Position numbers and translations under genes: made by a program
DNA from: Lentisphaerota bacterium
Lineage (GTDB): Bacteria > Verrucomicrobiota > Lentisphaeria > Victivallales > UBA1829
DNA: 64,000 bases
Reading direction: 5' to 3'
Assembly: GCA_015061915.1 (NCBI GenBank)
Contig: SUVR01000007.1
Location: 62,001-126,000 of the forward strand
Notes under the pieces: model-generated
Told to the model about the DNA's origin: nothing
Databases searched by the model: none
What the model saw: only the letters and a program-made list of their open reading frames with translations
Shown here: piece after piece, positions 1-64,000 of the stretch
Numbering within the stretch: the stretch's first letter is position 1
Layout: the number at the start of each line of letters is the position of its first letter

Positions 1-2
1 CA

Positions 3-1727
3 GCCACGGATCAGGTGGCGGATGGCGGCGAACGGATCGTCCTGCCCGTCACCTTCACCAATCTGCCGAAAGCCACGGCGGACATGAGCAAGTTTACAAA
101 AGTCTGGACCATTGATCTGGAAAAATTCAAGATCAAAAACGATGCTTCTGTGACTGTCTCCGATGAACTCAACGCCGCGCTGCAGTATGCGAAAGAGCAG
201 GGCTACAACCGGATCATCTTCCCCAAAGGCAAGTATCTCATCGCCGTTGGCAAGCCCGTTATTCTTGATCACAAAAACACCATCATCGACCTGAACGGCG
301 CGGAACTGATCATGGAACCCAACGGCAGGCAGTCTTACCAGATCGTTGAGATCATCAACGGTGCGGAGAATCTGCGCCTGACCAACGGCACGATCCGGGG
401 CGAACGCTATCAGCACGACTTTACCACGGTCAAGGGCAGCCACGAATGGTGTGCAGGTCTTGTGCTCCACAGCGGCAAACAGATCGAGATCGACCACCTG
501 ACGATTACGGAATGTACCGGTTCCGCGCTGTGCTCCAGCACATCGGGAACGAGGACCCGTCCGGAACTGCTCTCCCGTATCTTCATGAGCATCTACCCGA
601 AAAAGCATCTGGAGCAGGGCGCGTTCGATGCCAAGGGGAACAAGATCGTTTCTGCGGAAAAGACCCGCACCATCAACATGATCAATCTTGCCAAGTTTGA
701 GGACCAGTTCGAGATCGGTTATCTCGCCGGTTATCAGGGATTCCCCTTTGTCCTCGGCAGAGTGTACCAGATCTATTTTTACGATAAAGACAAAAACTTC
801 ATCGGGATGCAGAAATGTCTGCAGTACCGGAAGATCAAGCGCCCGGAAAATGCTGCTTTCATGCACCTGGAGTTCAATCAGCCGGAAGTGACGGATCAAC
901 CCGCCCACTTCGGCGCCGCTGCCGGAGGCTGGGTCTTGCGGATCAACAACTTCCTGCCGCCTACAGACGTACACGTGCATGACTGTAAGCTCATCAACAA
1001 CCGCAATCTGGGCTTCGGGCTCAGTGGCGGTCAGCGCTGGATCGTGGAAAATAACGAGGTCATCGGCAACGGCGGATGCGCTCCCGGATACGGTATGGAC
1101 CTGGAAGACGGCTGGGAACTGACGCAGGACATAGTCTTCCGCAACAACCTGTTCAAGGGCAACGTTTCCGGCGGGATCGTGATCTGCGCAGGCAGCGAAC
1201 TGCTTTTTGAGAACAACCGCTTTGAAGCCGATGGCGGGCGTCCCAACCGGATCGTCTTCTACGGCCGCACGTACAACTATATCTTCCGTAACAACTACAT
1301 CAAAGACGGGATCGTCTCTTTCGGTTCCCGCACCGGGATCGCCACCTTTGAGGGCAACACCTACGAGAACTGCAAAAGAATCACGGTCTTTTACGATAAC
1401 AAGGGCGTGGCAGACGGCATCTACCGCAAGGAAAAAGGTCAGGCTGTCCGCACGCTGCCTCTGACACTGAAAAAGGAAAAATTCATCAATGTGCAGGAGC
1501 TGAGCGGTACCTATATCTGCCTGGAAGATTGCGAATTGAAAAATGTCAATGCGGTTGTCGGTCCCACCACGGGGCTGGTCTCCGTAAAAAACAGCAAGAT
1601 CGAAGATTCCACTCTTACGAAAGATTGCGAAAAAATGCCCACTGTCATTATGGATGGCAACAGCGGCACATTTACAGAAAAGGTCGCTCCCCCGAAACCG
1701 AAAAAAGGCAAAGGGAAGAAGAAATAA
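3..1727 (+). CDS. Right-handed beta-helix (pectate-lyase-like) protein, 5'-truncated
   Basis: The reading frame is open from base 3, so the N terminus, and any signal peptide, lies outside the window; the GTG at 15 need not be the real start. The first 100 visible residues carry a pectate-lyase-3-like opening (ALQYAKEQGYNRIIFPKGKY). After this come repeated short strands with Asn ladders (HDCKLINNRNLGFGLSGG, IVENNEVIGNGG, IVFRNNLFKGNVSGGIVI, LLFENNRFEADGG, YIFRNNYIKDGIV), which are the rungs of a parallel beta-helix. Such folds are common in polysaccharide lyases and hydrolases, but no catalytic set can be assigned by eye. The C terminus is a Lys-rich tail (PKPKKGKGKKK). A role in carbohydrate binding or cleavage outside the cell is inferred. 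Confidence 0.8.
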   Translation, partial: ATDQVADGGERIVLPVTFTNLPKATADMSKFTKVWTIDLEKFKIKNDASVTVSDELNAALQYAKEQGYNRIIFPKGKYLIAVGKPVILDHKNTIIDLNGAELIMEPNGRQSYQIVEIINGAENLRLTNGTIRGERYQHDFTTVKGSHEWCAGLVLHSGKQIEIDHLTITECTGSALCSSTSGTRTRPELLSRIFMSIYPKKHLEQGAFDAKGNKIVSAEKTRTINMINLAKFEDQFEIGYLAGYQGFPFVLGRVYQIYFYDKDKNFIGMQKCLQYRKIKRPENAAFMHLEFNQPEVTDQPAHFGAAAGGWVLRINNFLPPTDVHVHDCKLINNRNLGFGLSGGQRWIVENNEVIGNGGCAPGYGMDLEDGWELTQDIVFRNNLFKGNVSGGIVICAGSELLFENNRFEADGGRPNRIVFYGRTYNYIFRNNYIKDGIVSFGSRTGIATFEGNTYENCKRITVFYDNKGVADGIYRKEKGQAVRTLPLTLKKEKFINVQELSGTYICLEDCELKNVNAVVGPTTGLVSVKNSKIEDSTLTKDCEKMPTVIMDGNSGTFTEKVAPPKPKKGKGKKK

Positions 1728-1737
1728 TAAACTACTG

Positions 1738-1770
1738 TGCCGGACCGGACATCAGAAGTACGGTCCGGCA
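1738..1770. terminator. Hairpin between convergent genes
   Basis: A 10-bp perfect stem, TGCCGGACCG (1738-1747) with CGGTCCGGCA (1761-1770), lies between the beta-helix gene and the convergent CPBP gene and includes the CPBP stop codon. There is no strong T tract on either side, so termination is plausible but not certain. Confidence 0.5.
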
Positions 1771-2471
1771 AGTCTCATAGACAGCAGATACAGTACCGAA
1801 ACCAGATTGTTCAGGAAGTGCATCCAGATCGCAGTACGCAGGGTGCCGGTCTGTTCTGCTGCTTTCTGAAGCATGATCCCCATCAGAAAAAGGGAAAGAA
1901 AAGTAAGCACATTCCAGTGCAGCAGGGCAAACAGCAGGGAAACGCCGAATATTGCCCCGTTCCTGCCCAGAAGCTTTTGGAACGATTGAAACAGCACGCC
2001 GCGGAACAGCAGTTCTTCTGCTGCCGGAGCCAGTGCAAGCGCGCCGAAGGTGATCGCTGCAAAACTCCACCAGGACCCGCATTTTGCCTCTTGCATGATT
2101 GACTGTTCCGGCAGATCAAGGGAGAGCATTCTGGACAGCGTCTGAACGATCAACGTCGCCGCGCTGGTCAGCAGAAACATCCACAGAAAAAACAGCAGTG
2201 TGCGCAATTTTGAATAAGCTGGTGTCTTTTGCAGGTTCAGCCGCCCGGTCAGGGATGTTTCCGGTTTGCATTTCCGGGAGTAAAGAATAATAAAAAGGAT
2301 CGTTCCTCCGTGGGGGATCAACTGGCTGATCAGAATTTGCAGCGGTCTGTTCCGGATCAGATGAAACAGGGGCAGAAAAAGAATCGGCAGAAACAGAAAA
2401 CAAGCCACTGCTCCGGCTGTAAGAATAAACTGCTGTCGTGCCTGTTGTACTTCCTGATCAAGATTGCTCAT
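1752..2471 (-). CDS. CPBP family intramembrane metalloprotease
   Basis: This 239-residue multi-pass membrane protein carries the three CPBP/Abi signature blocks: EELLFRG (paired glutamates), the FALLHWN histidine, and HFLNN near the C terminus. Family members are glutamate-dependent intramembrane endopeptidases related to the CAAX protease Rce1. Known roles include bacteriocin self-immunity and prenyl-protein processing, but the substrate cannot be inferred here. I chose the ATG at 2471 (MSNLDQEV) over an upstream in-frame start because an AAGGAGC ribosome-binding site lies 5' of it. The gene converges with the beta-helix gene and diverges from the next membrane protein. Confidence 0.85.
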   Translation of the reverse strand: MSNLDQEVQQARQQFILTAGAVACFLFLPILFLPLFHLIRNRPLQILISQLIPHGGTILFIILYSRKCKPETSLTGRLNLQKTPAYSKLRTLLFFLWMFLLTSAATLIVQTLSRMLSLDLPEQSIMQEAKCGSWWSFAAITFGALALAPAAEELLFRGVLFQSFQKLLGRNGAIFGVSLLFALLHWNVLTFLSLFLMGIMLQKAAEQTGTLRTAIWMHFLNNLVSVLYLLSMRLAGPYF

Positions 2472-2584
2472 AATTTCGCTCCTTGCCTTACTATACACCC
2501 GAACTTCGATTTTTCATTCCCGTTTTGAACTTTTTGATGTTTTTTCTGTCAATTTTTCCTGTTCACCAAACAAAAGGAGGGAAA

Positions 2585-3142
2585 ATGGATACATCAGGTT
2601 TAAAAACGGTCGGGATCGCTTTCCTTGTGATCATGTTGCTTTTCGGGATCTTTTTCGGCGCCGCATACTGGAAATATAAAATCGTGATCCGTGAAGATCC
2701 GCCGGTAACGATGACAATGGCTCCGCGTTTTATCACCATTGAAGATAATATGCAGGAGCTGAACGCCACATTCGCTGTCCCGTGGAATAAAGAACCGGAT
2801 GCCGTCGCTTTTGTGTGGTCCGATGGCGTTACCCCCGTTTCTGACCCACAGATCCTCTTTGATGCTTATGGCTGGGGCGCAGATAAATGGACTGTCCGGG
2901 CGGTCGTTGCTCCGGCAAATGAATGTATCAAATCTGCCGGTGCCATGTTTGTGAGCTTTTCCGGAAAAACCTTTATGTTGCGGCTGCCGCCGTTACACAG
3001 GATCGGGGAAGGGGAACTCAGCACCGTGCCGCACAGAAGCTGGACTTCATATATCCTGCCGGTGATCGGGTTGATCGGGGGGATCCTGATTTTGGCGCTG
3101 GTCATTGCAACGATCGTGGATTTCTGGAAAAAACGCCCGTAA
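2585..3142 (+). CDS. Membrane protein of unknown function, two TM segments
   Basis: The protein has 185 residues. The start at 2585 follows a strong AAAGGAGGG site; an in-frame codon upstream at 2483 would put the first residues inside the leader region. A hydrophobic segment near residues 8-28 (VGIAFLVIMLLFGIFFGAAYW) and a second near the C terminus (VIGLIGGILILALVIATIV) flank a domain of about 115 residues that is probably extracytoplasmic. I do not recognise that domain. The gene stands alone between the divergent CPBP gene and the Fur-type gene. Confidence 0.7.
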   Translation: MDTSGLKTVGIAFLVIMLLFGIFFGAAYWKYKIVIREDPPVTMTMAPRFITIEDNMQELNATFAVPWNKEPDAVAFVWSDGVTPVSDPQILFDAYGWGADKWTVRAVVAPANECIKSAGAMFVSFSGKTFMLRLPPLHRIGEGELSTVPHRSWTSYILPVIGLIGGILILALVIATIVDFWKKRP

Positions 3143-3305
3143 ATGACAGCGGAGCGTGCAGCCTGTTCCGGTGTTTCAGGGGAGGGGAACAACAGGAAAC
3201 ATCGTCTGCGCGCTTTTTTGCGTTTTTTTCTTATCCGTTATGCTTGATTTTTCTATAATATGATATAAATTACAACGGATATTCACGAGATGAAAGCGTT
3301 TCGCA

Positions 3306-3704
3306 ATGACGGAAAAACACACCATACAGCGCAGAGTGATCGTGGAGGAATTGAGCCTCCTGAAAAATCATCCCACTGCTGATGAGTTGTTTCAGATCGT
3401 ACGGTTGCGGTTGCCGAAGATCAGTCTGGCTACCGTGTACCGGAATCTGGCGGATCTCGCTGCTGCCGGAAAGATCCGGAAGACGGAACTGCCCGGCGAA
3501 AAGGCGCGGTTTGAAACAAAACTGGAGCCGCATTTTCATCTCTGTTGTGTTCATTGCAAGGCAATCGAGGATCTGCCCCTCTCCCGGGAGGAAATCGCAG
3601 ATTTCTTGAAAGACAAGGTGACCCGGCGCGTACAGAATTTTGATTTGAGCTTTTCCGGCCTTTGCCGTTCCTGTCATGAACTCCGCAAGTTGCAGAATGT
3701 CTAA
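3306..3704 (+). CDS. Fur/PerR-family metal-dependent repressor
   Basis: This 132-residue protein has a Fur-type winged helix in residues 1-70 (QRRVIVEEL, HPTADELFQIV, ISLATVYRNLADL). It has the structural zinc cysteines C81-x2-C84 and C120-x2-C123 and regulatory-site candidates H76 and H78. It heads superoxide reductase, flavodiiron protein and rubredoxin genes, which is typical of PerR regulons. Peroxide sensing through metal-catalysed oxidation is therefore the likely role, though Fur or Zur function cannot be excluded from sequence. The 5' region has an AT-rich imperfect palindrome (TATAATATGATATAAA, 3254-3269) that could be a PerR-like operator. No strong ribosome-binding site precedes the ATG. 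Confidence 0.88.
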   Translation: MTEKHTIQRRVIVEELSLLKNHPTADELFQIVRLRLPKISLATVYRNLADLAAAGKIRKTELPGEKARFETKLEPHFHLCCVHCKAIEDLPLSREEIADFLKDKVTRRVQNFDLSFSGLCRSCHELRKLQNV

Positions 3705-3760
3705 ACTTTCCGGGGCAGCGATGCCCGGAGAAAATTCATTCACAACAAAAGGAGGAAACG

Positions 3761-4177
3761 ATGAACAGCAAAATGAAGAAGCCCACAAAACTCTGGAAAT
3801 GTGCCGAATGTACTGCAATCCTGGAAGAAGTCGTTGACTGCACCAAGGGACCCGTCTGCGTCCCTCATTGTTGCGGCGCACCTATGAAGGAAATGCAGGC
3901 AAAAATGGAAGATGGCGCAAAGGAAAAACATCTGCCCGTTTGGAAAAAAGATGGATGTTCCACAAAAATCACGGTCGGTTCTGTGCCGCATCCTATGACG
4001 GAAGAACATCATATTGAGTGGATCGAAGTCATTTCTCCCTGTGGTCGCCGGGTCTGCCGGAAATATTTGAAACATGATGCTCCTGCTGAAGCGGAGTTCT
4101 GTATGGAACTCAAGCCCGGCTCGATCGTCAGAGAATATTGCAACCTGCATGGTTTGTGGGTGGCGGAAGTACAATAA
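3761..4177 (+). CDS. dfx: Desulfoferrodoxin (superoxide reductase, 2Fe type)
   Basis: This enzyme reduces superoxide to hydrogen peroxide without making oxygen, using electrons from rubredoxin; it is cytoplasmic and characteristic of anaerobes. The 138 residues contain both domains. An N-terminal desulforedoxin-like FeS4 site has C14, C17, C37 and C38. The catalytic Fe(His4Cys) domain has H57 (KHLPV), H77 (VPHPM), H83 or H84 (EEHHIEWIE), C127 and H130 (YCNLHGLW). A near-ideal AAAGGAGG site precedes the ATG. The gene lies 56 bp after the Fur-type gene and 21 bp before the flavodiiron gene, so co-transcription is likely. Confidence 0.96.
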   Translation: MNSKMKKPTKLWKCAECTAILEEVVDCTKGPVCVPHCCGAPMKEMQAKMEDGAKEKHLPVWKKDGCSTKITVGSVPHPMTEEHHIEWIEVISPCGRRVCRKYLKHDAPAEAEFCMELKPGSIVREYCNLHGLWVAEVQ

Positions 4178-4198
4178 CAAAGAAAGAGCGATTCTGAA

Positions 4199-5401
4199 AT
4201 GAAAGCTGTAAAAATCACAGAAAAAGTCTGGTGGGTCGGTGCCATTGACTGGGGACTCAAGGAGTTCCACGGATATACCACGCACCGCGGGTCCACATAC
4301 AACGCATTCCTGGTCCTGGCGGACAAGATCACTTTGATCGATACGGTCAAGGCTCCCTTCAAACAGGAAATGTATTCCCGCATCGAGTCTGTGATCGGCG
4401 ATATTACGAAGATCGATATCATCGTTTCCGACCACGCGGAAATGGACCACTCCGGCGCCCTGCCGGAAGTCATTGAAGAAGTGAAACCCTCCGCCGTTTA
4501 CGCCTCCACAATGGGCGTCAAGGCGCTGGATGCTCATTTCAGAATCGCCGATAAACTGACCGCTGTCAAGACCGGAGACAGTGTGGACCTGGGCAATATG
4601 CAGCTCCAGTTCGTGGAAACTCGTATGCTCCATTGGCCGGACAGTATGTTCGCTTATCTCACCGGCGAAAAAGTCCTCTTCTCTCAGGATGGTTTCGGGA
4701 TGCATCTCGCTACCGAAAAAATCTGGGCAGACGAAAACTACTGGCCGGATATGGAACGGGAAATGGCAAAATATTATGCCAATATCCTGCTTCCCTATGC
4801 ACCCCAGGCGATCAAACTGCTGGAAGTATTCCCCAGCCTCAATCTGGATATTGATGTGATCGCTCCGGACCATGGTCCCTGCTGGAGAGGCGAACTGCTG
4901 ACCAAACCGCTGGAACTCTATGCAAAATGGGCAGCGCAGAAGCCCACGAAAAAGGCGGTCGTCTTCTTCGATACCATGTGGCACAGCACCGAAAAAATGG
5001 CAATGGAGATCAGCGATGGCATCCGTGCCGCCGGCGCAGATGTACGCGTAATGCCGCTGGAAGCATACAACCGCAGCGACGTCGTGGCAGAGATCCTTGA
5101 TGCCGGTGCGATCGTTGTCGGTTCCCCCACCATCAATAACGAAATGTACCCCAGAACGGCAGATGTGCTGACCTATATCAAAGGGCTGCGTCCGCAGAAC
5201 AAGATCGGCGCCGCCTTCGGGTCCTTCGGCTGGAGCGGGGAATCCGTCGCCAGGATCAATGAGTACCTGACCGCTATGAAAGTGGAACTGGTCCACCCGG
5301 GTCTCAAGATCAAGTACATCCCCGGCAAAGAAGATCTGGAACAGTGTTTTGAAATGGGTAAGGCGATCGGTGAAAAACTGGTCGCTCTCGCCTCCGAATA
5401 A
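4199..5401 (+). CDS. fprA: Flavodiiron protein (A-type flavoprotein, O2/NO reductase)
   Basis: The 400 residues form an N-terminal metallo-beta-lactamase-like diiron domain followed by a flavodoxin domain. The diiron motif is SDHAEMDHSG (H79, E81, D83, H84), with later ligands in RMLHWPDSM, FSQDGFG and IAPDHGP. The flavodoxin domain starts near residue 250 (KKAVVFFDTMWHSTEKMA, GSPTINNEMYP, GAAFGSFGWSGES). Such enzymes reduce O2 to water, or NO to N2O, in the cytoplasm of anaerobes, drawing electrons from rubredoxin. A rubredoxin gene lies 30 bp downstream, which fits a rubredoxin:oxygen oxidoreductase pathway. It is very probably in one transcription unit with dfx and the rubredoxin gene. Confidence 0.95.
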   Translation: MKAVKITEKVWWVGAIDWGLKEFHGYTTHRGSTYNAFLVLADKITLIDTVKAPFKQEMYSRIESVIGDITKIDIIVSDHAEMDHSGALPEVIEEVKPSAVYASTMGVKALDAHFRIADKLTAVKTGDSVDLGNMQLQFVETRMLHWPDSMFAYLTGEKVLFSQDGFGMHLATEKIWADENYWPDMEREMAKYYANILLPYAPQAIKLLEVFPSLNLDIDVIAPDHGPCWRGELLTKPLELYAKWAAQKPTKKAVVFFDTMWHSTEKMAMEISDGIRAAGADVRVMPLEAYNRSDVVAEILDAGAIVVGSPTINNEMYPRTADVLTYIKGLRPQNKIGAAFGSFGWSGESVARINEYLTAMKVELVHPGLKIKYIPGKEDLEQCFEMGKAIGEKLVALASE

Positions 5402-5431
5402 TCATAAAAAACCCAAGAAGGAGTAAGAACC

Positions 5432-5593
5432 ATGGACAAGTACGAATGCACAGCCTGCGGTTACATCTATGACCCCGAAGTCGGCGATCCGGATAGCGGT
5501 ATCGCTCCCGGCACCGCCTGGGAAGACGTCCCGGCAGATTGGACATGCCCCACCTGCGGCGTCGGTAAAGACGATTTCGTCAAGGTTGGCTGA
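5432..5593 (+). CDS. rub: Rubredoxin
   Basis: A 53-residue electron carrier with one Fe(Cys)4 centre: C6-x2-C9 ([12 protein letters not shown]) and C39-x2-C42 ([13 protein letters not shown]). The full classic rubredoxin pattern is present, including [16 protein letters not shown]. It starts 30 bp after the flavodiiron gene behind an AAGAAGGAG site and is the last gene of the oxygen-defence unit. It probably feeds electrons to both the superoxide reductase and the flavodiiron protein. Confidence 0.97.
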
Positions 5594-5620
5594 TCCGGCT
5601 TGATGGCAGCGTCAGCCCCA

Positions 5621-5776
5621 GCCGGGCGGGCGCACCCCTGCGCGTCGGCAGCAGAAGCTGCCGGCGCGCATTCTTTTTTTTCCGGCGGGCGCTTCCGCCG
5701 CCGGAAAAAAAAGAACAGTCCGGAGGCTCAGGCGGACCTTCGGTCCGCGCCTCCGGACGGGGTGCGCCCCCCCGGC
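5621..5776. repeat. Closed four-way-junction inverted repeat, copy A
   Basis: The 156 bp nest completely. The closing stem is GCCGGGCGGGCGCACCCC (5621-5638) with 5759-5776 (17 of 18 pairs). Inside it are hairpin 1 (5639-5652 with 5657-5670, 14 bp including one G-T pair), hairpin 2 (TTCTTTTTTTTCCGGCG, 5671-5687, with 5699-5715, 17 bp perfect) and hairpin 3 (5718-5727 with 5749-5758, plus inner 5732-5738 with 5742-5748). Only two bases at the junction are unpaired. No coding potential is evident. Copy B at 22445-22621 has the same plan and the same T-run/CCGGCG middle hairpin. The function is unknown; a transcription terminator, a structured RNA or a MITE-like element are all possible. Confidence 0.85.
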
Positions 5777-5813
5777 GTCCCTGCAAAAAATCTGATTTTT
5801 TTCTTTTTCTCTC

Positions 5814-5842
5814 TTGATTTTTTTCTGTCGCCGTTGTAAATT
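5814..5842 (+). promoter_or_regulatory. Possible promoter of the trp leader
   Basis: TTGATT (5814-5819), a 17-bp spacer and TAAATT (5837-5842) give a weak sigma-70-like match just before the leader peptide. If used, transcription would begin within a few bases of the leader ATG, making it nearly leaderless; no ribosome-binding site is visible. A start further upstream is also possible. Confidence 0.35.
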
Positions 5843-5851
5843 ACTGATACT

Positions 5852-5908
5852 ATGAAAACATTGACATTGAACATTACGAACATTTTTGGTTGGTGGCGCT
5901 GGCGGTGA
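5852..5908 (+). CDS. trpL: Trp-rich leader peptide (trp attenuator)
   Basis: This 18-codon frame reads MKTLTLNITNIFGWWRWR and then TGA. Three of the last five codons before the stop are TGG (5891, 5894, 5900), a density very unlikely by chance. It lies upstream of a tryptophan synthase beta gene and directly before mutually exclusive RNA hairpins ending in a T tract. In known trp leaders, ribosome stalling at Trp codons when charged tRNA-Trp is scarce selects the antiterminator. The peptide itself probably has no other function. The symbol is assigned by analogy with enteric trpL, not by sequence homology. Confidence 0.88.
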   Translation: MKTLTLNITNIFGWWRWR

Positions 5909-5990
5909 TCCGTCAGGGCGGCTTTTTCGTATTGTCAAAAAAATACAGCAAACTCTGGCGGATTGAAGGTAAATTCAATCCGCTTTTTTT
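5899..5990 (+). promoter_or_regulatory. Transcription attenuator controlling trpB2
   Basis: Three alternative stems can be drawn. Stem 1:2 is 5899-5905 with 5910-5916 and overlaps the last Trp codon and the stop. Stem 2:3 (antiterminator) is 5906-5918 with 5953-5965, 13 contiguous pairs including four G-T. Stem 3:4 (terminator) is GCGGATTGAA (5958-5967) with TTCAATCCGC (5974-5983), 10 perfect pairs followed by seven T. Stems 2:3 and 3:4 share 5958-5965 and exclude each other. A ribosome stalled on the Trp codons would free the antiterminator; one reaching the stop would cover segment 2 and allow termination. This is the classic ribosome-mediated attenuation layout. About 117 nt of leader separate it from the trpB2 start. 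Confidence 0.88.
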
Positions 5991-6107
5991 ATGGACAGGA
6001 CACAAACGATGTTTTTTACTGAATATGATTTTTATCGATGGCAAAGCGGTTCCGGCTCTTTCCGCACCATCAACACCATTAAAAATTTTTGAAAGGAATA
6101 TCCTATT

Positions 6108-7484
6108 ATGAATAACAACACGATCCCCTACAAACTGCTCCTGACCGAAAATGAGATCCCGACCCGGTGGTACAACCTCCGTGCCGATATGAAGAACAAA
6201 CCGGCACCGCTGCTGAATCCGGAAACACACAAACCCATGACATTTGAAGAGCTCCGGAAAGTCTTTTGCGATGAGCTTGCACGGCAGGAACTGGATGATA
6301 CCACGCCGTACATCGACATCCCCACGCCCATCCGGGATTTTTACCGTATGTTCCGTCCGGCGCCGCTTGTCCGCGCCTACTATCTGGAAAAAGCCCTGAA
6401 CACTCCCGCCCATATCTACTACAAGTTTGAAGGCAACAACACTTCCGGCAGTCACAAGCTCAATTCTGCTGTCGCACAGGCATACTATGCGAAGGAACAG
6501 GGCTTGAAGGGCGTCACTACGGAGACGGGTGCAGGGCAGTGGGGCACGGCGCTTTCCATGGCGTGTTCCTACTTCGATCTGATCTGTAAAGTCTTTATGG
6601 TCAAGGTTTCCTACGAACAGAAACCTCACCGCCGTGAAGTTATGCGCACCTATGGCGCATCGGTCACTGCTTCTCCTTCGGAGACGACGGCGGTCGGCAG
6701 AAAGATCCTTGCTGAACACCCCGGTACCGGCGGCAGTCTGGGCTGTGCCATTTCGGAAGCGGTGGAATCTGCCCTCAGTCAGGATGGGTTCCGCTATGTT
6801 CTGGGATCGGTCCTTTCCCAGGTCGTTCTGCATCAGTCCATTATCGGATTGGAAACGAAGACTGCACTGGATAAATATGGTGTCAAACCGGACATCGTCA
6901 TCGGCTGTGCGGGCGGCGGCTCCAATCTGGGTGGGCTGATCGCTCCGTTTATGGGCGATAAGATCAAAGGCGTTGCGGACTGCCGGATCATTGCGGTGGA
7001 ACCTGCTTCCTGTCCCAGTCTGACCCGTGGCGCCTATGCGTATGACTATTGTGATACCGGCGCTGTCTGTCCCCTTGCAAAGATGTACACACTCGGCAGC
7101 AGCTTCATGCCCTCTGCCAACCACGCCGGCGGACTCCGTTATCACGGTATGAGTTCGATCCTTTCCCAGCTCTACGATGACGGATTGATGGAAGCCCGTT
7201 CCGTGGAACAGAGCAAGGTTTTTGAGGCTGCCACGTTCTTTGCGCGTTGCGAAGGCACGCTCCCCGCGCCGGAAAGTTCTCATGCGATCCGGGCTGCCAT
7301 TGATGAAGCGGTCCGCTGCCGCGAGACCGGAAAGCAGGAGACGATCGTCTTCGGTCTGACCGGAACCGGATATTTTGATATGTATGCGTACCAGAAATTC
7401 AACGATGGCATTATGTCCGATTACATCCCCACTGATGACGAGATCGCAAAGAGTCTCGCCAAACTTCCGCAGGTGAACGCATGA
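6108..7484 (+). CDS. trpB2: TrpB-like PLP enzyme (tryptophan synthase beta, TrpB2 type)
   Basis: This 458-residue enzyme is longer than TrpB1 (about 400) and has the TrpB2 N-terminal extension. It carries the PLP lysine K117 (NNTSGSHKLN), the ETGAGQWG substrate loop at 139-146 and the phosphate-binding GGGSN at 269-273. It condenses indole with serine to give tryptophan; TrpB2 enzymes often act without TrpA, perhaps salvaging free indole. No other trp gene is present in the window. The upstream leader peptide and attenuator show tryptophan-dependent control and support the assignment independently. The stop overlaps the next start (ATGA), so translation is probably coupled. Confidence 0.95.
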   Translation: MNNNTIPYKLLLTENEIPTRWYNLRADMKNKPAPLLNPETHKPMTFEELRKVFCDELARQELDDTTPYIDIPTPIRDFYRMFRPAPLVRAYYLEKALNTPAHIYYKFEGNNTSGSHKLNSAVAQAYYAKEQGLKGVTTETGAGQWGTALSMACSYFDLICKVFMVKVSYEQKPHRREVMRTYGASVTASPSETTAVGRKILAEHPGTGGSLGCAISEAVESALSQDGFRYVLGSVLSQVVLHQSIIGLETKTALDKYGVKPDIVIGCAGGGSNLGGLIAPFMGDKIKGVADCRIIAVEPASCPSLTRGAYAYDYCDTGAVCPLAKMYTLGSSFMPSANHAGGLRYHGMSSILSQLYDDGLMEARSVEQSKVFEAATFFARCEGTLPAPESSHAIRAAIDEAVRCRETGKQETIVFGLTGTGYFDMYAYQKFNDGIMSDYIPTDDEIAKSLAKLPQVNA

Positions 7485-8110
7485 CAAAAAAGATTTATTT
7501 CGCCGGTGGTCTTTTCGATCACAAGGAACTGGCAGGCAATATGTTGCTTGCGAAAAAAATCGAACAACTTTCCGCCGGACGCTATCAGGTCCTGCTGCCG
7601 CAGGATTTTGAGTCGGCACAAACCGATGCCACGTCCGTGCGCAATAATGACTATAAACTCCTGATGGCGTGCGACTTGATCGTGGCAAACTTCGACGGCG
7701 TGGAACTGGATTCCGGTACGGTCGCCGAATTCTGCTGCGCCAAAATGCTGGATCTCCCTGCTGTCCTTTTCCGGACGGATTTCCGGAACGGTGTGGAGCG
7801 ACCCGGTGCCGTTGTGCCGTGGAATCTGATGATCTCCGCTTATCCACGCACGGTCAATCTCATCATCAACGGTATGGATGAGTTGGTCCGTCACGACCGG
7901 GATCTGGAAAAATATCACGCAGCCATTGCGGAGCGGATCATTGCCGCCGCAGATGAAGCCATTGCAGCAAAAAGTCTTCTGCCGCAGGAAGATCTGCTGA
8001 AACATTATCAGCGGACTTTACAGCTCCTGGGTGGCGGTATGAGCAGCCTTTTCACGGATGAGGAGTTGCAGGCTTTGGTCGCAGAGAAAATTCAGAACGG
8101 GATTTATTGA
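7481..8110 (+). CDS. Nucleoside 2-deoxyribosyltransferase family protein
   Basis: The 209-residue protein starts in a 4-bp overlap with trpB2. The N-terminal IYFAGGLFDHKE is typical of the family, and AcDLIVANFDGVELDSGTVAEF (residues 63-84) supplies the D72/D77 pocket and the likely catalytic glutamate E83. Classical members swap bases between deoxyribonucleosides in purine and pyrimidine salvage, while relatives hydrolyse nucleoside or nucleotide N-glycosidic bonds; the exact substrate is uncertain. Because it lies behind the trp attenuator it should respond to tryptophan supply, an unexplained pairing. It converges with coaB, overlapping it by 7 bp at the 3' end. Confidence 0.85.
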   Translation: MTKKIYFAGGLFDHKELAGNMLLAKKIEQLSAGRYQVLLPQDFESAQTDATSVRNNDYKLLMACDLIVANFDGVELDSGTVAEFCCAKMLDLPAVLFRTDFRNGVERPGAVVPWNLMISAYPRTVNLIINGMDELVRHDRDLEKYHAAIAERIIAAADEAIAAKSLLPQEDLLKHYQRTLQLLGGGMSSLFTDEELQALVAEKIQNGIY

Positions 8111-8751
8111 AAAATCACATCCAGCATCTGTCTGGCAAGGAGTTTTTTTTCTGTTAACGGAAGTTGGACGGTTTCGCCATTGACACCGTAAAGGGTGATT
8201 TCATTGCGATCCGATTGAAAACCTTGACCGGGTAAGCCCACCTGATTGGCGGCGATCCAGTCAAGGTTTTTCCGTTTCAGTTTACCGAGCGCATTTTCGG
8301 CAAGATTTTCTGTCTCTGCTGCAAAACCGATCAGCCGTTGAGCAGATGTTTTCATTTGACCGAGGGAGAAAAGAATATCCTCCGTCCGTTCCAACTCCAG
8401 AAAAAATGCGCCTTCTTTTTTCTTGATCTTATTCGTTTCCATAATCTTTGGACGGTAGTCCGCTACCGCCGCACACAGAATTGCAGCATCCATTGCCGGG
8501 AATCGGCTCTTGACTGCTTCTGCCATCTCTGCTGCACTGACGACCGGGACAAATTCCGTCAGCCCTTCCGGCGGGATCACAGAGGAATCCACCGGACCGG
8601 AAACGAGGATCACGGAAAAACCCTTCTCCACAGCGGCTGCTGCGAGGGAATAGCCCATTTTTCCGCTGGAACGGTTTGTGATAAAACGGACCGGATCCAA
8701 GGCTTCACGGGTCGGACCGGCAGTGATCAATAATTTGAGTTTTTCAGCCAT
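8104..8751 (-). CDS. coaB: Phosphopantothenate-cysteine ligase (stand-alone CoaB)
   Basis: This enzyme couples 4'-phosphopantothenate to cysteine using a nucleotide triphosphate in coenzyme A synthesis. The 215 residues correspond to the C-terminal half of the usual bifunctional CoaBC: ITAGPTREALDPVRFITNRS near the N terminus, SGKMG, the AAVADYRP motif and the late KKKEG lysine segment. The decarboxylase half is not fused; a separate coaC lies at 34123-34674. Translation starts in an 8-bp overlap with the end of nadK, so the two are probably co-translated. Confidence 0.92.
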   Translation of the reverse strand: MAEKLKLLITAGPTREALDPVRFITNRSSGKMGYSLAAAAVEKGFSVILVSGPVDSSVIPPEGLTEFVPVVSAAEMAEAVKSRFPAMDAAILCAAVADYRPKIMETNKIKKKEGAFFLELERTEDILFSLGQMKTSAQRLIGFAAETENLAENALGKLKRKNLDWIAANQVGLPGQGFQSDRNEITLYGVNGETVQLPLTEKKLLARQMLDVIFQ

Positions 8752-9490
8752 TTTGCGTACTGTTCCTCAAGGAGTGACGCAGTTCACGACAGGTGGGGCA
8801 CATAAAGTTTTCCAGACCGAGAATGGGCGTGGTTTCTGTACTGAGGCGCAGCTCCACTTCGTCACCGGCAAGAATCTGGATCTTTTCCGGTGCGTTATCT
8901 GCAACAACTTCGCAGGGACCCCGCAGGATCTGCACCCGGATCACAGAGCTTTCCGGCAGCACAAGATGGTTGACAACTTCCGTGCTGTTGCTGAACGCCA
9001 GACCGATCCCCGTCCGGAAAATACTGTGCGTGATACTCCGGTAGTAAGCGGTAGCTCCGTGAACCGTGGAAAGCCCAACGCCATCACCGACGATTTCCCG
9101 CCCGTAAAGTTCGCCATCGATCCAGACTTTATAACGCATCGCACTCACATAGTTGCTGTTATGGATAAAAACATCATTGATCCCGGAAAGAGTCTGACCG
9201 TTGCAGGTCGCCGTGACTTTCGGCAGGAATGTCGTTTTCAGAAGACCGTTTTTCAGCGCAAGCAGCTGATCCTGTCGCTGGTGAAGCGGGCAGAGCGGGG
9301 CAGTTTCCACATCCCGGAGGGCAAATTTCAGCTTTCCCGGACAGGCGTGTTCTGCCCCGAGCATTGCGCCATCGCCGCCGTGGGATAGGATCAGATCCGC
9401 TTCTGCTGCGTTTTCTGCCACGGTAAAACCGAGCGTTGAAAGTTCCGCAGCAAGCGTTTCAAGATGTCTGCCAGTCAGAAATATTTTCAT
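8744..9490 (-). CDS. nadK: NAD kinase
   Basis: This enzyme phosphorylates NAD+ to NADP+. The 248-residue protein has the ATP-NAD kinase GGDG motif near residue 40 (ILSHGGDGAMLG), the GINDVF segment (the NE/D region), and STVHGATAYYRS in place of the usual PTGSTAY loop. The loop change is noticeable, but the surrounding order fits the family. A GTG three codons upstream (9499) is an alternative start; the ATG at 9490 is preferred. A Cys pair near the C terminus (FMCPTCREL) is unusual and might bind metal. The gene is upstream of, and overlaps, coaB. Confidence 0.87.
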   Translation of the reverse strand: MKIFLTGRHLETLAAELSTLGFTVAENAAEADLILSHGGDGAMLGAEHACPGKLKFALRDVETAPLCPLHQRQDQLLALKNGLLKTTFLPKVTATCNGQTLSGINDVFIHNSNYVSAMRYKVWIDGELYGREIVGDGVGLSTVHGATAYYRSITHSIFRTGIGLAFSNSTEVVNHLVLPESSVIRVQILRGPCEVVADNAPEKIQILAGDEVELRLSTETTPILGLENFMCPTCRELRHSLRNSTQNG

Positions 9491-9580
9491 TTTACTCACA
9501 TCCGGGTTGATTCAAGTTACCTATAAGATACCATACTTTTCCGGAAAAACAAATTTTTTTCCACTTTTTCCGGCAAAATA

Positions 9581-9611
9581 ACGGGATCCGATCGATTGGA
9601 CCGGATCCCGT
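9581..9611 (-). terminator. Terminator after the ADP-ribosylglycohydrolase gene
   Basis: ACGGGATCCG (9581-9590) pairs with CGGATCCCGT (9602-9611), 10 bp with an 11-nt loop, followed on the minus strand by TATTTTG. It lies between the ADP-ribosylglycohydrolase gene and nadK and separates the two units. Confidence 0.7.
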
Positions 9612-9637
9612 GAGCCATCGTTATGTGTTTGTTAACT

Positions 9638-11173
9638 TTACTTTGTCCGCTGCAGGATGCGGCAGCGTCTGTCAAAGTAACGGATCGCAAAATCTTTCCA
9701 GTTCGCCTCCACGGTTCCCTCCCGTTGGAAAGGAACCGTGATGTAAGTAGGATAATTCCGTTCGCTGAGGGTGATGATCACTGGAATATGGACCATAGAC
9801 GACGCAAAATCTCCGGCGGTCAGGTGGACTTTCAGGGAGATCCGGGAATCGTAGTAGCCCATGATCTGATGGACCGGACCTTCTGCAAAACTCCACCCAT
9901 CCGGCAGCTGCCATTCCATCTGGACTACGGAGTTTTCGTGACGGGACTGCTCGAAGGTAAGGGTGATTTCCTGAGTGTCGCCGGGTTTTGTCACCGGACT
10001 TGTGCCGTAATCCACCGAGAGCATACCGAAGGGCAGGGGGTATTCCAGCGTACGGGATGAGCGGTGTGTCAGCCGGTAAAGAGCGGTATCACCATCGCCG
10101 AGACGGCGGATCATTTCATCTTCGATCACAGTTTCCCCGTCGGTGAGGCGTAACAGAGTGGGAGCTTCCTGATCCATGATCTTCTTGCAGGCGATGACCC
10201 TGTCGGTCAGTTCGGAGAGGGTCCGGGGCGGTTCGATCCGGAGCGTAGTGAAAGATACGGTTACGATTGTTTCGCCGATGGGATCGATCCATTCCTGCGG
10301 GATACCGGATCTGCCTTTCATAATGCCGAGAATGGCGCCGCAGGTTGCGCCGGTGCAGTCGGTATCATCGCCGCAATTTACTGCAATGCAGATAGATTTG
10401 CCGAAATCGCCTTCGCCGTAAAGCAGTCCGATGATCACGAATGCCACATTGGCGGGCGCCTGGAACCAGCCCAGATCGGCGCTGTCTTCCACCACTTTAT
10501 TGCGAGCTGTCTTCCAGTCTTCGCCGTTGTCGTAGCAATCCAGCACGATCTTGACGCTGCGGGCGACCCGGCAATCGGCGGGGATGCGTGCGAAGCCATA
10601 ATCAATGAGTTTGCGCAGGTCATTTTCAATGAATGCGGCAGATTCCAGTACGGCAGTGAAGACTTCCGCATAGATCCCATCGTCCGCATGATCCACGCAG
10701 GAATCGTACCACGCATAAGGCGCCACTTCATCCGGTTCGCCGGGAAAGAGACACGCCCAGACCTCGGAACGGATCCACGCACCGTTGCTGTTTTTCCACT
10801 GGTCATTGTTGCAGAACCCGGAGAGCGGCGGAAGCAGACCGTTTCTCATATTGAATTTACCAACGCCATACTCATTCCACGGTCCGGTGATGTAGCCCAG
10901 CCAATATTCTCCAAGAAGGCGCTCATTGATGTTGAAGATGCCGTTTTCTTCGATCGCCTTCAACCAGACCAGTTGCAGGTCCAGGTCATCATTCGGGGCG
11001 GGATTCCCCTGAAGGTCTTGAGTATAAAATGAAATATCAAAGATTTCACGTTGTCCTTCCATCGGCGCGCCGAGGGTGCCGCCGATATTCTTGCCGGTCC
11101 AGCAACCGAGGACTTTATCACGGTAAACATCCTGATTGATGAAACTTTTTGAGGGAGCATAATGATTCAACAT
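9638..11173 (-). CDS. ADP-ribosylglycohydrolase-fold protein with C-terminal beta domain
   Basis: This 511-residue protein has an N-terminal ARH/DraG-type helical domain. Metal-binding residues are D62-D63 (PNDDLDLQLVW) and D269-D270-x-D272 (GDDTDCTGATCGA), the latter being the family's hallmark DD-x-D-x-TGA block. Well-studied members remove ADP-ribose from proteins, such as dinitrogenase reductase, or from other acceptors. From about residue 330 there is an extra beta-rich region (DGETVIEDEMIRRLGDGD, a VTKPGDTQEITLTFEQ segment) resembling an Ig-like module. There is no signal peptide. The true substrate is unknown. It follows a Lys-rich small gene but is separated from it by a terminator hairpin. 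Confidence 0.85.
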   Translation of the reverse strand: MLNHYAPSKSFINQDVYRDKVLGCWTGKNIGGTLGAPMEGQREIFDISFYTQDLQGNPAPNDDLDLQLVWLKAIEENGIFNINERLLGEYWLGYITGPWNEYGVGKFNMRNGLLPPLSGFCNNDQWKNSNGAWIRSEVWACLFPGEPDEVAPYAWYDSCVDHADDGIYAEVFTAVLESAAFIENDLRKLIDYGFARIPADCRVARSVKIVLDCYDNGEDWKTARNKVVEDSADLGWFQAPANVAFVIIGLLYGEGDFGKSICIAVNCGDDTDCTGATCGAILGIMKGRSGIPQEWIDPIGETIVTVSFTTLRIEPPRTLSELTDRVIACKKIMDQEAPTLLRLTDGETVIEDEMIRRLGDGDTALYRLTHRSSRTLEYPLPFGMLSVDYGTSPVTKPGDTQEITLTFEQSRHENSVVQMEWQLPDGWSFAEGPVHQIMGYYDSRISLKVHLTAGDFASSMVHIPVIITLSERNYPTYITVPFQREGTVEANWKDFAIRYFDRRCRILQRTK

Positions 11174-11207
11174 CGTTTATTCATATCCTTCTTTTACGGT
11201 ACCGCTA

Positions 11208-11233
11208 CAAAAAAACCGGCATTGCTGCCGGTT
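11208..11233 (-). terminator. Intrinsic terminator after the Lys-rich small gene
   Basis: AACCGGCA (11214-11221) pairs with TGCCGGTT (11226-11233) around a 4-nt loop. On the minus strand it is followed by a run of T (11208-11213). It lies between the small gene and the ADP-ribosylglycohydrolase gene. Confidence 0.85.
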
Positions 11234-11261
11234 AAAAATTTCGCGAAATTTTCTGCAGAAA

Positions 11262-11489
11262 TTATTTCTTTTTGGCTTTGGCGGTTTTTGCCTTGCCTTC
11301 TTTGCATTTCAGCTTGTCATAAGCAGCCTTTGTGATGAAAGCAGTCAGCTTGGTGCCGTCATCATCAATTGCCTTTGCGGCATAGCGTTCCTGGATACCG
11401 TTTGCGGTCTCTCTCTTGTAGATGATCTTTTCGCACTTGTCGTCTTTGATCACCACGGCGGCTCTTTTCTTGACGTTGTAGAACTTCAT
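11262..11489 (-). CDS. Small Lys-rich protein of unknown function
   Basis: The 75 residues include about 19 Lys, and the tail is histone-H1-like (KCKEGKAKTAKAKKK). The body (MKFYNVKKRAAVVIKDDK, NGIQERYAAKAIDDDGTKLTAF) resembles no family I know by eye. A GGGAG site precedes the start and an intrinsic terminator follows, so it looks like a real single-gene unit. The 180-bp AT-rich leader between it and rhaB contains a small GCAC-GAAA-GTGC hairpin (11530-11541). Nucleic-acid binding is a guess from composition only. Confidence 0.7.
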   Translation of the reverse strand: MKFYNVKKRAAVVIKDDKCEKIIYKRETANGIQERYAAKAIDDDGTKLTAFITKAAYDKLKCKEGKAKTAKAKKK

Positions 11490-11671
11490 TCTTACGACTC
11501 CCTACGTTGGTTTTGGGGTTTGTTTATTTGCACTTTCGTGCCCGTCTAATGGTAAATATGCACCACATTATTTCAAATGCAAATCAAAAAATCAAAAAAA
11601 TGCAAAAAATTTTGCATAAATTTCGTTTTTTGTACCTGATTTTGGTGTTTTACAAAAAATTCAGGCGTTTA

Positions 11672-13093
11672 TTACAGCATTTTTTGCGGCTGATACTCTT
11701 TCAACGGGAATGAGGCAGCAATCAATTTGCGGCTCTCTGCCAGATCTTTCAGCTCTCCGGAGGCGATCAACTGAGCAAGCAGATTACCTGCTGCAGTCGC
11801 TTCCACCGGTCCGGCGAGAACCGGGATCCCGATCCGGTTTGCTGTCAGCTGCATCAGGAAGGTATCCTTTGTGCCGCCGCCGAGAATGTGCAATTTTTCG
11901 TATGTTCCGCCACGGACTTTTTCCAATTCGTGCAGTTTCTCACAGAAACACTGCGCCAGAGATTCGTAAATACAGCGCAACAGTTCCGCTCTGCCGGAAA
12001 ATTCCCCCTGACCGTTGGTTCGGCAATAATCTGCGATCCGCTCCGGCATATTGCCCGGTGTGGCGAATGCCGGATCATTGGGATTGAAACGTTTTTCCGT
12101 TTCAACGGACATGGCAAGATCGCACATCTCATTGAATGTGATGGCATCTCCGGCTTCGTTCCAGGCGTTTTTTGTTTCCTGCAGCAGCCAGGTCCCGGTA
12201 ATATTGGTCAGAAAACGGATCGTACCGTCAATTCCGCCTTCATTGGTATATTTTGCCTGAAACGCGTCCGGTCCGGTAACCGGCTGGCGGATTTCCGCAC
12301 CCAGCAGTGCCCAGGTACCGAGGCTGATATATGCCGCTTTTTCCGGGGCATCCGAGGGAAGGGCGGCAACGGCGCTTGCCGTATCGTGGGCACCGCAGCG
12401 GATCCCTGTGATCCGGGGAACGCCGAGTTCTTCGCAGAGTTCCTTCTTCAAAGGAGCAGAAAGGGTACAGGGTTCAACCAGTTGCGTCAAAACATCCACC
12501 GGAATGTCCAGCTTGTTGAACACTTCTTTCTGCCAGGTCCGGGTGTACGGATCCAGCAGGGCTCCGGTGGATGCAATCGTATATTCGGTCAACGCTTCGC
12601 CGGTCAGCATCATCATCAAGGCGTCCGGCATGAAAAGAACTTTTGCGCCGTCCCGGAAATCTTCCGGATGATCCTGATGATCGGCAAAAAGCTGATAAAC
12701 CGTATTGAATGACATCAACTGGATTCCCGTTTTGGCATAAAGTTCTTCTGCCGGAAGAATTTTGTGGACATCATTCATTGCTGTGACAAACCGGGGATCA
12801 CGATAGCTGTACGGTTCCCGGATCGGTTCGCCATTCCGGAAAAAGACCACGTCCACGCCCCAGGTGTCAATGGAGAATGTACTGATATCACTGTATGCGG
12901 CGCACGCCTTTTTCAGCCCTTCCTTCAACTCGTTGGTGAGAGCAGTGAAATTCCAGTAGAATCTGCCGTCTTTTTCATAAGGATGGTTGGGGAAACGGTG
13001 GACTTCCTGCAGCTGCAGTTTGCCGCCTTCCACCCAACCCACGATCGCACGCCCGCTGGACGCCCCCAGGTCAAAAGCCAGATGTTTGCTCAT
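11672..13093 (-). CDS. rhaB: Rhamnulokinase
   Basis: The enzyme phosphorylates L-rhamnulose to L-rhamnulose 1-phosphate with ATP in the cytoplasm. The 473 residues match the FGGY kinase layout: phosphate-1 motif HLAFDLGASSGRAIVG at the N terminus, DTWGVDVVFF, the GAHDTASAVAALP adenosine/phosphate region and LGGGTKD near residue 390. It starts only 2 bp after the rhaA stop, so it is translated from the same message. No rhamnulose-1-phosphate aldolase gene lies in the window. Confidence 0.95.
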   Translation of the reverse strand: MSKHLAFDLGASSGRAIVGWVEGGKLQLQEVHRFPNHPYEKDGRFYWNFTALTNELKEGLKKACAAYSDISTFSIDTWGVDVVFFRNGEPIREPYSYRDPRFVTAMNDVHKILPAEELYAKTGIQLMSFNTVYQLFADHQDHPEDFRDGAKVLFMPDALMMMLTGEALTEYTIASTGALLDPYTRTWQKEVFNKLDIPVDVLTQLVEPCTLSAPLKKELCEELGVPRITGIRCGAHDTASAVAALPSDAPEKAAYISLGTWALLGAEIRQPVTGPDAFQAKYTNEGGIDGTIRFLTNITGTWLLQETKNAWNEAGDAITFNEMCDLAMSVETEKRFNPNDPAFATPGNMPERIADYCRTNGQGEFSGRAELLRCIYESLAQCFCEKLHELEKVRGGTYEKLHILGGGTKDTFLMQLTANRIGIPVLAGPVEATAAGNLLAQLIASGELKDLAESRKLIAASFPLKEYQPQKML

Positions 13094-13095
13094 TG

Positions 13096-14352
13096 TCAGC
13101 CTCTCTTGCTCTGAACATCATTTTCATATTTGCGGATCGCCTGCATCACACTGCCGCCCACCGGTTTGTCTGCGATCGCACAGAAGTAATCATAAACAGC
13201 CTGCCAGGGCATCGCCTTGAGTTCTTCCAGCATAGCAAGCCGTTCGGTATAATTGAAGGTTTCTTCCATTTTCTTCAGAGCGGCTGCCGGTTCCAACAGT
13301 GCTTTGCAGAGTGCTTTCTGCATATTGCGGGTTCCGATGACCCACGCCGCCATACGGTTGATCGTGGCATCGAAGTAGTCAAGACCGATGTTGACCCGTT
13401 TGACCGCATCGCAGCGGACGATCTCGGAAGCGATCTGCTGGAGTTCGTCGTCAAAGGTCACCACATGGTCGCTGTCCCACCGGACGGGACGGCTGACATG
13501 GAGGAGGAGCTCATCCGTAAAGAGCAGGGCGCTGCTCAGTTTATCGCTGATGACTTCAGTGGGGTGGAAGTGACCGGAGTCGAGTGTCAGCATCAGGTTG
13601 TTTTTAACCGCATAAGCAAGATAAAATTCGTTGCTGCCGACGGTACAGGATTCCACGCCGATCCCGAAGAGTTTGCTTTCCACTGCATCGCGCATATGCT
13701 TGGGATCAAGCTGCTTTGCAAAGATCTGATCCAGGGAGTCCACCAGCCGTTTACGGGCACCGAAACGATCCACCGGCGTATCCTTGAACCCGTCCGGGAT
13801 CCAGGTGTTCATGACGCAGCGGTTGCCCAGTTCTTTCCCCATAGCGGCGGCGATCTCGCGGCAGGCGATCCCGTGTTCGATCCAGTAATCCCGGATCCCC
13901 TTGTCCGGATGGGAAAGGGTCAGCCCGTCACTGGCGTTCGGATGGGAAAAGTAAGTGGGATTGAAATCCAGCCCGATCTTGTTCTGTTTTGCCCAGTCGA
14001 TCCAGTTTTTGAAATGTTCCGGCGTGATTTTTGCCCGGTCCACAAACGTTTCCGATTCCCGGTAGATCGCGTGCAGGTTCAGCCGGATCGTGCCCGGCAT
14101 AAGGGTAAGGAACTGATCCAGATCTGCCCGCAGTTCTTCCGGAGTTCTGGCTCTGCCGGGATAGTTGCCGGTGCAGAGGATCCCGCCGGATGCGCCCTGA
14201 TCCACTTCAAAGCCCATCACGTCATCCGCCTGCCAGCAGTGAACGGAAACGGGGATATCTTTCAAAATGTTCAGAACTGCATCGGTATCCACACCGATTT
14301 CGGCATAACGTTCTTTGGCGAGTTTGTAGGCAAGTTCAACATTCGGATTCAT
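13096..14352 (-). CDS. rhaA: L-rhamnose isomerase
   Basis: It converts L-rhamnose to L-rhamnulose using a divalent metal. The 418-residue length and motifs are typical: [12 protein letters not shown] near the N terminus, [20 protein letters not shown], and the metal-binding stretch [19 protein letters not shown] strong AAGGAGC site precedes the ATG. The 23-bp gap to the upstream glycosyltransferase-DUF2062 gene suggests one message from the promoter at 15626-15653. Confidence 0.96.
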
Positions 14353-14375
14353 TTTTCTTGCTCCTTGTTTCGTTT

Positions 14376-15572
14376 TTATTCTTTTGTTTCAGTTTTATTT
14401 TCCGTCAGGATCTTACGCTGCTTCGCCCAGAAGTTCAAGCGGATCTTCTTCTGAAGATATGCCGCTGAAAAATAGGTGATGACAGCAGAAAGTACAGCAA
14501 AAACCGGTGCCAGAACAAGACTGCCCAGCAGCCATTCCAGGATCCGGTAATGAATTTCATAAAAAACCGTTTGCAGGGAAATATCTGTGAGCCATTGTCC
14601 GTGGCGCATCAAATAGCCCAGTTCAATACACAAAAATGGTGTGATCGGCAGCAGCACAAAGGGGTGCTGGATCATGAATGCAAGAAATTTGTTCAGCCGG
14701 AATACCGTGGCAAAATACAACACCACCGGCGTATGCAGCCCGAACAACGGCAGAACGGCGCAGTATGTCCCTGTGAAAGCGGCGGCAGCAAGTTCTCCCG
14801 GAGAGGCATTTTCTTTGAGCAGATAAGAAAAAAACTGTTTCGGATGCAACAGGGAAAAATGGAATTTCTCCCGGCTGCGCAAGGTCTGTTTTTTGCAGGG
14901 AAGAAGACGCTGCCCGATCAGTTTTAAGTGGGTAAGCCAACTGACTTTCTCCGGTCCCGTTTCCGGGCTGACTGCAAAGCGGACCCGGAGGGAACGGATC
15001 TCGGCATTCGCCCACACAGAACGGACCAGAAGTTCCGTCTGAAAATCCTTCACATCAGACTTGATTTTCAGGCGTTTAATAAAGTTGACCGGGTAAACGC
15101 AGAACACGGATCCGGCATCGCTGGATTTCAGCCCGGTCTCAAGACGGAAGAAGATACCGGTGAGCTTCCGCTTCCACGATTCACGGATAACATTTTGTGG
15201 CGGCACCAGAAAATCCCGGCAACCGATCGTGATCGTATACGGTTCTTTTTTGTGCAGATAAGAGATAAAACGCGGAAGATCCTCCGGAAAACATTGTCCT
15301 GTCGGGTCCAGCGTGATCATACAGGAAATTCCCCGTTTGGAAAGAATGGAAAGCGCCGTTTCAAAAATCCCGTTGATCCCCGTTTCCGTTTTTTGGCGGA
15401 TCAGTTCAACTTTTCTTTCCGCGCAGAACGAAACCAGTTCCGGATCTCTGCAGGCATCATCCACTACAAGCAGATGCGATGTCACGGCAAGTGTTCTTTC
15501 GATCACCTGCCGGATCGTTACAGGGTCTGCTCCGGCACAGACAGGAAGGATGCAACAGAAAGAGCGTACCAT
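14376..15572 (-). CDS. Glycosyltransferase family 2-like protein fused to DUF2062
   Basis: The 398-residue protein has two parts. Residues 1-220 look like a GT2 fold ([53 protein letters not shown]), though the usual DxD is not obvious. The rest is a DUF2062 membrane domain ([40 protein letters not shown], then further hydrophobic segments) found in many envelope-associated proteins. Such fusions occur near polysaccharide or lipid biosynthesis genes. Here it appears to be the first gene of a unit continuing into rhaA and rhaB, downstream of a good promoter. Its acceptor and donor are unknown. Confidence 0.82.
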
Positions 15573-15625
15573 AAATTTGTTCTCTGTTTTTATTCCTGTT
15601 TTTGAGTTTCGTTGATATTTAATGT

Positions 15626-15653
15626 AATATACATTTTATCCAGTCTATGTCAA
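15626..15653 (-). promoter_or_regulatory. Promoter for the glycosyltransferase-rhaAB unit
   Basis: On the minus strand, TTGACA (15653-15648), a 16-bp spacer and TATATT (15631-15626) form a strong sigma-70-type promoter about 50 bp before the glycosyltransferase start. Confidence 0.72.
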
Positions 15654-15668
15654 GTCAAAAATATGGTT

Positions 15669-16856
15669 TTACTCCGAAAGAAACGAATCCTGTTTTCGAT
15701 GTGCATAGACGGATTGGATGATCCCCAGGTAAATCATCATGGAAACCATGAATGACCCCCCGTAGCTGACAAGCGGCAGCGGCAGCCCCGTAATGGGCAG
15801 CAACTGAATACACATTCCGATATTGACTGCCACGTGAGTGATCAGCAAAGCGCCGATCCCCACGCACAAATACCGCCCGAAATCGTCCGGTGCCAGCATC
15901 GCTGTCCGCAGGATCGAAAACATCAATACCGCATACAACATCAACAGGAGAAATGCTCCGATGAATCCGGTTTCCTCTGCAATTACCGGAAAAATAAAGT
16001 CAGAGTTGGCAACCGTTCGCGGCAGATAGCCCAGAGAACAGTGCGTCCCTTCCATAAAACCCTTACCGGTCACTCCGCCGCGTCCCACGGCAAGATTCGC
16101 CTGTACCGCATTCCAGCCGAGATCGGTCGGATCACTTTCCGGGTTCAGAAATGTATAGATCCGCTCTTTCTGATACGGCTTCAGATTCATATAAAGAACC
16201 GGCGCAGTCGCCATCAGCAGGATCAGCAAAGCCAGGATCCAGCGGAGTTTCAGATGGGCGGAAAAAAGAATCGCTCCCACGATCGGCAGCAGTACCAGTG
16301 CGGTCCCCAGATCCGGCTCTTTATAGATCAGAAGAAACGGGATCGCCGTCAGGATGATCACACCCAATGCCCACAGGGGTTTGTTGATATTGGCTTTCCG
16401 GCGGGAAAGCAGAAAAGAGACGCTCAAAATCACGCCCAGTTTTGCCAGTTCGGAGGGCTGATAACTGAATCCCCCGATAGACAGCCAGCGTTTCGCCCCG
16501 TAAAGTTCTGTGCCGAACAGAAGAACTATGACCAGCAGCAGCAGGGAAAACGGATAGATCACAAACGTGCCGGGAATCAACCAGCGGTAATCAAAAAAAA
16601 TCAGAAAAAACCAGATTACAATTCCGATCCCCATGAATAGCAGCTGCTTTTTCCAGATCAATGCCGCATGGATCCCGCCGACCTGTTGACCGGTCCCGTA
16701 GATAAACAACGCACCGGTGATCAGCAGAAGAAACATCGGCACGATCTGAAGCCAGTCAAAGCGCCCGGTCAGGTCACGTAACAACAAAGAAACCGGATGC
16801 TCCGGCAGTTCCTCCTGCCGCACATCCGGTTTCAGTCTGGAAAAAAGCTTTCCCAT
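15669..16856 (-). CDS. rodA: Rod-shape-determining protein RodA (SEDS glycosyltransferase)
   Basis: RodA polymerises lipid II into peptidoglycan in the elongation complex together with a class B penicillin-binding protein. The 395 residues contain about ten membrane segments and SEDS signatures: KRWLSIGGFSYQPSELAKLGVIL, KEPDLGTALVLLP, QANLAVGRGGVTGKGF and the terminal GLPLPLVSYGGS. The order and length favour RodA over FtsW. It begins 30 bp after the purA stop, so the two could share a message; no mreBCD or PBP2 gene is in the window. Confidence 0.94.
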   Translation of the reverse strand: MGKLFSRLKPDVRQEELPEHPVSLLLRDLTGRFDWLQIVPMFLLLITGALFIYGTGQQVGGIHAALIWKKQLLFMGIGIVIWFFLIFFDYRWLIPGTFVIYPFSLLLLVIVLLFGTELYGAKRWLSIGGFSYQPSELAKLGVILSVSFLLSRRKANINKPLWALGVIILTAIPFLLIYKEPDLGTALVLLPIVGAILFSAHLKLRWILALLILLMATAPVLYMNLKPYQKERIYTFLNPESDPTDLGWNAVQANLAVGRGGVTGKGFMEGTHCSLGYLPRTVANSDFIFPVIAEETGFIGAFLLLMLYAVLMFSILRTAMLAPDDFGRYLCVGIGALLITHVAVNIGMCIQLLPITGLPLPLVSYGGSFMVSMMIYLGIIQSVYAHRKQDSFLSE

Positions 16857-16886
16857 ATTTACCCCGTCCTGAAATCAGAGACGTTT

Positions 16887-18227
<1,341 letters not shown>

Positions 18228-18374
18228 TCATTTAAAAATAGTTCACTTATACTTTAGCCGACTTTTCTGATTTTTCAACCGCATTTTCTGTTTTTTTTCT
18301 AATTTAAAATTGACCACCGCTCTTGCAAATTTTTTACAATGCACTACCTTAATCAAAAACGAAAGGTTTTCAAT

Positions 18375-19583
18375 ATGAGCAATTACTATACTCAGCAGCT
18401 TCCTTGGACTCCCAATTACGACGAAAATGCCATCCCGCCCCACGAGATCCCCGATCCCCTGACCTGTTTCGATGGTACAAAAATCACGACTCCCGAAGAA
18501 TGGTTCTCCAAACGCAGACCGGAACTGATGGCGGCGTATCGCAAATATTTTTACGGCGAAGAACTACCCCTGCCGGACAAGACCGAATATACCCTTCTGG
18601 AAGAGAAAACGATTCTCAACGGACTTGGCATCCGGCGTCAGATCGAACTGAAATTTTCTATGACATCCGGCGCAGAATATAAGATCATCATGCTGGTCTA
18701 TCTCCCTGCCGGAAAGAAGGATGTACCCGTTTTTACAACGCTGAACTTCGTGGGCAATCATGTGGTTGAAGCCGATCCGGACATTATCCCCACAGGAAAC
18801 ATCGGTGATCTTGCAACGGAGCGCGGCTCTGCTTCCCGCCGTTATCCGCTGGACCTGATCCTCGGAAAGGGATATGCCATCGCCGCTGTCACGCACCACG
18901 ACATCTTTTTTGACGATCAGGATACCGGCTGGCAGAACAGTGTCTGTACGAAACTCTTTCAGCTGGATCCGGAAAAATATTCCGCCATCGGCGCCTGGTC
19001 CTGGGGGCTTTCCCGGATGCTGGACTGTCTGACCGCATTTGTGCCGGAGGTCGATCCGGAAAAAGCCATCGTCTGCGGACATTCCCGGCTGGGCAAAACT
19101 TCCCTCTGGACTATGGCGCGGGACGAACGCTTCAAGATGGCGTGTGTCAACGATTCCGGCTGCGGCGGCGCCGCCCTGAACCGGCGTCTTTACGGAGAGA
19201 CGCTCTTTTCCATGGAACACTGCAACAAATTCGGCTTCTGGTTCGTTCCGCTGATGAAGGAATACTGTCTCACGCCCGAAAAACTCCCGGTGGAACAGAA
19301 CGAACTCATCGCCCTTGCTGCGCCCCGGTATATCGCGGTCCACAGTGCAACGGAAGACCAGTGGGCGGACCCGACCGGTGAATATCTTTCCACGTATTAT
19401 GCCGGTCCGGTCTTCCGGCTTTTCGGTATGTCCGGTCCGGAAAGTGAAACTCCGCCCCCGCCGGAAACAGCGGTGGGAAATGAACTGAGTTACTACTGCC
19501 GTATCGGGAAACACGATATCGTTGCAGCAGACTTCGCGCACTATATCGACCGGGCGGATCAGCTTTTCGGCATCAAACGGTAA
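18375..19583 (+). CDS. CE15-type glucuronoyl esterase-like hydrolase
   Basis: CE15 enzymes cleave ester links between lignin alcohols and 4-O-methylglucuronic acid on xylan. The 402 residues show the serine nucleophile motif GHSRLGK (235-241, S237), the NDSGCGGAALNRR block at 259-271, the ATEDQWADPTGEY segment near 325-337 and a C-terminal RIGKHDI histidine. Most CE15 enzymes are exported, but no signal peptide is visible here, so this one would act in the cytoplasm on imported oligosaccharides or a different ester. The start at 18375 follows GAAAGG; an ATG 36 bp earlier is less likely. A possible promoter is TTGACC (18310) with TACAAT (18335), spaced 19 bp. Confidence 0.85.
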   Translation: MSNYYTQQLPWTPNYDENAIPPHEIPDPLTCFDGTKITTPEEWFSKRRPELMAAYRKYFYGEELPLPDKTEYTLLEEKTILNGLGIRRQIELKFSMTSGAEYKIIMLVYLPAGKKDVPVFTTLNFVGNHVVEADPDIIPTGNIGDLATERGSASRRYPLDLILGKGYAIAAVTHHDIFFDDQDTGWQNSVCTKLFQLDPEKYSAIGAWSWGLSRMLDCLTAFVPEVDPEKAIVCGHSRLGKTSLWTMARDERFKMACVNDSGCGGAALNRRLYGETLFSMEHCNKFGFWFVPLMKEYCLTPEKLPVEQNELIALAAPRYIAVHSATEDQWADPTGEYLSTYYAGPVFRLFGMSGPESETPPPPETAVGNELSYYCRIGKHDIVAADFAHYIDRADQLFGIKR

Positions 19584-19660
19584 AACCGCACATAAAGAAA
19601 CGGGATTGTGAACGCAGAATACGGAGCAATCCCCTTAAATGTTTTTGAAAAAAGGGGTTC

Positions 19661-19694
19661 GGGGAAAAGGACCTTTTGCAAAAGGTCTTTCCCC
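19661..19694. terminator. Long hairpin between convergent genes
   Basis: GGGGAAAAGGACCTTTT (19661-19677) pairs with AAAAGGTCTTTCCCC (19680-19694), apart from a two-base bulge. It is preceded by a second possible CCCCTT/AAGGGG pairing (from 19631). It sits between the convergent CE15 and DUF711 genes and may terminate both. The GGTTCGGGGAAAAGG style resembles dispersed hairpin repeats seen in many genomes. Confidence 0.65.
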
Positions 19695-19716
19695 CGCAAT
19701 CATTCTCTTTCCAAAC

Positions 19717-21075
19717 TCAGTTCTTCAAACTGTGGATCGGGGCGGGAACGTGACCGCCTCTGGCGAGGAAGACTTCCGGCGACTGATTCCGCACGGGCAT
19801 GATGGGGGCTTCGCCCAGCAGACCGCCAAAGGAGACCGTATCGCCCACTTTGCAGCCGTAGGCAGGGATGAGCCGGACAGCGGTCGTCTTGGTGTTTGCC
19901 ACGCCGATGGAGATTTCGTCTGCGATGATTCCGGAGATCACTGCGGCACTGGTATCGCCGGGGATGGCGATCATATCCAGTCCCACAGAGCAGACAGCCG
20001 TCATTGCCTCCAGTTTTTCCAGACAGAGTGCGCCGCTGCGGGCAGCTGCGATCATACCGGCATCTTCGGAGACGGGGATGAACGCACCGGAAAGCCCGCC
20101 CACCTGAGACGACGCCATCACGCCGCCTTTTTTGACCGCATCATTCAGCATGGCGAGAGCGGCTGTTGTACCGGGTCCGCCGCACTGTTCCAAGCCCATG
20201 GATTCCAGAATATGCGCCACGGAGTCGCCCACTGCCGGAGTGGGTGCGAGGGACAGGTCCACGATCCCGAAGGGTGCGCCCAACCGCTTGGAGGCTTCAC
20301 GGGCGATCAACTGTCCCACACGGGTAATCTTGAACGCGGTCTTCTTGATCAGTTCTGCCAGCTCGGAAAGATTGCAGTTCCCCGCACGACGGATCGCAGA
20401 TGCCACCACGCCCGGACCGGATACACCCACATTGATCACGGTTTCCGGTTCGCCGATGCCGTGGAACGCACCTGCCATAAAGGGATTATCTTCCGGGGCA
20501 TTGGCAAAAATAACCAGTTTTGCACAGCCGATCGAACCGTTATCACGGGTCAGATACGCCGTTTCTTTGATGATATTTCCCATCTCACGGACGGCATCCA
20601 TATTGATCCCGGCTTTGGTCGAAGCCACGTTCACGCTGGAGCAGACCCGTTCTGTGGCGGTCAGGGCTTCGGGGATCGCATCGATCAGAACCCGGCTGCC
20701 GTTGGTAAAGCCTTTTTGAACCAGCGCACTGTAACCGCCGATAAAATTGATGCCCAGTTCGTGGGCGGCGCGGTCAAGGGTCTTTGCCAGCAGCACAGCA
20801 CCATCCCGGTTCAGTCCGCCGCAAAGCATAGCGATCGGCGTCACGCTGACACGCTTGTTGACGATGGGGATGCCATACATTTTTTCCAGTTCGCAGCCGG
20901 TCCGGACAAGGTCCTTTGCGGAGTACATAATCTTGTCATACACCTGATCCGCCAGCAATCCGGGTGCTGTAGCACGGCAATCCCAGAGAGATACACCCAT
21001 CGTAATGGTCCGGATGTCGAGGCATTCCTCCCGGATCATATTCAAAGTTTCAAGGATATTTTCATGTTCGGGCAT
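19717..21075 (-). CDS. DUF711/UPF0210 family protein (PFL-like)
   Basis: The 452-residue cytoplasmic protein matches the UPF0210 family across its length: [15 protein letters not shown] near the N terminus, [22 protein letters not shown]-like segments ([16 protein letters not shown]) and the C-terminal [19 protein letters not shown]. Proteins of this family have a fold distantly related to glycyl-radical enzymes, but the reaction is unknown. The gene is 8 bp downstream of an ACT-domain gene, a pairing conserved widely in bacteria, which suggests the ACT protein regulates it through an amino-acid ligand. Confidence 0.92.
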
Positions 21076-21083
21076 GGCGCACC

Positions 21084-21353
21084 TCAGATCTTGTGCATGG
21101 TGTTGAAAATATCTTCGTGCATGGCATGGATCTCAAGCCCGTTTTCCTTGCCCAGCGCATTCATGCGGTCGATGAACTCCGTGAACGGAACCGTAATCGT
21201 TTGAATATCCGTGATCATGATCATAGTGAAGTAGCCTTTGAGAACAGTTTGGGAAATATCCAGAATATTGACTCCGCAGGCGGCACATTCTGCACTGACT
21301 TTTGCAATGATGCCGACCGAATCCCGACCGATAACTGAAATGACTGCTTTCAT
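21084..21353 (-). CDS. ACT domain protein (UPF0237 family)
   Basis: The 89 residues form a single ACT domain ([21 protein letters not shown]..., [20 protein letters not shown]). ACT domains usually bind amino acids and regulate metabolic enzymes. It is immediately upstream of the DUF711 gene and is almost certainly co-transcribed with it; the ligand is unknown. Confidence 0.93.
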
Positions 21354-21477
21354 GGTTTGAATCTCCTGTATTTTAAGTTCTTTTTCTATCTATCTCCATA
21401 AATTTAGCACAATTTTTCGACAATTCAACCCGGAAATGCAAAAAATACGCTTCCGCACTTTTATTTTTCAGAATGTA

Positions 21478-21486
21478 TGCTATATT
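21478..21486 (+). promoter_or_regulatory. Extended -10 promoter candidate for hisG
   Basis: TGC followed by TATATT (21481-21486) matches an extended -10 element about 60 bp before hisG. The -35 region is poor. No His-codon-rich leader peptide or attenuator is present in the leader. Confidence 0.55.
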
Positions 21487-21545
21487 ATGCCCGTAATCGT
21501 TACTGAAAACAAAACAATACAATACTATACAAGGAGAATAAAAAC

Positions 21546-22421
21546 ATGGGCAATAAACTCATGCTCGGTATTCCGAAAGGAAGCCTCGAAACATCTACGA
21601 CCGCTATGTTTGCAAAAGCGGGCTACAAGATCGAGATCAGCTCCCGGTCCTACTATCCCACGATCGACGATCCGGAAATCGAATGTATGCTCATCCGCGC
21701 TCAGGAAATGTCCAAATATATCGAAGAAGGCATCCTGGATTGCGGTCTTACCGGCTTTGACTGGATTCAGGAAAATGGATCCGATGTGGTGGAAGCCGCC
21801 GAACTGGTTTACGGGAAAGTCGGCAGAAACCCGCTCCGCTGGGTCCTCGCTGTGCCGGAAGATTCCGACATCAAGTGCGCCGCCGATCTGGAAGGAAAAC
21901 GTATCGCTACGGAAGCTGTCGGTATGACGAAGCGCTATCTGGAAAAGCACGGCGTCAATGCCAAGGTGGAATTCTCCTGGGGCGCAACAGAAGTCAAACC
22001 GCCCCGCTTCGCCGATGCCATCGTTGAAATCACCGAAACCGGTTCCAGCCTGCGTGCAAACCGCCTGAAAATCATTGATACCCTCTGCATCAGCACCACC
22101 CGCTTCATCGCAAACAAGGAAGCGATGCAGGATCCGTTCAAGAAGCAGAAGATCGAAAAACTTTCCATGATGCTCAAGGCGGTTCTCGCAGCCGAAGGCA
22201 AAGTCGGTCTGAAACTGAACGTCCACAAAGATGATCTGGAACAGGTTATCGCAAAACTGCCCAGTCTGGAACATCCGACAGTCTCCCAGCTCGCCGATCC
22301 TGCCTGGTTCGCACTGGAAACCATCGTGGACGAACACGTGCTGCGTGATCTGATCCCCGAACTCAAGGCGCTCAACGCCAAAGGTATCGTGGAATATCCG
22401 CTCAATAAGATCGTGGACTGA
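21546..22421 (+). CDS. hisG: ATP phosphoribosyltransferase, long form
   Basis: It catalyses the first step of histidine synthesis, joining ATP and PRPP. The 291 residues indicate the long HisG_L form: catalytic domains with [19 protein letters not shown] and the PRPP-binding [17 protein letters not shown], then a C-terminal regulatory domain of about 75 residues ([15 protein letters not shown]..., [26 protein letters not shown]) that usually binds histidine. A strong AAGGAG site precedes the start. No other his gene is nearby, so the pathway genes are scattered. Confidence 0.96.
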
Positions 22422-22444
22422 TCTGATCCACGGATAAGGCAATC

Positions 22445-22621
22445 GTACGCCCGGAAAGGGCGGCGGTCACGGCTCCGCAGAGCATCGCTCTGTGGAGCCT
22501 GCTTTTTTACCGGCGTGAGGACAGCACATCAAATGCGCCCGCCCGCCGGTAAAAAAGCGAAAAGCCGAAGCGCCATTCCGCGCTCCGGCTTTTTTGTGAC
22601 CGCCGCCCTTTCCGGGCGTAC
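22445..22621. repeat. Closed four-way-junction inverted repeat, copy B
   Basis: This 177-bp element fills the gap between the convergent hisG and GDSL genes. The closing stem is a perfect 26-bp inverted repeat (22445-22470 with 22596-22621), extended by GATCCAC/GTGGATC (22425-22431 and 22624-22630). Inside are hairpin 1 (22471-22483 with 22487-22499, 13 bp with one G-T), hairpin 2 (GCTTTTTTACCGGCG, 22501-22515, with 22544-22558, 15 bp perfect, 28-nt loop) and hairpin 3 (22560-22573 with 22580-22593, one mismatch). Almost nothing is unpaired at the junction. The T-run/CCGGCG middle hairpin links it to copy A at 5621-5776. The role is unknown. Confidence 0.87.
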
Positions 22622-22630
22622 TTGTGGATC

Positions 22631-23254
22631 TTACAATCCCATCGCTTTTTCCCAGGCGTTGGCGAGGATGCGATGTCCTGCCGGGGTGGGATGGACGCCA
22701 TCGCCGAGCCAGTAAGTGGAGGGAGCCAGTTTTGCGGTTTCGTCGAAGAGGCTCTGCGCGGGGATGAAGATGGCATTGAATTCTTCTGCCAGTTTTTTCA
22801 CGACGGCAGCGCGTTCGCGGACTTCATCCATCATCACGTAGTTCGGTTCGTATGTACCGAGGAAGGGTTCGATCAGGATCAACTGGACGCCGGGGAGGGT
22901 ATCCACGGTCCACTGGAGCAGTTCACGGAAGATCCGTTCATAGCGCGGCACTTCCACGCCGTTTTTGTTACCGAATTCGTGCCAGGTGTCATTGACGCCG
23001 ATGAGGATGCTGAGAATATCCGGCTTCAGGTTCAGGCAATCCGCTTTCCAGCGGGCGTAGAGGTCCACGATACGGTTGCCGCTGATGCCGCGGTTGACCA
23101 CTTCATATTCCTGCGGGTATTTGCTCCACAAATCGGCTGCCACCATACCGGGATAACCGGGGCTGACGCCGAAGCTGTTGAATCCGGCGACATCTTCTCT
23201 GCTGCGGCCGCAATCCGTGATGGAATCGCCCTGAAAGAGGATCTTTTTTGTCAT
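22631..23254 (-). CDS. SGNH/GDSL-family hydrolase
   Basis: The 207 residues show all four SGNH blocks: GDSITD with S11 (block I), GISGNR (block II), GVNDTW (block III) and DGVHPTPAGH with the catalytic Asp and His (block V). Members hydrolyse esters of carbohydrates, lipids or peptidoglycan. There is no signal peptide, so an intracellular deacetylase or esterase acting on sugars is a reasonable guess. It is transcribed away from xseB and converges on hisG across repeat copy B. Confidence 0.92.
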   Translation of the reverse strand: MTKKILFQGDSITDCGRSREDVAGFNSFGVSPGYPGMVAADLWSKYPQEYEVVNRGISGNRIVDLYARWKADCLNLKPDILSILIGVNDTWHEFGNKNGVEVPRYERIFRELLQWTVDTLPGVQLILIEPFLGTYEPNYVMMDEVRERAAVVKKLAEEFNAIFIPAQSLFDETAKLAPSTYWLGDGVHPTPAGHRILANAWEKAMGL

Positions 23255-23329
23255 TTTTCACTCCTGAAAGTTGATTTTCAATTTTTTTATGTTATTTTAT
23301 ACTCATCAAAAATGAATATGGAGTACAAT

Positions 23330-23593
23330 ATGCCACAGGATACGGAAAAAATCAAGGACGATTCGCAGAAAAACTTTGAAAATGCCCTTACCAGATTGGA
23401 AGAAATTGCTGCCGAACTGGAAAAAGGCGGACTTTCTCTTGCGGATATGACGGCTCTCGCCAAAGAGGGTATGGAACTTTCGGATTACTGTTCCGCTCAG
23501 CTCAAAGATCTGGAAACGGTCCTGCTCCAGCTTCAGAAAGATTCCCCCGAAGGGCAGACCTGGAAAAATTTTGAAACGGACGACAACGACTGA
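23330..23593 (+). CDS. xseB: Exodeoxyribonuclease VII small subunit
   Basis: The 87-residue helical protein matches XseB (NFENALTRLEEIAAELEKGG, SLADMTALAKEGMELSDYCSAQL). It binds the large subunit XseA to form an ATP-independent single-strand exonuclease. The ATG at 23330 is preferred because GGAG lies 6 nt upstream; ATGs at 23312 and 23318 would overlap that site. The stop abuts the convergent rsmI stop. xseA is not in the window. Confidence 0.92.
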   Translation: MPQDTEKIKDDSQKNFENALTRLEEIAAELEKGGLSLADMTALAKEGMELSDYCSAQLKDLETVLLQLQKDSPEGQTWKNFETDDND

Positions 23594-24307
23594 TCAATCC
23601 GCGTCTTTTTCTACATCCGGGTCCGCATAGACCAGCAACACACATTCGCCCTTCCAACTGCGTCCTTTTGTGCGTGCCAGCACATCGCCCACTGTTCCCC
23701 GCAGGATCTCTTCATGGACTTTTGTAGCTTCACGGGTCAGGGAGATTTTTGTCTCCGGTCCCATTTTTTCGGCGATCTCGTTCATCAACTTTTCGATCCG
23801 GAACGGAGATTCAAAGATAACACAGGTTTTTCCGCTGGCGGCGATGGCATCCAACGCTGCACCACGTCTTCCGCTTTTCACGGGCAGAAAACCGCAGAAA
23901 ATGAACTGGTCCGAGGGCAGGGCACTTGCTGCAACGGCAAACGTCAGAGCGGAGACCCCCGGCACAATCACCGGTTCGATCCCGGCTTCAACGGCGGACC
24001 GCATCAGCAGAAAACCGGGGTCGGCGATACAGGGCATACCCGCATCGCTCACAAGAACGACTTTTTCCCCCGAAAGAACGCGGTCGATGAGTTCCGGCGT
24101 TTTGCCGTGTTCGTTGAAAATATGATAGGGGATCAGTTTCTTTTTGATCTCAAAATGATCCAGCAGGATCCGGCTGCGACGGGTATCTTCCGCATAGATC
24201 ACATCCGCCTCCTGCAACACCCGGATCGCCCGCAGGGTGATATCTTCCAGATTTCCGATGGGCGTTGCAACAAGGGAGAGTGTGCCCGTCTGTTCAGAGT
24301 TTGCCAT
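23594..24307 (-). CDS. rsmI: 16S rRNA (cytidine1402-2'-O)-methyltransferase
   Basis: RsmI methylates the ribose of C1402 in the decoding centre, using S-adenosylmethionine. The 237 residues carry the tetrapyrrole-methylase fold: LVATPIGNLEDITLRA, YAEDTRRS, LVSDAGMPCIADPG, VPGVSALTFAVAASALP and the FESPFRI motif. The start at 24307 (MANSEQ) gives the expected N terminus; in-frame codons upstream lie inside the preceding gene. It overlaps the end of the 70-residue gene by 14 bp, implying translational coupling. Confidence 0.95.
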   Translation of the reverse strand: MANSEQTGTLSLVATPIGNLEDITLRAIRVLQEADVIYAEDTRRSRILLDHFEIKKKLIPYHIFNEHGKTPELIDRVLSGEKVVLVSDAGMPCIADPGFLLMRSAVEAGIEPVIVPGVSALTFAVAASALPSDQFIFCGFLPVKSGRRGAALDAIAASGKTCVIFESPFRIEKLMNEIAEKMGPETKISLTREATKVHEEILRGTVGDVLARTKGRSWKGECVLLVYADPDVEKDAD

Positions 24308-24506
24308 TGAAATAATCCGTTTTGTTTTTTTCCAAAAGCAAGCCCACCTGATCCAGGTCGATCGGCGTATAGCCCTGATCTTCCAGATAGGCACAGAATT
24401 CCAACCAGTCACGGTGATTCCATTCTCCGTGATGATCTTTTACAAAATCCGCCGCAAGAGAGGTCTTGGCAAAGCGTGTAAGATTCATTTCCGCGCTTGA
24501 AGTCAT
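24294..24506 (-). CDS. Conserved-looking 70-residue protein of unknown function
   Basis: The protein starts MTSSAEMNLTRF and contains a compact motif, HGEWNHRDWLEFCAYLEDQG, then YTPIDLDQVGLLLEKNK. It has no membrane segment or signal peptide. The 14-bp overlap with rsmI and the regular helix-like pattern support a real gene. I do not recognise the family. The start codon at 24506 was chosen because upstream in-frame residues run into repeat DNA. Confidence 0.7.
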   Translation of the reverse strand: MTSSAEMNLTRFAKTSLAADFVKDHHGEWNHRDWLEFCAYLEDQGYTPIDLDQVGLLLEKNKTDYFNGKL

Positions 24507-24666
24507 GATGCAGTATCCTTTGTTATGAGTGTCTTCTGAAATTTGGTCATATAATATACTCCAATTTTTAAAATTTACAACTGTGAAAGTGATTTTTTTA
24601 TCAAAGTTTTTTTTGCGCTCATTTTTTCTGAAAGGACCGGGGAACACTTCTCTGTCCGGATTGTCC

Positions 24667-24930
24667 GGCAAATAAATCCCCCCGTGCCGAGACGAAACGA
24701 AGTTGAGTTGGGCGGCATTATAAAAAGGTGGCTTTGCACTCCATACCTTTTTGGCAAATGAATCCCCCCGAGCGGCAAGCGAGCTTGCGAAGCTGCTTGT
24801 CCCGCCATAGCTTCAGCGACGGCGGAAGCCGCACTACAGGAAGGGGTGCTTTGCACTCCATGCCTTTGGCATGGCAAATAAATCCCCACGTGCCGCGAAC
24901 AAGCGAAGCGTTGTTGGGCGGCACAATTAA
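24667..24930. repeat. Three tandem copies of a GGCAAATrAATCCCC repeat
   Basis: Units start at 24667, 24753 and 24873. Each opens with GGCAAAT(A/G)AATCCCC followed by a GC-rich imperfect palindrome. In unit 3, GTGCCG (24890-24895) pairs with CGGCAC (24919-24924), with AACAA/TTGTT inside. Units 1 and 2 end with TTTGCACTCCAT and CCTTT; in unit 2 this forms CCATGCC/GGCATGG. Minus-strand frames through it encode repeated GGFIC...GMECKA peptides, but these follow from the repeat and are not convincing genes. It resembles a dispersed REP-like family. It occupies the long gap between the 70-residue gene and the hydrogenase operon. Confidence 0.8.
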
Positions 24931-24932
24931 AA

Positions 24933-25039
24933 CACCCCTTTGGGGTGCTGTTTTTGACGGCTCCCCCTTACCCCCATTCATGCGTTCAGTCGCCCGTCAA
25001 AAACAGACCCGTCCGGATCACCGGGGAACTTTTCCCCGG
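24933..25039. repeat. Three successive hairpins beside the repeat array (copy C-like)
   Basis: CACCCC (24933-24938) pairs with GGGGTG (24942-24947). Directly next to it, CTGTTTTTGACGG (24948-24960) pairs with CCGTCAAAAACAG (24994-25006), 13 bp perfect with a 33-nt loop. Then CCGGGGAA (25021-25028) pairs with TTCCCCGG (25032-25039). The plan of three hairpins with a T-run middle arm resembles repeat copies A and B, but no closing stem is visible, so this may be a degenerate or distinct relative. Confidence 0.6.
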
Positions 25040-25120
25040 CGACATTAAGGTACGGCGCGTCAAATAAATGACACAAAAAACTTTCATCCCGGACATTTTC
25101 TGGTCCGGCTCCTGCACATA

Positions 25121-25154
25121 AAAAAAAGGCCCCGGCATCACTGCCGGAGCCTTT
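25121..25154 (-). terminator. Intrinsic terminator of the hydrogenase operon
   Basis: AAAGGC-c-CCGGCA (25125-25137) pairs with TGCCGG-a-GCCTTT (25142-25154). On the minus strand a run of T follows (25121-25127). It lies 25 bp beyond the hydA stop. Confidence 0.88.
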
Positions 25155-25179
25155 GAAACTCGACTTGTTGTCGGGCGAC

Positions 25180-26922
25180 TTACTTCTGGTGGTAAGTCGT
25201 GTGCAGCAGGTGGTGAGCCTTTTCGCTGCCCGGTTCACCCAGGAAGTCAGCATAGAGCTTCTGAATGTCGGAGTTTTCATGGGAGAGACGCAGGGTCTTG
25301 CGTTCGTCTTCGCTGTAGATACCCTTCATGCGCTTTTCCAGCAGGTCGGTGTGACCGTGCAGGAACGGCTGACCGCCACCGTTGATACAGCCGCCGGGGC
25401 AAGCCATAATTTCGATCGCCTGGAAGCGATCCGGTTCCTGACGGACTTTTTCCAGAACCTTGCGGGCATTACCCAGACCGGAGCAGACAGCCACATTGAT
25501 GGACTTGCCCGGAGCGATCTGAACCGTTGCTTCCTTCACGCCGTCGAGACCGCGGACCGCGCGGAAGTTGATGGCATCGCCTTCCAGATTCTTGCCGTTG
25601 AGCATGAAGTAGACGGAGCGGCAGGCTGCTTCCAGAACACCACCGGTAACACCGAAGATGTCGGCTGCACCGGAGGATTCGCCCAGCGGGCTGTCATACT
25701 GTTCGTCATCCATGTTCGCCAGGTTCACACCGGCTTCGCGGAACATACGGCAGAGTTCGCGGGTGGTGACCACAAAGTCAACATCGCGGACGCCGTCCTT
25801 GGAGAATTCCGGACGGGCAGCTTCGTATTTCTTCGCCTGGCAGGGCATAATGGAGACCACGATCAGATCTTCCGGCTTAACGCCGATCTTTTCTGCGTAG
25901 TAGGTCTTGGCGATCGCACCAAACATCTGCTGCGGAGATTTGCAGCTGGACGGAATGTGGAGCAGATCGGGGAAGTTGTGTTCGATAAAGTTGATCCAGC
26001 CCGGGCAGCAGCTGGTCAGGATCGGCAGGTTCTTGCCTTCCTTGATGCGCTGCACGATTTCCGTGCCTTCTTCCATGATCGTCAGGTCAGCGGAGAAGTT
26101 GGTGTCAAAGACTTTGTCGAAGCCGAGAGCGCGGAGACCGGCAACCAGTTTGCCGGTGATGGCAACACCCGGTTCAAAACCGAATTCCTGACCGACCGCA
26201 ACGCGGACTGCCGGAGCAGTCTGAACAATGACCGTCTTGCTGGGATCGTTGATCGCAGCCCAGACTTTCTTCACATAGCTGATACCGGTAATGGCGCCGA
26301 CCGGGCAGGCATTGACGCACTGACCGCAGAAGGTGCAGGAGGTATCCGCCAGCGGGATCATGCTGGCAGTGCCGACTTTTGCCTTGAAACCACGGCCGTA
26401 GCCGGTCAAAGCACCGACCGTCTGCACTTTGTTACAGACCGTTTCGCAACGGCGGCACATAATGCACTTGGAAAGGTCGCGCATGATGGCTTCGCTGGAG
26501 TTGTCAACGGGGAACTGGTTGACTTCGCCCTTGTACTGAACTTCGTTGATGCCGAATTCAGCAGCAAGTTTCTGGAGGCTGCATTCCCGGTTCTTCGGGC
26601 AGGTGAGACAGTCGTTCGGGTGGTCACTGAGCATCAGTTCCAGAACGGTTCTGCGGGCCTTGAGAGCGCGCTGGGTATTGGTGTGGACAACCATGCCTTC
26701 CATGACCGGAGTCGCGCAGGCAGGTGCCAGGTTACGGCGTTTTTCAACTTCCACCACGCAGATGCGGCAGGAGGCAGGCTTGTTGCCGATGCCGCAGCCG
26801 AGCTTTTCACAGTAGCAGAGAGTCGGAATTTTGATGTTCAGCTGTTTTGCTGCATCAAGAATCGTGGAACCGGCGGGAACAGAGACCGGCTTTCCGTTAA
26901 TGGTAAGATTGACGGTATTCAT
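25180..26922 (-). CDS. hydA: [FeFe]-hydrogenase catalytic subunit (HydA, trimeric type)
   Basis: It reduces protons to H2, or the reverse. The 580 residues start with a [2Fe-2S] ferredoxin domain (CYCEKLGCGIGNKPASCRIC, 36-55). Next comes a His-Cys3 4Fe-4S site (HPNDCLTCPKNREC, 101-114) and two 4Fe-4S motifs (CIMCRRCETVC, 153-163; CTFCGQCVNACP, 196-207). The H-cluster domain has L1 TSCCPGW (303-309), L2 MPCQAKKYE (359-367) and L3 ACPGGCINGGGQP (507-519). With hydB and hydC it should form an NADH-dependent, probably ferredoxin-bifurcating, complex (group A3-like). The start at 26922 gives the correct N terminus. Maturases HydE, F and G are not in the window. Confidence 0.96.
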   Translation of the reverse strand: MNTVNLTINGKPVSVPAGSTILDAAKQLNIKIPTLCYCEKLGCGIGNKPASCRICVVEVEKRRNLAPACATPVMEGMVVHTNTQRALKARRTVLELMLSDHPNDCLTCPKNRECSLQKLAAEFGINEVQYKGEVNQFPVDNSSEAIMRDLSKCIMCRRCETVCNKVQTVGALTGYGRGFKAKVGTASMIPLADTSCTFCGQCVNACPVGAITGISYVKKVWAAINDPSKTVIVQTAPAVRVAVGQEFGFEPGVAITGKLVAGLRALGFDKVFDTNFSADLTIMEEGTEIVQRIKEGKNLPILTSCCPGWINFIEHNFPDLLHIPSSCKSPQQMFGAIAKTYYAEKIGVKPEDLIVVSIMPCQAKKYEAARPEFSKDGVRDVDFVVTTRELCRMFREAGVNLANMDDEQYDSPLGESSGAADIFGVTGGVLEAACRSVYFMLNGKNLEGDAINFRAVRGLDGVKEATVQIAPGKSINVAVCSGLGNARKVLEKVRQEPDRFQAIEIMACPGGCINGGGQPFLHGHTDLLEKRMKGIYSEDERKTLRLSHENSDIQKLYADFLGEPGSEKAHHLLHTTYHQK

Positions 26923-26933
26923 AGTTTCGCACC

Positions 26934-28868
26934 TCAGTCCTTGATAATTGCTTTCTTCGGGCAGCCATCGATACAGGCACCGCACTTGATGCACTTTGCA
27001 GTATCAATAACATGCTTCTGTTTGAGTTCACCGGTGATGGCACCGACGGGGCACATACGTTTGCACTTGGTACAGCCGATACAGGCATCGGTGATCGTCA
27101 GCGTGAAGAGCTTGCGGCAGGTACCTGCCGGGCACTTTTTGTCTCTGACGTGTGCGATGTACTCATCCTTGAAGTAACGGAGTGTGCTGAGGATCGGGTT
27201 CGGGGCAGTCTGACCGAGACCGCAGAGCGCAGTATCAGTAATGGTGACAGCCAGATTTTCCAGTTCTTCCAGCATCTTTTCATCGCCATTGCCGTCGCAG
27301 ATCTTTTCCAGCATTTCCAGCATACGGCGGGTACCGATACGGCAGGGCGTACACTTGCCGCAGGATTCGTCCTTGGTGAAGTCCAGATAGAACTTCGCCA
27401 TGGCAGGCATACAGTCGTGTTCGGAAAGAACGATCATACCGCCGGAACCCATCATGGAGCCGATCTTGGAAAGGTTGCCGTAGTCGATCGGGGTATCCAG
27501 GTTTTCCTTGGTGATACAGCCGCCGGAGGGACCGCCGGTCTGGACAGCTTTGAATTCACTGCCGCCGCTGATGCCGCCGCCGATTTCATAGATGATTTCA
27601 CGGAGCGTCGTACCCATGGGAACTTCCACCAGACCCACGTTGTTGATCTGACCGGCAAGAGCAAAGACCTTGGTACCGGAGTTGCCGCTGATCGTGCGCT
27701 TGAAGTCGCCGTTCTCATCGAGTTCAGCTTTCCAGTTACCGATCTTGCTGTACCAGGCAGCGCCCTTGAGCAGGATCATGGGGATCGCAGCATAGGTTTC
27801 CACGTTGTTCACGTTGGTGGAGCAGCCCCAGTAACCGCCGCCGATGTTGGCGGGGAAGGGCGGTTTCGTGGTGGGTTCGCCACGCTGACCTTCCATAGAG
27901 TGGATCAGAGCAGTTTCTTCACCGCAGACAAACGCACCGGCACCCAGCTTGATCGTGATGTCAAAGCAGAAGTCCGTGCCCATAATGTTGTCGCCGAGGA
28001 GACCCAGTTCACGAGCCTGCTTGATGGCAGTTTCGAGACGGGAGACAGCCAGCGGATATTCCGCACGGATATACACCAGACCGCGCTGTGCGCCGATGGC
28101 ATAAGCGCCGATCGCCATTGCTTCGATGATGCTGTTGGGGTCGCCTTCCATAATGGAGCGGTCCATGAACGCACCCGGGTCGCCTTCGTCAGCGTTACAG
28201 ACAATGTATTTTTCATCCGCCTTGACACCGGCAGCGATCTTCCACTTCAGACCGGTGGGGAAGCCAGCGCCGCCACGGCCGCAGATACCGGAGTTAAGGA
28301 CTTCCTTAACAACATCTGCAGGCTGCATATCAAAGAGGCACTTGGCAAGAGCCTGGTAACCTTCGTTTGCCAGGTATTCTTCAATGTTTTCCGGATCGAG
28401 GAGACCGCAGTTACGCAGGGAGATACGTTCCTGTTTGGCGTAGAAGGACATCTTGGCGTAGTCCTGCACGCGGGTCTTCAGCAGCGGTTCGATGAACAGG
28501 AGGCGTTCCACCAGTTCTTTGCCGACAATGTGTTTTTCAACGATTTCTTTTGCATCATCGGGCGTGACCTGGACATAGAAAACGTTGTCCGGCATGACTT
28601 TCACGATCGGACCCTGTGCGCAGAAACCGAAGCAACCGGTCTGAATGACTTTAACATCATTTTCCAGACCGTTTTCTTTCAGGTACTTGTTCAGGTTGTC
28701 CATAAGCTGCTGTGCGTTGGACGCATGGCAACCGGTACCGCCGCAGCAGAGGATTTCTTTTTTCGCAGAGTGAATGTCATGTTCAGAAGTGCAACGGAGA
28801 GCAAGTTTGTTTTTGCAGCCGTTGTAAGCATCAATCAGAGCTTCTTTGCAAGTGATCTTATTCATCAT
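26934..28868 (-). CDS. hydB: Hydrogenase diaphorase subunit (HydB, NuoF-like)
   Basis: This 644-residue flavoprotein transfers electrons between NAD(H) and the iron-sulfur chain. In order it has an N-terminal thioredoxin-like [2Fe-2S] domain (CCGGTGCHASN, CFGFCAQGP) and the FMN/NADH-binding GRGGAGFPTGLKW and NADEGDPGAFMDRS. It then has a SLBB segment, a 4Fe-4S site (ESCGKCTPCRIG) and two C-terminal ferredoxin clusters (CIGCTKCKRMCP, CIKCGACIDGCP). The extra ferredoxin domain is typical of bifurcating hydrogenases rather than complex I NuoF. The ATG at 28868 follows the hydC stop by 1 nt with GGGG upstream; the next ATG (28865) is equally possible. Confidence 0.95.
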   Translation of the reverse strand: MMNKITCKEALIDAYNGCKNKLALRCTSEHDIHSAKKEILCCGGTGCHASNAQQLMDNLNKYLKENGLENDVKVIQTGCFGFCAQGPIVKVMPDNVFYVQVTPDDAKEIVEKHIVGKELVERLLFIEPLLKTRVQDYAKMSFYAKQERISLRNCGLLDPENIEEYLANEGYQALAKCLFDMQPADVVKEVLNSGICGRGGAGFPTGLKWKIAAGVKADEKYIVCNADEGDPGAFMDRSIMEGDPNSIIEAMAIGAYAIGAQRGLVYIRAEYPLAVSRLETAIKQARELGLLGDNIMGTDFCFDITIKLGAGAFVCGEETALIHSMEGQRGEPTTKPPFPANIGGGYWGCSTNVNNVETYAAIPMILLKGAAWYSKIGNWKAELDENGDFKRTISGNSGTKVFALAGQINNVGLVEVPMGTTLREIIYEIGGGISGGSEFKAVQTGGPSGGCITKENLDTPIDYGNLSKIGSMMGSGGMIVLSEHDCMPAMAKFYLDFTKDESCGKCTPCRIGTRRMLEMLEKICDGNGDEKMLEELENLAVTITDTALCGLGQTAPNPILSTLRYFKDEYIAHVRDKKCPAGTCRKLFTLTITDACIGCTKCKRMCPVGAITGELKQKHVIDTAKCIKCGACIDGCPKKAIIKD

Positions 28869-28869
28869 T

Positions 28870-29385
28870 TTACCCCAGTTTCTTATACTCGTTGACAATT
28901 TCGACAGCCTTGGCAGGAGTGACTTTACCGTACACTTTGCCGTTGACCATCATAACCGGGGCAAGACCGCAAGCACCGACGCAACGGAGGGCGCTGATCG
29001 AGAAAAGGCCATCCGGAGTCGGATTGGTGTCAGCCTTGATGCCGAGTACGCGTTCCACTTCAGAAAGGACCTTTTCAGCACCTTTTACATAGCAGGCAGT
29101 ACCCATGCAGATATCAATACAATATTTTCCCTTCGGTTCGGTGGTGAAGTAGTTGTAGAAACTGACGACACCGGAAACATGAGCTTCGGAGAGGAAAAGC
29201 TTCTGCGCAACGTGAACCTGGACTTCACGGGGCAGATAGCCGAAGATGGCCTGTGCCTTGTGGAGAACCTGGATCAGGCACCCCTGACGGCGATCATCGT
29301 TGCGATCAATACCAAGTCCGTCGATGAACTGATCCAGTTCAGCAAACTTGGCAACTGCTGCTTCAGACAAATTTTTGCAACACAT
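28870..29385 (-). CDS. hydC: Hydrogenase [2Fe-2S] subunit (HydC, NuoE-like)
   Basis: The 171-residue thioredoxin-like protein carries one [2Fe-2S] cluster with the pattern CMGTACYVKGAEKVL followed by CVGACGLAP. It is the small electron-transfer subunit of the trimeric hydrogenase and the first gene of the operon, hydC-hydB-hydA, which ends at the terminator at 25121-25154. The N terminus has an adjacent Cys pair (MCCKN) of unknown relevance. Confidence 0.95.
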   Translation of the reverse strand: MCCKNLSEAAVAKFAELDQFIDGLGIDRNDDRRQGCLIQVLHKAQAIFGYLPREVQVHVAQKLFLSEAHVSGVVSFYNYFTTEPKGKYCIDICMGTACYVKGAEKVLSEVERVLGIKADTNPTPDGLFSISALRCVGACGLAPVMMVNGKVYGKVTPAKAVEIVNEYKKLG

Positions 29386-29712
29386 TGATTTTTGTACCTT
29401 GAGTTTTTTTGTTAGCGTAAAGAACCTGCGTCCCGTGACGCACTTCTGCGTTTTTTTGTTTCAATCCTCTATTCTGCACCTCCATAGAGTAAAGTATTTT
29501 TTTCTCTTGCTATATTTGGAATGAACCATTCACAACCGATAATATAATACAATATCTTACGAATTTCAAACGCAAAAACAAAAAAAGATTAACATTTTAA
29601 GAACTGCGGATTCCGGGAACTGCTTTTATTTAATGATTGACAGAATGTTGTGAGAAAAAAATGAAAAATCAAGAAAAATCTCATTTTTTTTCATTTTTTT
29701 GTTTTTTACCCC
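29386..29712. other. Divergent leader region between hydC and the cold-shock gene
   Basis: This 327-bp AT-rich stretch has no convincing gene. On the hydC side, the minus-strand leader contains two small hairpins that exclude each other: ACGCA/TGCGT (29451-29447 with 29442-29438) and TGCGTC/GACGCA (29442-29437 with 29432-29427). A weak hydC promoter could be TTGTGA and TATAGC near 29510-29540. The rest is poly-A/T rich. Confidence 0.5.
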
Positions 29713-29741
29713 TTTACAAATTGCTAAACTTGTGGTATAAC
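29713..29741 (+). promoter_or_regulatory. Promoter of the cold-shock gene
   Basis: TTTACA (29713-29718), a 17-bp spacer and TATAAC (29736-29741) make a good sigma-70-type promoter, leaving a leader of about 60 nt before the cold-shock start codon. Confidence 0.8.
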
Positions 29742-29754
29742 ATAAGATATACAA

Positions 29755-29785
29755 CCGGAAAGAGCTTAAAACATATACTTTCCGG
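29755..29785 (+). promoter_or_regulatory. Hairpin in the cold-shock mRNA leader
   Basis: CCGGAAAG (29755-29762) pairs perfectly with CTTTCCGG (29778-29785) around a 15-nt AU-rich loop, ending 24 nt before the start codon. Cold-shock mRNAs often have structured leaders; a temperature-sensing role here is only a suggestion. Confidence 0.6.
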
Positions 29786-29809
29786 AAAACAACATAAGGA
29801 ACGAAGAAG

Positions 29810-30028
29810 ATGGCAGAAAGAGAACGCGGCAAGGTAAAGTGGTTCAACAATTCCAAAGGTTATGGCTTCATCGAGCGTGCACAGGGAGATGACATTTTTG
29901 TCCACTACAGTGCAATCCAGATCGAAGGTTACCGCACGCTGAAAGATGGCCAGGAAGTTGAATTCACGGTCCAGACTGGAGCGAAAGGACTCCAGGCAGA
30001 AGATGTTGTTCCTGTAACAGGCGAATAA
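29810..30028 (+). CDS. Cold-shock domain protein (CspA family)
   Basis: This 72-residue single-domain OB-fold RNA chaperone has both RNP motifs: KGYGFIER (RNP1) and DIFVHYS (RNP2). Such proteins bind single-stranded RNA and DNA and ease translation at low temperature or in the stationary phase. A clear promoter, a structured leader and a bidirectional terminator at 30051-30086 define a single-gene unit. Confidence 0.96.
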
Positions 30029-30050
30029 ACAACTCTGTACAGCGAAGAAT

Positions 30051-30086
30051 ACGGCGTTTGCTCACATCAGAGCAACGCCGTTTTTC
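30051..30086. terminator. Bidirectional terminator between the cold-shock and PHP genes
   Basis: ACGGCGTTTGCTC (30051-30063) pairs with GAGCAACGCCGT (30070-30081), with one bulge, followed by TTTTT on the plus strand. It includes the stop of the convergent PHP gene. Confidence 0.82.
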
Positions 30087-30931
30087 TTTGCCTTGATCCG
30101 TTCCAGAAACTCGTAAGGAACGTGAAGATTGCCCATACCGGTACCTAAAGAAATTGTAGGTTGATTGTTGCCGTGGTAATCACTGCCGCCGGACAACAGT
30201 AAACCTAATTCAGCAGCGACAGACTGACTGATTGCCTGTTGCCGTTCCGTAAAGAGCGAATAACACCCTTCGACCCCGTCGATCCCCCATCGTATCAGTT
30301 CTTTCAAAAACTTACGCAAAAAAGCGCGGTCACCGCGGCGGTCATGCATCGGATGCGCCCAGAAAGCCAGACCTCCCGCCTGATGAATGATCCGGATCGA
30401 TTCGTCGGGAGGTAAGTATTGTCTGGGAATATAAAAAGGTGTTCCTCGCTTCAAACACTTTGCGAATGCACTCTGGACAGATTCAAAGTATCCTTTTTTT
30501 ACTAATGCTCTGGCAATATGAGGACGACCGACACTTTCTCCTTGTGCAAATTCGGCGACATCGTTATGTGTGATGTCAAATCCGGCAGTATTCAGTCGTT
30601 CAATCAACTTTTTGTTGCGTTCATCACGATTTTGCCGCAACAGTGCAAGAGGGGCGTTGAGATGTTCTGAAGTGCGATCCACGAAAAGACCGACAATATG
30701 TACCTCTTTGCTGAAAAGAGAGGTGGAGATCTCAATTCCGGGGATCGCTTCGATTGGCATCTCTTTTGCAGCCTGTTCAAATTCTTCGAGTCCGGAAATC
30801 GTGTCATGGTCGCAGAGCGCGACTGCCGAAAGTCCCACGCTGACAGCATTCTCCAATAGTTTTGTTGGAGAGTCCGACCCGTCAGATGCGGTGCTGTGTG
30901 TATGTAAGTCAATTTTTCGTTCAATAAGCAT
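30062..30931 (-). CDS. PHP-domain phosphoesterase
   Basis: The 289 residues match RnaseAM/YciV-type PHP proteins: KIDLHTHSTASDGSDSP (metal ligands His-x-His), ALCDHDTISG, IPGIEIST, FWAHPMHD and the terminal GSDYHGNN. Characterised relatives hydrolyse 3',5'-nucleoside bisphosphates or trim the 5' ends of 5S and 23S rRNA. The cytoplasmic enzyme probably uses three metal ions. The minus-strand upstream region has TTGATT, a 16-bp spacer and TATATT (around 30955-30985). It stands as a single gene. Confidence 0.9.
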   Translation of the reverse strand: MLIERKIDLHTHSTASDGSDSPTKLLENAVSVGLSAVALCDHDTISGLEEFEQAAKEMPIEAIPGIEISTSLFSKEVHIVGLFVDRTSEHLNAPLALLRQNRDERNKKLIERLNTAGFDITHNDVAEFAQGESVGRPHIARALVKKGYFESVQSAFAKCLKRGTPFYIPRQYLPPDESIRIIHQAGGLAFWAHPMHDRRGDRAFLRKFLKELIRWGIDGVEGCYSLFTERQQAISQSVAAELGLLLSGGSDYHGNNQPTISLGTGMGNLHVPYEFLERIKAKKNGVALM

Positions 30932-31004
30932 TTAAATTCCAGCCTTTCAGTTGAGCATAATATAACATTATCTTGAAAAAAATCAATATTATACTTTTTG
31001 AGAG

Positions 31005-31033
31005 TTGCAAATTTTTCCTGCCGGTGCTATATT
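31005..31033 (+). promoter_or_regulatory. Promoter of the DksA-like/lspA/miaA unit
   Basis: TTGCAA (31005-31010), a 17-bp spacer and TATATT (31028-31033) preceded by TGC (extended -10) form a strong promoter. This rules out translation from in-frame codons at its position and supports the downstream start at 31083. Confidence 0.8.
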
Positions 31034-31082
31034 AACAAAATATTTAAAAGAAACAACTTTTTTACCGGGAGTCGGAAAGATA

Positions 31083-31541
31083 ATGAAAAAGACATCTTCA
31101 GAAGGTGCTGCGAGCAAAAGCAGTACCAAAAAAACGCCAAAGCTCAAGCTGAACAAAACGCAGAAAAAGCATTATGTCGATACTCTTATGAAACTGCGTG
31201 CAGAGTTCATGAGTCAGCTCCGTTATCATCAGGACGAAGCACTTTCATCCAAGAAAGATGCCGCAGGAGAACGTGCCGGAATGGCTACACATATGGCAGA
31301 CCTGGGCAGCGATAATTTCCGGCACGATCTGGAACTTGGACTTCTTTCTGAAGAAGGTGACGTGATTCTGATGATCGATGAGGCTTTGCAGAAAATCGAA
31401 AACAACGAATACGGCATTTGCATTGAGTGCGGATGCGAGATCAGCCCGGCACGTCTGGAAGCAAAACCGTATGCCCGTTTTTGCACAAAATGCAAAGCAA
31501 TGTATGAAGAAATGGAAGATCCTTCCAGACGGCATCGCTAA
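31083..31541 (+). CDS. TraR/DksA-family zinc-finger protein
   Basis: The 152-residue protein has a Lys- and Ser-rich N-terminal tail (KKTSSEGAASKSSTKKTPKLKLNKTQKK), a long coiled-coil region and a C4 zinc finger (CIECGCEISPARLEAKPYARFCTKC). DksA-type proteins bind RNA polymerase in the secondary channel and act with ppGpp; the acidic tip residues cannot be judged by eye. It is the first gene of a unit with lspA and miaA (5-bp gap to lspA). The basic tail is longer than in typical DksA. Confidence 0.88.
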   Translation: MKKTSSEGAASKSSTKKTPKLKLNKTQKKHYVDTLMKLRAEFMSQLRYHQDEALSSKKDAAGERAGMATHMADLGSDNFRHDLELGLLSEEGDVILMIDEALQKIENNEYGICIECGCEISPARLEAKPYARFCTKCKAMYEEMEDPSRRHR

Positions 31542-31546
31542 TCGTT

Positions 31547-32110
31547 ATGGTTCATAAAAAAATAGAGTGCAATTCGCTTGACGAGCGCAAAACGATCGGC
31601 AGAGCAATTATGCTTTGTCTCATTCTTGCCGTTTTTGATCAGATCACAAAAGAAGCCGTAATTGATACGATCCCGAAATTTTCAAAAAAAACAGTCATAC
31701 CCGGCTTTTTTGACCTGACCTACGTTACAAATCCCGGCGCTGCATGGGGAATCATGGAGGGGAAGGGCATTTTATTGTTGACGATTTCTATGGCTGTTGT
31801 TGTGGCGATGATCCTCTTCTTCAGAAAACTGTGTGACGGATGGCGCGAACGTTATTATGCTCTGCTCCTTGTTGTATCCGGCGTTCTGGGAAATTCTTAC
31901 GATCGGATCTTCCGAAGCAGTTATGGTAAATTCTGCGATGGTGAAGTTGTTGACTTCCTGTCCTTCCATATCGGAAATATTCGCTGGGCTGTCTGGCCTT
32001 CTTTTAATGTTGCAGATACGGCGATCTGTATCGGTGTCGGATTGTTTGTCCTGTCTAATTTTATTCGCCCGGAATCAGAAAAAAAAGATGCAAAAACGAA
32101 CGCTGCGTGA
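31547..32110 (+). CDS. lspA: Lipoprotein signal peptidase (signal peptidase II)
   Basis: This inner-membrane aspartyl protease removes signal peptides from prolipoproteins. The 187 residues have four membrane segments and the conserved blocks VTNPGAAWGI, LGNSYDRIF (first catalytic Asp) and FNVADTAI (second catalytic Asp), with VVDFLSFHIG between them. It lies between the DksA-like gene and miaA and overlaps the chosen miaA start by 23 bp. Confidence 0.95.
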   Translation: MVHKKIECNSLDERKTIGRAIMLCLILAVFDQITKEAVIDTIPKFSKKTVIPGFFDLTYVTNPGAAWGIMEGKGILLLTISMAVVVAMILFFRKLCDGWRERYYALLLVVSGVLGNSYDRIFRSSYGKFCDGEVVDFLSFHIGNIRWAVWPSFNVADTAICIGVGLFVLSNFIRPESEKKDAKTNAA

Positions 32111-33011
32111 TTTTGTTCGTGCAGACGGACAAATGCCCATTATTATGGGACCAACGGCATCGGGAAAATCATCCCTTGCATTAAAAATTGCCTCGCTTTG
32201 CGGTGGTGAGATCGTTTCTGCTGATTCCATGCAATTATATCGCGGGTTGGAGATTGGAGTTGCAAAGCCAACTGCCGAAGAACAAAAAACAGTCCGGCAT
32301 CATCTTCTCGATATAATGGATATTACGGAAAAGTCGGATATTTTCCGTTTTTGCACGGATGCGGAAAATGCAATAGCAGATATTCGTTCCCGCAATAAAT
32401 TGCCTGTTGTTGTCGGCGGCAGTGGACTTTATCTGCGGGCTCTTATTTATGGACTTGATCCCCTCCCTGCTGATCAGACGCTCCGGGACGAGCTTGATGC
32501 AAAATATGATAATGAACAACATTTTCCTGAATTGGTCGACTTTATGCAGAAGCATTGTCCGGATGATTGTGCAAAATTTTATCAGCACCGGAGAAAACTG
32601 ATCCGGGCTTGTGAAGTTTATATGCTGACCGGTCAACAAATAACCCATCTGCAAAATGTGCAGAAAAATAAAGCTCCGCGTTCTGATGCAAAAAGCTTTG
32701 TTCTTGTCTGGGAACGGGATATTCTGAAACAACGTATCCGGCAGCGTGCGGAAGAAATGTTGAAGACCGGTTGGATCGATGAAGCCGCGCTGTTGATCCG
32801 TAACGGGTTGCTTCAGACACCCACCGCATGGCAGGCACTGGGGTACTCTCTCATTGCAAAGTTCCTTGAAGGAAAAATGAACCGGGCTGAACTGTTGGAA
32901 TCAATCAGCATTGCAACCTGGCAGTTTGCAAGACGGCAGATTACCTGGTTCGCACATCAGCATCCGGAAGCTGAATTCATACAGATGCCTTTTGAGTTCT
33001 GTAAAGAATAA
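32088..33011 (+). CDS. miaA: tRNA dimethylallyltransferase
   Basis: MiaA adds a dimethylallyl group to A37 of tRNAs that read U-starting codons. The 307 residues include the P-loop GPTASGKSS (21-29), the SADSMQLYRGLEIGVAKP segment, GGSGLYLRALIYGL and the ARRQITWF tail. The ATG at 32088 lies inside the lspA end; an in-frame ATG at 32133, just before the P-loop, is a possible alternative. The 3' end overlaps the convergent gtrA gene by 35 bp. Confidence 0.94.
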   Translation: MQKRTLRDFVRADGQMPIIMGPTASGKSSLALKIASLCGGEIVSADSMQLYRGLEIGVAKPTAEEQKTVRHHLLDIMDITEKSDIFRFCTDAENAIADIRSRNKLPVVVGGSGLYLRALIYGLDPLPADQTLRDELDAKYDNEQHFPELVDFMQKHCPDDCAKFYQHRRKLIRACEVYMLTGQQITHLQNVQKNKAPRSDAKSFVLVWERDILKQRIRQRAEEMLKTGWIDEAALLIRNGLLQTPTAWQALGYSLIAKFLEGKMNRAELLESISIATWQFARRQITWFAHQHPEAEFIQMPFEFCKE

Positions 33012-33411
33012 GCTTTTTTGCAAAAAAGTTCCAGAAGAAAACGATTACAGTCGCAACGATTTTGGAAAGCAGATAATGTATACCCCATAAATCGGTCAAT
33101 GTATACATGATGATCTCCGTGTAAAACAACCCGGCAAAACAGATCAGGAAAAAGATCAATCTTTCCCGCATCTTGTTCTGTAAGGTCACCTTAAATACAA
33201 GAATTTTCGTAAAAATAAAATTGGCAACAACTCCACCGCAAAAAGCAAGTCCTGCAGCAAGCAGGTAATTAACGGCGCAATACTCTTTCAGAAAAAAAAG
33301 AATGGCATAGTCGACAACAAAAGAAATTCCTCCGACAAAAAGATAACGGAAAATTTGTAATGCCGTAGAATCCGTTTTTGCGTAACAAATCTGTTTCAGA
33401 TACGATAACAT
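32977..33411 (-). CDS. GtrA-family membrane protein
   Basis: The 144 residues contain four hydrophobic segments and the GtrA signature (LQIFRYLFVGGISFVVDYAILFFL, then GGVVANFIFTKILVF, and a closing NFFAKKLILYR). GtrA proteins are thought to help move polyprenyl-linked sugars across the membrane for polysaccharide modification. It is the last gene of the leuS operon, starting 1 nt after the rsmE stop. Confidence 0.9.
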   Translation of the reverse strand: MLSYLKQICYAKTDSTALQIFRYLFVGGISFVVDYAILFFLKEYCAVNYLLAAGLAFCGGVVANFIFTKILVFKVTLQNKMRERLIFFLICFAGLFYTEIIMYTLTDLWGIHYLLSKIVATVIVFFWNFFAKKLILYRTQKASV

Positions 33412-33412
33412 A

Positions 33413-34120
33413 TCAGGAAAGCCGTCCAGTGATATAAGATAGTGCAAATTCCACCCGGAGAATATGACTGCCAAGCTCTACACTCTCAAAGCCAAGCTCC
33501 CGGAAGCGTTCAATTTCTGCTTTGATAAAACCGCCTTCCGGTCCGATTGCAACAACGAGTTCCTGATCTCCCAGATCGCGGGGGCAGGGAATTGCATCGA
33601 CCGGATGGGCAACAAGGCGGCGGCAGGTTATGTGTTCAGCTTCTTTTTCACGCCACTCACGAAAGGAATGAAAGAATTTTAACTGTGGGGCAATGGTGTC
33701 AACACCCTGTTCCAGTCCCAAAAATATTTCATTCGCAATATTTTCCGGCATCATCGCCGAACTGTTCCAGTAGCTTTTTTCGACTCTTTCCGTTTGAATA
33801 AATGTGGCTTCCGGAATCCCCGCAGATGCGAGAAAATGCAGGCATTTTTTGAAGCTCTGCGGACGGGGCAGGGCAATCACAAACTTCAATTTTTTCTTTT
33901 GCGGCGGATCTTTATCCAGATTAAGAATTCTTAAACGGGCTTCCTTTTTGGATGGAACGATCAATTCAGCCTCTCCAATCTTTCCATCCAGTACACCGGT
34001 CTTGATCCGGTCTCCTGCTTTACCATGAAGCACACTGGCAATGTGCAGAGACTGCTCCGGCGTTGCTGTAAAAATGCCGGAATCGTCAATTTTATCTTGC
34101 TGAATAAGTAAAAGATTCAT
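33413..34120 (-). CDS. rsmE: 16S rRNA (uracil1498-N3)-methyltransferase
   Basis: This SPOUT-class methyltransferase modifies U1498 of 16S rRNA. The 235 residues include an N-terminal PUA-like domain, the ERVEKSYW segment and the cofactor-binding knot motif VVAIGPEGGFIKAE near the C terminus, followed by LGSHILRVE. The ATG at 34120 lies 2 nt after the coaC stop; a TTG two codons earlier is less likely. Confidence 0.93.
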   Translation of the reverse strand: MNLLLIQQDKIDDSGIFTATPEQSLHIASVLHGKAGDRIKTGVLDGKIGEAELIVPSKKEARLRILNLDKDPPQKKKLKFVIALPRPQSFKKCLHFLASAGIPEATFIQTERVEKSYWNSSAMMPENIANEIFLGLEQGVDTIAPQLKFFHSFREWREKEAEHITCRRLVAHPVDAIPCPRDLGDQELVVAIGPEGGFIKAEIERFRELGFESVELGSHILRVEFALSYITGRLS

Positions 34121-34122
34121 GT

Positions 34123-34674
34123 TCAACAGTTCATCATCAATTTGTCGATGGCTTGCAAAATCGTTTCCGGTTCACTCATTCTGCCTTTTCCATTGTCTCC
34201 GCAGGCAAGATGTCCGCTCTCCGGACCGATAAAGAAAACACCACGCTTCTTTAAGATTTCCACATTGTCGCAATAAGCAGGACTTTCCAGCATACCGGTA
34301 TTCATAGCCGGAGCAAGCAGGACTTTTCCGCGGAATGCAAGGGCAGTTGTGGACAATGCTTCATCTGCAATTCCATGCGTGTATTTTCCGATAAAGTTTG
34401 CAGTGCAAGGTGCAACAACCAGCAGCTTTGCCTGCTGTGCCCAAGCGATGTGAGCCGGTTTCCATTCCGGAGTCGCAAATAAATCAGTCAATACAGGATT
34501 GCCGGAAAGCGTAAAAAAAATCCGTTCCGAAATCAATTTACGCGCATTGGGGGTCATCACAACGAGGACATTATACTTCTTTGCAAGTTTACTGCAAAGA
34601 TCTGCCGCTTTGTATACGGCGATCCCTCCGGTCACACCGAGAATAACCGTTTGCTTTTCAGTCGATTCATTCAT
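34123..34674 (-). CDS. coaC: Phosphopantothenoylcysteine decarboxylase (stand-alone CoaC)
   Basis: This flavin enzyme decarboxylates phosphopantothenoylcysteine in coenzyme A synthesis. The 183 residues match the N-terminal half of CoaBC: ILGVTGGIAVYKAADL, the active-site segment EWKPAHIAWAQQAKLLVVAPCTANFIGKYTHGIADE and APAMNTGML. The ligase half is encoded separately at 8104-8751. It overlaps the gmk end by 8 bp. Confidence 0.93.
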   Translation of the reverse strand: MNESTEKQTVILGVTGGIAVYKAADLCSKLAKKYNVLVVMTPNARKLISERIFFTLSGNPVLTDLFATPEWKPAHIAWAQQAKLLVVAPCTANFIGKYTHGIADEALSTTALAFRGKVLLAPAMNTGMLESPAYCDNVEILKKRGVFFIGPESGHLACGDNGKGRMSEPETILQAIDKLMMNC

Positions 34675-35293
34675 AGAAAGGAGACTCCTTCATTCTTTTT
34701 ACTGCAAGACGCTGCGATTCGATCAGTGCTGTAAAACGGGCTGCTGCACTTTCCAGTTCGTCGTTCAATATTACATAGTCATACCGGTTCCAGTATTCCA
34801 TTTCCGTGCGGGCATTTTTCAACCGGCGTTCAAGCGTTTCTTCCGTTTCTGATCCTCTGCCCCGCAAACGTTTTTCCAGCTCGGTATAAGATGGAGGCAT
34901 CACAAAAACAAAAACGCAGGATTCGGCAAAAAAAGGTTCTTTTCTGCAGAGATCGCGCAACTGCATCGCTCCCTGTACATCAATGTCCAAAAGGACATCC
35001 ATCCCCCGTTCCATCCGTGAGACTAATTCACTTTTCAGGGTTCCGTAAAAATTCCCATGGACTTCAGCGTGTTCTGCAAAGGCATCCTGATCAAGCAGCG
35101 ACTTGAATTTTTCCCGGGAAACAAAATGGTAATCCACACCATCCTGCTCGCCTTCGCGCGGCTGTCTGGTGGTGCAGGATACAGAAAATTCAAAGCCGCC
35201 GGTCGACTGAAGGGCTTTTTTGTATAATGTCGATTTCCCGGAACCACTCGGTCCGGAAAGGATCAAAACCATTCCGTTGCGTTTTGTATTCAT
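34667..35293 (-). CDS. gmk: Guanylate kinase
   Basis: It phosphorylates GMP to GDP. The 208 residues start with the P-loop GPSGSGKSTLYK and contain SCTTRQPREGEQDGVDYHFV (GMP binding), VLLDIDVQGAMQL and the RLKNARTEMEYWNRYDYVI lid. It overlaps coaC at its 3' end and glycerate kinase by 4 bp at its 5' end, all in the leuS operon. Confidence 0.96.
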   Translation of the reverse strand: MNTKRNGMVLILSGPSGSGKSTLYKKALQSTGGFEFSVSCTTRQPREGEQDGVDYHFVSREKFKSLLDQDAFAEHAEVHGNFYGTLKSELVSRMERGMDVLLDIDVQGAMQLRDLCRKEPFFAESCVFVFVMPPSYTELEKRLRGRGSETEETLERRLKNARTEMEYWNRYDYVILNDELESAAARFTALIESQRLAVKRMKESPFYE

Positions 35294-36426
35294 TTTTTGG
35301 AGAATCCTTTTATAAGGTTTGCCAGATTGCGGGAGAAAAATGCAAGATCTGCCGGTCCGTTTTTGATCGCTTCTTCCAGCGAGATATGCCCGCTGGATAT
35401 ACTGAAAGCATAGTCAAAAAGATGATTGAATTTTGCGAGATCACCGACAAGCGCACCGGAAAGCAGCATTACAGGAACTCCGGCTTCATGGGCTGCAGTC
35501 GCCACTTCACCGCAAAGTTTTCCGGATTCTGTCTGCGAGTCTGTCTGTCCTTCGCCGGTAATAACAAGATCCGCTCCCCGCAGATGTTCATAGAAATGAG
35601 ACGCCTCCATAATCAAACGGGCTCCGGAGCTGCTGACAGCATTACAAAATGCACGCAATCCTGCCCCCAAACCACCGGCAGCACCATCTCCCGGTTCGTT
35701 CACTGTTTCAAGAAAGCCCTGTTTCAGCCATACTTGTGCAAGAATTGATAAATTGTTTTCCAGTATTTCCACCATTTCCGGTGTTGCACCTTTCTGGGGA
35801 CCAAAAACATAAGCTGCACCTTCCGGACCAAGCAGAGGCGAGGTTACATCGCAGGCAACTGAAACTTTTACGTTTTTTAATCTGGGATCAACGTCAGAGC
35901 AATCGATATGATCCAAATTTGCAAGACATTCTGCGCCAAGTCCAAGTTCATTTTCTGCTTTATCAAGAAACTTGAAACCGAGAGCCTGTGCCATACCGGC
36001 GCCACCATCAACTGTCGCACTGCCGCCAATACCGATCGTGATTTTTGTCGCACCATCATCCAGTAGTTGACGGATCAATTGTCCTGTGCCAAAAGTTGTT
36101 GCTTTCAGCGGATTCAGATCTTTACGGTCGACCAGAGCGATCCCGCTGGCAGATGCCATTTCTATAACACCTGTTTTCTCTGCCGGGTTATAGGCATACT
36201 CCGCTTCAACTTCACTTCCCAATGGACCTTTGACTTTGACAGATCTCAGCTCCGCTCCGGTTGCCGCTGCAAGCGCACGGGTTGTGCCGTCACCACCATC
36301 GGCAAGGGGGAGAGAAATAATCTCCCAATCCGGACAGACTTCGTGAAATGTTTTTTTGATGATATCGCAGATCTGCGGACTGGTCATATTCGATTTGAAT
36401 TTATCTGGCGCAAGGATGATTTTCAT
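35290..36426 (-). CDS. Glycerate kinase (GarK/GlxK family)
   Basis: The 378 residues match the type-1 glycerate kinase family: ILAPDKFKSNMTSPQICDII at the N terminus, LPLADGGDGTTRALAAA, IGIGGSATVDGGAGMAQALG and VITGEGQTDSQTESGK. It phosphorylates D-glycerate to 2-phosphoglycerate, linking glycerate or tartronate catabolism to glycolysis. The adjacent iron-dependent alcohol dehydrogenase (4-bp overlap) might supply an oxidoreductase step, but this is inference. Confidence 0.92.
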   Translation of the reverse strand: MKIILAPDKFKSNMTSPQICDIIKKTFHEVCPDWEIISLPLADGGDGTTRALAAATGAELRSVKVKGPLGSEVEAEYAYNPAEKTGVIEMASASGIALVDRKDLNPLKATTFGTGQLIRQLLDDGATKITIGIGGSATVDGGAGMAQALGFKFLDKAENELGLGAECLANLDHIDCSDVDPRLKNVKVSVACDVTSPLLGPEGAAYVFGPQKGATPEMVEILENNLSILAQVWLKQGFLETVNEPGDGAAGGLGAGLRAFCNAVSSSGARLIMEASHFYEHLRGADLVITGEGQTDSQTESGKLCGEVATAAHEAGVPVMLLSGALVGDLAKFNHLFDYAFSISSGHISLEEAIKNGPADLAFFSRNLANLIKGFSKK

Positions 36427-37607
36427 ATTGCTTTCCTCAAAATCTCATAGATAATTTCTTTGGCATCATTCAGCGCAACCGGGCGTGGTGCAGTCTGTAA
36501 TTTTACCGGATTCAATACTGCATCGGCTGCAATTTTTTCAACCATCTCACTATCGAAACCATCAACTTTTGAAAGTTTTTGGAATGGTGATACTTCTGCA
36601 ATAAAATGCTCGCAGGAACGGATTATATCTTCCGGCGTTTCTCCATTGAAGATTGCACGCAATTTCATTGTTTGTTTTACAATTTCCGGAAGACCGCCTT
36701 CCAAATAGTATCGCCAGAAATGCGGCAACAACAATGCCACAGCAAATCCATGAGGCACTTTGCCCCACATCGAGTAACTGCACAGGTGGGGCAGGGCGGT
36801 CGGACGACACGCAATACACATCCCACCCAATGCTGCCGCTGCTGCAAGCATCGACCGGGCTTCCGGCTGTTCGGCGCAGGGGAGGGCGTGTTTGATCAGT
36901 TCAATACTTTTCAATGCCCAACTTTCTGCTTCCGGAGCCGCATCTTTTGCCCGGAAATTCAGCAACGATTCAATCGAGTGTGTCATCGCATCCAATGCTG
37001 TTGAAACGGTCAGAGCGTTGTCCATAGAATATGTCAGTTGCGGAACAAGGATCGCCAATGCCGGAACGATCTGTTTGTCCACAATGATATATTTCAGATT
37101 TTTCTCCCGACAGACAATATTGGAATAAGGTGTGATTTCAGAGCCGGTTCCGGACGTGGTCGGAATACAGATCACGCGCTGAAATGTCTTTTGAGGGAAC
37201 TTTTCAGAGGCAACATTGGCACCGAAAAGATCGACAATATCCATTTCTGTCTGCCAGGAGAGGTATGCCGCTTTTGCCGCATCAAGAACACTGCCGCCAC
37301 CAACCGCAATAACGAAATCCGGACTGACCGCATTCATCGTTTCTACGATGGAACGGATCGTATTCGTATCCGGTTCAGCCGGAACTCCGGAGAAGATCTG
37401 AGGCGTAATGCCAGATCTTTGCCATACTGCAGCAAGGCGTTCTGCGGCTCCACTGCCGAGAAAGGAGTTCCTGCCACCGCAAATCAGCAGAACACTCTTT
37501 GGCGTTCTGGAGCAAACTTCCTGTTCCAGTCGGTCAAAAGCATTCTCTCCGAATACAATTTCAGTCGGAGAATAACTCTCCAGCATTTTTTTTGCGATGG
37601 CAAGCAT
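36423..37607 (-). CDS. Iron-containing alcohol dehydrogenase
   Basis: The 394-residue NAD(P)-dependent enzyme has the family's nucleotide-binding GGGSVLDAAKAAYL, the IPTTSGTGSEITPYSNI motif and metal-binding histidines in DAMTHSIESLL, LPHLCSYSM and VPHGFAVALLLPHF. The substrate could be a short-chain alcohol, an aldehyde or a semialdehyde. ATG 37607 is preferred over an upstream TTG. It follows leuS by 12 bp and overlaps the glycerate kinase gene. Confidence 0.92.
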   Translation of the reverse strand: MLAIAKKMLESYSPTEIVFGENAFDRLEQEVCSRTPKSVLLICGGRNSFLGSGAAERLAAVWQRSGITPQIFSGVPAEPDTNTIRSIVETMNAVSPDFVIAVGGGSVLDAAKAAYLSWQTEMDIVDLFGANVASEKFPQKTFQRVICIPTTSGTGSEITPYSNIVCREKNLKYIIVDKQIVPALAILVPQLTYSMDNALTVSTALDAMTHSIESLLNFRAKDAAPEAESWALKSIELIKHALPCAEQPEARSMLAAAAALGGMCIACRPTALPHLCSYSMWGKVPHGFAVALLLPHFWRYYLEGGLPEIVKQTMKLRAIFNGETPEDIIRSCEHFIAEVSPFQKLSKVDGFDSEMVEKIAADAVLNPVKLQTAPRPVALNDAKEIIYEILRKAI

Positions 37608-37619
37608 AATCAAAAAAGC

Positions 37620-40175
37620 TTAGCGGACAACAAAGTTGACAACCCGTTTCGGAACGGCGATAACCTTAACCACAGTTTTGCCTTCCAAAGCCTTCTGTAC
37701 AGTTGCATCTGCTTCTGCAAGACGCTGCATTTCAGCGGCATCTGCTTCAACCGGCATCATAATCCGGGCTTTCGGCTTCCCAAGAACCTGAATCAAAACT
37801 TCAACTTCGTCTTCTTTGATGAACGCTTCGTTGTATGTCGGCCAATCCTTGAGGGAAACAGGTGCTGCATTTCCGAGAATTTCCCACATTTCTTCTGCAA
37901 TATGCGGAGCGTAGGGGGCAAGCAGCAGCACATAGGCTTCTGCAGCTTCACGCGGCATGACAGAAAGTTTGGAAAACTCGTTCAGGAAGATCATCATCTG
38001 ACTGATCGCGGTATTGAAGTTCAGGGATTCTGTATCTTCGGTAACTTTCTTGATCGTGGCATGGAGCAGGCGTCTCTGGTCTTTTGTCAATTCCACTGCA
38101 TCAACCGGTGTTTCGGCGATCATTTTCCAGGAACGCTTCAGAAAACGGAACACACCTTCCACGCCCTTGGTGCTCCACGGTTTAACTGCTTCCAGCGGTC
38201 CCATGAACATTTCATAGAGGCGCATACTGTCTGCTCCGTATTCACGGATCACATCGTCCGGATTGACCACATTGCGGAGAGATTTGGACATCTTGGCAGG
38301 GAATTCGGTAAGTTTTTCGCCGGTTTCTTTGTGGACAGGACCATTATCTGTAAAGTCAACCAGGTTGGTCGGGATCAGGGCTCCGCGACCGTCCTTATAG
38401 GAAATACCGAGGATCATGCCCTGATTGACAAGTCTCTGGAAGGGTTCGGGTGTGGAAACAACACCGATATCAAAGAGGACTTTATGCCAGAACCGTGCGT
38501 AAAGCAGGTGAAGCACAGCGTGTTCTGCACCACCCACATAAAGGTCAACCGGCATCCAGTATTTTTCCTTTTCCGGATCTACAAAACACTTGTCGTTTTT
38601 CGGGTCGATATAGCGCAGGTAATACCAGCAGGATCCTGCCCACTGGGGCATCGTGTTGGTTTCGCGTCTGCCGTGTTCACCCGTCACCGGATCAATATAG
38701 TCCAACCAATCGGTTGCGTGGGCGAGGGGGGATTCCCCGTTACCGGTCGGTTTGAATGTGTCCAGATCAGGCAGAGTGATCGGCAGATCTTTTTCATCAG
38801 CAAGACGGATTTCGCCGGAATCCATAATGATAATGGGGAAGGGTTCTCCCCAGTAACGCTGACGGCTGAACAGCCAGTCACGCAGTTTGTAGTTCACCGT
38901 TTTTTTACCGATTCCGCGTTCTTCCAACCAGGCAATCGTCTTGGCTTTTGCTTCTACGACGCCCAGACCATTGATGTCAAGACCGTCGTTATTGGCAGAG
39001 AAAATACTCTTGCCGTCACCGGTCCAGCAGGCTTTCCCTGCAAGAACATCTGCCTTGCAGGTCTTTGCTGTAGCACAATCTTCTTCTGTGGGTTCGATGA
39101 TACACTTTACAGGAATTCCAAACTTCACTGCAAATTCAAAGTCGCGGGTATCGTGCGCGGGAACAGCCATAATGGCGCCGGTCCCGTAGCTGCTCAATAC
39201 ATAGTCTGCGATCCAAACCGGGATTTTTTCGCCGTTGACGGGATCAATGGCGTAAGCGCCGGTAAATGCACCAGTCTTTTCCGTATTCAAATCGGTACGG
39301 GCGAGGTCACTCTTTGATGCTGCAAACTTCTGGTATGCTTTGACTTCTTCCATTTTATCTGCAGTTGTGATCTGGTCGACCAATGCGTGTTCCGGAGAGA
39401 GTACCAGATAGGTCGCGCCGAAGAGGGTATCGGGGCGGGTGGTGTAAACAGTAACACTCTTTCCGGTTCCTTCGATCTCAAATGTAACTTCTGCGCCTTC
39501 GCTCTTGCCGATCCAGTTGCGCTGCATATCTTTGATCCCTTCGGGCCAATCCAGCAGGTCAATGTCTTTCAAAAGACGTTCGGCATATTCTGTGATCTTG
39601 AGAACCCACTGTTTCATCGGACGGCGGATCACAGGGTGATTTCCGCGTTCGCTCTTACCGTCAATCACTTCTTCATTTGCAAGAACGGTACCGAGGGCAG
39701 GGCACCAGTTGACAGGAATTTCATCAATATATGCAAGTCCTTTTTTATAAAGCTGCATAAAAATCCACTGTGTCCATTTGTAATATCCCGGATCGGTCGT
39801 GTTGATTTCACGATCCCAGTCATAGCTGAAACCAAGGGATTTGATCTGGCGCTTGAATGTTGCCACATTCTTTTTCGTTGTTTCGGAGGGATGAGTTCCC
39901 GTTTCGATCGCATACTGTTCAGCAGGAAGTCCGAATGCATCCCACCCCATCGGGTGCAATACATTGTAACCGCGCATCCGTTTGAAGCGACAGAAAATAT
40001 CCGTTGCCGTGTAACCTTCCGGATGGCCGACATGGAGACCTGCTCCGCTCGGATACGGGAACATATCCAGAACATACAGCTTTTGTTTCGGCGAAAGATC
40101 CTCTGCGTGGAATGTTTTATTTTCGTCCCAATAATTCTGCCATTTTTTCTCGATGGCTGCAAAATCGTAACCCAT
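37620..40175 (-). CDS. leuS: Leucyl-tRNA synthetase
   Basis: The 851-residue class I synthetase has [22 protein letters not shown] (HIGH region), a large CP1 editing insertion ([23 protein letters not shown]) and AKMSKSLRN (KMSKS). It charges tRNA-Leu. It is the first gene of a seven-gene leftward operon, driven by the promoter at 40227-40255 with an AGGAAGGAG ribosome-binding site. No T-box or leucine leader is apparent. Confidence 0.97.
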
Positions 40176-40226
40176 AAAGTGTAACTCCTTCCTGATGTTT
40201 TATATTTAGTAAATAATTATCCATAC

Positions 40227-40255
40227 AATATAACCCGTCATTTCCATTCTTTCAA
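40227..40255 (-). promoter_or_regulatory. Promoter of the leuS operon
   Basis: On the minus strand, TTGAAA (40255-40250), a 17-bp spacer and TATATT (40232-40227) lie about 50 bp before the leuS start. Confidence 0.75.
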
Positions 40256-40691
40256 GTCTCTAATCTATTATTCTCTGTTTTTTTACCCGTGTGGCGGCTC
40301 CATCCGGATTCTTTATATCATCTCCAGTGCCGTAACCAGACATTGCATTATGTTTATTGACTTTTATCGTCAAAAGTTATAAAAAGTTATTGACAATCTA
40401 TTCTTTGTGTTTTGTAACACAATGCTGTATAATGGATTATAATCCAATAACCCCTGCTCTGTTTTTATTTTCGATTTTACATAATCTATATTATGCGACA
40501 TTGTAAAACAGAAAAAGAGGGGGCAATTAGGGCAACAAAACAATGGATCAGTCAGAGATTTTTGAAAGTCGAATTGCTGAAGTGAAAACTTGAGCAATAA
40601 TCATCCTGTTGAGAAAGTGAAGTTCCTTTACATTCTACAACAGAAACCGGATCGGAGCGTTTGGTATCGTTCCGGAAAAAACAAAGAATCG
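40256..40691. other. Gene-poor region with a palindrome next to TATAAT
   Basis: No convincing gene was found in these 436 bp. TTGTGTT (40405-40411) and AACACAA (40416-40422) form a perfect 7-bp inverted repeat with a 4-bp spacer, 6 bp before TATAAT (40429-40434). This looks like an operator at a plus-strand promoter, but only a 16-codon frame (ATG at 40541) follows before the antisense MBL gene. A second small palindrome (TTGAC/GTCAA) is near 40359-40375. Confidence 0.45.
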
Positions 40692-41324
40692 TTACAGTGC
40701 GGGGATATAATGATTATGCTTCTTTTCAAAACCGATCGTTGTGTCGGAGCCATGTCCGGCAATGACGCGGGTATCATCCGGAAGCTGATAAAGACGATTC
40801 CGGATGGAGTCAGTGATCTGCTCGTAATTTCCGCCGGGGAAATCCGTTCTTCCGATACCGCAATAAAAGAGGGTGTCACCGGCAGCAACCGTATGGAGTT
40901 CTGTAAAATAGAAAGAAGCTCCACCGGGTGTATGTCCGGGGCATGGTATAATAATCAAGCCTTTATCTTCCGGAAAATTGCTGTCCGGACGGGGGAGGTC
41001 TTTTGCCGCCGGGAAATAAGGCGGATAAGCGTTATCGGGGCTGAGATAAAGGGGAATATCAGCAGCATTTACATAGAGTCGATCTAAATTCAATGCCTCA
41101 GCCACCTGCCCTGCAGCAGAAATGTGGTCGAAATGAGCGTGAGTCAAAATGATTCGATATGCGGTAACATTTTCAAATTCAGCGATTTTTCGTAAAATCT
41201 TCTGAGCTTCTCCTCCCGGATCAATAATGTAAAGAATGTTTGATGCCGGATTCTGGATCAAAACACAATTTGTTTCGAGCATTCCGACCGGGATAACCTG
41301 AATATATTTTTGCGAATCGATCAT
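40692..41324 (-). CDS. MBL-fold hydrolase (glyoxalase II-like)
   Basis: The 210-residue enzyme carries the metallo-beta-lactamase motifs THAHFDH (HxHxDH), PGHTPGG, AAGDTLF and GHGSDT. This subgroup hydrolyses thioesters or related substrates, or acts on persulfides; the exact substrate is unknown. It lies 20 bp downstream of the TadG-like gene and may be at the end of that transcript. Confidence 0.9.
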   Translation of the reverse strand: MIDSQKYIQVIPVGMLETNCVLIQNPASNILYIIDPGGEAQKILRKIAEFENVTAYRIILTHAHFDHISAAGQVAEALNLDRLYVNAADIPLYLSPDNAYPPYFPAAKDLPRPDSNFPEDKGLIIIPCPGHTPGGASFYFTELHTVAAGDTLFYCGIGRTDFPGGNYEQITDSIRNRLYQLPDDTRVIAGHGSDTTIGFEKKHNHYIPAL

Positions 41325-41344
41325 AATAGTACCCTTCCCTTTTA

Positions 41345-43300
41345 TCAGTGCAGGTTTCCTGGACCCTTACGGTGTCCGGAGCCACCACCGGGCCAGTCAT
41401 TACAGTGGTCTTTATTAAACGAAGTTGCATTGCCTTCTTTATCGAAGGATACCGGTTTTTCAAGCCAGTTTTTTCCCTGTTCGCGCCAGAGAGGATCGCT
41501 GATTTTTTCCAGCGCTTTATGGTAGCGAGTGCAGTAATGGGCATCATCCGGATGTTCTTTCATCATTTTTTGCCAGGCTTCATCCAGTGTAGAGCTGTCG
41601 CCCAGCAGCGGTACATATTTTGTCAGGAAGATGATCCAGCCTTTGTCATTCTGTTCAAAACCGGAAACCGGTTCCAGAGATACCGGGATCAGCGCCACTT
41701 CGGTAAAGACCGGTAACACAAGATTTCCTGCTGCAAAAGGCGGTTTGTATCCGCTGTCTTCCGTTTTGATTCTGCCGAGCGGCTTGGCAAGAGCATCTGC
41801 TTCAATGTCATGAACGCCTTGTTTCAAGTTGTTCTGTGCAGCAGAAATATCATCTGCGGCTTCCATTCCCTTGAACGGTTTTCCCAAGTCCCCTCCCCCT
41901 TTTTCATTCAACATATTCCCGGTGATGGTTTTTGTGGGCTGTTCCATACCGAACCAGGCGAGTGCACCGGAGTAGTAGTCGTACCCTTCCCTGAAATCAT
42001 CCCGCAGATAGATCTTCCAGTAGTTTTTCATTTCTTCGTTGTATCTGGTCCAGGAAGAATCATAAACGCACCAGGTAAACTCGGGCAGGATATTGTAATT
42101 CAGGTCGGTATCATTAAGATTCAGGAAGGGAGCAATCTGTATCTGGATTCTTCCATCATCCAGGATCGTGTATTTGTACGGGTCATAAGTATCATAATAA
42201 GGCCCCAGGAGGGCAGTATCTCCGGCGAATGCGTTTTTATCTTTGTAACGGTTTGGAAAGACCTGCTCCAGATTTGCGTTGTGATAAGGAGCCGCACCGG
42301 TAAAGAAATCGATATGAAGAGGCAGGATTTCAGATTCTTCGAGGAAAGTATCGGTATAATCGCAATCGAAATTTCCCCACCAAGCGCCATTGAAATCATA
42401 ATCACCGAGAAGGATATCTTTGAGTTCGCACCAGGAATTGGAAAGGATTGCTTCGTAAAACCATTTCTGTCCGATATAATGAGTCAGTGCATTCGGATCA
42501 TCTGCACGGAGGATCGGCGCTCCGAGCCAGTTGACTTTTGAAAAAACAGCAACGCCGCGTTGATTGCCGCCGGAAGATTGATTGCCGGTTCTGAGAATGG
42601 CATCCAACATATTGGCATAAGGAATACGCCAAGAATAATTGTTGATGATTTGCGGAGCAACATCCGGGTCGCCGTAAAACTCGCCATCCAGAACATCGTC
42701 TCGAAGATCCTTCAAGGTTTCATTGGCGTCTGCATTGTATGTGACGCCGTTGTTTTTTGCCGCCTGCTGAGCGGCACCGTACCCGATGAGGGGGAGGACG
42801 AAAGAGATACGGGTCTGCATCTGGGAGAGCAGACCGACTGCAACTTTCAGTTTTGCTTTTTCCCGGATCACACGGCGGAGGTCTGCATCGATATGCGCGA
42901 GGTCGATCGCCATAACAATCTCGCCGTCTTCATCCCGCATGACTGAACCATCTTTGTTCATTGCAACGACGCGATATCCATCTTCATCCAGTACGTGCGT
43001 TGCCCAATAGATTTGTCCATCCTGTTCCGTGATACCGAAAAGAGAATCGGAGAGCAGGACCGTTGACGCTTTGACCAGATTCAGTTCACCGATGAGATTC
43101 AAGCTGTGCTGCTGCCAGGTTGCTCCGGTAAGAGCAGCTGAGTCGACCGCATTCTGCCCCTTGACTTTACCCCGTATTACGGTTTGGGTGTCAAAAAGAA
43201 TAAATGCTGCTACTATAACAATGATCATCAGGATCAAGGCGAAAGCCAAAACCTGCCCGCCCTGCCCTTTTCTGCATTGTTTAATGATTCCGTAATTCAT
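41345..43300 (-). CDS. TadG-like Flp pilus-associated protein
   Basis: The N-terminal segment of this 651-residue protein, GQGGQVLAFALILMIIVIVAAFILFD, followed by KVKGQNAVDSAALTGA, matches the TadG-type pilus-assembly N-terminal domain. The remaining 590 residues are a large, aromatic- and Asp-rich, probably extracellular region that I do not recognise; it lacks an obvious von Willebrand A motif. It is the fourth gene of a pilin island and lies 9 bp after the TadE-like gene. It might be a minor tip subunit or an adhesin. Confidence 0.75.
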   Translation of the reverse strand: MNYGIIKQCRKGQGGQVLAFALILMIIVIVAAFILFDTQTVIRGKVKGQNAVDSAALTGATWQQHSLNLIGELNLVKASTVLLSDSLFGITEQDGQIYWATHVLDEDGYRVVAMNKDGSVMRDEDGEIVMAIDLAHIDADLRRVIREKAKLKVAVGLLSQMQTRISFVLPLIGYGAAQQAAKNNGVTYNADANETLKDLRDDVLDGEFYGDPDVAPQIINNYSWRIPYANMLDAILRTGNQSSGGNQRGVAVFSKVNWLGAPILRADDPNALTHYIGQKWFYEAILSNSWCELKDILLGDYDFNGAWWGNFDCDYTDTFLEESEILPLHIDFFTGAAPYHNANLEQVFPNRYKDKNAFAGDTALLGPYYDTYDPYKYTILDDGRIQIQIAPFLNLNDTDLNYNILPEFTWCVYDSSWTRYNEEMKNYWKIYLRDDFREGYDYYSGALAWFGMEQPTKTITGNMLNEKGGGDLGKPFKGMEAADDISAAQNNLKQGVHDIEADALAKPLGRIKTEDSGYKPPFAAGNLVLPVFTEVALIPVSLEPVSGFEQNDKGWIIFLTKYVPLLGDSSTLDEAWQKMMKEHPDDAHYCTRYHKALEKISDPLWREQGKNWLEKPVSFDKEGNATSFNKDHCNDWPGGGSGHRKGPGNLH

Positions 43301-43309
43301 GATGCAGCA

Positions 43310-43966
43310 CTATTCCTCAAGAAAAATCGAAGCGTGATTTGTCAACTCTGCTGATTTGGTCAGCGTGATATTGCCCTTTTCTGAGAAGATCTCATAGAGC
43401 GGCATTGTCAGTGGGTAGTTGTTAAAGCTGATCTCTGCTGTTGTTTTATCTCCGGAAATCTGCTGGCTTACAGAAAGGCTGGTGCTGTCAACGTGTGTTG
43501 CTTTACAAAAACTGCAACTGCCGCCGAGCATGGATTTTCCGTAATCCGGACAACGATAACTTTTATGGGAAACGATCTCGCTGTGCCAGTATTCATAGTC
43601 CATATAACGTTCACCTGCCATGTAGCGTTCAACCGCGCGTCGTTCTGCGGCGGTTTGACCGGCCCCGAATTCTCTGGAAGAATACGGCTGAACCATCGCT
43701 CCGGAAACAGGAATTGCTTTTACCCTGGCTTCCCGGTCTACCAGATAATCCGAAAAACCGACAGCTGAAGAACGTGCAGCCCGGAACGCAGCATACTCTG
43801 TAACCATTGCAGCCATAATAAACTGATATAGTTGCAGGATGCCGAACAAAACGATCAGCAAAACAAACAATGCAAAAAAGGATTCAAGAATGGAGGCATT
43901 CCGAATCCTTTTGAAAGTACCGGTTCTGCCGGATCTTTTCGTTGCTGATGAACGTATATCGTGCAT
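43310..43966 (-). CDS. TadE-like minor pseudopilin
   Basis: The 218 residues start with a basic leader (KRSGRTGTFKRIRNA) followed by SILESFFALFVLLIVLFGILQLYQFI and a TEYAAFRAARSSAVG helix. This is the TadE-like arrangement of a prepilin-type N terminus with a conserved Glu. A Cys cluster (YRCPDYGK, GGSCSFCKATH) in the extracellular part might bind metal or form disulfides. It lies between the Flp pilin and TadG-like genes. Confidence 0.8.
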   Translation of the reverse strand: MHDIRSSATKRSGRTGTFKRIRNASILESFFALFVLLIVLFGILQLYQFIMAAMVTEYAAFRAARSSAVGFSDYLVDREARVKAIPVSGAMVQPYSSREFGAGQTAAERRAVERYMAGERYMDYEYWHSEIVSHKSYRCPDYGKSMLGGSCSFCKATHVDSTSLSVSQQISGDKTTAEISFNNYPLTMPLYEIFSEKGNITLTKSAELTNHASIFLEE

Positions 43967-43998
43967 AAAAACGTCAACAGAGAATAACGAACAGAGAA

Positions 43999-44223
43999 TC
44001 AGTCGTTCCCAAGATCTTTCAGACTGTCTTTGGAACTTTCGATCGTTTCTGTTTCGCCGCCAAGTTCTTCTGTTGCACCGCTGAACATTTCACGGATACG
44101 GTCACTGAAAAGAGAAATCACGGTGATTGCAGCGATCGCAACAAGTGCCACGATAATAATGTATTCAACGATTGCCTGACCGCTCTGGGTTTTGCGGAAC
44201 TTCTTGAGAAGATTCTGTTTCAT
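43999..44223 (-). CDS. flp: Flp-family type IVb pilin
   Basis: The 74-residue prepilin shows a short basic leader, a cleavage site at G15 followed by QAIVEY (Glu at +5, Tyr at +6) and one hydrophobic helix (IIIVALVAIAAITVISLF). The C-terminal part is acidic (EELGGETETIESSKDSLKD). It would be the main subunit of a Tad/Flp pilus used for adhesion. No TadV/CpaA peptidase, CpaF ATPase or secretin is encoded nearby. Confidence 0.93.
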   Translation of the reverse strand: MKQNLLKKFRKTQSGQAIVEYIIIVALVAIAAITVISLFSDRIREMFSGATEELGGETETIESSKDSLKDLGND

Positions 44224-44262
44224 GTTGTTTTTCTCCTGATGTTATAGTGAATTTTTCAGTTT

Positions 44263-44433
44263 TTACGAAAACGGTTCCCACGCCAGAAGAGAAAGGACTC
44301 TCCAGCCATGGCCGGTAACAGCTGCGAGTAAAAACAGGAGGGACAGAGAAACTACTACAAAAATTGCCGCCATAACAGCATATTCTGCAATAACTTGTCC
44401 ACTACATATTTTTCTGTTTTTGTGCTTGTGCAT
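44263..44433 (-). CDS. Second short Flp-like pilin
   Basis: The 56-residue frame has a basic leader (MHKHKNRKICS), a cleavage motif G12 followed by QVIAEY (Glu +5, Tyr +6) and a hydrophobic helix (VMAAIFVVVSLSLLFLLAAV), the same plan as the Flp gene 39 bp downstream. The tail is short (GHGWRVLSLLAWEPFS). It has a promoter directly upstream (44460-44488) and is the first gene of the pilin island. It may be a minor subunit or an initiator. Confidence 0.83.
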   Translation of the reverse strand: MHKHKNRKICSGQVIAEYAVMAAIFVVVSLSLLFLLAAVTGHGWRVLSLLAWEPFS

Positions 44434-44459
44434 GATCTGTTGCCTTATCTATCTGGCAA

Positions 44460-44488
44460 ACAATAGCACATAAAACTTACGCTGTCAA
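44460..44488 (-). promoter_or_regulatory. Promoter of the pilin island
   Basis: On the minus strand, the consensus TTGACA (44488-44483), a 17-bp spacer and TATTGT (44465-44460) lie about 26 bp before the short pilin start. Confidence 0.82.
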
Positions 44489-44513
44489 GCCGTTCTCGCA
44501 AAAAAAGTTGCTT

Positions 44514-44894
44514 TTAAATAGAAATATCTTGTCTGCCAAGCCGTTTTGCTACGATTGTGTTGTTCTCATCCAGCACTACGACTTTGGGGAGATGAGTTTT
44601 GCTTTCTTCTTCTGTAAAGTAGGCAAAACACATAATTGTGACAATATCCCCAACTGCTCCGCGATGAGCTGCTGCACCATTCAAGCAGAATGTTCCACTG
44701 CCTGCCGGACCGGGGATTGCATAGGTTTCCAATCGGTTGCCGTTTGTTGCATTCACAACGAGGATCTTTTCGTAGGGAAGGATTCCTGCTGCGTTCAGAT
44801 AGTCAATATCAATTTCAAGACTGCCTTCATAATCAACATCACAAGCAGTCAGTCTTGCGCGGTGAATTTTGCCTTTCAGAAGTTCAAGCTGCAT
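44514..44894 (-). CDS. panD: Aspartate 1-decarboxylase proenzyme
   Basis: It makes beta-alanine for pantothenate. The 126-residue proenzyme has the self-cleavage site YEGS with G24-S25, where Ser25 becomes the pyruvoyl group, and LKGKIHRARLT before it. IPGPAGSGTFCLNGAAAH and GDIVTIMCFA follow. The ATG at 44894 places Gly-Ser at positions 24-25 exactly as in known enzymes; an in-frame start 87 bp earlier would not. It is a single gene, divergent from rdgB. With coaB and coaC, coenzyme A synthesis genes are scattered over the window. Confidence 0.95.
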   Translation of the reverse strand: MQLELLKGKIHRARLTACDVDYEGSLEIDIDYLNAAGILPYEKILVVNATNGNRLETYAIPGPAGSGTFCLNGAAAHRGAVGDIVTIMCFAYFTEEESKTHLPKVVVLDENNTIVAKRLGRQDISI

Positions 44895-45042
44895 TTTTAT
44901 ACCTTTCGTAATAGTTTGCCACTCGTTTAATATACACCATAATCTTTGATTTTGAAAGTTAATAAGAAAAAAATGTATCATTTTTCTTGTTTTTCTTGGC
45001 TTCTGCTGTAAATTATAACAAGCAACAAACAGGAGAAATATT

Positions 45043-45663
45043 ATGAATCAGATTCTTGCCGCAACCCACAATCAACATAAGATCGCAGAATTTCAGGAGA
45101 TGCTTACCGCAAATCATCTGGAAATACAAATTGTGAATCCATCCACTTTTTCCGGTTTTCCTGAACTGATTGAAAACGGAGAAACTTTTGAGGCAAATTC
45201 CGCAATGAAAGCTGAACAGGCAGCCGCATTTGCAAAGATGACTGCATTTGCCGATGATTCCGGTCTGGCGGTGGATGCTCTCCATGGCGCACCCGGTATT
45301 TATTCCGCACGCTATGCCGGAGAAAATGCAACGGATGCCGACCGGATCGCAAAACTTTTGAACGAAATGAAGGGGGTTGCTGACCGGACTGCCCGTTTTG
45401 TCTGTGTGATTTCCATTGCTCATTGCGGAAAAAGGATCGCTGCCTTCCGGGGCGAAGTCGTCGGTACGATCGCCCAATCCCCTGCCGGAAGTAAAGGTTT
45501 TGGTTATGATCCGGTTTTTATCCCTGCCGGTTACAACAAGACTTTTGCTGAACTTGGTGCAGATGTCAAAGATAAAATCAGTCATCGTGCCCGGGCTTTT
45601 GAAAAAGCGATTGCGTTTCTCCGGGATAATATTCTCCCGGACGGAGGTTTCAAATGGTCCTGA
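45043..45663 (+). CDS. rdgB: Non-canonical purine NTP pyrophosphatase (RdgB/HAM1)
   Basis: It hydrolyses dITP, ITP and XTP to monophosphates to keep deaminated purines out of DNA. The 206 residues have the N-terminal AATHNQHKIAEF motif, the FADDSGLAVDALHGAPGIYSARYAG substrate loop, GSKGFGYDPVFIPAG and the terminal SHRARAFEKA. It overlaps the next secreted protein by 10 bp, suggesting co-transcription. Confidence 0.95.
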   Translation: MNQILAATHNQHKIAEFQEMLTANHLEIQIVNPSTFSGFPELIENGETFEANSAMKAEQAAAFAKMTAFADDSGLAVDALHGAPGIYSARYAGENATDADRIAKLLNEMKGVADRTARFVCVISIAHCGKRIAAFRGEVVGTIAQSPAGSKGFGYDPVFIPAGYNKTFAELGADVKDKISHRARAFEKAIAFLRDNILPDGGFKWS

Positions 45664-46532
45664 AAAAAATAATCTTATCATTTTTCCTTTTGACAACCGG
45701 AATGTTGCAGGCTGAAAATCTGGTCTTTTCCGGTACACCGGCGGCTGGCAAAGAGTTTCTTTGTACGTTTTCTGTCAAAGAAAATATCAGCCGGAAGATG
45801 GAGATTCGCGGCGCAAAAGAACCTCCGGTGCAAGTTGCTGCAACAGATTTTGTATTGACCGGGCTTCTGAAAATCCGTCAAAACGACAAAAAGGCTTTTA
45901 TTTTTCAATTTATTCCGGATTCCTTTATCTGGCTGGACGCAGGAAAACAGCAAAATGAACAAGCCTTGCGGAAAGTCGGCATTGATGTTGCTCTGGATGC
46001 AACAGGTGCTTTGCGGCTTTGCAGGGTTGCTCCGGATCAGCGTCCGGATTCAGAACGGATCACCATATCTCCTGCTTTGCAAAATGCTCTTTTGCAGTTG
46101 GGAAGATCGCTTCGTGCAAAACCGAATGCAATACTCGGTCCTGATGCCATCCGGAAAACAGGTGATTTCTGGCAAGTCGATGAACAGCTGATTTCTGCAA
46201 TCGCAAAGAACCGGGATGTCTCAACCGTCAACAAGAGCGATTGGGATTCCAAAGTGCTGTTTACCCGACAGGAAAAGTTTTTTGATGTTTTTGTCAATCG
46301 TATTGATGTCAATCTCTTTACCAATCGCATCCCCGGATATGATTGCCGGATCAATATGACTTATCTGTTTCCGGTTGTCGACGCAAAAAATACAGGAGCC
46401 GTTTCCTATATTATGGATTGGATGGAATGTGTTGATAAGATGATGCTGGACTCGAATCCGATCTTTTCCGGAACAAAAATCGTTGAGATCAAAACTTTGA
46501 CTGTTCGCAGAGATCTCGTTCCTGCGCAATAA
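45654..46532 (+). CDS. Secreted protein of unknown function
   Basis: The 292 residues begin with a typical signal peptide (MVLKKIILSFFLLTTGMLQA, cleavage after QA). The mature part is predicted globular and beta-rich, with no motif I recognise; it has no lipobox. Its start overlaps rdgB by 10 bp. It converges with trkH. Confidence 0.72.
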   Translation: MVLKKIILSFFLLTTGMLQAENLVFSGTPAAGKEFLCTFSVKENISRKMEIRGAKEPPVQVAATDFVLTGLLKIRQNDKKAFIFQFIPDSFIWLDAGKQQNEQALRKVGIDVALDATGALRLCRVAPDQRPDSERITISPALQNALLQLGRSLRAKPNAILGPDAIRKTGDFWQVDEQLISAIAKNRDVSTVNKSDWDSKVLFTRQEKFFDVFVNRIDVNLFTNRIPGYDCRINMTYLFPVVDAKNTGAVSYIMDWMECVDKMMLDSNPIFSGTKIVEIKTLTVRRDLVPAQ

Positions 46533-46542
46533 CGGCGATGGT

Positions 46543-48084
46543 TCAACGGCGCCAGAAGCTGGGCAGCAGCAGGACCAGCATTGTGTAAAGTTCCAAACGC
46601 CCCAGGAGCATTTCAAGTCCCAGAATCACTTTTGTTCCGGCAGGCATCCAACTGTATGAATATGCCGGTCCGACCTCTCCAAAACCGGGACCGACATTGG
46701 CAAGCGCAGTAACAGAAGCAGTAACAGCAGTTTCCAATGAAATTCCGGGGGTTACAAATGCCACGATCAATGCAAAAAGAAAAACGAGCATAATGAACAT
46801 GGCACAAAAACCGATCGTCTTTTGGATCGTGCTGTTCTCGCAGCGGATATGATTGATCCGGATGTCCTGCAACTGGTGAGGAAATAAACAGCGACGGATC
46901 TCAGAATAGGCGTATTTGCCAAGCAAAAGGATCCGTACACATTTGATCCCGCCGGAAGTTGATCCTCCGCAGGCTGAGATAAACATCAGAATAAAGATTA
47001 TAACGCAGGCTGAGCTTGGCCAAACATTGTAGTCGCTTGTTGAAAAGCCGGTCGTAGTAATAATGGAAACGACCTGAAACAGTGCTGCCCGGATCGAATC
47101 CCCCGGATTTTTGTAATACTCTGTTTTGCCTAAAACATCGACACCGCCAGCCTCCGTAAAATACAGCGCTGCCGCGATCAATGCGCTGGTGATCAGGATT
47201 ACAGCTATATAAAAACGGAATTCTTCATCTTTTTTATAGGAAAGAAAATTGCCGCGAAAAAACTGAAAATGCAGTGCAAAATTGCAACCGGCAAGAGTCA
47301 TAAAAACAATCATAACCCATTGAATGACCGGACTGTTCCAGTATGCTATACTTGTCTGTTTTGTAGAAAAACCGCCTGTCGCAAGGGTTGTCATTGCATG
47401 GTTCAGAGCATCAAACCAATCCATACCGCAGCACAGCAGCAGAAGTGTCTGGGTCAGAGTCATCAATACATAAACGATCCATAAAATTTTAGCTGCATCT
47501 GCAATCCGGGGGGCGATCTTGCTTTCCATGGATTTTATACCGGAGACTTCTGCATTGTAGAGAAGCTGACCTCCGATATTCATCAAAGGAAGGATGGCAA
47601 GCGAAAGAACAACGATCCCCATACCGCCAAGCCATTGAGTCAGACTTCGCCAGAAAAGAATTCCGAACGGTAAACTTTCTACGCCCTGCTGTAAAACTGC
47701 CCCGTTTGACAAAACAAGATTGCGATCGATCACAGATGCTCCGGTCGTAGAGAAGCCGGAAGCTGTTTCAAAGAATGCATCGGAAAAGCTCATACCGCAG
47801 GTGAGCATATAAGGAATCAGACCGATGAGTGTTGCGGCAAGCCAGGAAAGCCCGACAATAGCGAACCCTTCGCGCATACCGGCTTTACGGTCCTGTTCGT
47901 TCTGGGGACGGAGCAGAATCGCACCGCTGCCGGATAATGCCAGCAGAACGAGTGCGCAAACTGTCAGTTTAACAGCAACGGGAAACGGGTCCATACAAAA
48001 AGAAAGAAGCCCTGCCCCCAACATTGCGATCGAAACGGCAGAAAGAATCACCAGAATCAAAAAAAATACGATTTTTTTATTCAT
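46543..48084 (-). CDS. trkH: Trk-type potassium transporter, TrkH subunit
   Basis: The 513-residue protein spans the membrane many times and has the four pore-like repeats of the TrkH/KtrB family (SGFSTTGASVI, TTLATGGFSTKQ, TTTGFSTSDYN, ANVGPGFGEVGP). It moves K+ into the cell together with the NAD-binding TrkA ring. It starts 3 bp after the trkA stop, so both come from one message. Confidence 0.95.
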   Translation of the reverse strand: MNKKIVFFLILVILSAVSIAMLGAGLLSFCMDPFPVAVKLTVCALVLLALSGSGAILLRPQNEQDRKAGMREGFAIVGLSWLAATLIGLIPYMLTCGMSFSDAFFETASGFSTTGASVIDRNLVLSNGAVLQQGVESLPFGILFWRSLTQWLGGMGIVVLSLAILPLMNIGGQLLYNAEVSGIKSMESKIAPRIADAAKILWIVYVLMTLTQTLLLLCCGMDWFDALNHAMTTLATGGFSTKQTSIAYWNSPVIQWVMIVFMTLAGCNFALHFQFFRGNFLSYKKDEEFRFYIAVILITSALIAAALYFTEAGGVDVLGKTEYYKNPGDSIRAALFQVVSIITTTGFSTSDYNVWPSSACVIIFILMFISACGGSTSGGIKCVRILLLGKYAYSEIRRCLFPHQLQDIRINHIRCENSTIQKTIGFCAMFIMLVFLFALIVAFVTPGISLETAVTASVTALANVGPGFGEVGPAYSYSWMPAGTKVILGLEMLLGRLELYTMLVLLLPSFWRR

Positions 48085-48087
48085 GTG

Positions 48088-49455
48088 TTATGATCTTTCT
48101 TTGGGAAAGAGCGGTTCCAAACGTTTTGCTGTATCTCGGGTCACGATCGTTATTACGGTGTCCCCCAACTCAAGGCAAGTGGTGCCTGTAGGGGTGATTA
48201 CTTCGTTTTTCCGGAAGATCAGCGCAAGAACCGTGCAAGGAGGTAACACGCAGTCCTTCAATGCTTTGCCGAGCAAAGGGGAGCGGGAGGAAATGTTAAA
48301 TTCTGCGAGACGGGCTCCGAAATTCATCAAGTTTGCATCCAGACGCAATGTCCCGCCGCCGAGAAAACGCAGAATCGTATTCACGGAAGTAAGTGTAGCA
48401 CTGAAACCGCAATCAATCAAATCCATCGTCGGGACGATCCGTATATATTCCGGTTTATGGGTCAAGGCGACCACCTTTCCCGCCCCCAATCGTTTGGAGA
48501 TGATGCAGGAGAGAATATTGTTTTCGTCATCATCTGCAGCGCTGACAAAAACATCGGCGGCGGAAACACCAGCTTCGTCCAGCAAATCTTCATCGGTGGG
48601 GTCTCCATGCATCAAAATGATTCCGGATTCCAGATCATCAAGAACGCTTTCTGCGATTCGCTTGTTTGGTTCGATCAGTCGCACATCATAGCCGGAGGAT
48701 GCTGCTTTTCGAGCAAGCATCATCCCGGTCACCCCTGCTCCGGCGATTACAATTCTGCCGTGCTTGATCTGTTCGGAAGGGCTGGTGACCCATTCAATAC
48801 AAGTCTCCACATGGTCCCGGCGTCCGGCAATATAGATCTTGTCATCCGATCCGAGAATTGTGTTCCCGTGAGGAATCAAAAATTGAGAGCCATGCAGGAC
48901 TGCTGCAATACGGACATTTTCAAAAATGGAACCGCAGGCAATATCACTCAAGCGCATACCGAGCAACTGAGAAGAGCTGCTGATCCGGACGATTGCCATA
49001 CAGGCATCCGGATGACCGAACCGGATCTTTTCAAGCACGGCATTGTTATTCAGGACCTCAAAGATTTTCCGGACAGATGACTCCGGGGTGGAAAAAGTTG
49101 CCCAAATCCCGAAGTCGTCGTGAGTGATACCATCCTTTTCGGATATGCTGTCCGAGCGGAAAAGACGGCATATTGTCTGCTTGATACCGAAACGGGAAGC
49201 AAGCTGGCAGGAAAGAATATTCGCTGCTTCATCACCGCTGACCGCAATCAGGGCATCTGTCGTTTCAATTCCTGCTTTTTTCAGCGTTTCAATACTGGTA
49301 CAGCTGCCGCAGATTCGCTGGATATCCAGTTTATCCCCAAGCCGTTCCAGTTCTTCATAATCGCTGTCCAGAATTACAACATCATGCCCCTGTTCGCAAA
49401 GGGTCTTTGCCAGAAGCCTTCCGAGTTCACCTGCTCCGATTACGATTATCTTCAT
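48088..49455 (-). CDS. trkA: Trk potassium uptake regulatory protein TrkA
   Basis: The 455 residues contain two RCK units, each with an NAD-binding Rossmann fold (KIIVIGAGELGRLLAKTL at the N terminus and IVIAGAGVTGMMLARKA near residue 230) and a TrkA-C domain. The protein gates TrkH in response to nucleotide. I chose ATG 49455, right before the first Rossmann strand. It follows the HPr gene by 32 bp, suggesting an HPr-trkA-trkH unit. Confidence 0.95.
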   Translation of the reverse strand: MKIIVIGAGELGRLLAKTLCEQGHDVVILDSDYEELERLGDKLDIQRICGSCTSIETLKKAGIETTDALIAVSGDEAANILSCQLASRFGIKQTICRLFRSDSISEKDGITHDDFGIWATFSTPESSVRKIFEVLNNNAVLEKIRFGHPDACMAIVRISSSSQLLGMRLSDIACGSIFENVRIAAVLHGSQFLIPHGNTILGSDDKIYIAGRRDHVETCIEWVTSPSEQIKHGRIVIAGAGVTGMMLARKAASSGYDVRLIEPNKRIAESVLDDLESGIILMHGDPTDEDLLDEAGVSAADVFVSAADDDENNILSCIISKRLGAGKVVALTHKPEYIRIVPTMDLIDCGFSATLTSVNTILRFLGGGTLRLDANLMNFGARLAEFNISSRSPLLGKALKDCVLPPCTVLALIFRKNEVITPTGTTCLELGDTVITIVTRDTAKRLEPLFPKERS

Positions 49456-49487
49456 AATTGTTCCACTCCCGTTCAATGGTGAAATGG

Positions 49488-49757
49488 TCAAACAAAATCA
49501 AATTCTGTAGCAAACAGTTCAGCAAGTTTTTCACAGGCTTCTTTTTCGTTCGGTCCTTTTACTTCGATCGTAACTTCATCCCCCTTTTGAAGCCCCATGG
49601 AAAGAAGGTCAAGAATGCTGTTCAAGCGCACCTTGCCCCGTTTGGATTCTGCCGTAAATTCATGTCCGGAAAACTTTGCGGCAACTGTCATGATCGCACT
49701 CGAAGGGCGGCAATGGATTCCCGCTTTATTCCGGATCGTCACGGTCCTGCGTTCCAT
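49488..49757 (-). CDS. HPr-family phosphocarrier protein
   Basis: The 89 residues match HPr: NKAGIHCRPSS with the phosphorylatable His near residue 15, and RLNSILDLLSMGLQKGDEV, which holds the Ser-46-type regulatory site. In PTS bacteria HPr relays phosphate from enzyme I to sugar permeases; in others it acts only in regulation through HPr kinase. No enzyme I, HPr kinase or EII gene is in the window. Its position before trkA and trkH suggests a link to potassium uptake. Confidence 0.93.
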   Translation of the reverse strand: MERRTVTIRNKAGIHCRPSSAIMTVAAKFSGHEFTAESKRGKVRLNSILDLLSMGLQKGDEVTIEVKGPNEKEACEKLAELFATEFDFV

Positions 49758-49871
49758 ATATTTTTCTCCTGATTTGAAATCTGTTCCTGTCTTATGCGTT
49801 ATAATATAACACATTTTTCTTTTTTTTCAAATATCAACTTGAAAAATCAATATATTAAGCTATTTTACGGT

Positions 49872-50783
49872 ATGATGAAACAGCGCGCACAAAGGAATAA
49901 AACATTAACTCTCTCTGAAGCTGACCGCAAGCGGCTTTCCTCTGTTTTTTATACAAAAGTCCCAAAGACAGTAAATGACGCCCTGATAAATGCAGAACTC
50001 CTTGATTCTCTGCCGTCTTTGCCAAATCAATTTGCGGATATGCTGTTCCTTGATCCACCGTATAATCTGGATAAGAATTTTAATGGTTTCCGTTTTAAGA
50101 AGATGGATCACGCACAATACCGTGCCTGGATTGAATCCTGGTTCCCTGCTCTGCTCCGTACCTTGAAGCCTCATGCTTCCATCTACTTTTGCGGAGACTG
50201 GAAAAATTCCGCCGCGATTTTTGAAGTCCTTGAAAAGTATTGTGTCGTGCGCAACCGGATCGTATGGCAGCGTGAAAAAGGGCGTGGCGCTGCTGCAAAC
50301 TGGAAAAACAGTTGCGAGGATATTTGGTTCGCTACCATTGGAAACGATTATAAGTTCAATCTGGATGCTGTAAAGATACGCAAAAAAGTTATAGCCCCTT
50401 ACCGGACAAAGGATGGCGAACCGAAAGACTGGCAGGAGGATGCAAACGGAAAATTCCGCCTCACCTGCCCCGGAAATTTCTGGGATGATCTCACCGTTCC
50501 TTATTGGTCAATGCCGGAAAATACGGATCATCCAACACAAAAACCGGAAAAATTGCTGGCAAAATTGATTCTGGCAAGTACGGATCCGGGTGATTTCGTT
50601 TTTGACCCGTTCCTCGGCAGCGGTACAACTGCGGTCGCAGCGAAAAAGCTGGGACGCCACTTCTGCGGTATCGAGATGAATCAGGAATACTGCCTCTGGG
50701 CGGCGGCACGGCTGGAACGGGCGGCACAGGACCAAACGATCCAGGGATTTGAAGACGGTATTTTCAAAGAGAGAAATACTTGA
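49872..50783 (+). CDS. Site-specific DNA methyltransferase (beta-class, probably N6-adenine)
   Basis: The 303-residue protein has the catalytic motif DPPY (61-64) before the S-adenosylmethionine motif DPFLGSGTT, the order of beta-class adenine or N4-cytosine methyltransferases. The target domain lies between them. There is no restriction endonuclease or specificity gene next to it, so it may be an orphan regulator of DNA methylation, like CcrM or Dam. The ATG at 49872 (MMKQRAQ) is preferred; an ATG at 49794 would overlap the HPr promoter. Confidence 0.88.
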   Translation: MMKQRAQRNKTLTLSEADRKRLSSVFYTKVPKTVNDALINAELLDSLPSLPNQFADMLFLDPPYNLDKNFNGFRFKKMDHAQYRAWIESWFPALLRTLKPHASIYFCGDWKNSAAIFEVLEKYCVVRNRIVWQREKGRGAAANWKNSCEDIWFATIGNDYKFNLDAVKIRKKVIAPYRTKDGEPKDWQEDANGKFRLTCPGNFWDDLTVPYWSMPENTDHPTQKPEKLLAKLILASTDPGDFVFDPFLGSGTTAVAAKKLGRHFCGIEMNQEYCLWAAARLERAAQDQTIQGFEDGIFKERNT

Positions 50784-50824
50784 CTTTTTGTAATTCTGTT
50801 TTATATTACAAAAATGTAAAACAG
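50780..50824 (+). promoter_or_regulatory. Promoter with overlapping inverted repeats
   Basis: TTGACT (50780-50785) and TATATT (50802-50807), spaced 16 bp, overlap the methyltransferase stop and precede the AAA+ regulator. Two inverted repeats share this DNA: TTTTTGTAAT (50785-50794) with ATTACAAAAA (50805-50814), 10 bp perfect, and CTGTTTTA (50796-50803) with TAAAACAG (50817-50824). They cannot both form. This looks like an operator covering -35 to +10, perhaps for autoregulation. Confidence 0.65.
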
Positions 50825-50838
50825 AAAGGTTTTGAAAT

Positions 50839-52383
50839 ATGTCCTTCACGAACTCGTTACCACAGGAAATTACTGTTCTGCAGGAAATCAGTTCCGCTGT
50901 CGTTCACCAAAAGGATGTCACCGCCCTGCTCTATGGAATCCTGGATGTTCTGAACCGGCGAATGGGGATGCTGCGCGGGACATTTACGCTTCTGCGGGGC
51001 GATACTCTTGTGATCGAAGCGTCTCACGGGCTTGATGCCGCCGAACGGGAATTGGGAAGATACCGGATTGGTGAAGGTATCACCGGTCATGTGGCAGAAA
51101 CCGGAAAGTCTCATGTGGTACCGGATATCCGCAATGACAACCGTTTTCTGAACCGGACAAAATCCCGCAATTACAACCGGCAGGTGGCGTTCATCTGTGT
51201 TCCTATTATCTTTCTGGAAAAAGTAATCGGTACTTTGAGTATTGACCGGCTTATTACGCCGGAGACCAACTTGGAAAACGATACAGCTTTATTGGAGATC
51301 ATCGGAAATCTGACGGCAGATGCAGTCGGTGTTCGGCAGAAGGAGCTGGAAGAACACCAGAAACTGCTGGAAGAAAACAAGAAACTGCGCGCCATGCTGA
51401 CCGCCGATACAGGCGGATTCATCGGCAACAGCAGTGCAATGCAGCAGGTTACCGCCCAGATCCGGCAAGTGGCACCTTCCAATGCCATTGTGATGATTCG
51501 CGGCGCATCCGGAACAGGCAAAGAACTCGCCGCCCGGGCGATCGTTAACCTTTCTCCGCGTAAAGCAAGTCCCTTTGCAACATTAAACTGTGCCGCAATG
51601 CCTGCCGATCTCGTAGAAAATGAAATCTTCGGTTATGAAAAAAATGCCTTTGCCGGAGCAACTTCCCGACGGAACGGGTTGCTGGAAAAACTGGATGGCG
51701 GAACCGTTTTTCTTGATGAAATCGGCGAACTCAGTATGCAGGCTCAAATCAAATTACTGCGCTTTATTCAGGATGGTGAATTCACACGGGCAGGCAGTAT
51801 TACCCCGGTCAAAGCGGATGTTCGGTTAATGGTCGCAACCAGTCACGATCTGGAATTACTGATGCGTCAGGGGATCTTCCGCCAGGACCTCTATTACCGG
51901 TTAACGGTTTTTCCCATTGTCCTGCCGCCACTGACACAGAGGAAGAGTGATATTATTCTGCTCGCAGAATACTTTATTGAAAAACTGAACCTGAAATACA
52001 ATAAAACCATCACCCGGCTTTCAACTCCGGCGATCAATATGCTTATGAGCTATCACTGGCCCGGCAATGTGCGGGAACTGGAAAACTGTATGGAGCGGGC
52101 GGTCCTGACCGCAACTGATGGTTGTATTCACGGCTACAATCTGCCCCCTTCCCTCCAGACCGGAAAGGAAAATGGTACGGAGTTGCTGCCGGAAGGAAAA
52201 GCCTCACTGAATACATTGGTCGACTCCTACGAGCGGGAACTGATCGTCGAATCCCTGAAGAAGTACGGCGGCAATATGTCCGCCGCTGCCAGGGCTTTGG
52301 GGTTGTCTCCCCGCGTGATCCATTATAAGATCCACAAGCTGGGGATCACGCCGGAATGGTATACTGCCAACAGCGAAGAATAA
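50839..52383 (+). CDS. GAF-AAA+-Fis transcriptional activator (sigma-54 type, altered GAFTGA)
   Basis: The 514 residues form a NifA-like layout: GAF sensor domain (1-165), linker helix, AAA+ domain (190-440) and a C-terminal Fis-type helix-turn-helix (GGNMSAAARALGLSPRVIHYKIHKLG). The AAA+ core has Walker A GASGTGKE (222-229), Walker B GGTVFLDEIGE and the NVREL box. The sigma-54 contact loop, normally GAFTGA, is NAFAGA (269-274), losing the first Gly and the key Thr. It may use another partner or have weakened activation. It sits after the DNA methyltransferase gene; its targets are unknown. Confidence 0.9.
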   Translation: MSFTNSLPQEITVLQEISSAVVHQKDVTALLYGILDVLNRRMGMLRGTFTLLRGDTLVIEASHGLDAAERELGRYRIGEGITGHVAETGKSHVVPDIRNDNRFLNRTKSRNYNRQVAFICVPIIFLEKVIGTLSIDRLITPETNLENDTALLEIIGNLTADAVGVRQKELEEHQKLLEENKKLRAMLTADTGGFIGNSSAMQQVTAQIRQVAPSNAIVMIRGASGTGKELAARAIVNLSPRKASPFATLNCAAMPADLVENEIFGYEKNAFAGATSRRNGLLEKLDGGTVFLDEIGELSMQAQIKLLRFIQDGEFTRAGSITPVKADVRLMVATSHDLELLMRQGIFRQDLYYRLTVFPIVLPPLTQRKSDIILLAEYFIEKLNLKYNKTITRLSTPAINMLMSYHWPGNVRELENCMERAVLTATDGCIHGYNLPPSLQTGKENGTELLPEGKASLNTLVDSYERELIVESLKKYGGNMSAAARALGLSPRVIHYKIHKLGITPEWYTANSEE

Positions 52384-52406
52384 AAACAATTTCAATACAA
52401 GATACG

Positions 52407-52441
52407 AAAAAGCCCTCCGGACTTTCCATCCGGAGGGCTTT
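52407..52441. terminator. Bidirectional terminator between the AAA+ regulator and hppA
   Basis: AAAGCCCTCCGGA pairs with TCCGGAGGGCTTT (52409-52421 with 52429-52441) around a 7-nt loop, with A-rich and T-rich flanks. It terminates both convergent genes. Confidence 0.9.
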
Positions 52442-52467
52442 GAACTTTTCAGCTGTTCAGCTCAATC

Positions 52468-54882
52468 TCAGTTGAAACCGAGCCAGGACTGAATGGTCGG
52501 GGCGAACTTCACAAAGAGAGGAGTGAAGACAACCGCAACCATGCTCATCAGCTTCACAAGGATGTTCAGGGACGGACCGGAAGTATCCTTGCACGGGTCG
52601 CCGACGGTATCGCCGATGACCGCAGCACCGTGAGTCGGGTTCTTTTCGCCGTTCGGCAGTTTCTTACCGCCGAAGTTGCCCTTTTCAATGTGCTTCTTGG
52701 CGTTGTCCCAGGCACCACCGGCGTTGTTCAGCAGGCAGGCGAGAGAGAAGCCGCAGGTCAAACCACCGGCGAGAAGCCCCATAAGACCCGGCACACCGAG
52801 GATCAGACCGGTCAGAACCGGGATCAGGATCGCCAGAACAGAGGGGAGGATCATTTCGCGCTGAGCGCCTTCCGTGGAGATCGCCACGCAACGGGCGTAG
52901 TCCGGAGTTGCCGTTTCATCCAGGATGCCCGGGATTTCGCGGAACTGGCGGCGGACTTCTTCCACCATGCTGCCGGCTGCACGACCGACTGCTTTCATCG
53001 TCAGTGCGCAGAACACAAAGGCAACCATGGCACCGATGAACAGACCGCAGAGGAACAGCGGGTTCATGATGTTGATCTTGAAGAGGTCAACCAGCGTAGT
53101 GAAGTTATCGATACCCAGCGTATCCAGTTTAACCATAACATCGGCAGAGAAGGTTTTGAATTTTCTGCCCCAGATTTCGATTTCCTGAATTTCAGCAGCC
53201 AGCAGAGCCATGGCAGTCAGAGCGGCAGAACCGATGGCAAAGCCTTTACCGGTAGCAGCCGTGGTGTTGCCAAGCATATCAAGAGCGTCGGTGCGTTCAC
53301 GGACCTGCGGCGGCAGATGAGACATTTCGGCGTTACCACCGGCGTTGTCAGCGATCGGGCCGTAAGCGTCCGTTGCCAGCGTGATACCCAGTGTTGCAAG
53401 CATACCGACAGCAGCAAAACCGATGCCGTAGAGACCGCTGATCGTGGAGGAGAAACCGCCACCGAACGCAAAGGAAAGAATGATCGCAATCACCGTGGCG
53501 ATCACCGGAACAGCGGAAGAGAGCATACCGACCGCAAGACCATCGATGATCGTGGTGGCAGGACCCATAACAGCCTGACCGGCGAGGTTCTTGGTGGGAG
53601 CGTATTCGTCAGAAGTGTAATATTCGGTGGAGTAACCGATCACCACACCGGCAACCAGACCGGCGATAATGGCACCGAAGATACCCCAGGTGATAATGCC
53701 GCAGAGAGCCATGATCGCCGCAGCAACAACGATCAGAGCAGAGCTGCCCCAGGTGCCGAGACGCAGAGCGTTCAGCAGGGTCTTCATGCTGGCACCTTCT
53801 TTGCAGCGGACCGCAAAGATACCGAGGATGGAGAGGATGATACCAACACCGGCAATGATCATAGGAGCGTTGACACGGACCGCAGCATCAGCGAGCGCAC
53901 CGGGGATGGCAGCACCGAGAGCGGCAGTCGCAAGAATGGAGCCGCAGTAGGATTCGTACAGGTCCGCACCCATACCGGCAACGTCACCCACGTTGTCGCC
54001 CACGTTGTCAGCGATGGTAGCCGGGTTGCGGGGGTCGTCTTCCGGGATACCGGCTTCGACTTTACCGACCAGGTCAGCACCGACGTCAGCAGCCTTGGTG
54101 TAGATACCGCCGCCCACACGGGCAAAGAGAGCCTGCGTGGAAGCACCCATACCGAAGGTCAGCATGGTGGCAGTGATTTCCATGAATTTGTGACTCATAT
54201 CAAAATTCTTGGGAACCAGCTGCAGACCGCAGATGCTCAAACCGTTGACCATGTTGTCGACAGTGTAAACAACCTTGTCCAGAATGATGTACCACAGGGT
54301 GATGTCCAGCAGACCGAAGCCGACAACCACCAGCCCCATGACGGCACCGGAACGGAAGGCAACCTGCAGACCGCGGTTCAGGCTTTCACTGGCACCCCAG
54401 GCAGTACGACTGCTGGCGGCAGTAGCCGTCTTCATACCAATAAACCCGCAGAGACCGGAGAAGAAACCGCCCGTAAGGAAGGCAACCGGCACAAAGGGGT
54501 TCTGGAGACCGCAAAACGCAAGGATCAGGAAGATCACGAAAAGGACCACGAACACGATTCCGACCGTCTTGTACTGCTGGCGGAGGTACGCCATAGCACC
54601 TTCACGGACGAAGCCCGCGATCTTCTTCATTGTGTCGCTGCCTTCCGGAGCCTTGATCATGAGTTTGTAGCAGACGATTGCCACGATCAGCGCAACGATC
54701 GCACAGACCGGAGCGATCCAGAATGCCGGAGTGATACCGGAAACTGCTTCATTGGCAGAGGCTTCCACGGCAGCTGCCGCTTCCTGACCTTTGCCTGCGA
54801 GTTTGTCCAGGACGCTTTCAGCAGCGAGAGGCATGGACCCCATAGCGGCGAAAAGAGAACCTGCAACAATTGACTTTTTCAT
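52468..54882 (-). CDS. hppA: K+-dependent membrane pyrophosphatase (H+ or Na+ pump)
   Basis: The 804-residue integral membrane enzyme couples pyrophosphate hydrolysis to export of H+ or Na+. It contains the signature [38 protein letters not shown] and several further Asp motifs. The [10 protein letters not shown] segment has the Ala typical of K+-dependent members rather than the Lys of independent ones. The N terminus has a signal-peptide-like extension ([23 protein letters not shown]) and an extra Ala/Glu stretch. The start at 54882 follows AAAGGAAC. The transported ion cannot be told by eye. TrkH and TrkA in the window might supply its K+ cofactor. Confidence 0.94.
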
Positions 54883-54900
54883 TTGTTGTTCCTTTCTCAA

Positions 54901-55455
54901 TTACTTGTTGTTGAGTTTGATATAGTTGAATTCAGAATGATATTCCAGAGATTTTGCCGTTGCCTGATCAAATGGACCATCAATAATGACCGTAAGATCA
55001 TTTTCTTCCATCAGAAGCCGGGGGCGGAATGCGCGGTAGAAGTAGCCGTCGATCACAAATGCCACATCTTCATGAATATGGGCGGTAGAGTTGGAAAGCA
55101 TGATCCAGGGCGCTCTTCCCTGCGGACTGAGAGTCAGTTTCAAATCGTAATAGCCGGGCTTTGATGGACGGGGAATCGCCTCAATTTTTTCCACATCTTT
55201 GGAGGAAAACCAGGGCATATCCACCGTGACTTCCCGGCGGGAATAGGTGGGAATGGTGCGCTCCGTTTCTTTTCCCTGACGATATTTTACGATTTTGTGG
55301 ATCGTGAATCGGGAGGATGGGGGGCGTTGCAGTTCTTCGTAATTTTCCGGATCCATCCAATACTTCGGATCACAGGAACTGGGAGACCCGCAAAGCAGCA
55401 GCGTACAGCACAATGCCGCCGCTGTCAAAAGAGTCCGTTTCAAGTTTTTTTGCAT
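54901..55455 (-). CDS. Secreted protein with SecD-head-like domain (paralogue 1)
   Basis: The 184 residues start with a signal peptide (MQKNLKRTLLTAAALCCTLLLCGSPSSC); the Cys late in it may be a lipobox. The C-terminal part, YDLKLTLSPQGR...VAFVIDGYFYRAFRPR...VIIDGPFDQATAKSLEY, resembles the P1 head subdomain of SecD and aligns with the next gene. A GAGGTG site precedes the ATG. It lies between the pyrophosphatase and its paralogue. Function unknown. Confidence 0.72.
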   Translation of the reverse strand: MQKNLKRTLLTAAALCCTLLLCGSPSSCDPKYWMDPENYEELQRPPSSRFTIHKIVKYRQGKETERTIPTYSRREVTVDMPWFSSKDVEKIEAIPRPSKPGYYDLKLTLSPQGRAPWIMLSNSTAHIHEDVAFVIDGYFYRAFRPRLLMEENDLTVIIDGPFDQATAKSLEYHSEFNYIKLNNK

Positions 55456-55473
55456 ATTACACCTCGGTTCCAT

Positions 55474-56082
55474 TTATTTTGCGGCAGGCTTTTTTGTTGT
55501 TTGCGCAGCAGCTGCTTTTTTCAATTTTAAGAAATTGAACGGGGCATTTTTATTCAGTTTTGTAGCAACAATCTGATCAAAAGGTCCATCCAACACAATC
55601 TCTCTGGCACTTGTCTTATAGAAGCGGCGGGGATGAAATGCCATATAAAATACACCATCGATCAAGACAGCATAGCCGTCGCTGTCCGGTGAATCATTTT
55701 GCACCATGGCATCCCACTGCTTTCTGCCTTTATCGGAGAGTTGCAGTTTCAGGTCGTAAATCCCGCGTACCTTCAACGGCCGTTCTACAGGGATAATATC
55801 CTGAATTTCGAGGGAAGTCAGCCAGGGGAGTTTCTCAACGGTGATCTTTTCGCCATAAAAACCATGAACCATCAAGCCCTTGGACGGATCATCGGTTTTG
55901 TTCAGAATTGTATGAATGGAAACAGCACCTTCCACGGGTGCGGACATCACAGCGTTGAACTCCTGTTCCTGCCGCTGTTCCGGCGTCAGTACAGCAGATT
56001 CATCCAGCAAAGCGCAGGCTGCTGAAAAAAGACTGCAGCCTCCTGCGATGCAAAGGATTGTGATTTTTTTCCAGTTCAACAT
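55474..56082 (-). CDS. Secreted protein with SecD-head-like domain (paralogue 2)
   Basis: The 202 residues begin with a signal peptide with a possible lipobox (ILCIAGGCSLFSAACALL). The shared domain, YDLKLQLSDKGRKQWDAM...YAVLIDGVFYMAFHPRR...EIVLDGPFDQIVATKL, aligns with the preceding paralogue; both resemble the SecD P1 head. The tail is Lys/Ala-rich (KKAAAAQTTKKPAAK). Tandem duplication is likely. No transmembrane part of SecD is present. Confidence 0.72.
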   Translation of the reverse strand: MLNWKKITILCIAGGCSLFSAACALLDESAVLTPEQRQEQEFNAVMSAPVEGAVSIHTILNKTDDPSKGLMVHGFYGEKITVEKLPWLTSLEIQDIIPVERPLKVRGIYDLKLQLSDKGRKQWDAMVQNDSPDSDGYAVLIDGVFYMAFHPRRFYKTSAREIVLDGPFDQIVATKLNKNAPFNFLKLKKAAAAQTTKKPAAK

Positions 56083-56097
56083 TTTGCCGTTGCCTTA

Positions 56098-57399
56098 TCA
56101 GTGCCAGGTATTCAGTTTAACACTACGCCAGAGCGTGCCTTCCGGATCGATCTTTTTCCGTTCGCGGACCGCCATTGAAATCGGCACATGGGTGAATGTA
56201 TCCGACCAGTGCCCGATAACCATATTGGTTCGTCCGGCGAATGCTGCGTGAACGGCATTCTGTGCCAGAAGGTAACAGAAAACAGCATCCGTTCCGTTGG
56301 CAGGAACGCCGCGGATCATATATGTCGGATCGAAATATTTGATATTGACTTCCGTTCCCGTTTCTTTGCCGTATTTTTTGATCTCCGACTTGAGAAATTC
56401 ACCAATATTTTTGTTCAGGACATTACCGGATTTGTCCAGATCCCGTTCACCCGGAATCAGCTCCTGACCGGCGCCTTCCGCAACGATGATGACGGCATGA
56501 TGTCTGCGTTTCAGACGCTCAAAAAGCGCAGGAAAAAGGGCATTTTCGCCTTCCCGGAGGTTGAATTTTTCTTCCGGAACGAGACAATAATTGATGTGGG
56601 TATTGGCAAGAGAGGCATAGGCGGCAATGAATCCGCTGTCACGCCCCATCACATGGATCAACCCAACGCCATTCATAGCGCCTTTTGCTTCGTTGTGAGC
56701 GGCAGTGATTACATTATTCGTTGCATAAACGGCAGTTTCAAAACCGAAGGTACGGTCCATAAAACAAATATCGTTATCAATCGTTTTTGGAATACCGATG
56801 ATGCTGATATTGAGACTGCGACGCTTTGCAGCTTCCGCCAGTTCATGTGCGCTGCGGAGTGTGCCGTCACCGCCGACACAGAAAAGCATATTGATATCGA
56901 GCCGCATCAGGGTTTCCAGCATAACATCTGTATCCTGTGCCCCGCGGGAGGATCCGAGGATCGTACCGCCCTGCTCGTGAATATTGTCGACAGCAGCCTC
57001 ATCCAGTACGACCGGAGCATAACCGCTGGCAGGGTTCAGACCTGCATAGCCATAAGGGATCCCGTAGACCAGCGGTACCCCGTAGGTCTGTTTCAGGGTC
57101 ATTGTCAAGCCCTTGATCACGCTGTTGAGTCCGGGACAGAGTCCACCGGCAGTCAGGATAGCGGCCTTGCTCCAGCGGGGATCATGGAAGATTTTTTCCC
57201 GTGGACCGGCTTCTTCAAAAACGGGAATCTTTCCGGTTTTCTTGAAGTGGGTGGAAAGTTCGGAAAAGTGTTTATCCACCAGCACCAGCCCCTCGTCTGA
57301 TGTAAAGTGTACTTTTGTACCCCTCAACGGAGAATCGATCTTGCACTCGCCGATGGTATCGACGCGAAACATATCTCTGTCAAGTGCATTATCCGGCAT
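56098..57399 (-). CDS. pfkA: ATP-dependent 6-phosphofructokinase
   Basis: The 433 residues fit the group III/X phosphofructokinases: LTAGGLCPGLNSVIKGL, GGDGTLRSA (Gly rather than Asp after GGD, which favours ATP over pyrophosphate) and the PKTIDNDI motif for fructose 6-phosphate. It commits sugar to glycolysis. The start at 57399 follows AAAGGAAAG. A membrane pyrophosphatase is encoded nearby, but the residues at the phosphate site argue against a pyrophosphate-using type. Confidence 0.92.
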   Translation of the reverse strand: MPDNALDRDMFRVDTIGECKIDSPLRGTKVHFTSDEGLVLVDKHFSELSTHFKKTGKIPVFEEAGPREKIFHDPRWSKAAILTAGGLCPGLNSVIKGLTMTLKQTYGVPLVYGIPYGYAGLNPASGYAPVVLDEAAVDNIHEQGGTILGSSRGAQDTDVMLETLMRLDINMLFCVGGDGTLRSAHELAEAAKRRSLNISIIGIPKTIDNDICFMDRTFGFETAVYATNNVITAAHNEAKGAMNGVGLIHVMGRDSGFIAAYASLANTHINYCLVPEEKFNLREGENALFPALFERLKRRHHAVIIVAEGAGQELIPGERDLDKSGNVLNKNIGEFLKSEIKKYGKETGTEVNIKYFDPTYMIRGVPANGTDAVFCYLLAQNAVHAAFAGRTNMVIGHWSDTFTHVPISMAVRERKKIDPEGTLWRSVKLNTWH

Positions 57400-57504
57400 A
57401 TTTCTTTCCTTTCGGTTATATAATCCGTAAAAAAGTTCAGCCGAAATATAGCACCTGAAGACAACTATTTCAAGCAAAAATCACAATGAACAACAACAAA
57501 AATA

Positions 57505-58989
57505 TCAGTTTTTGCCGATCAGACGCCGCAATGCCAGCAGGGATTCCGGTCCGGTGCCTCCCCGGATCTCCAGAAACATCGGGGAATGACGGATCGTTCC
57601 GTTGTGCCACGCAAGGAAAAGAGATGCCAGTGAAATCAGAGGCTGATAAAGCTGTAAGAGAGGCGTATGGTTTTCCATAGAACCATCCGGATTATGCCGG
57701 ATCTGATGCAGGTGCATTCCATTGAAATCCGGTCCCATGGCAGCAAGCCAGCTGCTGACCGGTTCCTGTGAAGAATAAGGAGCATTGTTGCGGGCGTGTC
57801 CAATGTCAAAGTGATACCCTACCCGTTCCGGCTTGGAGACCATTGCACGCAGGTCATTGATCCAACGCAGACATTCCGCTGTGGTGTAGCCATATCTACG
57901 ATCATCATCCGGTTTTTCTCCGGGAGTCATGTGCATATTTTCAATGCCGACACAAACACCGGAAGATACCAGAAAATCAACCACTTTTGCGGTTTCTTTC
58001 AGGACAGACTGATAAATGTTTGCATCTTTTGCCATCCCAACAGAGAAATGCGGCACGTGCAATGTCACACGATCGCATCCGATGGCGATCACCTGTTCCG
58101 CAGCCTTCACAGCGTTTGTTACACCGGAAACGGAGCCTTCACGCCAGCCGATATCCGGCATATGATAGGAGAGATGTTTACCGCCAGTTGCCCGCCATTT
58201 CTGAATTGCCCGGTTCAGCTCTTCGAGAGCAGCAGGATCAAACAACTGAAAACGGATCTCCAGGCACTTGACCTTCTGTTCCGTTGCAAAGGTGATCACA
58301 TCCATTGTTTCATACATCGCTGAAAGACCGAGATGATCCAGAAAGTCCTGTCGTTCTTCGGGCGTCCAACTACCGGGATCGGCGGCAGTATAGGAGACAT
58401 CCCGTCTGATCCATTCGTTGGCTTTCTGTTCAAAAATGACCAGCGCCGGTACGCCGCCGATCGCTTTATCCGGGTCAAGCCCGCGGACAATGTGGCATTT
58501 GCCATTGACTTCATCTTTGTGCAGATGTCCGGTAATAAGCAGATCGCATTTTTCCAGTGCCGGAGAGAAAGTCTCCCGATCTTTTTGCGAGAGACACCCC
58601 AACGGCGAATGGGTCACCAGAATCGCACCGTCAGGTAGATCCTGCAGCTGTTCCGGATACATCAACCATCCTCCGGATGTATCGATCATCCGGAATGGCG
58701 TCTCTTTCTCATCAATGCTTTTCAGGATCTGTGCCACCTGATTTGCGACCTCCGGCGAACGCAACTCGGCATTGCCCGGGGTCAAAAGAAAAGGAACTCC
58801 GGTGCTTTTAAGTTTCTGCACAAGGCGTTCCGATGCCGGAATCGTGCCGCAGGCAGTCAGATCCCCTGCCCCGATCAGATAATCCGGCTGTTCCTGTTTG
58901 ACCACATCCACGATCCAATTCAGGACCTGTTCTTTTACCGTGTCTGTCCGGTCCGGCAGATGCAGATCCGCAAGCACTATAAATTTCAT
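57505..58989 (-). CDS. Metallophosphoesterase fused to a xylose-isomerase-like TIM barrel
   Basis: The N-terminal 200 residues are a calcineurin-like metallophosphoesterase: DLHLPD, GAGDLT, TPGNAE, VTHSPLG and GHLHKDE provide the metal ligands, with Ala in place of the usual Asn-His in the GNH(E/D) motif (GNAE). Residues from about 230 resemble the AP-endonuclease-2/sugar-phosphate-isomerase family: CLEIRFQLFD, LHVPHF, GIENMHMTPGEK, YHFDIGHARNN and GMHLHQIRHN. Both halves together, in 494 residues, are unusual. The substrate is unknown; phosphate removal and isomerisation of one sugar phosphate is an attractive but unproven idea. It is in line with the downstream secreted cluster. Confidence 0.87.
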   Translation of the reverse strand: MKFIVLADLHLPDRTDTVKEQVLNWIVDVVKQEQPDYLIGAGDLTACGTIPASERLVQKLKSTGVPFLLTPGNAELRSPEVANQVAQILKSIDEKETPFRMIDTSGGWLMYPEQLQDLPDGAILVTHSPLGCLSQKDRETFSPALEKCDLLITGHLHKDEVNGKCHIVRGLDPDKAIGGVPALVIFEQKANEWIRRDVSYTAADPGSWTPEERQDFLDHLGLSAMYETMDVITFATEQKVKCLEIRFQLFDPAALEELNRAIQKWRATGGKHLSYHMPDIGWREGSVSGVTNAVKAAEQVIAIGCDRVTLHVPHFSVGMAKDANIYQSVLKETAKVVDFLVSSGVCVGIENMHMTPGEKPDDDRRYGYTTAECLRWINDLRAMVSKPERVGYHFDIGHARNNAPYSSQEPVSSWLAAMGPDFNGMHLHQIRHNPDGSMENHTPLLQLYQPLISLASLFLAWHNGTIRHSPMFLEIRGGTGPESLLALRRLIGKN

Positions 58990-58995
58990 AAGACC

Positions 58996-60600
58996 TTAAT
59001 CTTTCTTTTTTGCTGCCCGTTCCCGCAATTCATTCACTTGGATCTCCAGGCGTTTACGCATATAGTTCGGAGCTGTCCGAATCATTGCGTCCGTATATTT
59101 CAATGCTTCGTTATATTCGCCGAGAGCCACGAGAGACCGCACGAAAATCTCATACGCTTCTGCGCAGTCCGGACTTGTACCGCCGGGAAAATGGGCGCGC
59201 TTGCCGAGGACCGGCTTCAAAATATCAACTACAGCCTTGAAATCGTTGTGGGCATAAGCCGTTTTTGCCCGGGGAACCGCAAAAAGATATAATTTCGCAG
59301 TTTCGCAGTTCGTTTTGTTGCGGAAGTTTGCGGGGATTTCCAAATTCATGCCCGTTTTTGCAAAATTTTCGGTTTCTGTGCGATTGTTGCGCTGACAGGC
59401 AAGATTCGTCAACCGCAGCAACAGTTCCAAACGCTTGTTATAGTCTCCCACCGGCAGCATTTCATACGCCGTCTGATATGCCAGCATTGCCCGTTCCAGC
59501 AGGATGGGATCGTTTGAAGCGTAGTAGCGTTTGGAAAAGTTTTCGTAAGCGGTGGCAAGTGCGCAGTAATGCAAAGGAGTTTTCTTTGCAACTGCAAGAT
59601 CGGTAAGGAATTTGATCGCCTCTTTGTAACGGTTTGCAGCACGGCTTGCCCGTACATAAAATTCGACGGGTCTCTGCAGTGAATAGGGTTCCAGATTGGG
59701 CAGGATCGTTTTTTCATAGACTGCAAAAAGTTCCGGCGATGGCGGCATTTGTCCAATCATATTGCTGATTTTTGCAAATTGATCATTTGTCTTGCACATA
59801 GCAGCCATTTCCTGCATGATCTGGATTTTTGCCGCCTGCTCCGGTGCAGTGGTAAAGTCATACTGCTTGATATTCCAGCGCCCGGTATCGGTAAGACCGG
59901 GGAGCGAACTGCGGGTCGCCAACAGGACTTCCGCTTCCTCATCCGTCATGAATGCGAATTCCAGACAGAATGCAGTATAACCTTGGATCACAAGGATTTT
60001 TTCATCTGCGTTCGTTGTCTGATCCAGCAGTTTTTTGTAGAACTTCAACGCATAGGGCGAACCGAAAACGCCTTTCTTCCGGAAGATCGTGATCAGGTGG
60101 TTCAGCGTCTTTGCATCATGCGGTATAGATTCTGCCAGTTTTGCTGCCGCTTCAAGATCGTTGTCGCCCACCAGGAACTCAATTTTCAGCGCGGCGGAAA
60201 GATCCTTGACCTTATAACGGTCAGCCTTGAGTTTTGCGATCACTTCCGGCTTTGCAAATTTTTCTTTTTCAAGAAATTTTGCGTAACGGTCCAGCAGGAT
60301 CGCCTGGGGATCTCCGGCAGTGTTGCAGATCATGGCGGTGTAAAGTTTATCCACCGTCTTGAAATCTTTTGTGTTGAGATAGGGGCGCAGAAGAATATCG
60401 CAACGTCCCGGCACAAGACTCTGGGGTTTCAGAGTGTGCAGCAGCAGAATGACATCGTTGGCGTGTTTTTCTGCGCGGGCGAGATTATTCTCCGCCACTG
60501 TTTTTTGAAACAGGTTCAGGTGATCCTGCAGGTTGGCACCGGAGAGACTTGTTGTCAGGATCAGAGAGCCTGCGATCAGGAAAAGTAGAGATTTTTTCAT
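58996..60600 (-). CDS. Secreted helical-repeat (TPR-like) protein
   Basis: A signal peptide (MKKSLLFLIAGSLILTTSLSGA) is followed by about 500 residues of regularly spaced helical pairs. These include Ala/Tyr patterns (ATAYENFSKRYYASNDPILLERAMLAYQTAYEMLP; ALGEYNEALKYTDAMIR), typical of TPR or Sel1-like solenoids. It is probably periplasmic or surface-exposed. The start overlaps the upstream stop (TAATG), so translation is coupled with the CBM9-like gene. Function unknown. Confidence 0.75.
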   Translation of the reverse strand: MKKSLLFLIAGSLILTTSLSGANLQDHLNLFQKTVAENNLARAEKHANDVILLLHTLKPQSLVPGRCDILLRPYLNTKDFKTVDKLYTAMICNTAGDPQAILLDRYAKFLEKEKFAKPEVIAKLKADRYKVKDLSAALKIEFLVGDNDLEAAAKLAESIPHDAKTLNHLITIFRKKGVFGSPYALKFYKKLLDQTTNADEKILVIQGYTAFCLEFAFMTDEEAEVLLATRSSLPGLTDTGRWNIKQYDFTTAPEQAAKIQIMQEMAAMCKTNDQFAKISNMIGQMPPSPELFAVYEKTILPNLEPYSLQRPVEFYVRASRAANRYKEAIKFLTDLAVAKKTPLHYCALATAYENFSKRYYASNDPILLERAMLAYQTAYEMLPVGDYNKRLELLLRLTNLACQRNNRTETENFAKTGMNLEIPANFRNKTNCETAKLYLFAVPRAKTAYAHNDFKAVVDILKPVLGKRAHFPGGTSPDCAEAYEIFVRSLVALGEYNEALKYTDAMIRTAPNYMRKRLEIQVNELRERAAKKKD

Positions 60601-61709
60601 TATTCAGCTCCCATAAGTTTTGCCTTGCAGAAGGCGGCATAAGCGTCATCAATATCATACTGGAAGTTGGCGAGGAGCGGGGCGTTTTTCAGATAGAACG
60701 CCTTTTGTTCCTCCAGCGACATTTTTTCAAAGGTCGCAAGTCCTTTGCCAATGGCATCCCGTTCAGCAATGGCAGGTTTCAGCCACTGATCCACAAAGGC
60801 TCTGTCCTCGTTCACATTTGCCCAAGTATGGGCAAAATGGGCAAGGCTCTGGCGGTAGCGGTTGGTTTTTACCGATTCCGGAACCAGATTGGGATTGTTG
60901 CGTGTATGGTTCTTACAGAGCTGATACTGACGCCACAGTTTCAGGAGCGTGGTCTTCATGATGGCAGTCTGTTGTTCTTCCGTAAAATCCGGCATCCGCA
61001 GGTAGCCGCAACGGCTCTGGGCATGGACTACACCGCCCCAGGTCTCGCCGCCCTGACTGCCGCCCCAGCGGATCACGGAAAGACGCCAGTGGTTGTCCTT
61101 CTTCTTGCTGAAGACAGGCAGTTTATCCCAGAGAACTTCCCAGGGAACGGAGAATCGCAGCACAACACCGTTGGAGGTGTAGCGGGGTTCCACTTTCATT
61201 GCATCGAACATCCACCGTACATTGCGGTCTTCCTTCATCCAGGAAAGTTTCCAGCGCAAATGGGGCGTCTGAGAGGTTACACCGAAGTGCTGATAGTTTT
61301 CGATCGCAGGATCGTCTGCATCTCCGGGCAGAAAAAAACATTCCAGCAAGAGTTCTTCTGCATTCTGACCTTTTTCCAGTTTTGCGGCGTTGTCCCGGAG
61401 CGCACCGTAAACAAGGAAGGAGAATTCTTCTTCATTACAAACGACATAAAGCCCGGTTGCAAGGTGTTTATCGCTGGTATCCGCACCGCTGGTCACATCA
61501 CGGATCACGTTCGGGTCCGACCAGAGGAAGGAGGCGGATTCGGCACTGTACGGACGGAACCCGAAGTGCCATTTTTCCGTTTCTTCCACGGGGAGTTTTT
61601 CAAAGTCCGGCGGCAGGACACGGTATTCAACCTGTGCCACATTTTTATCTCCGGCAACTGCTGTAAAACAGAGCAAACCGGCAAGAACAGAAAGAAAACG
61701 CTTCATCAT
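60600..61709 (-). CDS. Secreted protein with CBM9-like carbohydrate-binding domain
   Basis: The 369 residues carry a signal peptide (MMKRFLSVLAGLLCFTAVAG). A domain typical of CBM9-like families (LRFSVPWEVLWDKLP..., WRLSVIRWGG..., TWGGVVHAQSRCGYLRM) follows near the middle. The C-terminal 120 residues are helical. It likely binds polysaccharide fragments outside the cell. It overlaps the LamG-containing gene by 4 bp (ATGA) and the TPR-like gene by TAATG. Confidence 0.78.
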   Translation of the reverse strand: MMKRFLSVLAGLLCFTAVAGDKNVAQVEYRVLPPDFEKLPVEETEKWHFGFRPYSAESASFLWSDPNVIRDVTSGADTSDKHLATGLYVVCNEEEFSFLVYGALRDNAAKLEKGQNAEELLLECFFLPGDADDPAIENYQHFGVTSQTPHLRWKLSWMKEDRNVRWMFDAMKVEPRYTSNGVVLRFSVPWEVLWDKLPVFSKKKDNHWRLSVIRWGGSQGGETWGGVVHAQSRCGYLRMPDFTEEQQTAIMKTTLLKLWRQYQLCKNHTRNNPNLVPESVKTNRYRQSLAHFAHTWANVNEDRAFVDQWLKPAIAERDAIGKGLATFEKMSLEEQKAFYLKNAPLLANFQYDIDDAYAAFCKAKLMGAE

Positions 61710-64000
61710 TTTGCACCGCCTTCCAGCTGATTGATCAGTTTCATAAGGGTGAGGATCCGGTATTGCGCACCCGTCCGGAACGCATCCATATCCATTTTTC
61801 TGCCGTCGATCCGTTCCAGCCAGACAAGCTGGCGGGTTGCTTCACGAACGATCAAAACGTGTTTCGATTTCAGAGCAGCCAATGCCTGACGCTTGAGCAG
61901 TGTGGCATAGCGAACATCGTCATATCCTTCCCGGCAGCCAATAATGGCGATACGGTTGATACAGGAATCGCCGGAACTGTAAGCAAGACAGAAGGTCCGG
62001 TAGTCACCGTCACCGCCGGGATACTTGGTAAATTCGTTGAGTTGATTTTCTACATATCCGTGCATCATGTGACCGTCAGCCCGCTGGGTGTGATAAAGTT
62101 CCAGTCCCACAGCACGGCGCATGAGACCGGGGTTTTCCGGACCGGGGAACGGGAAGGCATAAGTGATCGAACGACCGCCGAAGGAGTGCCAGATCCGGGA
62201 GACATCTGCCGTAATATGACTGGCGGCGGAATCCATTTCATACACACCGGGAGAGAAAGTTGGGAGTGCATCGGACATACCGTGGGAGAACAGACGAACG
62301 CTGGTCTTTTCGCGCAGCACGTTGGAAAGCCGGTCCGGATGCAGGTTGATTGCTCCGTAGTTGCTGGTCTCGCTGGTCTGGCAACGGTAGACAATGTAAT
62401 CCTTCGGGTCAAGATTTCCATATTTTTTCAACATTTTCTGAAAACGGAGATAGGGCAGAAGCGCGATCCGTTCCAACTGCTCGTCAACCTCTTTTGTCCA
62501 GGCAGATACGGGACCATCAAAGATCATATTTCCGAGATTGTAACGGCGGACAACCATATCGAAGATGATCTCCAGCGGATAACCGTTTTTGATTGCCTGC
62601 CGGATCCTTTCCGGTGTGGAGGCGACCCTGGAAAGGTGCATCAGATTGTGTTGTTTCGCATTGATCAGGTTCTTTTCCAGACCATCGTGGCTGTTGACAT
62701 GGCTGAGGTAAGTTTTGTCCGTGTCATCATACGCCGCAGGCTGGGGCAGCGTAAAAGGCAGTACCCGGACCCGCACAGGAATGAACCCGATCTTTTTCCC
62801 ATCTGCGAGCATCTCAAGCATGGCGGAATAAATTCCCGGAGTTGCATCTGCGGGGGCGTGACAGGTAATGATATACTGCTGATTTCTACCGGATTCGGTC
62901 AGATCCAAGGGCTGCAGAGTGGGAGCATCTGTAAAATAATGCTCCAATCCGCCGTCAAGCCACTGACGACTGTAACCGAAGTCACTGACATCCTGATATT
63001 TTTCACCGGTGGGATATTTCATCAACACCTGATTTGTACGGCGGAATTCATCCACTTTTACCAGTTTATCCGAATTCAAAAGCATATCCGGCGTCAGCAG
63101 TCGGGCGTACAGGTCAGTGTGATAACTCATCCACGCACCGCCGGTACGGAACCAGCGTTTGACCAGTTTGATGTCGGGTGCGGGCAAAACACGGCTGCCA
63201 TCACGGAGAGGAGTCATACGGATCGTAAAATTCTTGACCGGAACCAGTGGATATGCGATCACAGAGGCACTTTCATATTCATCCTTTGCCATTACGAGAT
63301 CCACCGATTTGCCAATGGATTCCGGTCGATCATAGGGCAGATAAAGCGCCTGTGTCGTGGCAGGTGTAACGATCATCTTCACCGGTTCGTTTTTCAGATC
63401 TTCTTCTTTCGCAATCTGTTCTGCGTTTTTGATTGCATTCTTCCAGCGTTTGTAAGCAGCAATAGAGATCGTGGTGCGATCCGCCTTTTCAAAACGGTCT
63501 GCCAGTTCCTTTGCCCAGGCTGCCAGATACTGATTCTTCTGTTGAGAAGCAACCGCAGCAGCCCGTTTCTGCCACAAGGTATAATCGGAAACATCGGCAT
63601 AAGCCAATTCTTCCGAAAAGAGTGCAGCGTTATAGATTTTGAGATCCCGGATCTCTCCGCCGAACTTTGCATTTGCAGGGATGGGCAGTGCTTCGGGAGC
63701 GGGGATCAGAACTTGATCGTTTTCCGTCTGAAAATGTCCATCCACGTATAATGCAGCACGCCGGGAGTTCATGGAATTGGAGACTTCCACGTGATACCAG
63801 GTGCCGGATCTGACTTTGATTTTTGACGTCAGGATCAGCGGCTTCAACATTTCCGTGCGTTTCGGGGAGATCTCAACGGCAAGAAAACCGTCATCGTCCA
63901 CATAACACTTGAACAAACCGAAATCTGCCCGTTTAGCCCCGAAAACGGCTGGGAAGTTAATACGGAATGCGGCTGCGAATTCCCGCACGTCCGGTCTTGT
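61706..64000 (-). CDS. LamG-like and DUF4091-like secreted glycan-active protein, 5'-truncated
   Basis: The frame is open to the window edge, so the N terminus is missing. The visible part begins in a concanavalin-like/LamG domain (LTSKIKVRSGTWYHVEVSNSMNSRRAALYVDGHFQ, GGEIRDLKIYNAALFSEEL). After a helical linker, a long region with TPLRDGSRVLPAPDIKLV, IITCHAPADATPGIYSAMLEM and later VGLELYHTQRADGHMMHGYVE resembles DUF4091/glycoside-hydrolase-like proteins. Sugar binding or hydrolysis is likely but no catalytic pair can be assigned. It is the first of four genes in a coupled series. Confidence 0.78.
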   Translation of the reverse strand, partial: TRPDVREFAAAFRINFPAVFGAKRADFGLFKCYVDDDGFLAVEISPKRTEMLKPLILTSKIKVRSGTWYHVEVSNSMNSRRAALYVDGHFQTENDQVLIPAPEALPIPANAKFGGEIRDLKIYNAALFSEELAYADVSDYTLWQKRAAAVASQQKNQYLAAWAKELADRFEKADRTTISIAAYKRWKNAIKNAEQIAKEEDLKNEPVKMIVTPATTQALYLPYDRPESIGKSVDLVMAKDEYESASVIAYPLVPVKNFTIRMTPLRDGSRVLPAPDIKLVKRWFRTGGAWMSYHTDLYARLLTPDMLLNSDKLVKVDEFRRTNQVLMKYPTGEKYQDVSDFGYSRQWLDGGLEHYFTDAPTLQPLDLTESGRNQQYIITCHAPADATPGIYSAMLEMLADGKKIGFIPVRVRVLPFTLPQPAAYDDTDKTYLSHVNSHDGLEKNLINAKQHNLMHLSRVASTPERIRQAIKNGYPLEIIFDMVVRRYNLGNMIFDGPVSAWTKEVDEQLERIALLPYLRFQKMLKKYGNLDPKDYIVYRCQTSETSNYGAINLHPDRLSNVLREKTSVRLFSHGMSDALPTFSPGVYEMDSAASHITADVSRIWHSFGGRSITYAFPFPGPENPGLMRRAVGLELYHTQRADGHMMHGYVENQLNEFTKYPGGDGDYRTFCLAYSSGDSCINRIAIIGCREGYDDVRYATLLKRQALAALKSKHVLIVREATRQLVWLERIDGRKMDMDAFRTGAQYRILTLMKLINQLEGGAK

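Follow-up and report, generated by a model that had tools for sequence, protein, structure and literature searches.

The gap between the convergent hisG and GDSL-type lipase/acylhydrolase genes contains element B, a closing stem around three hairpins, and a structure-only scan covering 864 kb of its genome (G000) revealed 30 elements of this kind. Sequence varies from copy to copy, whereas the fold, a closing stem with exactly three hairpins, is constant, and the elements lie at gene ends, where many carry a terminator signature on both strands. With moderate confidence, we read them as a lineage-specific, fold-defined family of bidirectional terminators, with arms that would be kept up at the DNA level and copies that would disperse as whole units.

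Architecture, abundance and distribution of the elements

The window, the whole stretch of 64,000 nucleotides analyzed here, includes B and a related element, A (Table 1). The initial annotation described B as a nested inverted repeat that fills the hisG/GDSL gap, and this anatomy held: B takes up the entire gap (hisG stop ending at 22421, GDSL gene stop at 22631), its three hairpins sit inside a perfect closing stem of 26 bp, to which an outer extension adds 7 bp, and only two bases at the junction are unpaired. Folded as single-stranded DNA, B reaches −96.6 kcal/mol, compared with a shuffle mean of −44.4 (z −14.2), and this energy was equalled in 0 of 200 shuffles. The feet of H2, a T-run on the 5′ side and an A-run on the 3′ side, form a U-tract in both directions. 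Element A follows the same plan as B (fold z −11.4); comparison of the two sequences bore out the claim that their middle hairpins match (TTTTTTTTCCGGCGG in A, TTTTTTACCGGCG in B) while their closing stems differ.

Table 1 Coordinates of elements A and B and of their neighboring genes in the window
Feature	Position	Strand	Remarks
Element B, whole	22425..22630	.	Closing stem P1 and three hairpins between two convergent stop codons
Outer extension of closing stem, 5′ side	22425..22431	+	7 bp (GATCCAC)
Outer extension of closing stem, 3′ side	22624..22630	+	GTGGATC
P1 5′ arm, 26 nt	22445..22470	+	100% complementary to 22596-22621
P1 3′ arm, 26 nt	22596..22621	+	Pairs with 22445-22470
B hairpin H1	22471..22499	+	H1 then T-run: intrinsic-terminator signature for hisG
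B hairpin H2	22501..22558	.	T-run 22503-22508 at 5′ foot, A-run 22551-22556 at 3′ foot
B hairpin H3	22559..22594	-	Minus strand: H3 then H2 T-run, terminator signature for GDSL gene
hisG (ATP phosphoribosyltransferase), upstream neighbor of B	21546..22421	+	PF01634 (HisG) 2.9e-43; stop 22419-22421
GDSL-type lipase/acylhydrolase gene, convergent neighbor of B	22631..23254	-	PF13472 (Lipase_GDSL_2) 3.5e-26
Element A	5621..5776	.	P1 5621-5638 / 5759-5776, one C.C mismatch
Element A hairpins	H1 5639-5670, H2 5671-5715, H3 5718-5758
Rubredoxin gene	5432..5593	+	Stop codon 27 nt before element A

G000 comprises 2.49 Mb in 31 contigs; the sample, about 35% of it, combined the window with 40 stretches of 20 kb each. 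The scanner relied on structure only, with GC-rich arms 70–260 nt apart, an RNA fold with a closing helix of at least 8 bp, three branches and less than −0.6 kcal/mol per nt; it uses RNA energy parameters, although the structure may be DNA. The density of one element per 28.8 kb extrapolates to about 86 copies in the whole genome. Dinucleotide-shuffled versions of the same stretches contained 0 elements, the best reaching −0.434 kcal/mol per nt, whereas every real copy was at −0.66 kcal/mol per nt or lower, which excludes chance. A wider scan that allowed two, four or more branches returned three-hairpin elements only; its single “2”-branch call was also a copy with three hairpins, around which an additional outer helix had been read. 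Copies measured 125–214 nt (typically ~150 bp), with closing stems of 8–39 bp and 0–10 unpaired junction bases. B is therefore not unique, and the conserved shape with divergent sequence that had been noticed in A and B extends to all 30 copies.

Closing stems vary across copies, with a loose likeness near the junction only (for example, 21 nt common to B and C). Queried with B, a DNA search of G000 yielded the element itself and short fragments, including the closing stem of one other copy, and DNA searches of this genome pointed to more copies, on contigs C11, C19, C4 and C28. A covariance model derived from a single copy together with its orthologue, with a low effective sequence number, recovered most other copies, many of them on both strands. 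Whole-genome DNA and covariance-model searches begin from sequence and find few copies, and their negatives weigh little. Searched against Rfam 15, the window had no match at gathering level, the best score for B being 20.5 bits where 40 are required, and B had no match in phage and plasmid collections.

The closing stems of copies X1, S5, X2, S12, S6 and C contain a one- or two-base bulge ~10–17 bp from the junction, beyond which pairing picks up again; this may be a recognition or processing mark. In another gap of G000, at L126:4400-5000 (G000:C9:164400-165000), short palindromes of a different set recur, both GCACGCTGAAGGCGTGC and CCTATGGGCAAGCCCATAGG being present more than once. L118:8060-8935 (G000:C25:148060-148935) is self-similar, with many offset matches of ~40–60 nt to its counterpart in G001, a congener, which suggests that a gene contains, or lies close to, an internal repeat array.

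Judged by its HisG relatives, the closest of which include gut and rumen assemblies, the genome belongs to Lentisphaeria/Victivallales. G001, the one sampled congener, is fragmented and 72% complete; it has copies, several of them at the same gene junctions as in G000. No copy was found in a 733-kb sample of genomes from the same family and order or in 840 kb of hisG-flanking loci of Lentisphaeria, Planctomycetes and others, where about 50 copies would be expected at the density of G000. Weak matches in the relatives (−0.57 to −0.50) were rejected, those inspected being coding sequence with poor helices. Within these sampling limits, the family looks restricted to one Lentisphaeria genus. G001 contigs do not span the positions corresponding to A and B or to the copies in L204 and L208. 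Contigs C104 and C326 of G001 (L235, L244), compared with L217:6833 and L204:9156, end a few hundred bases from the places of G000 elements; these ends look as if hairpins break short-read assembly, and copy numbers may be underestimated.

Gene-end placement and the terminator signature

Analysis of the surrounding genes, called with an in-house hexamer-based gene finder, showed that the elements adjoin stop codons, usually at a distance of at most 30 nt; the initial annotation had overlooked both this placement and the resemblance to two-way terminators. Among gaps of at least 100 nt, an element was present in 13/37 (35%) of those between convergent genes, 13/113 of the codirectional gaps and only 2/72 (3%) of the divergent ones (convergent vs divergent, p = 9e-6). 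Within codirectional gaps, the element lies mostly beside the stop of the upstream gene, not the next start. The only two copies between apparently divergent genes are L125:7772-7926 and L204:7136-7260, for which a missed small gene and another role are both possible.

In A, in B and in roughly half of 24 inspected copies from G000, plus-strand H1 and minus-strand H3 are each followed by at least six T in eight bases, and this signature appears on both strands because H2 opens with a T-run and closes with an A-run. Where a gene end had an element, a hairpin with a T-tract was found in 31/39 cases, compared with 78/262 where it had none (p = 4e-9); convergent gene ends considered alone gave 24/26 vs 33/80. 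The remaining half or so of the copies have weaker or no T-runs after H1 and H3; the canonical signature is thus not universal, and termination is not the whole story. In L201:12710, L205:13192, L132:3687 and L152:1495, the closing stem has an A-run on the 5′ arm and a T-run on the 3′ arm, and the entire element could serve as one long terminator hairpin.

In the reading that we favor, a polymerase coming from the left gene would make H1 and halt after reading the T-run with which H2 opens, and one coming from the right gene would make H3 and halt after reading the opposite side of H2. H2, as a U-tract both ways, would make the element a compact bidirectional terminator. Against this reading, a plain two-way terminator needs neither a long closing stem nor exactly three hairpins, and whatever part the closing stem may play, it would never form in RNA if the polymerase halted at the T-run.

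Arm upkeep, dispersal and competing explanations

Internal helix positions of the 30 copies contained 8 G.T and 9 A.C, compared with 17 G.T and 6 A.C in ordinary terminator stems of the same genome under a comparable counting rule. Whereas this contrast in ratio was not significant alone (p = 0.11), internal non-Watson-Crick positions were significantly rarer in the elements (1.4%) than in the ordinary terminator stems (4.4%; p = 1.3e-4). RNA-level selection would prefer G.U over A.C; since there is no such excess, the pairing points to DNA, not RNA.

Five elements were compared with their G001 orthologues at the same gene junction. Of 232 helix-aligned pairs, a count that admits only positions paired in both species, 207 were unchanged, 21 differed in both bases and 4 in a single base, and one element whose outer stem has indels supplied 16 of the 21 double changes, which inflates doubles; the informative part of this comparison is the scarcity of one-sided states. 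Differences between arms do not break pairing, as the orthologues stay paired through paired changes. In one orthologous pair (G000:C10:42642 vs G001:C178:9744), H1 and H2 have inverted tips, with A7 vs T7 in H1, and the flanking genes are collinear. Template switching between inverted repeats is reported to homogenize their arms and to invert the spacer (PMC8604942).

The initial annotation had attributed the common shape to selection for structure. Paired changes do keep the fold, but such selection would be only part of the explanation, because G.T/A.C symmetry and the inverted hairpins suggest additional copying of arm onto arm at the DNA level. The arms are plausibly maintained at the DNA level, by template switching plus selection: template switching in folded single-stranded DNA would copy one arm onto the other, sometimes inverting hairpin tips, and selection for termination would act alongside it, with new copies arising as whole units. 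A possible but distinctly less probable reading is a shape-heritable DNA repeat family, in which a replication or recombination activity specific for structure would recognize a nearly perfect four-way junction of exactly three hairpins and re-perfect it as DNA, through arm copying and hairpin inversion, and the junction would disperse to gene ends and serve there as a two-way terminator.

Copies L208:13427-13612 and L208:16917-17057 lie 3.5 kb from each other and show 87% identity, confined to the part between GGCGGCGGTCC and GGACCGCC; with unrelated flanks, the element is all that they have in common. This one clear pair suggests dispersal as whole units; other copies share hairpins patchwise, in either orientation. 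Such a unit-only duplication and such patches, as well as a strict three-hairpin plan with nearly free sequence and the copies that have no T-runs, would also fit a non-autonomous mobile element known by its shape, namely a folded single-stranded four-way junction cut and joined by a structure-specific enzyme, with gene-end placement reflecting target choice or tolerance and terminator function as a by-product. We regard this explanation as doubtful. Target-site duplications and a transposase acting on such ends had both been proposed as things to look for, and neither search was productive: the end repeats were no longer than at random places, leaving no target-site duplication above chance, and the only Y1 transposase (PF01797) match in G000 was a fragment, an open frame of 94 aa that aligns to positions 2-60 of 121, with none in G001 (72% complete), so that Y1 transposase as the driver is not supported. 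Moreover, no clean empty site was seen, all five comparable sites being filled in both species. A candidate empty site for the G001 copy g1 carries no weight, the locus having been rearranged.

An RNA element, either a structured 3′ UTR protecting mRNA or a regulatory RNA, made by transcripts that read through the whole element, is improbable. Placement just past stop codons, a very stable predicted fold and compensatory pair changes would all be in keeping with it, but G.U is not in excess over A.C, both strands are equally good, T-runs after H1 would end the transcript before completion, and Rfam has no match. We give very little credence to a DNA cruciform site, in which an extruded four-way structure would absorb supercoiling or bind a nucleoid or junction protein between converging units, since the DNA-type perfection of the arms, the few unpaired junction bases and the enrichment between convergent genes, where positive supercoils meet, are offset by equally many copies between codirectional genes near one stop codon, by the lack of a known protein partner and by T-runs that such a site does not predict.

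Comparison with known systems

Bidirectional intrinsic terminators between convergent genes resemble the elements in having a hairpin and a T-tract on both strands and in their placement at gene ends. Ordinary ones, however, consist of one hairpin with A-run/T-run flanks, whereas the elements nest three near-perfect hairpins in a closing stem and show less mismatch than ordinary terminator stems. Integron attC sites are recognized by fold, with little sequence conservation, and are found at gene 3′ ends; an attC is a single imperfect hairpin with R/L boxes. A simple pattern test found the attC R′/R″ core box pair in 0/30 copies, and there was no cassette array.

REP/BIME sequences with TnpA_REP are alike in being high-copy extragenic mosaic palindromes, often at gene 3′ ends, and roles in termination and mRNA stability have been proposed for them (PMC8266576, PMC2817692). 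REPs are 20–40 bp long with a GTAG/CGTC-type tag and shared sequence, whereas the elements are ~150 bp and keep the fold instead; a tag of this type was close to an end in only 4/30 copies, and no intact TnpA_REP-type gene was found in G000 or G001. The MITE-like families NEMIS/Correia, RUP, ERIC and RPE (reviewed in PMC2229807) are similar in their length of ~100–150 bp, dispersed occurrence, terminal inverted arms and foldable transcripts. Unlike the elements, which have no common terminal sequence, these families have shared sequence, transposase-linked terminal repeats and target duplication. Mitochondrial double-hairpin and repetitive hairpin elements (PMC2800124, PMC4478555) are also dispersed intergenic palindromes that spread without an identified enzyme. 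These organellar units are two or simple hairpins, and they are not known to have a closing stem around three hairpins or the two-way terminator pattern.

No description of such elements was found in the literature searched, the coverage of which was partial. REP/BIME, MITE-like repeats and attC each differ from the elements in at least one tested defining feature. Bacterial repeat families are usually found by sequence, whereas this family is nearly invisible to sequence search and very strong by fold. If confirmed, it would represent a shape-defined repeat family and a naturally compact two-way terminator, and would allow direct tests of whether bacterial palindromes with a function are kept perfect by template switching and of what demands exactly a four-way junction.
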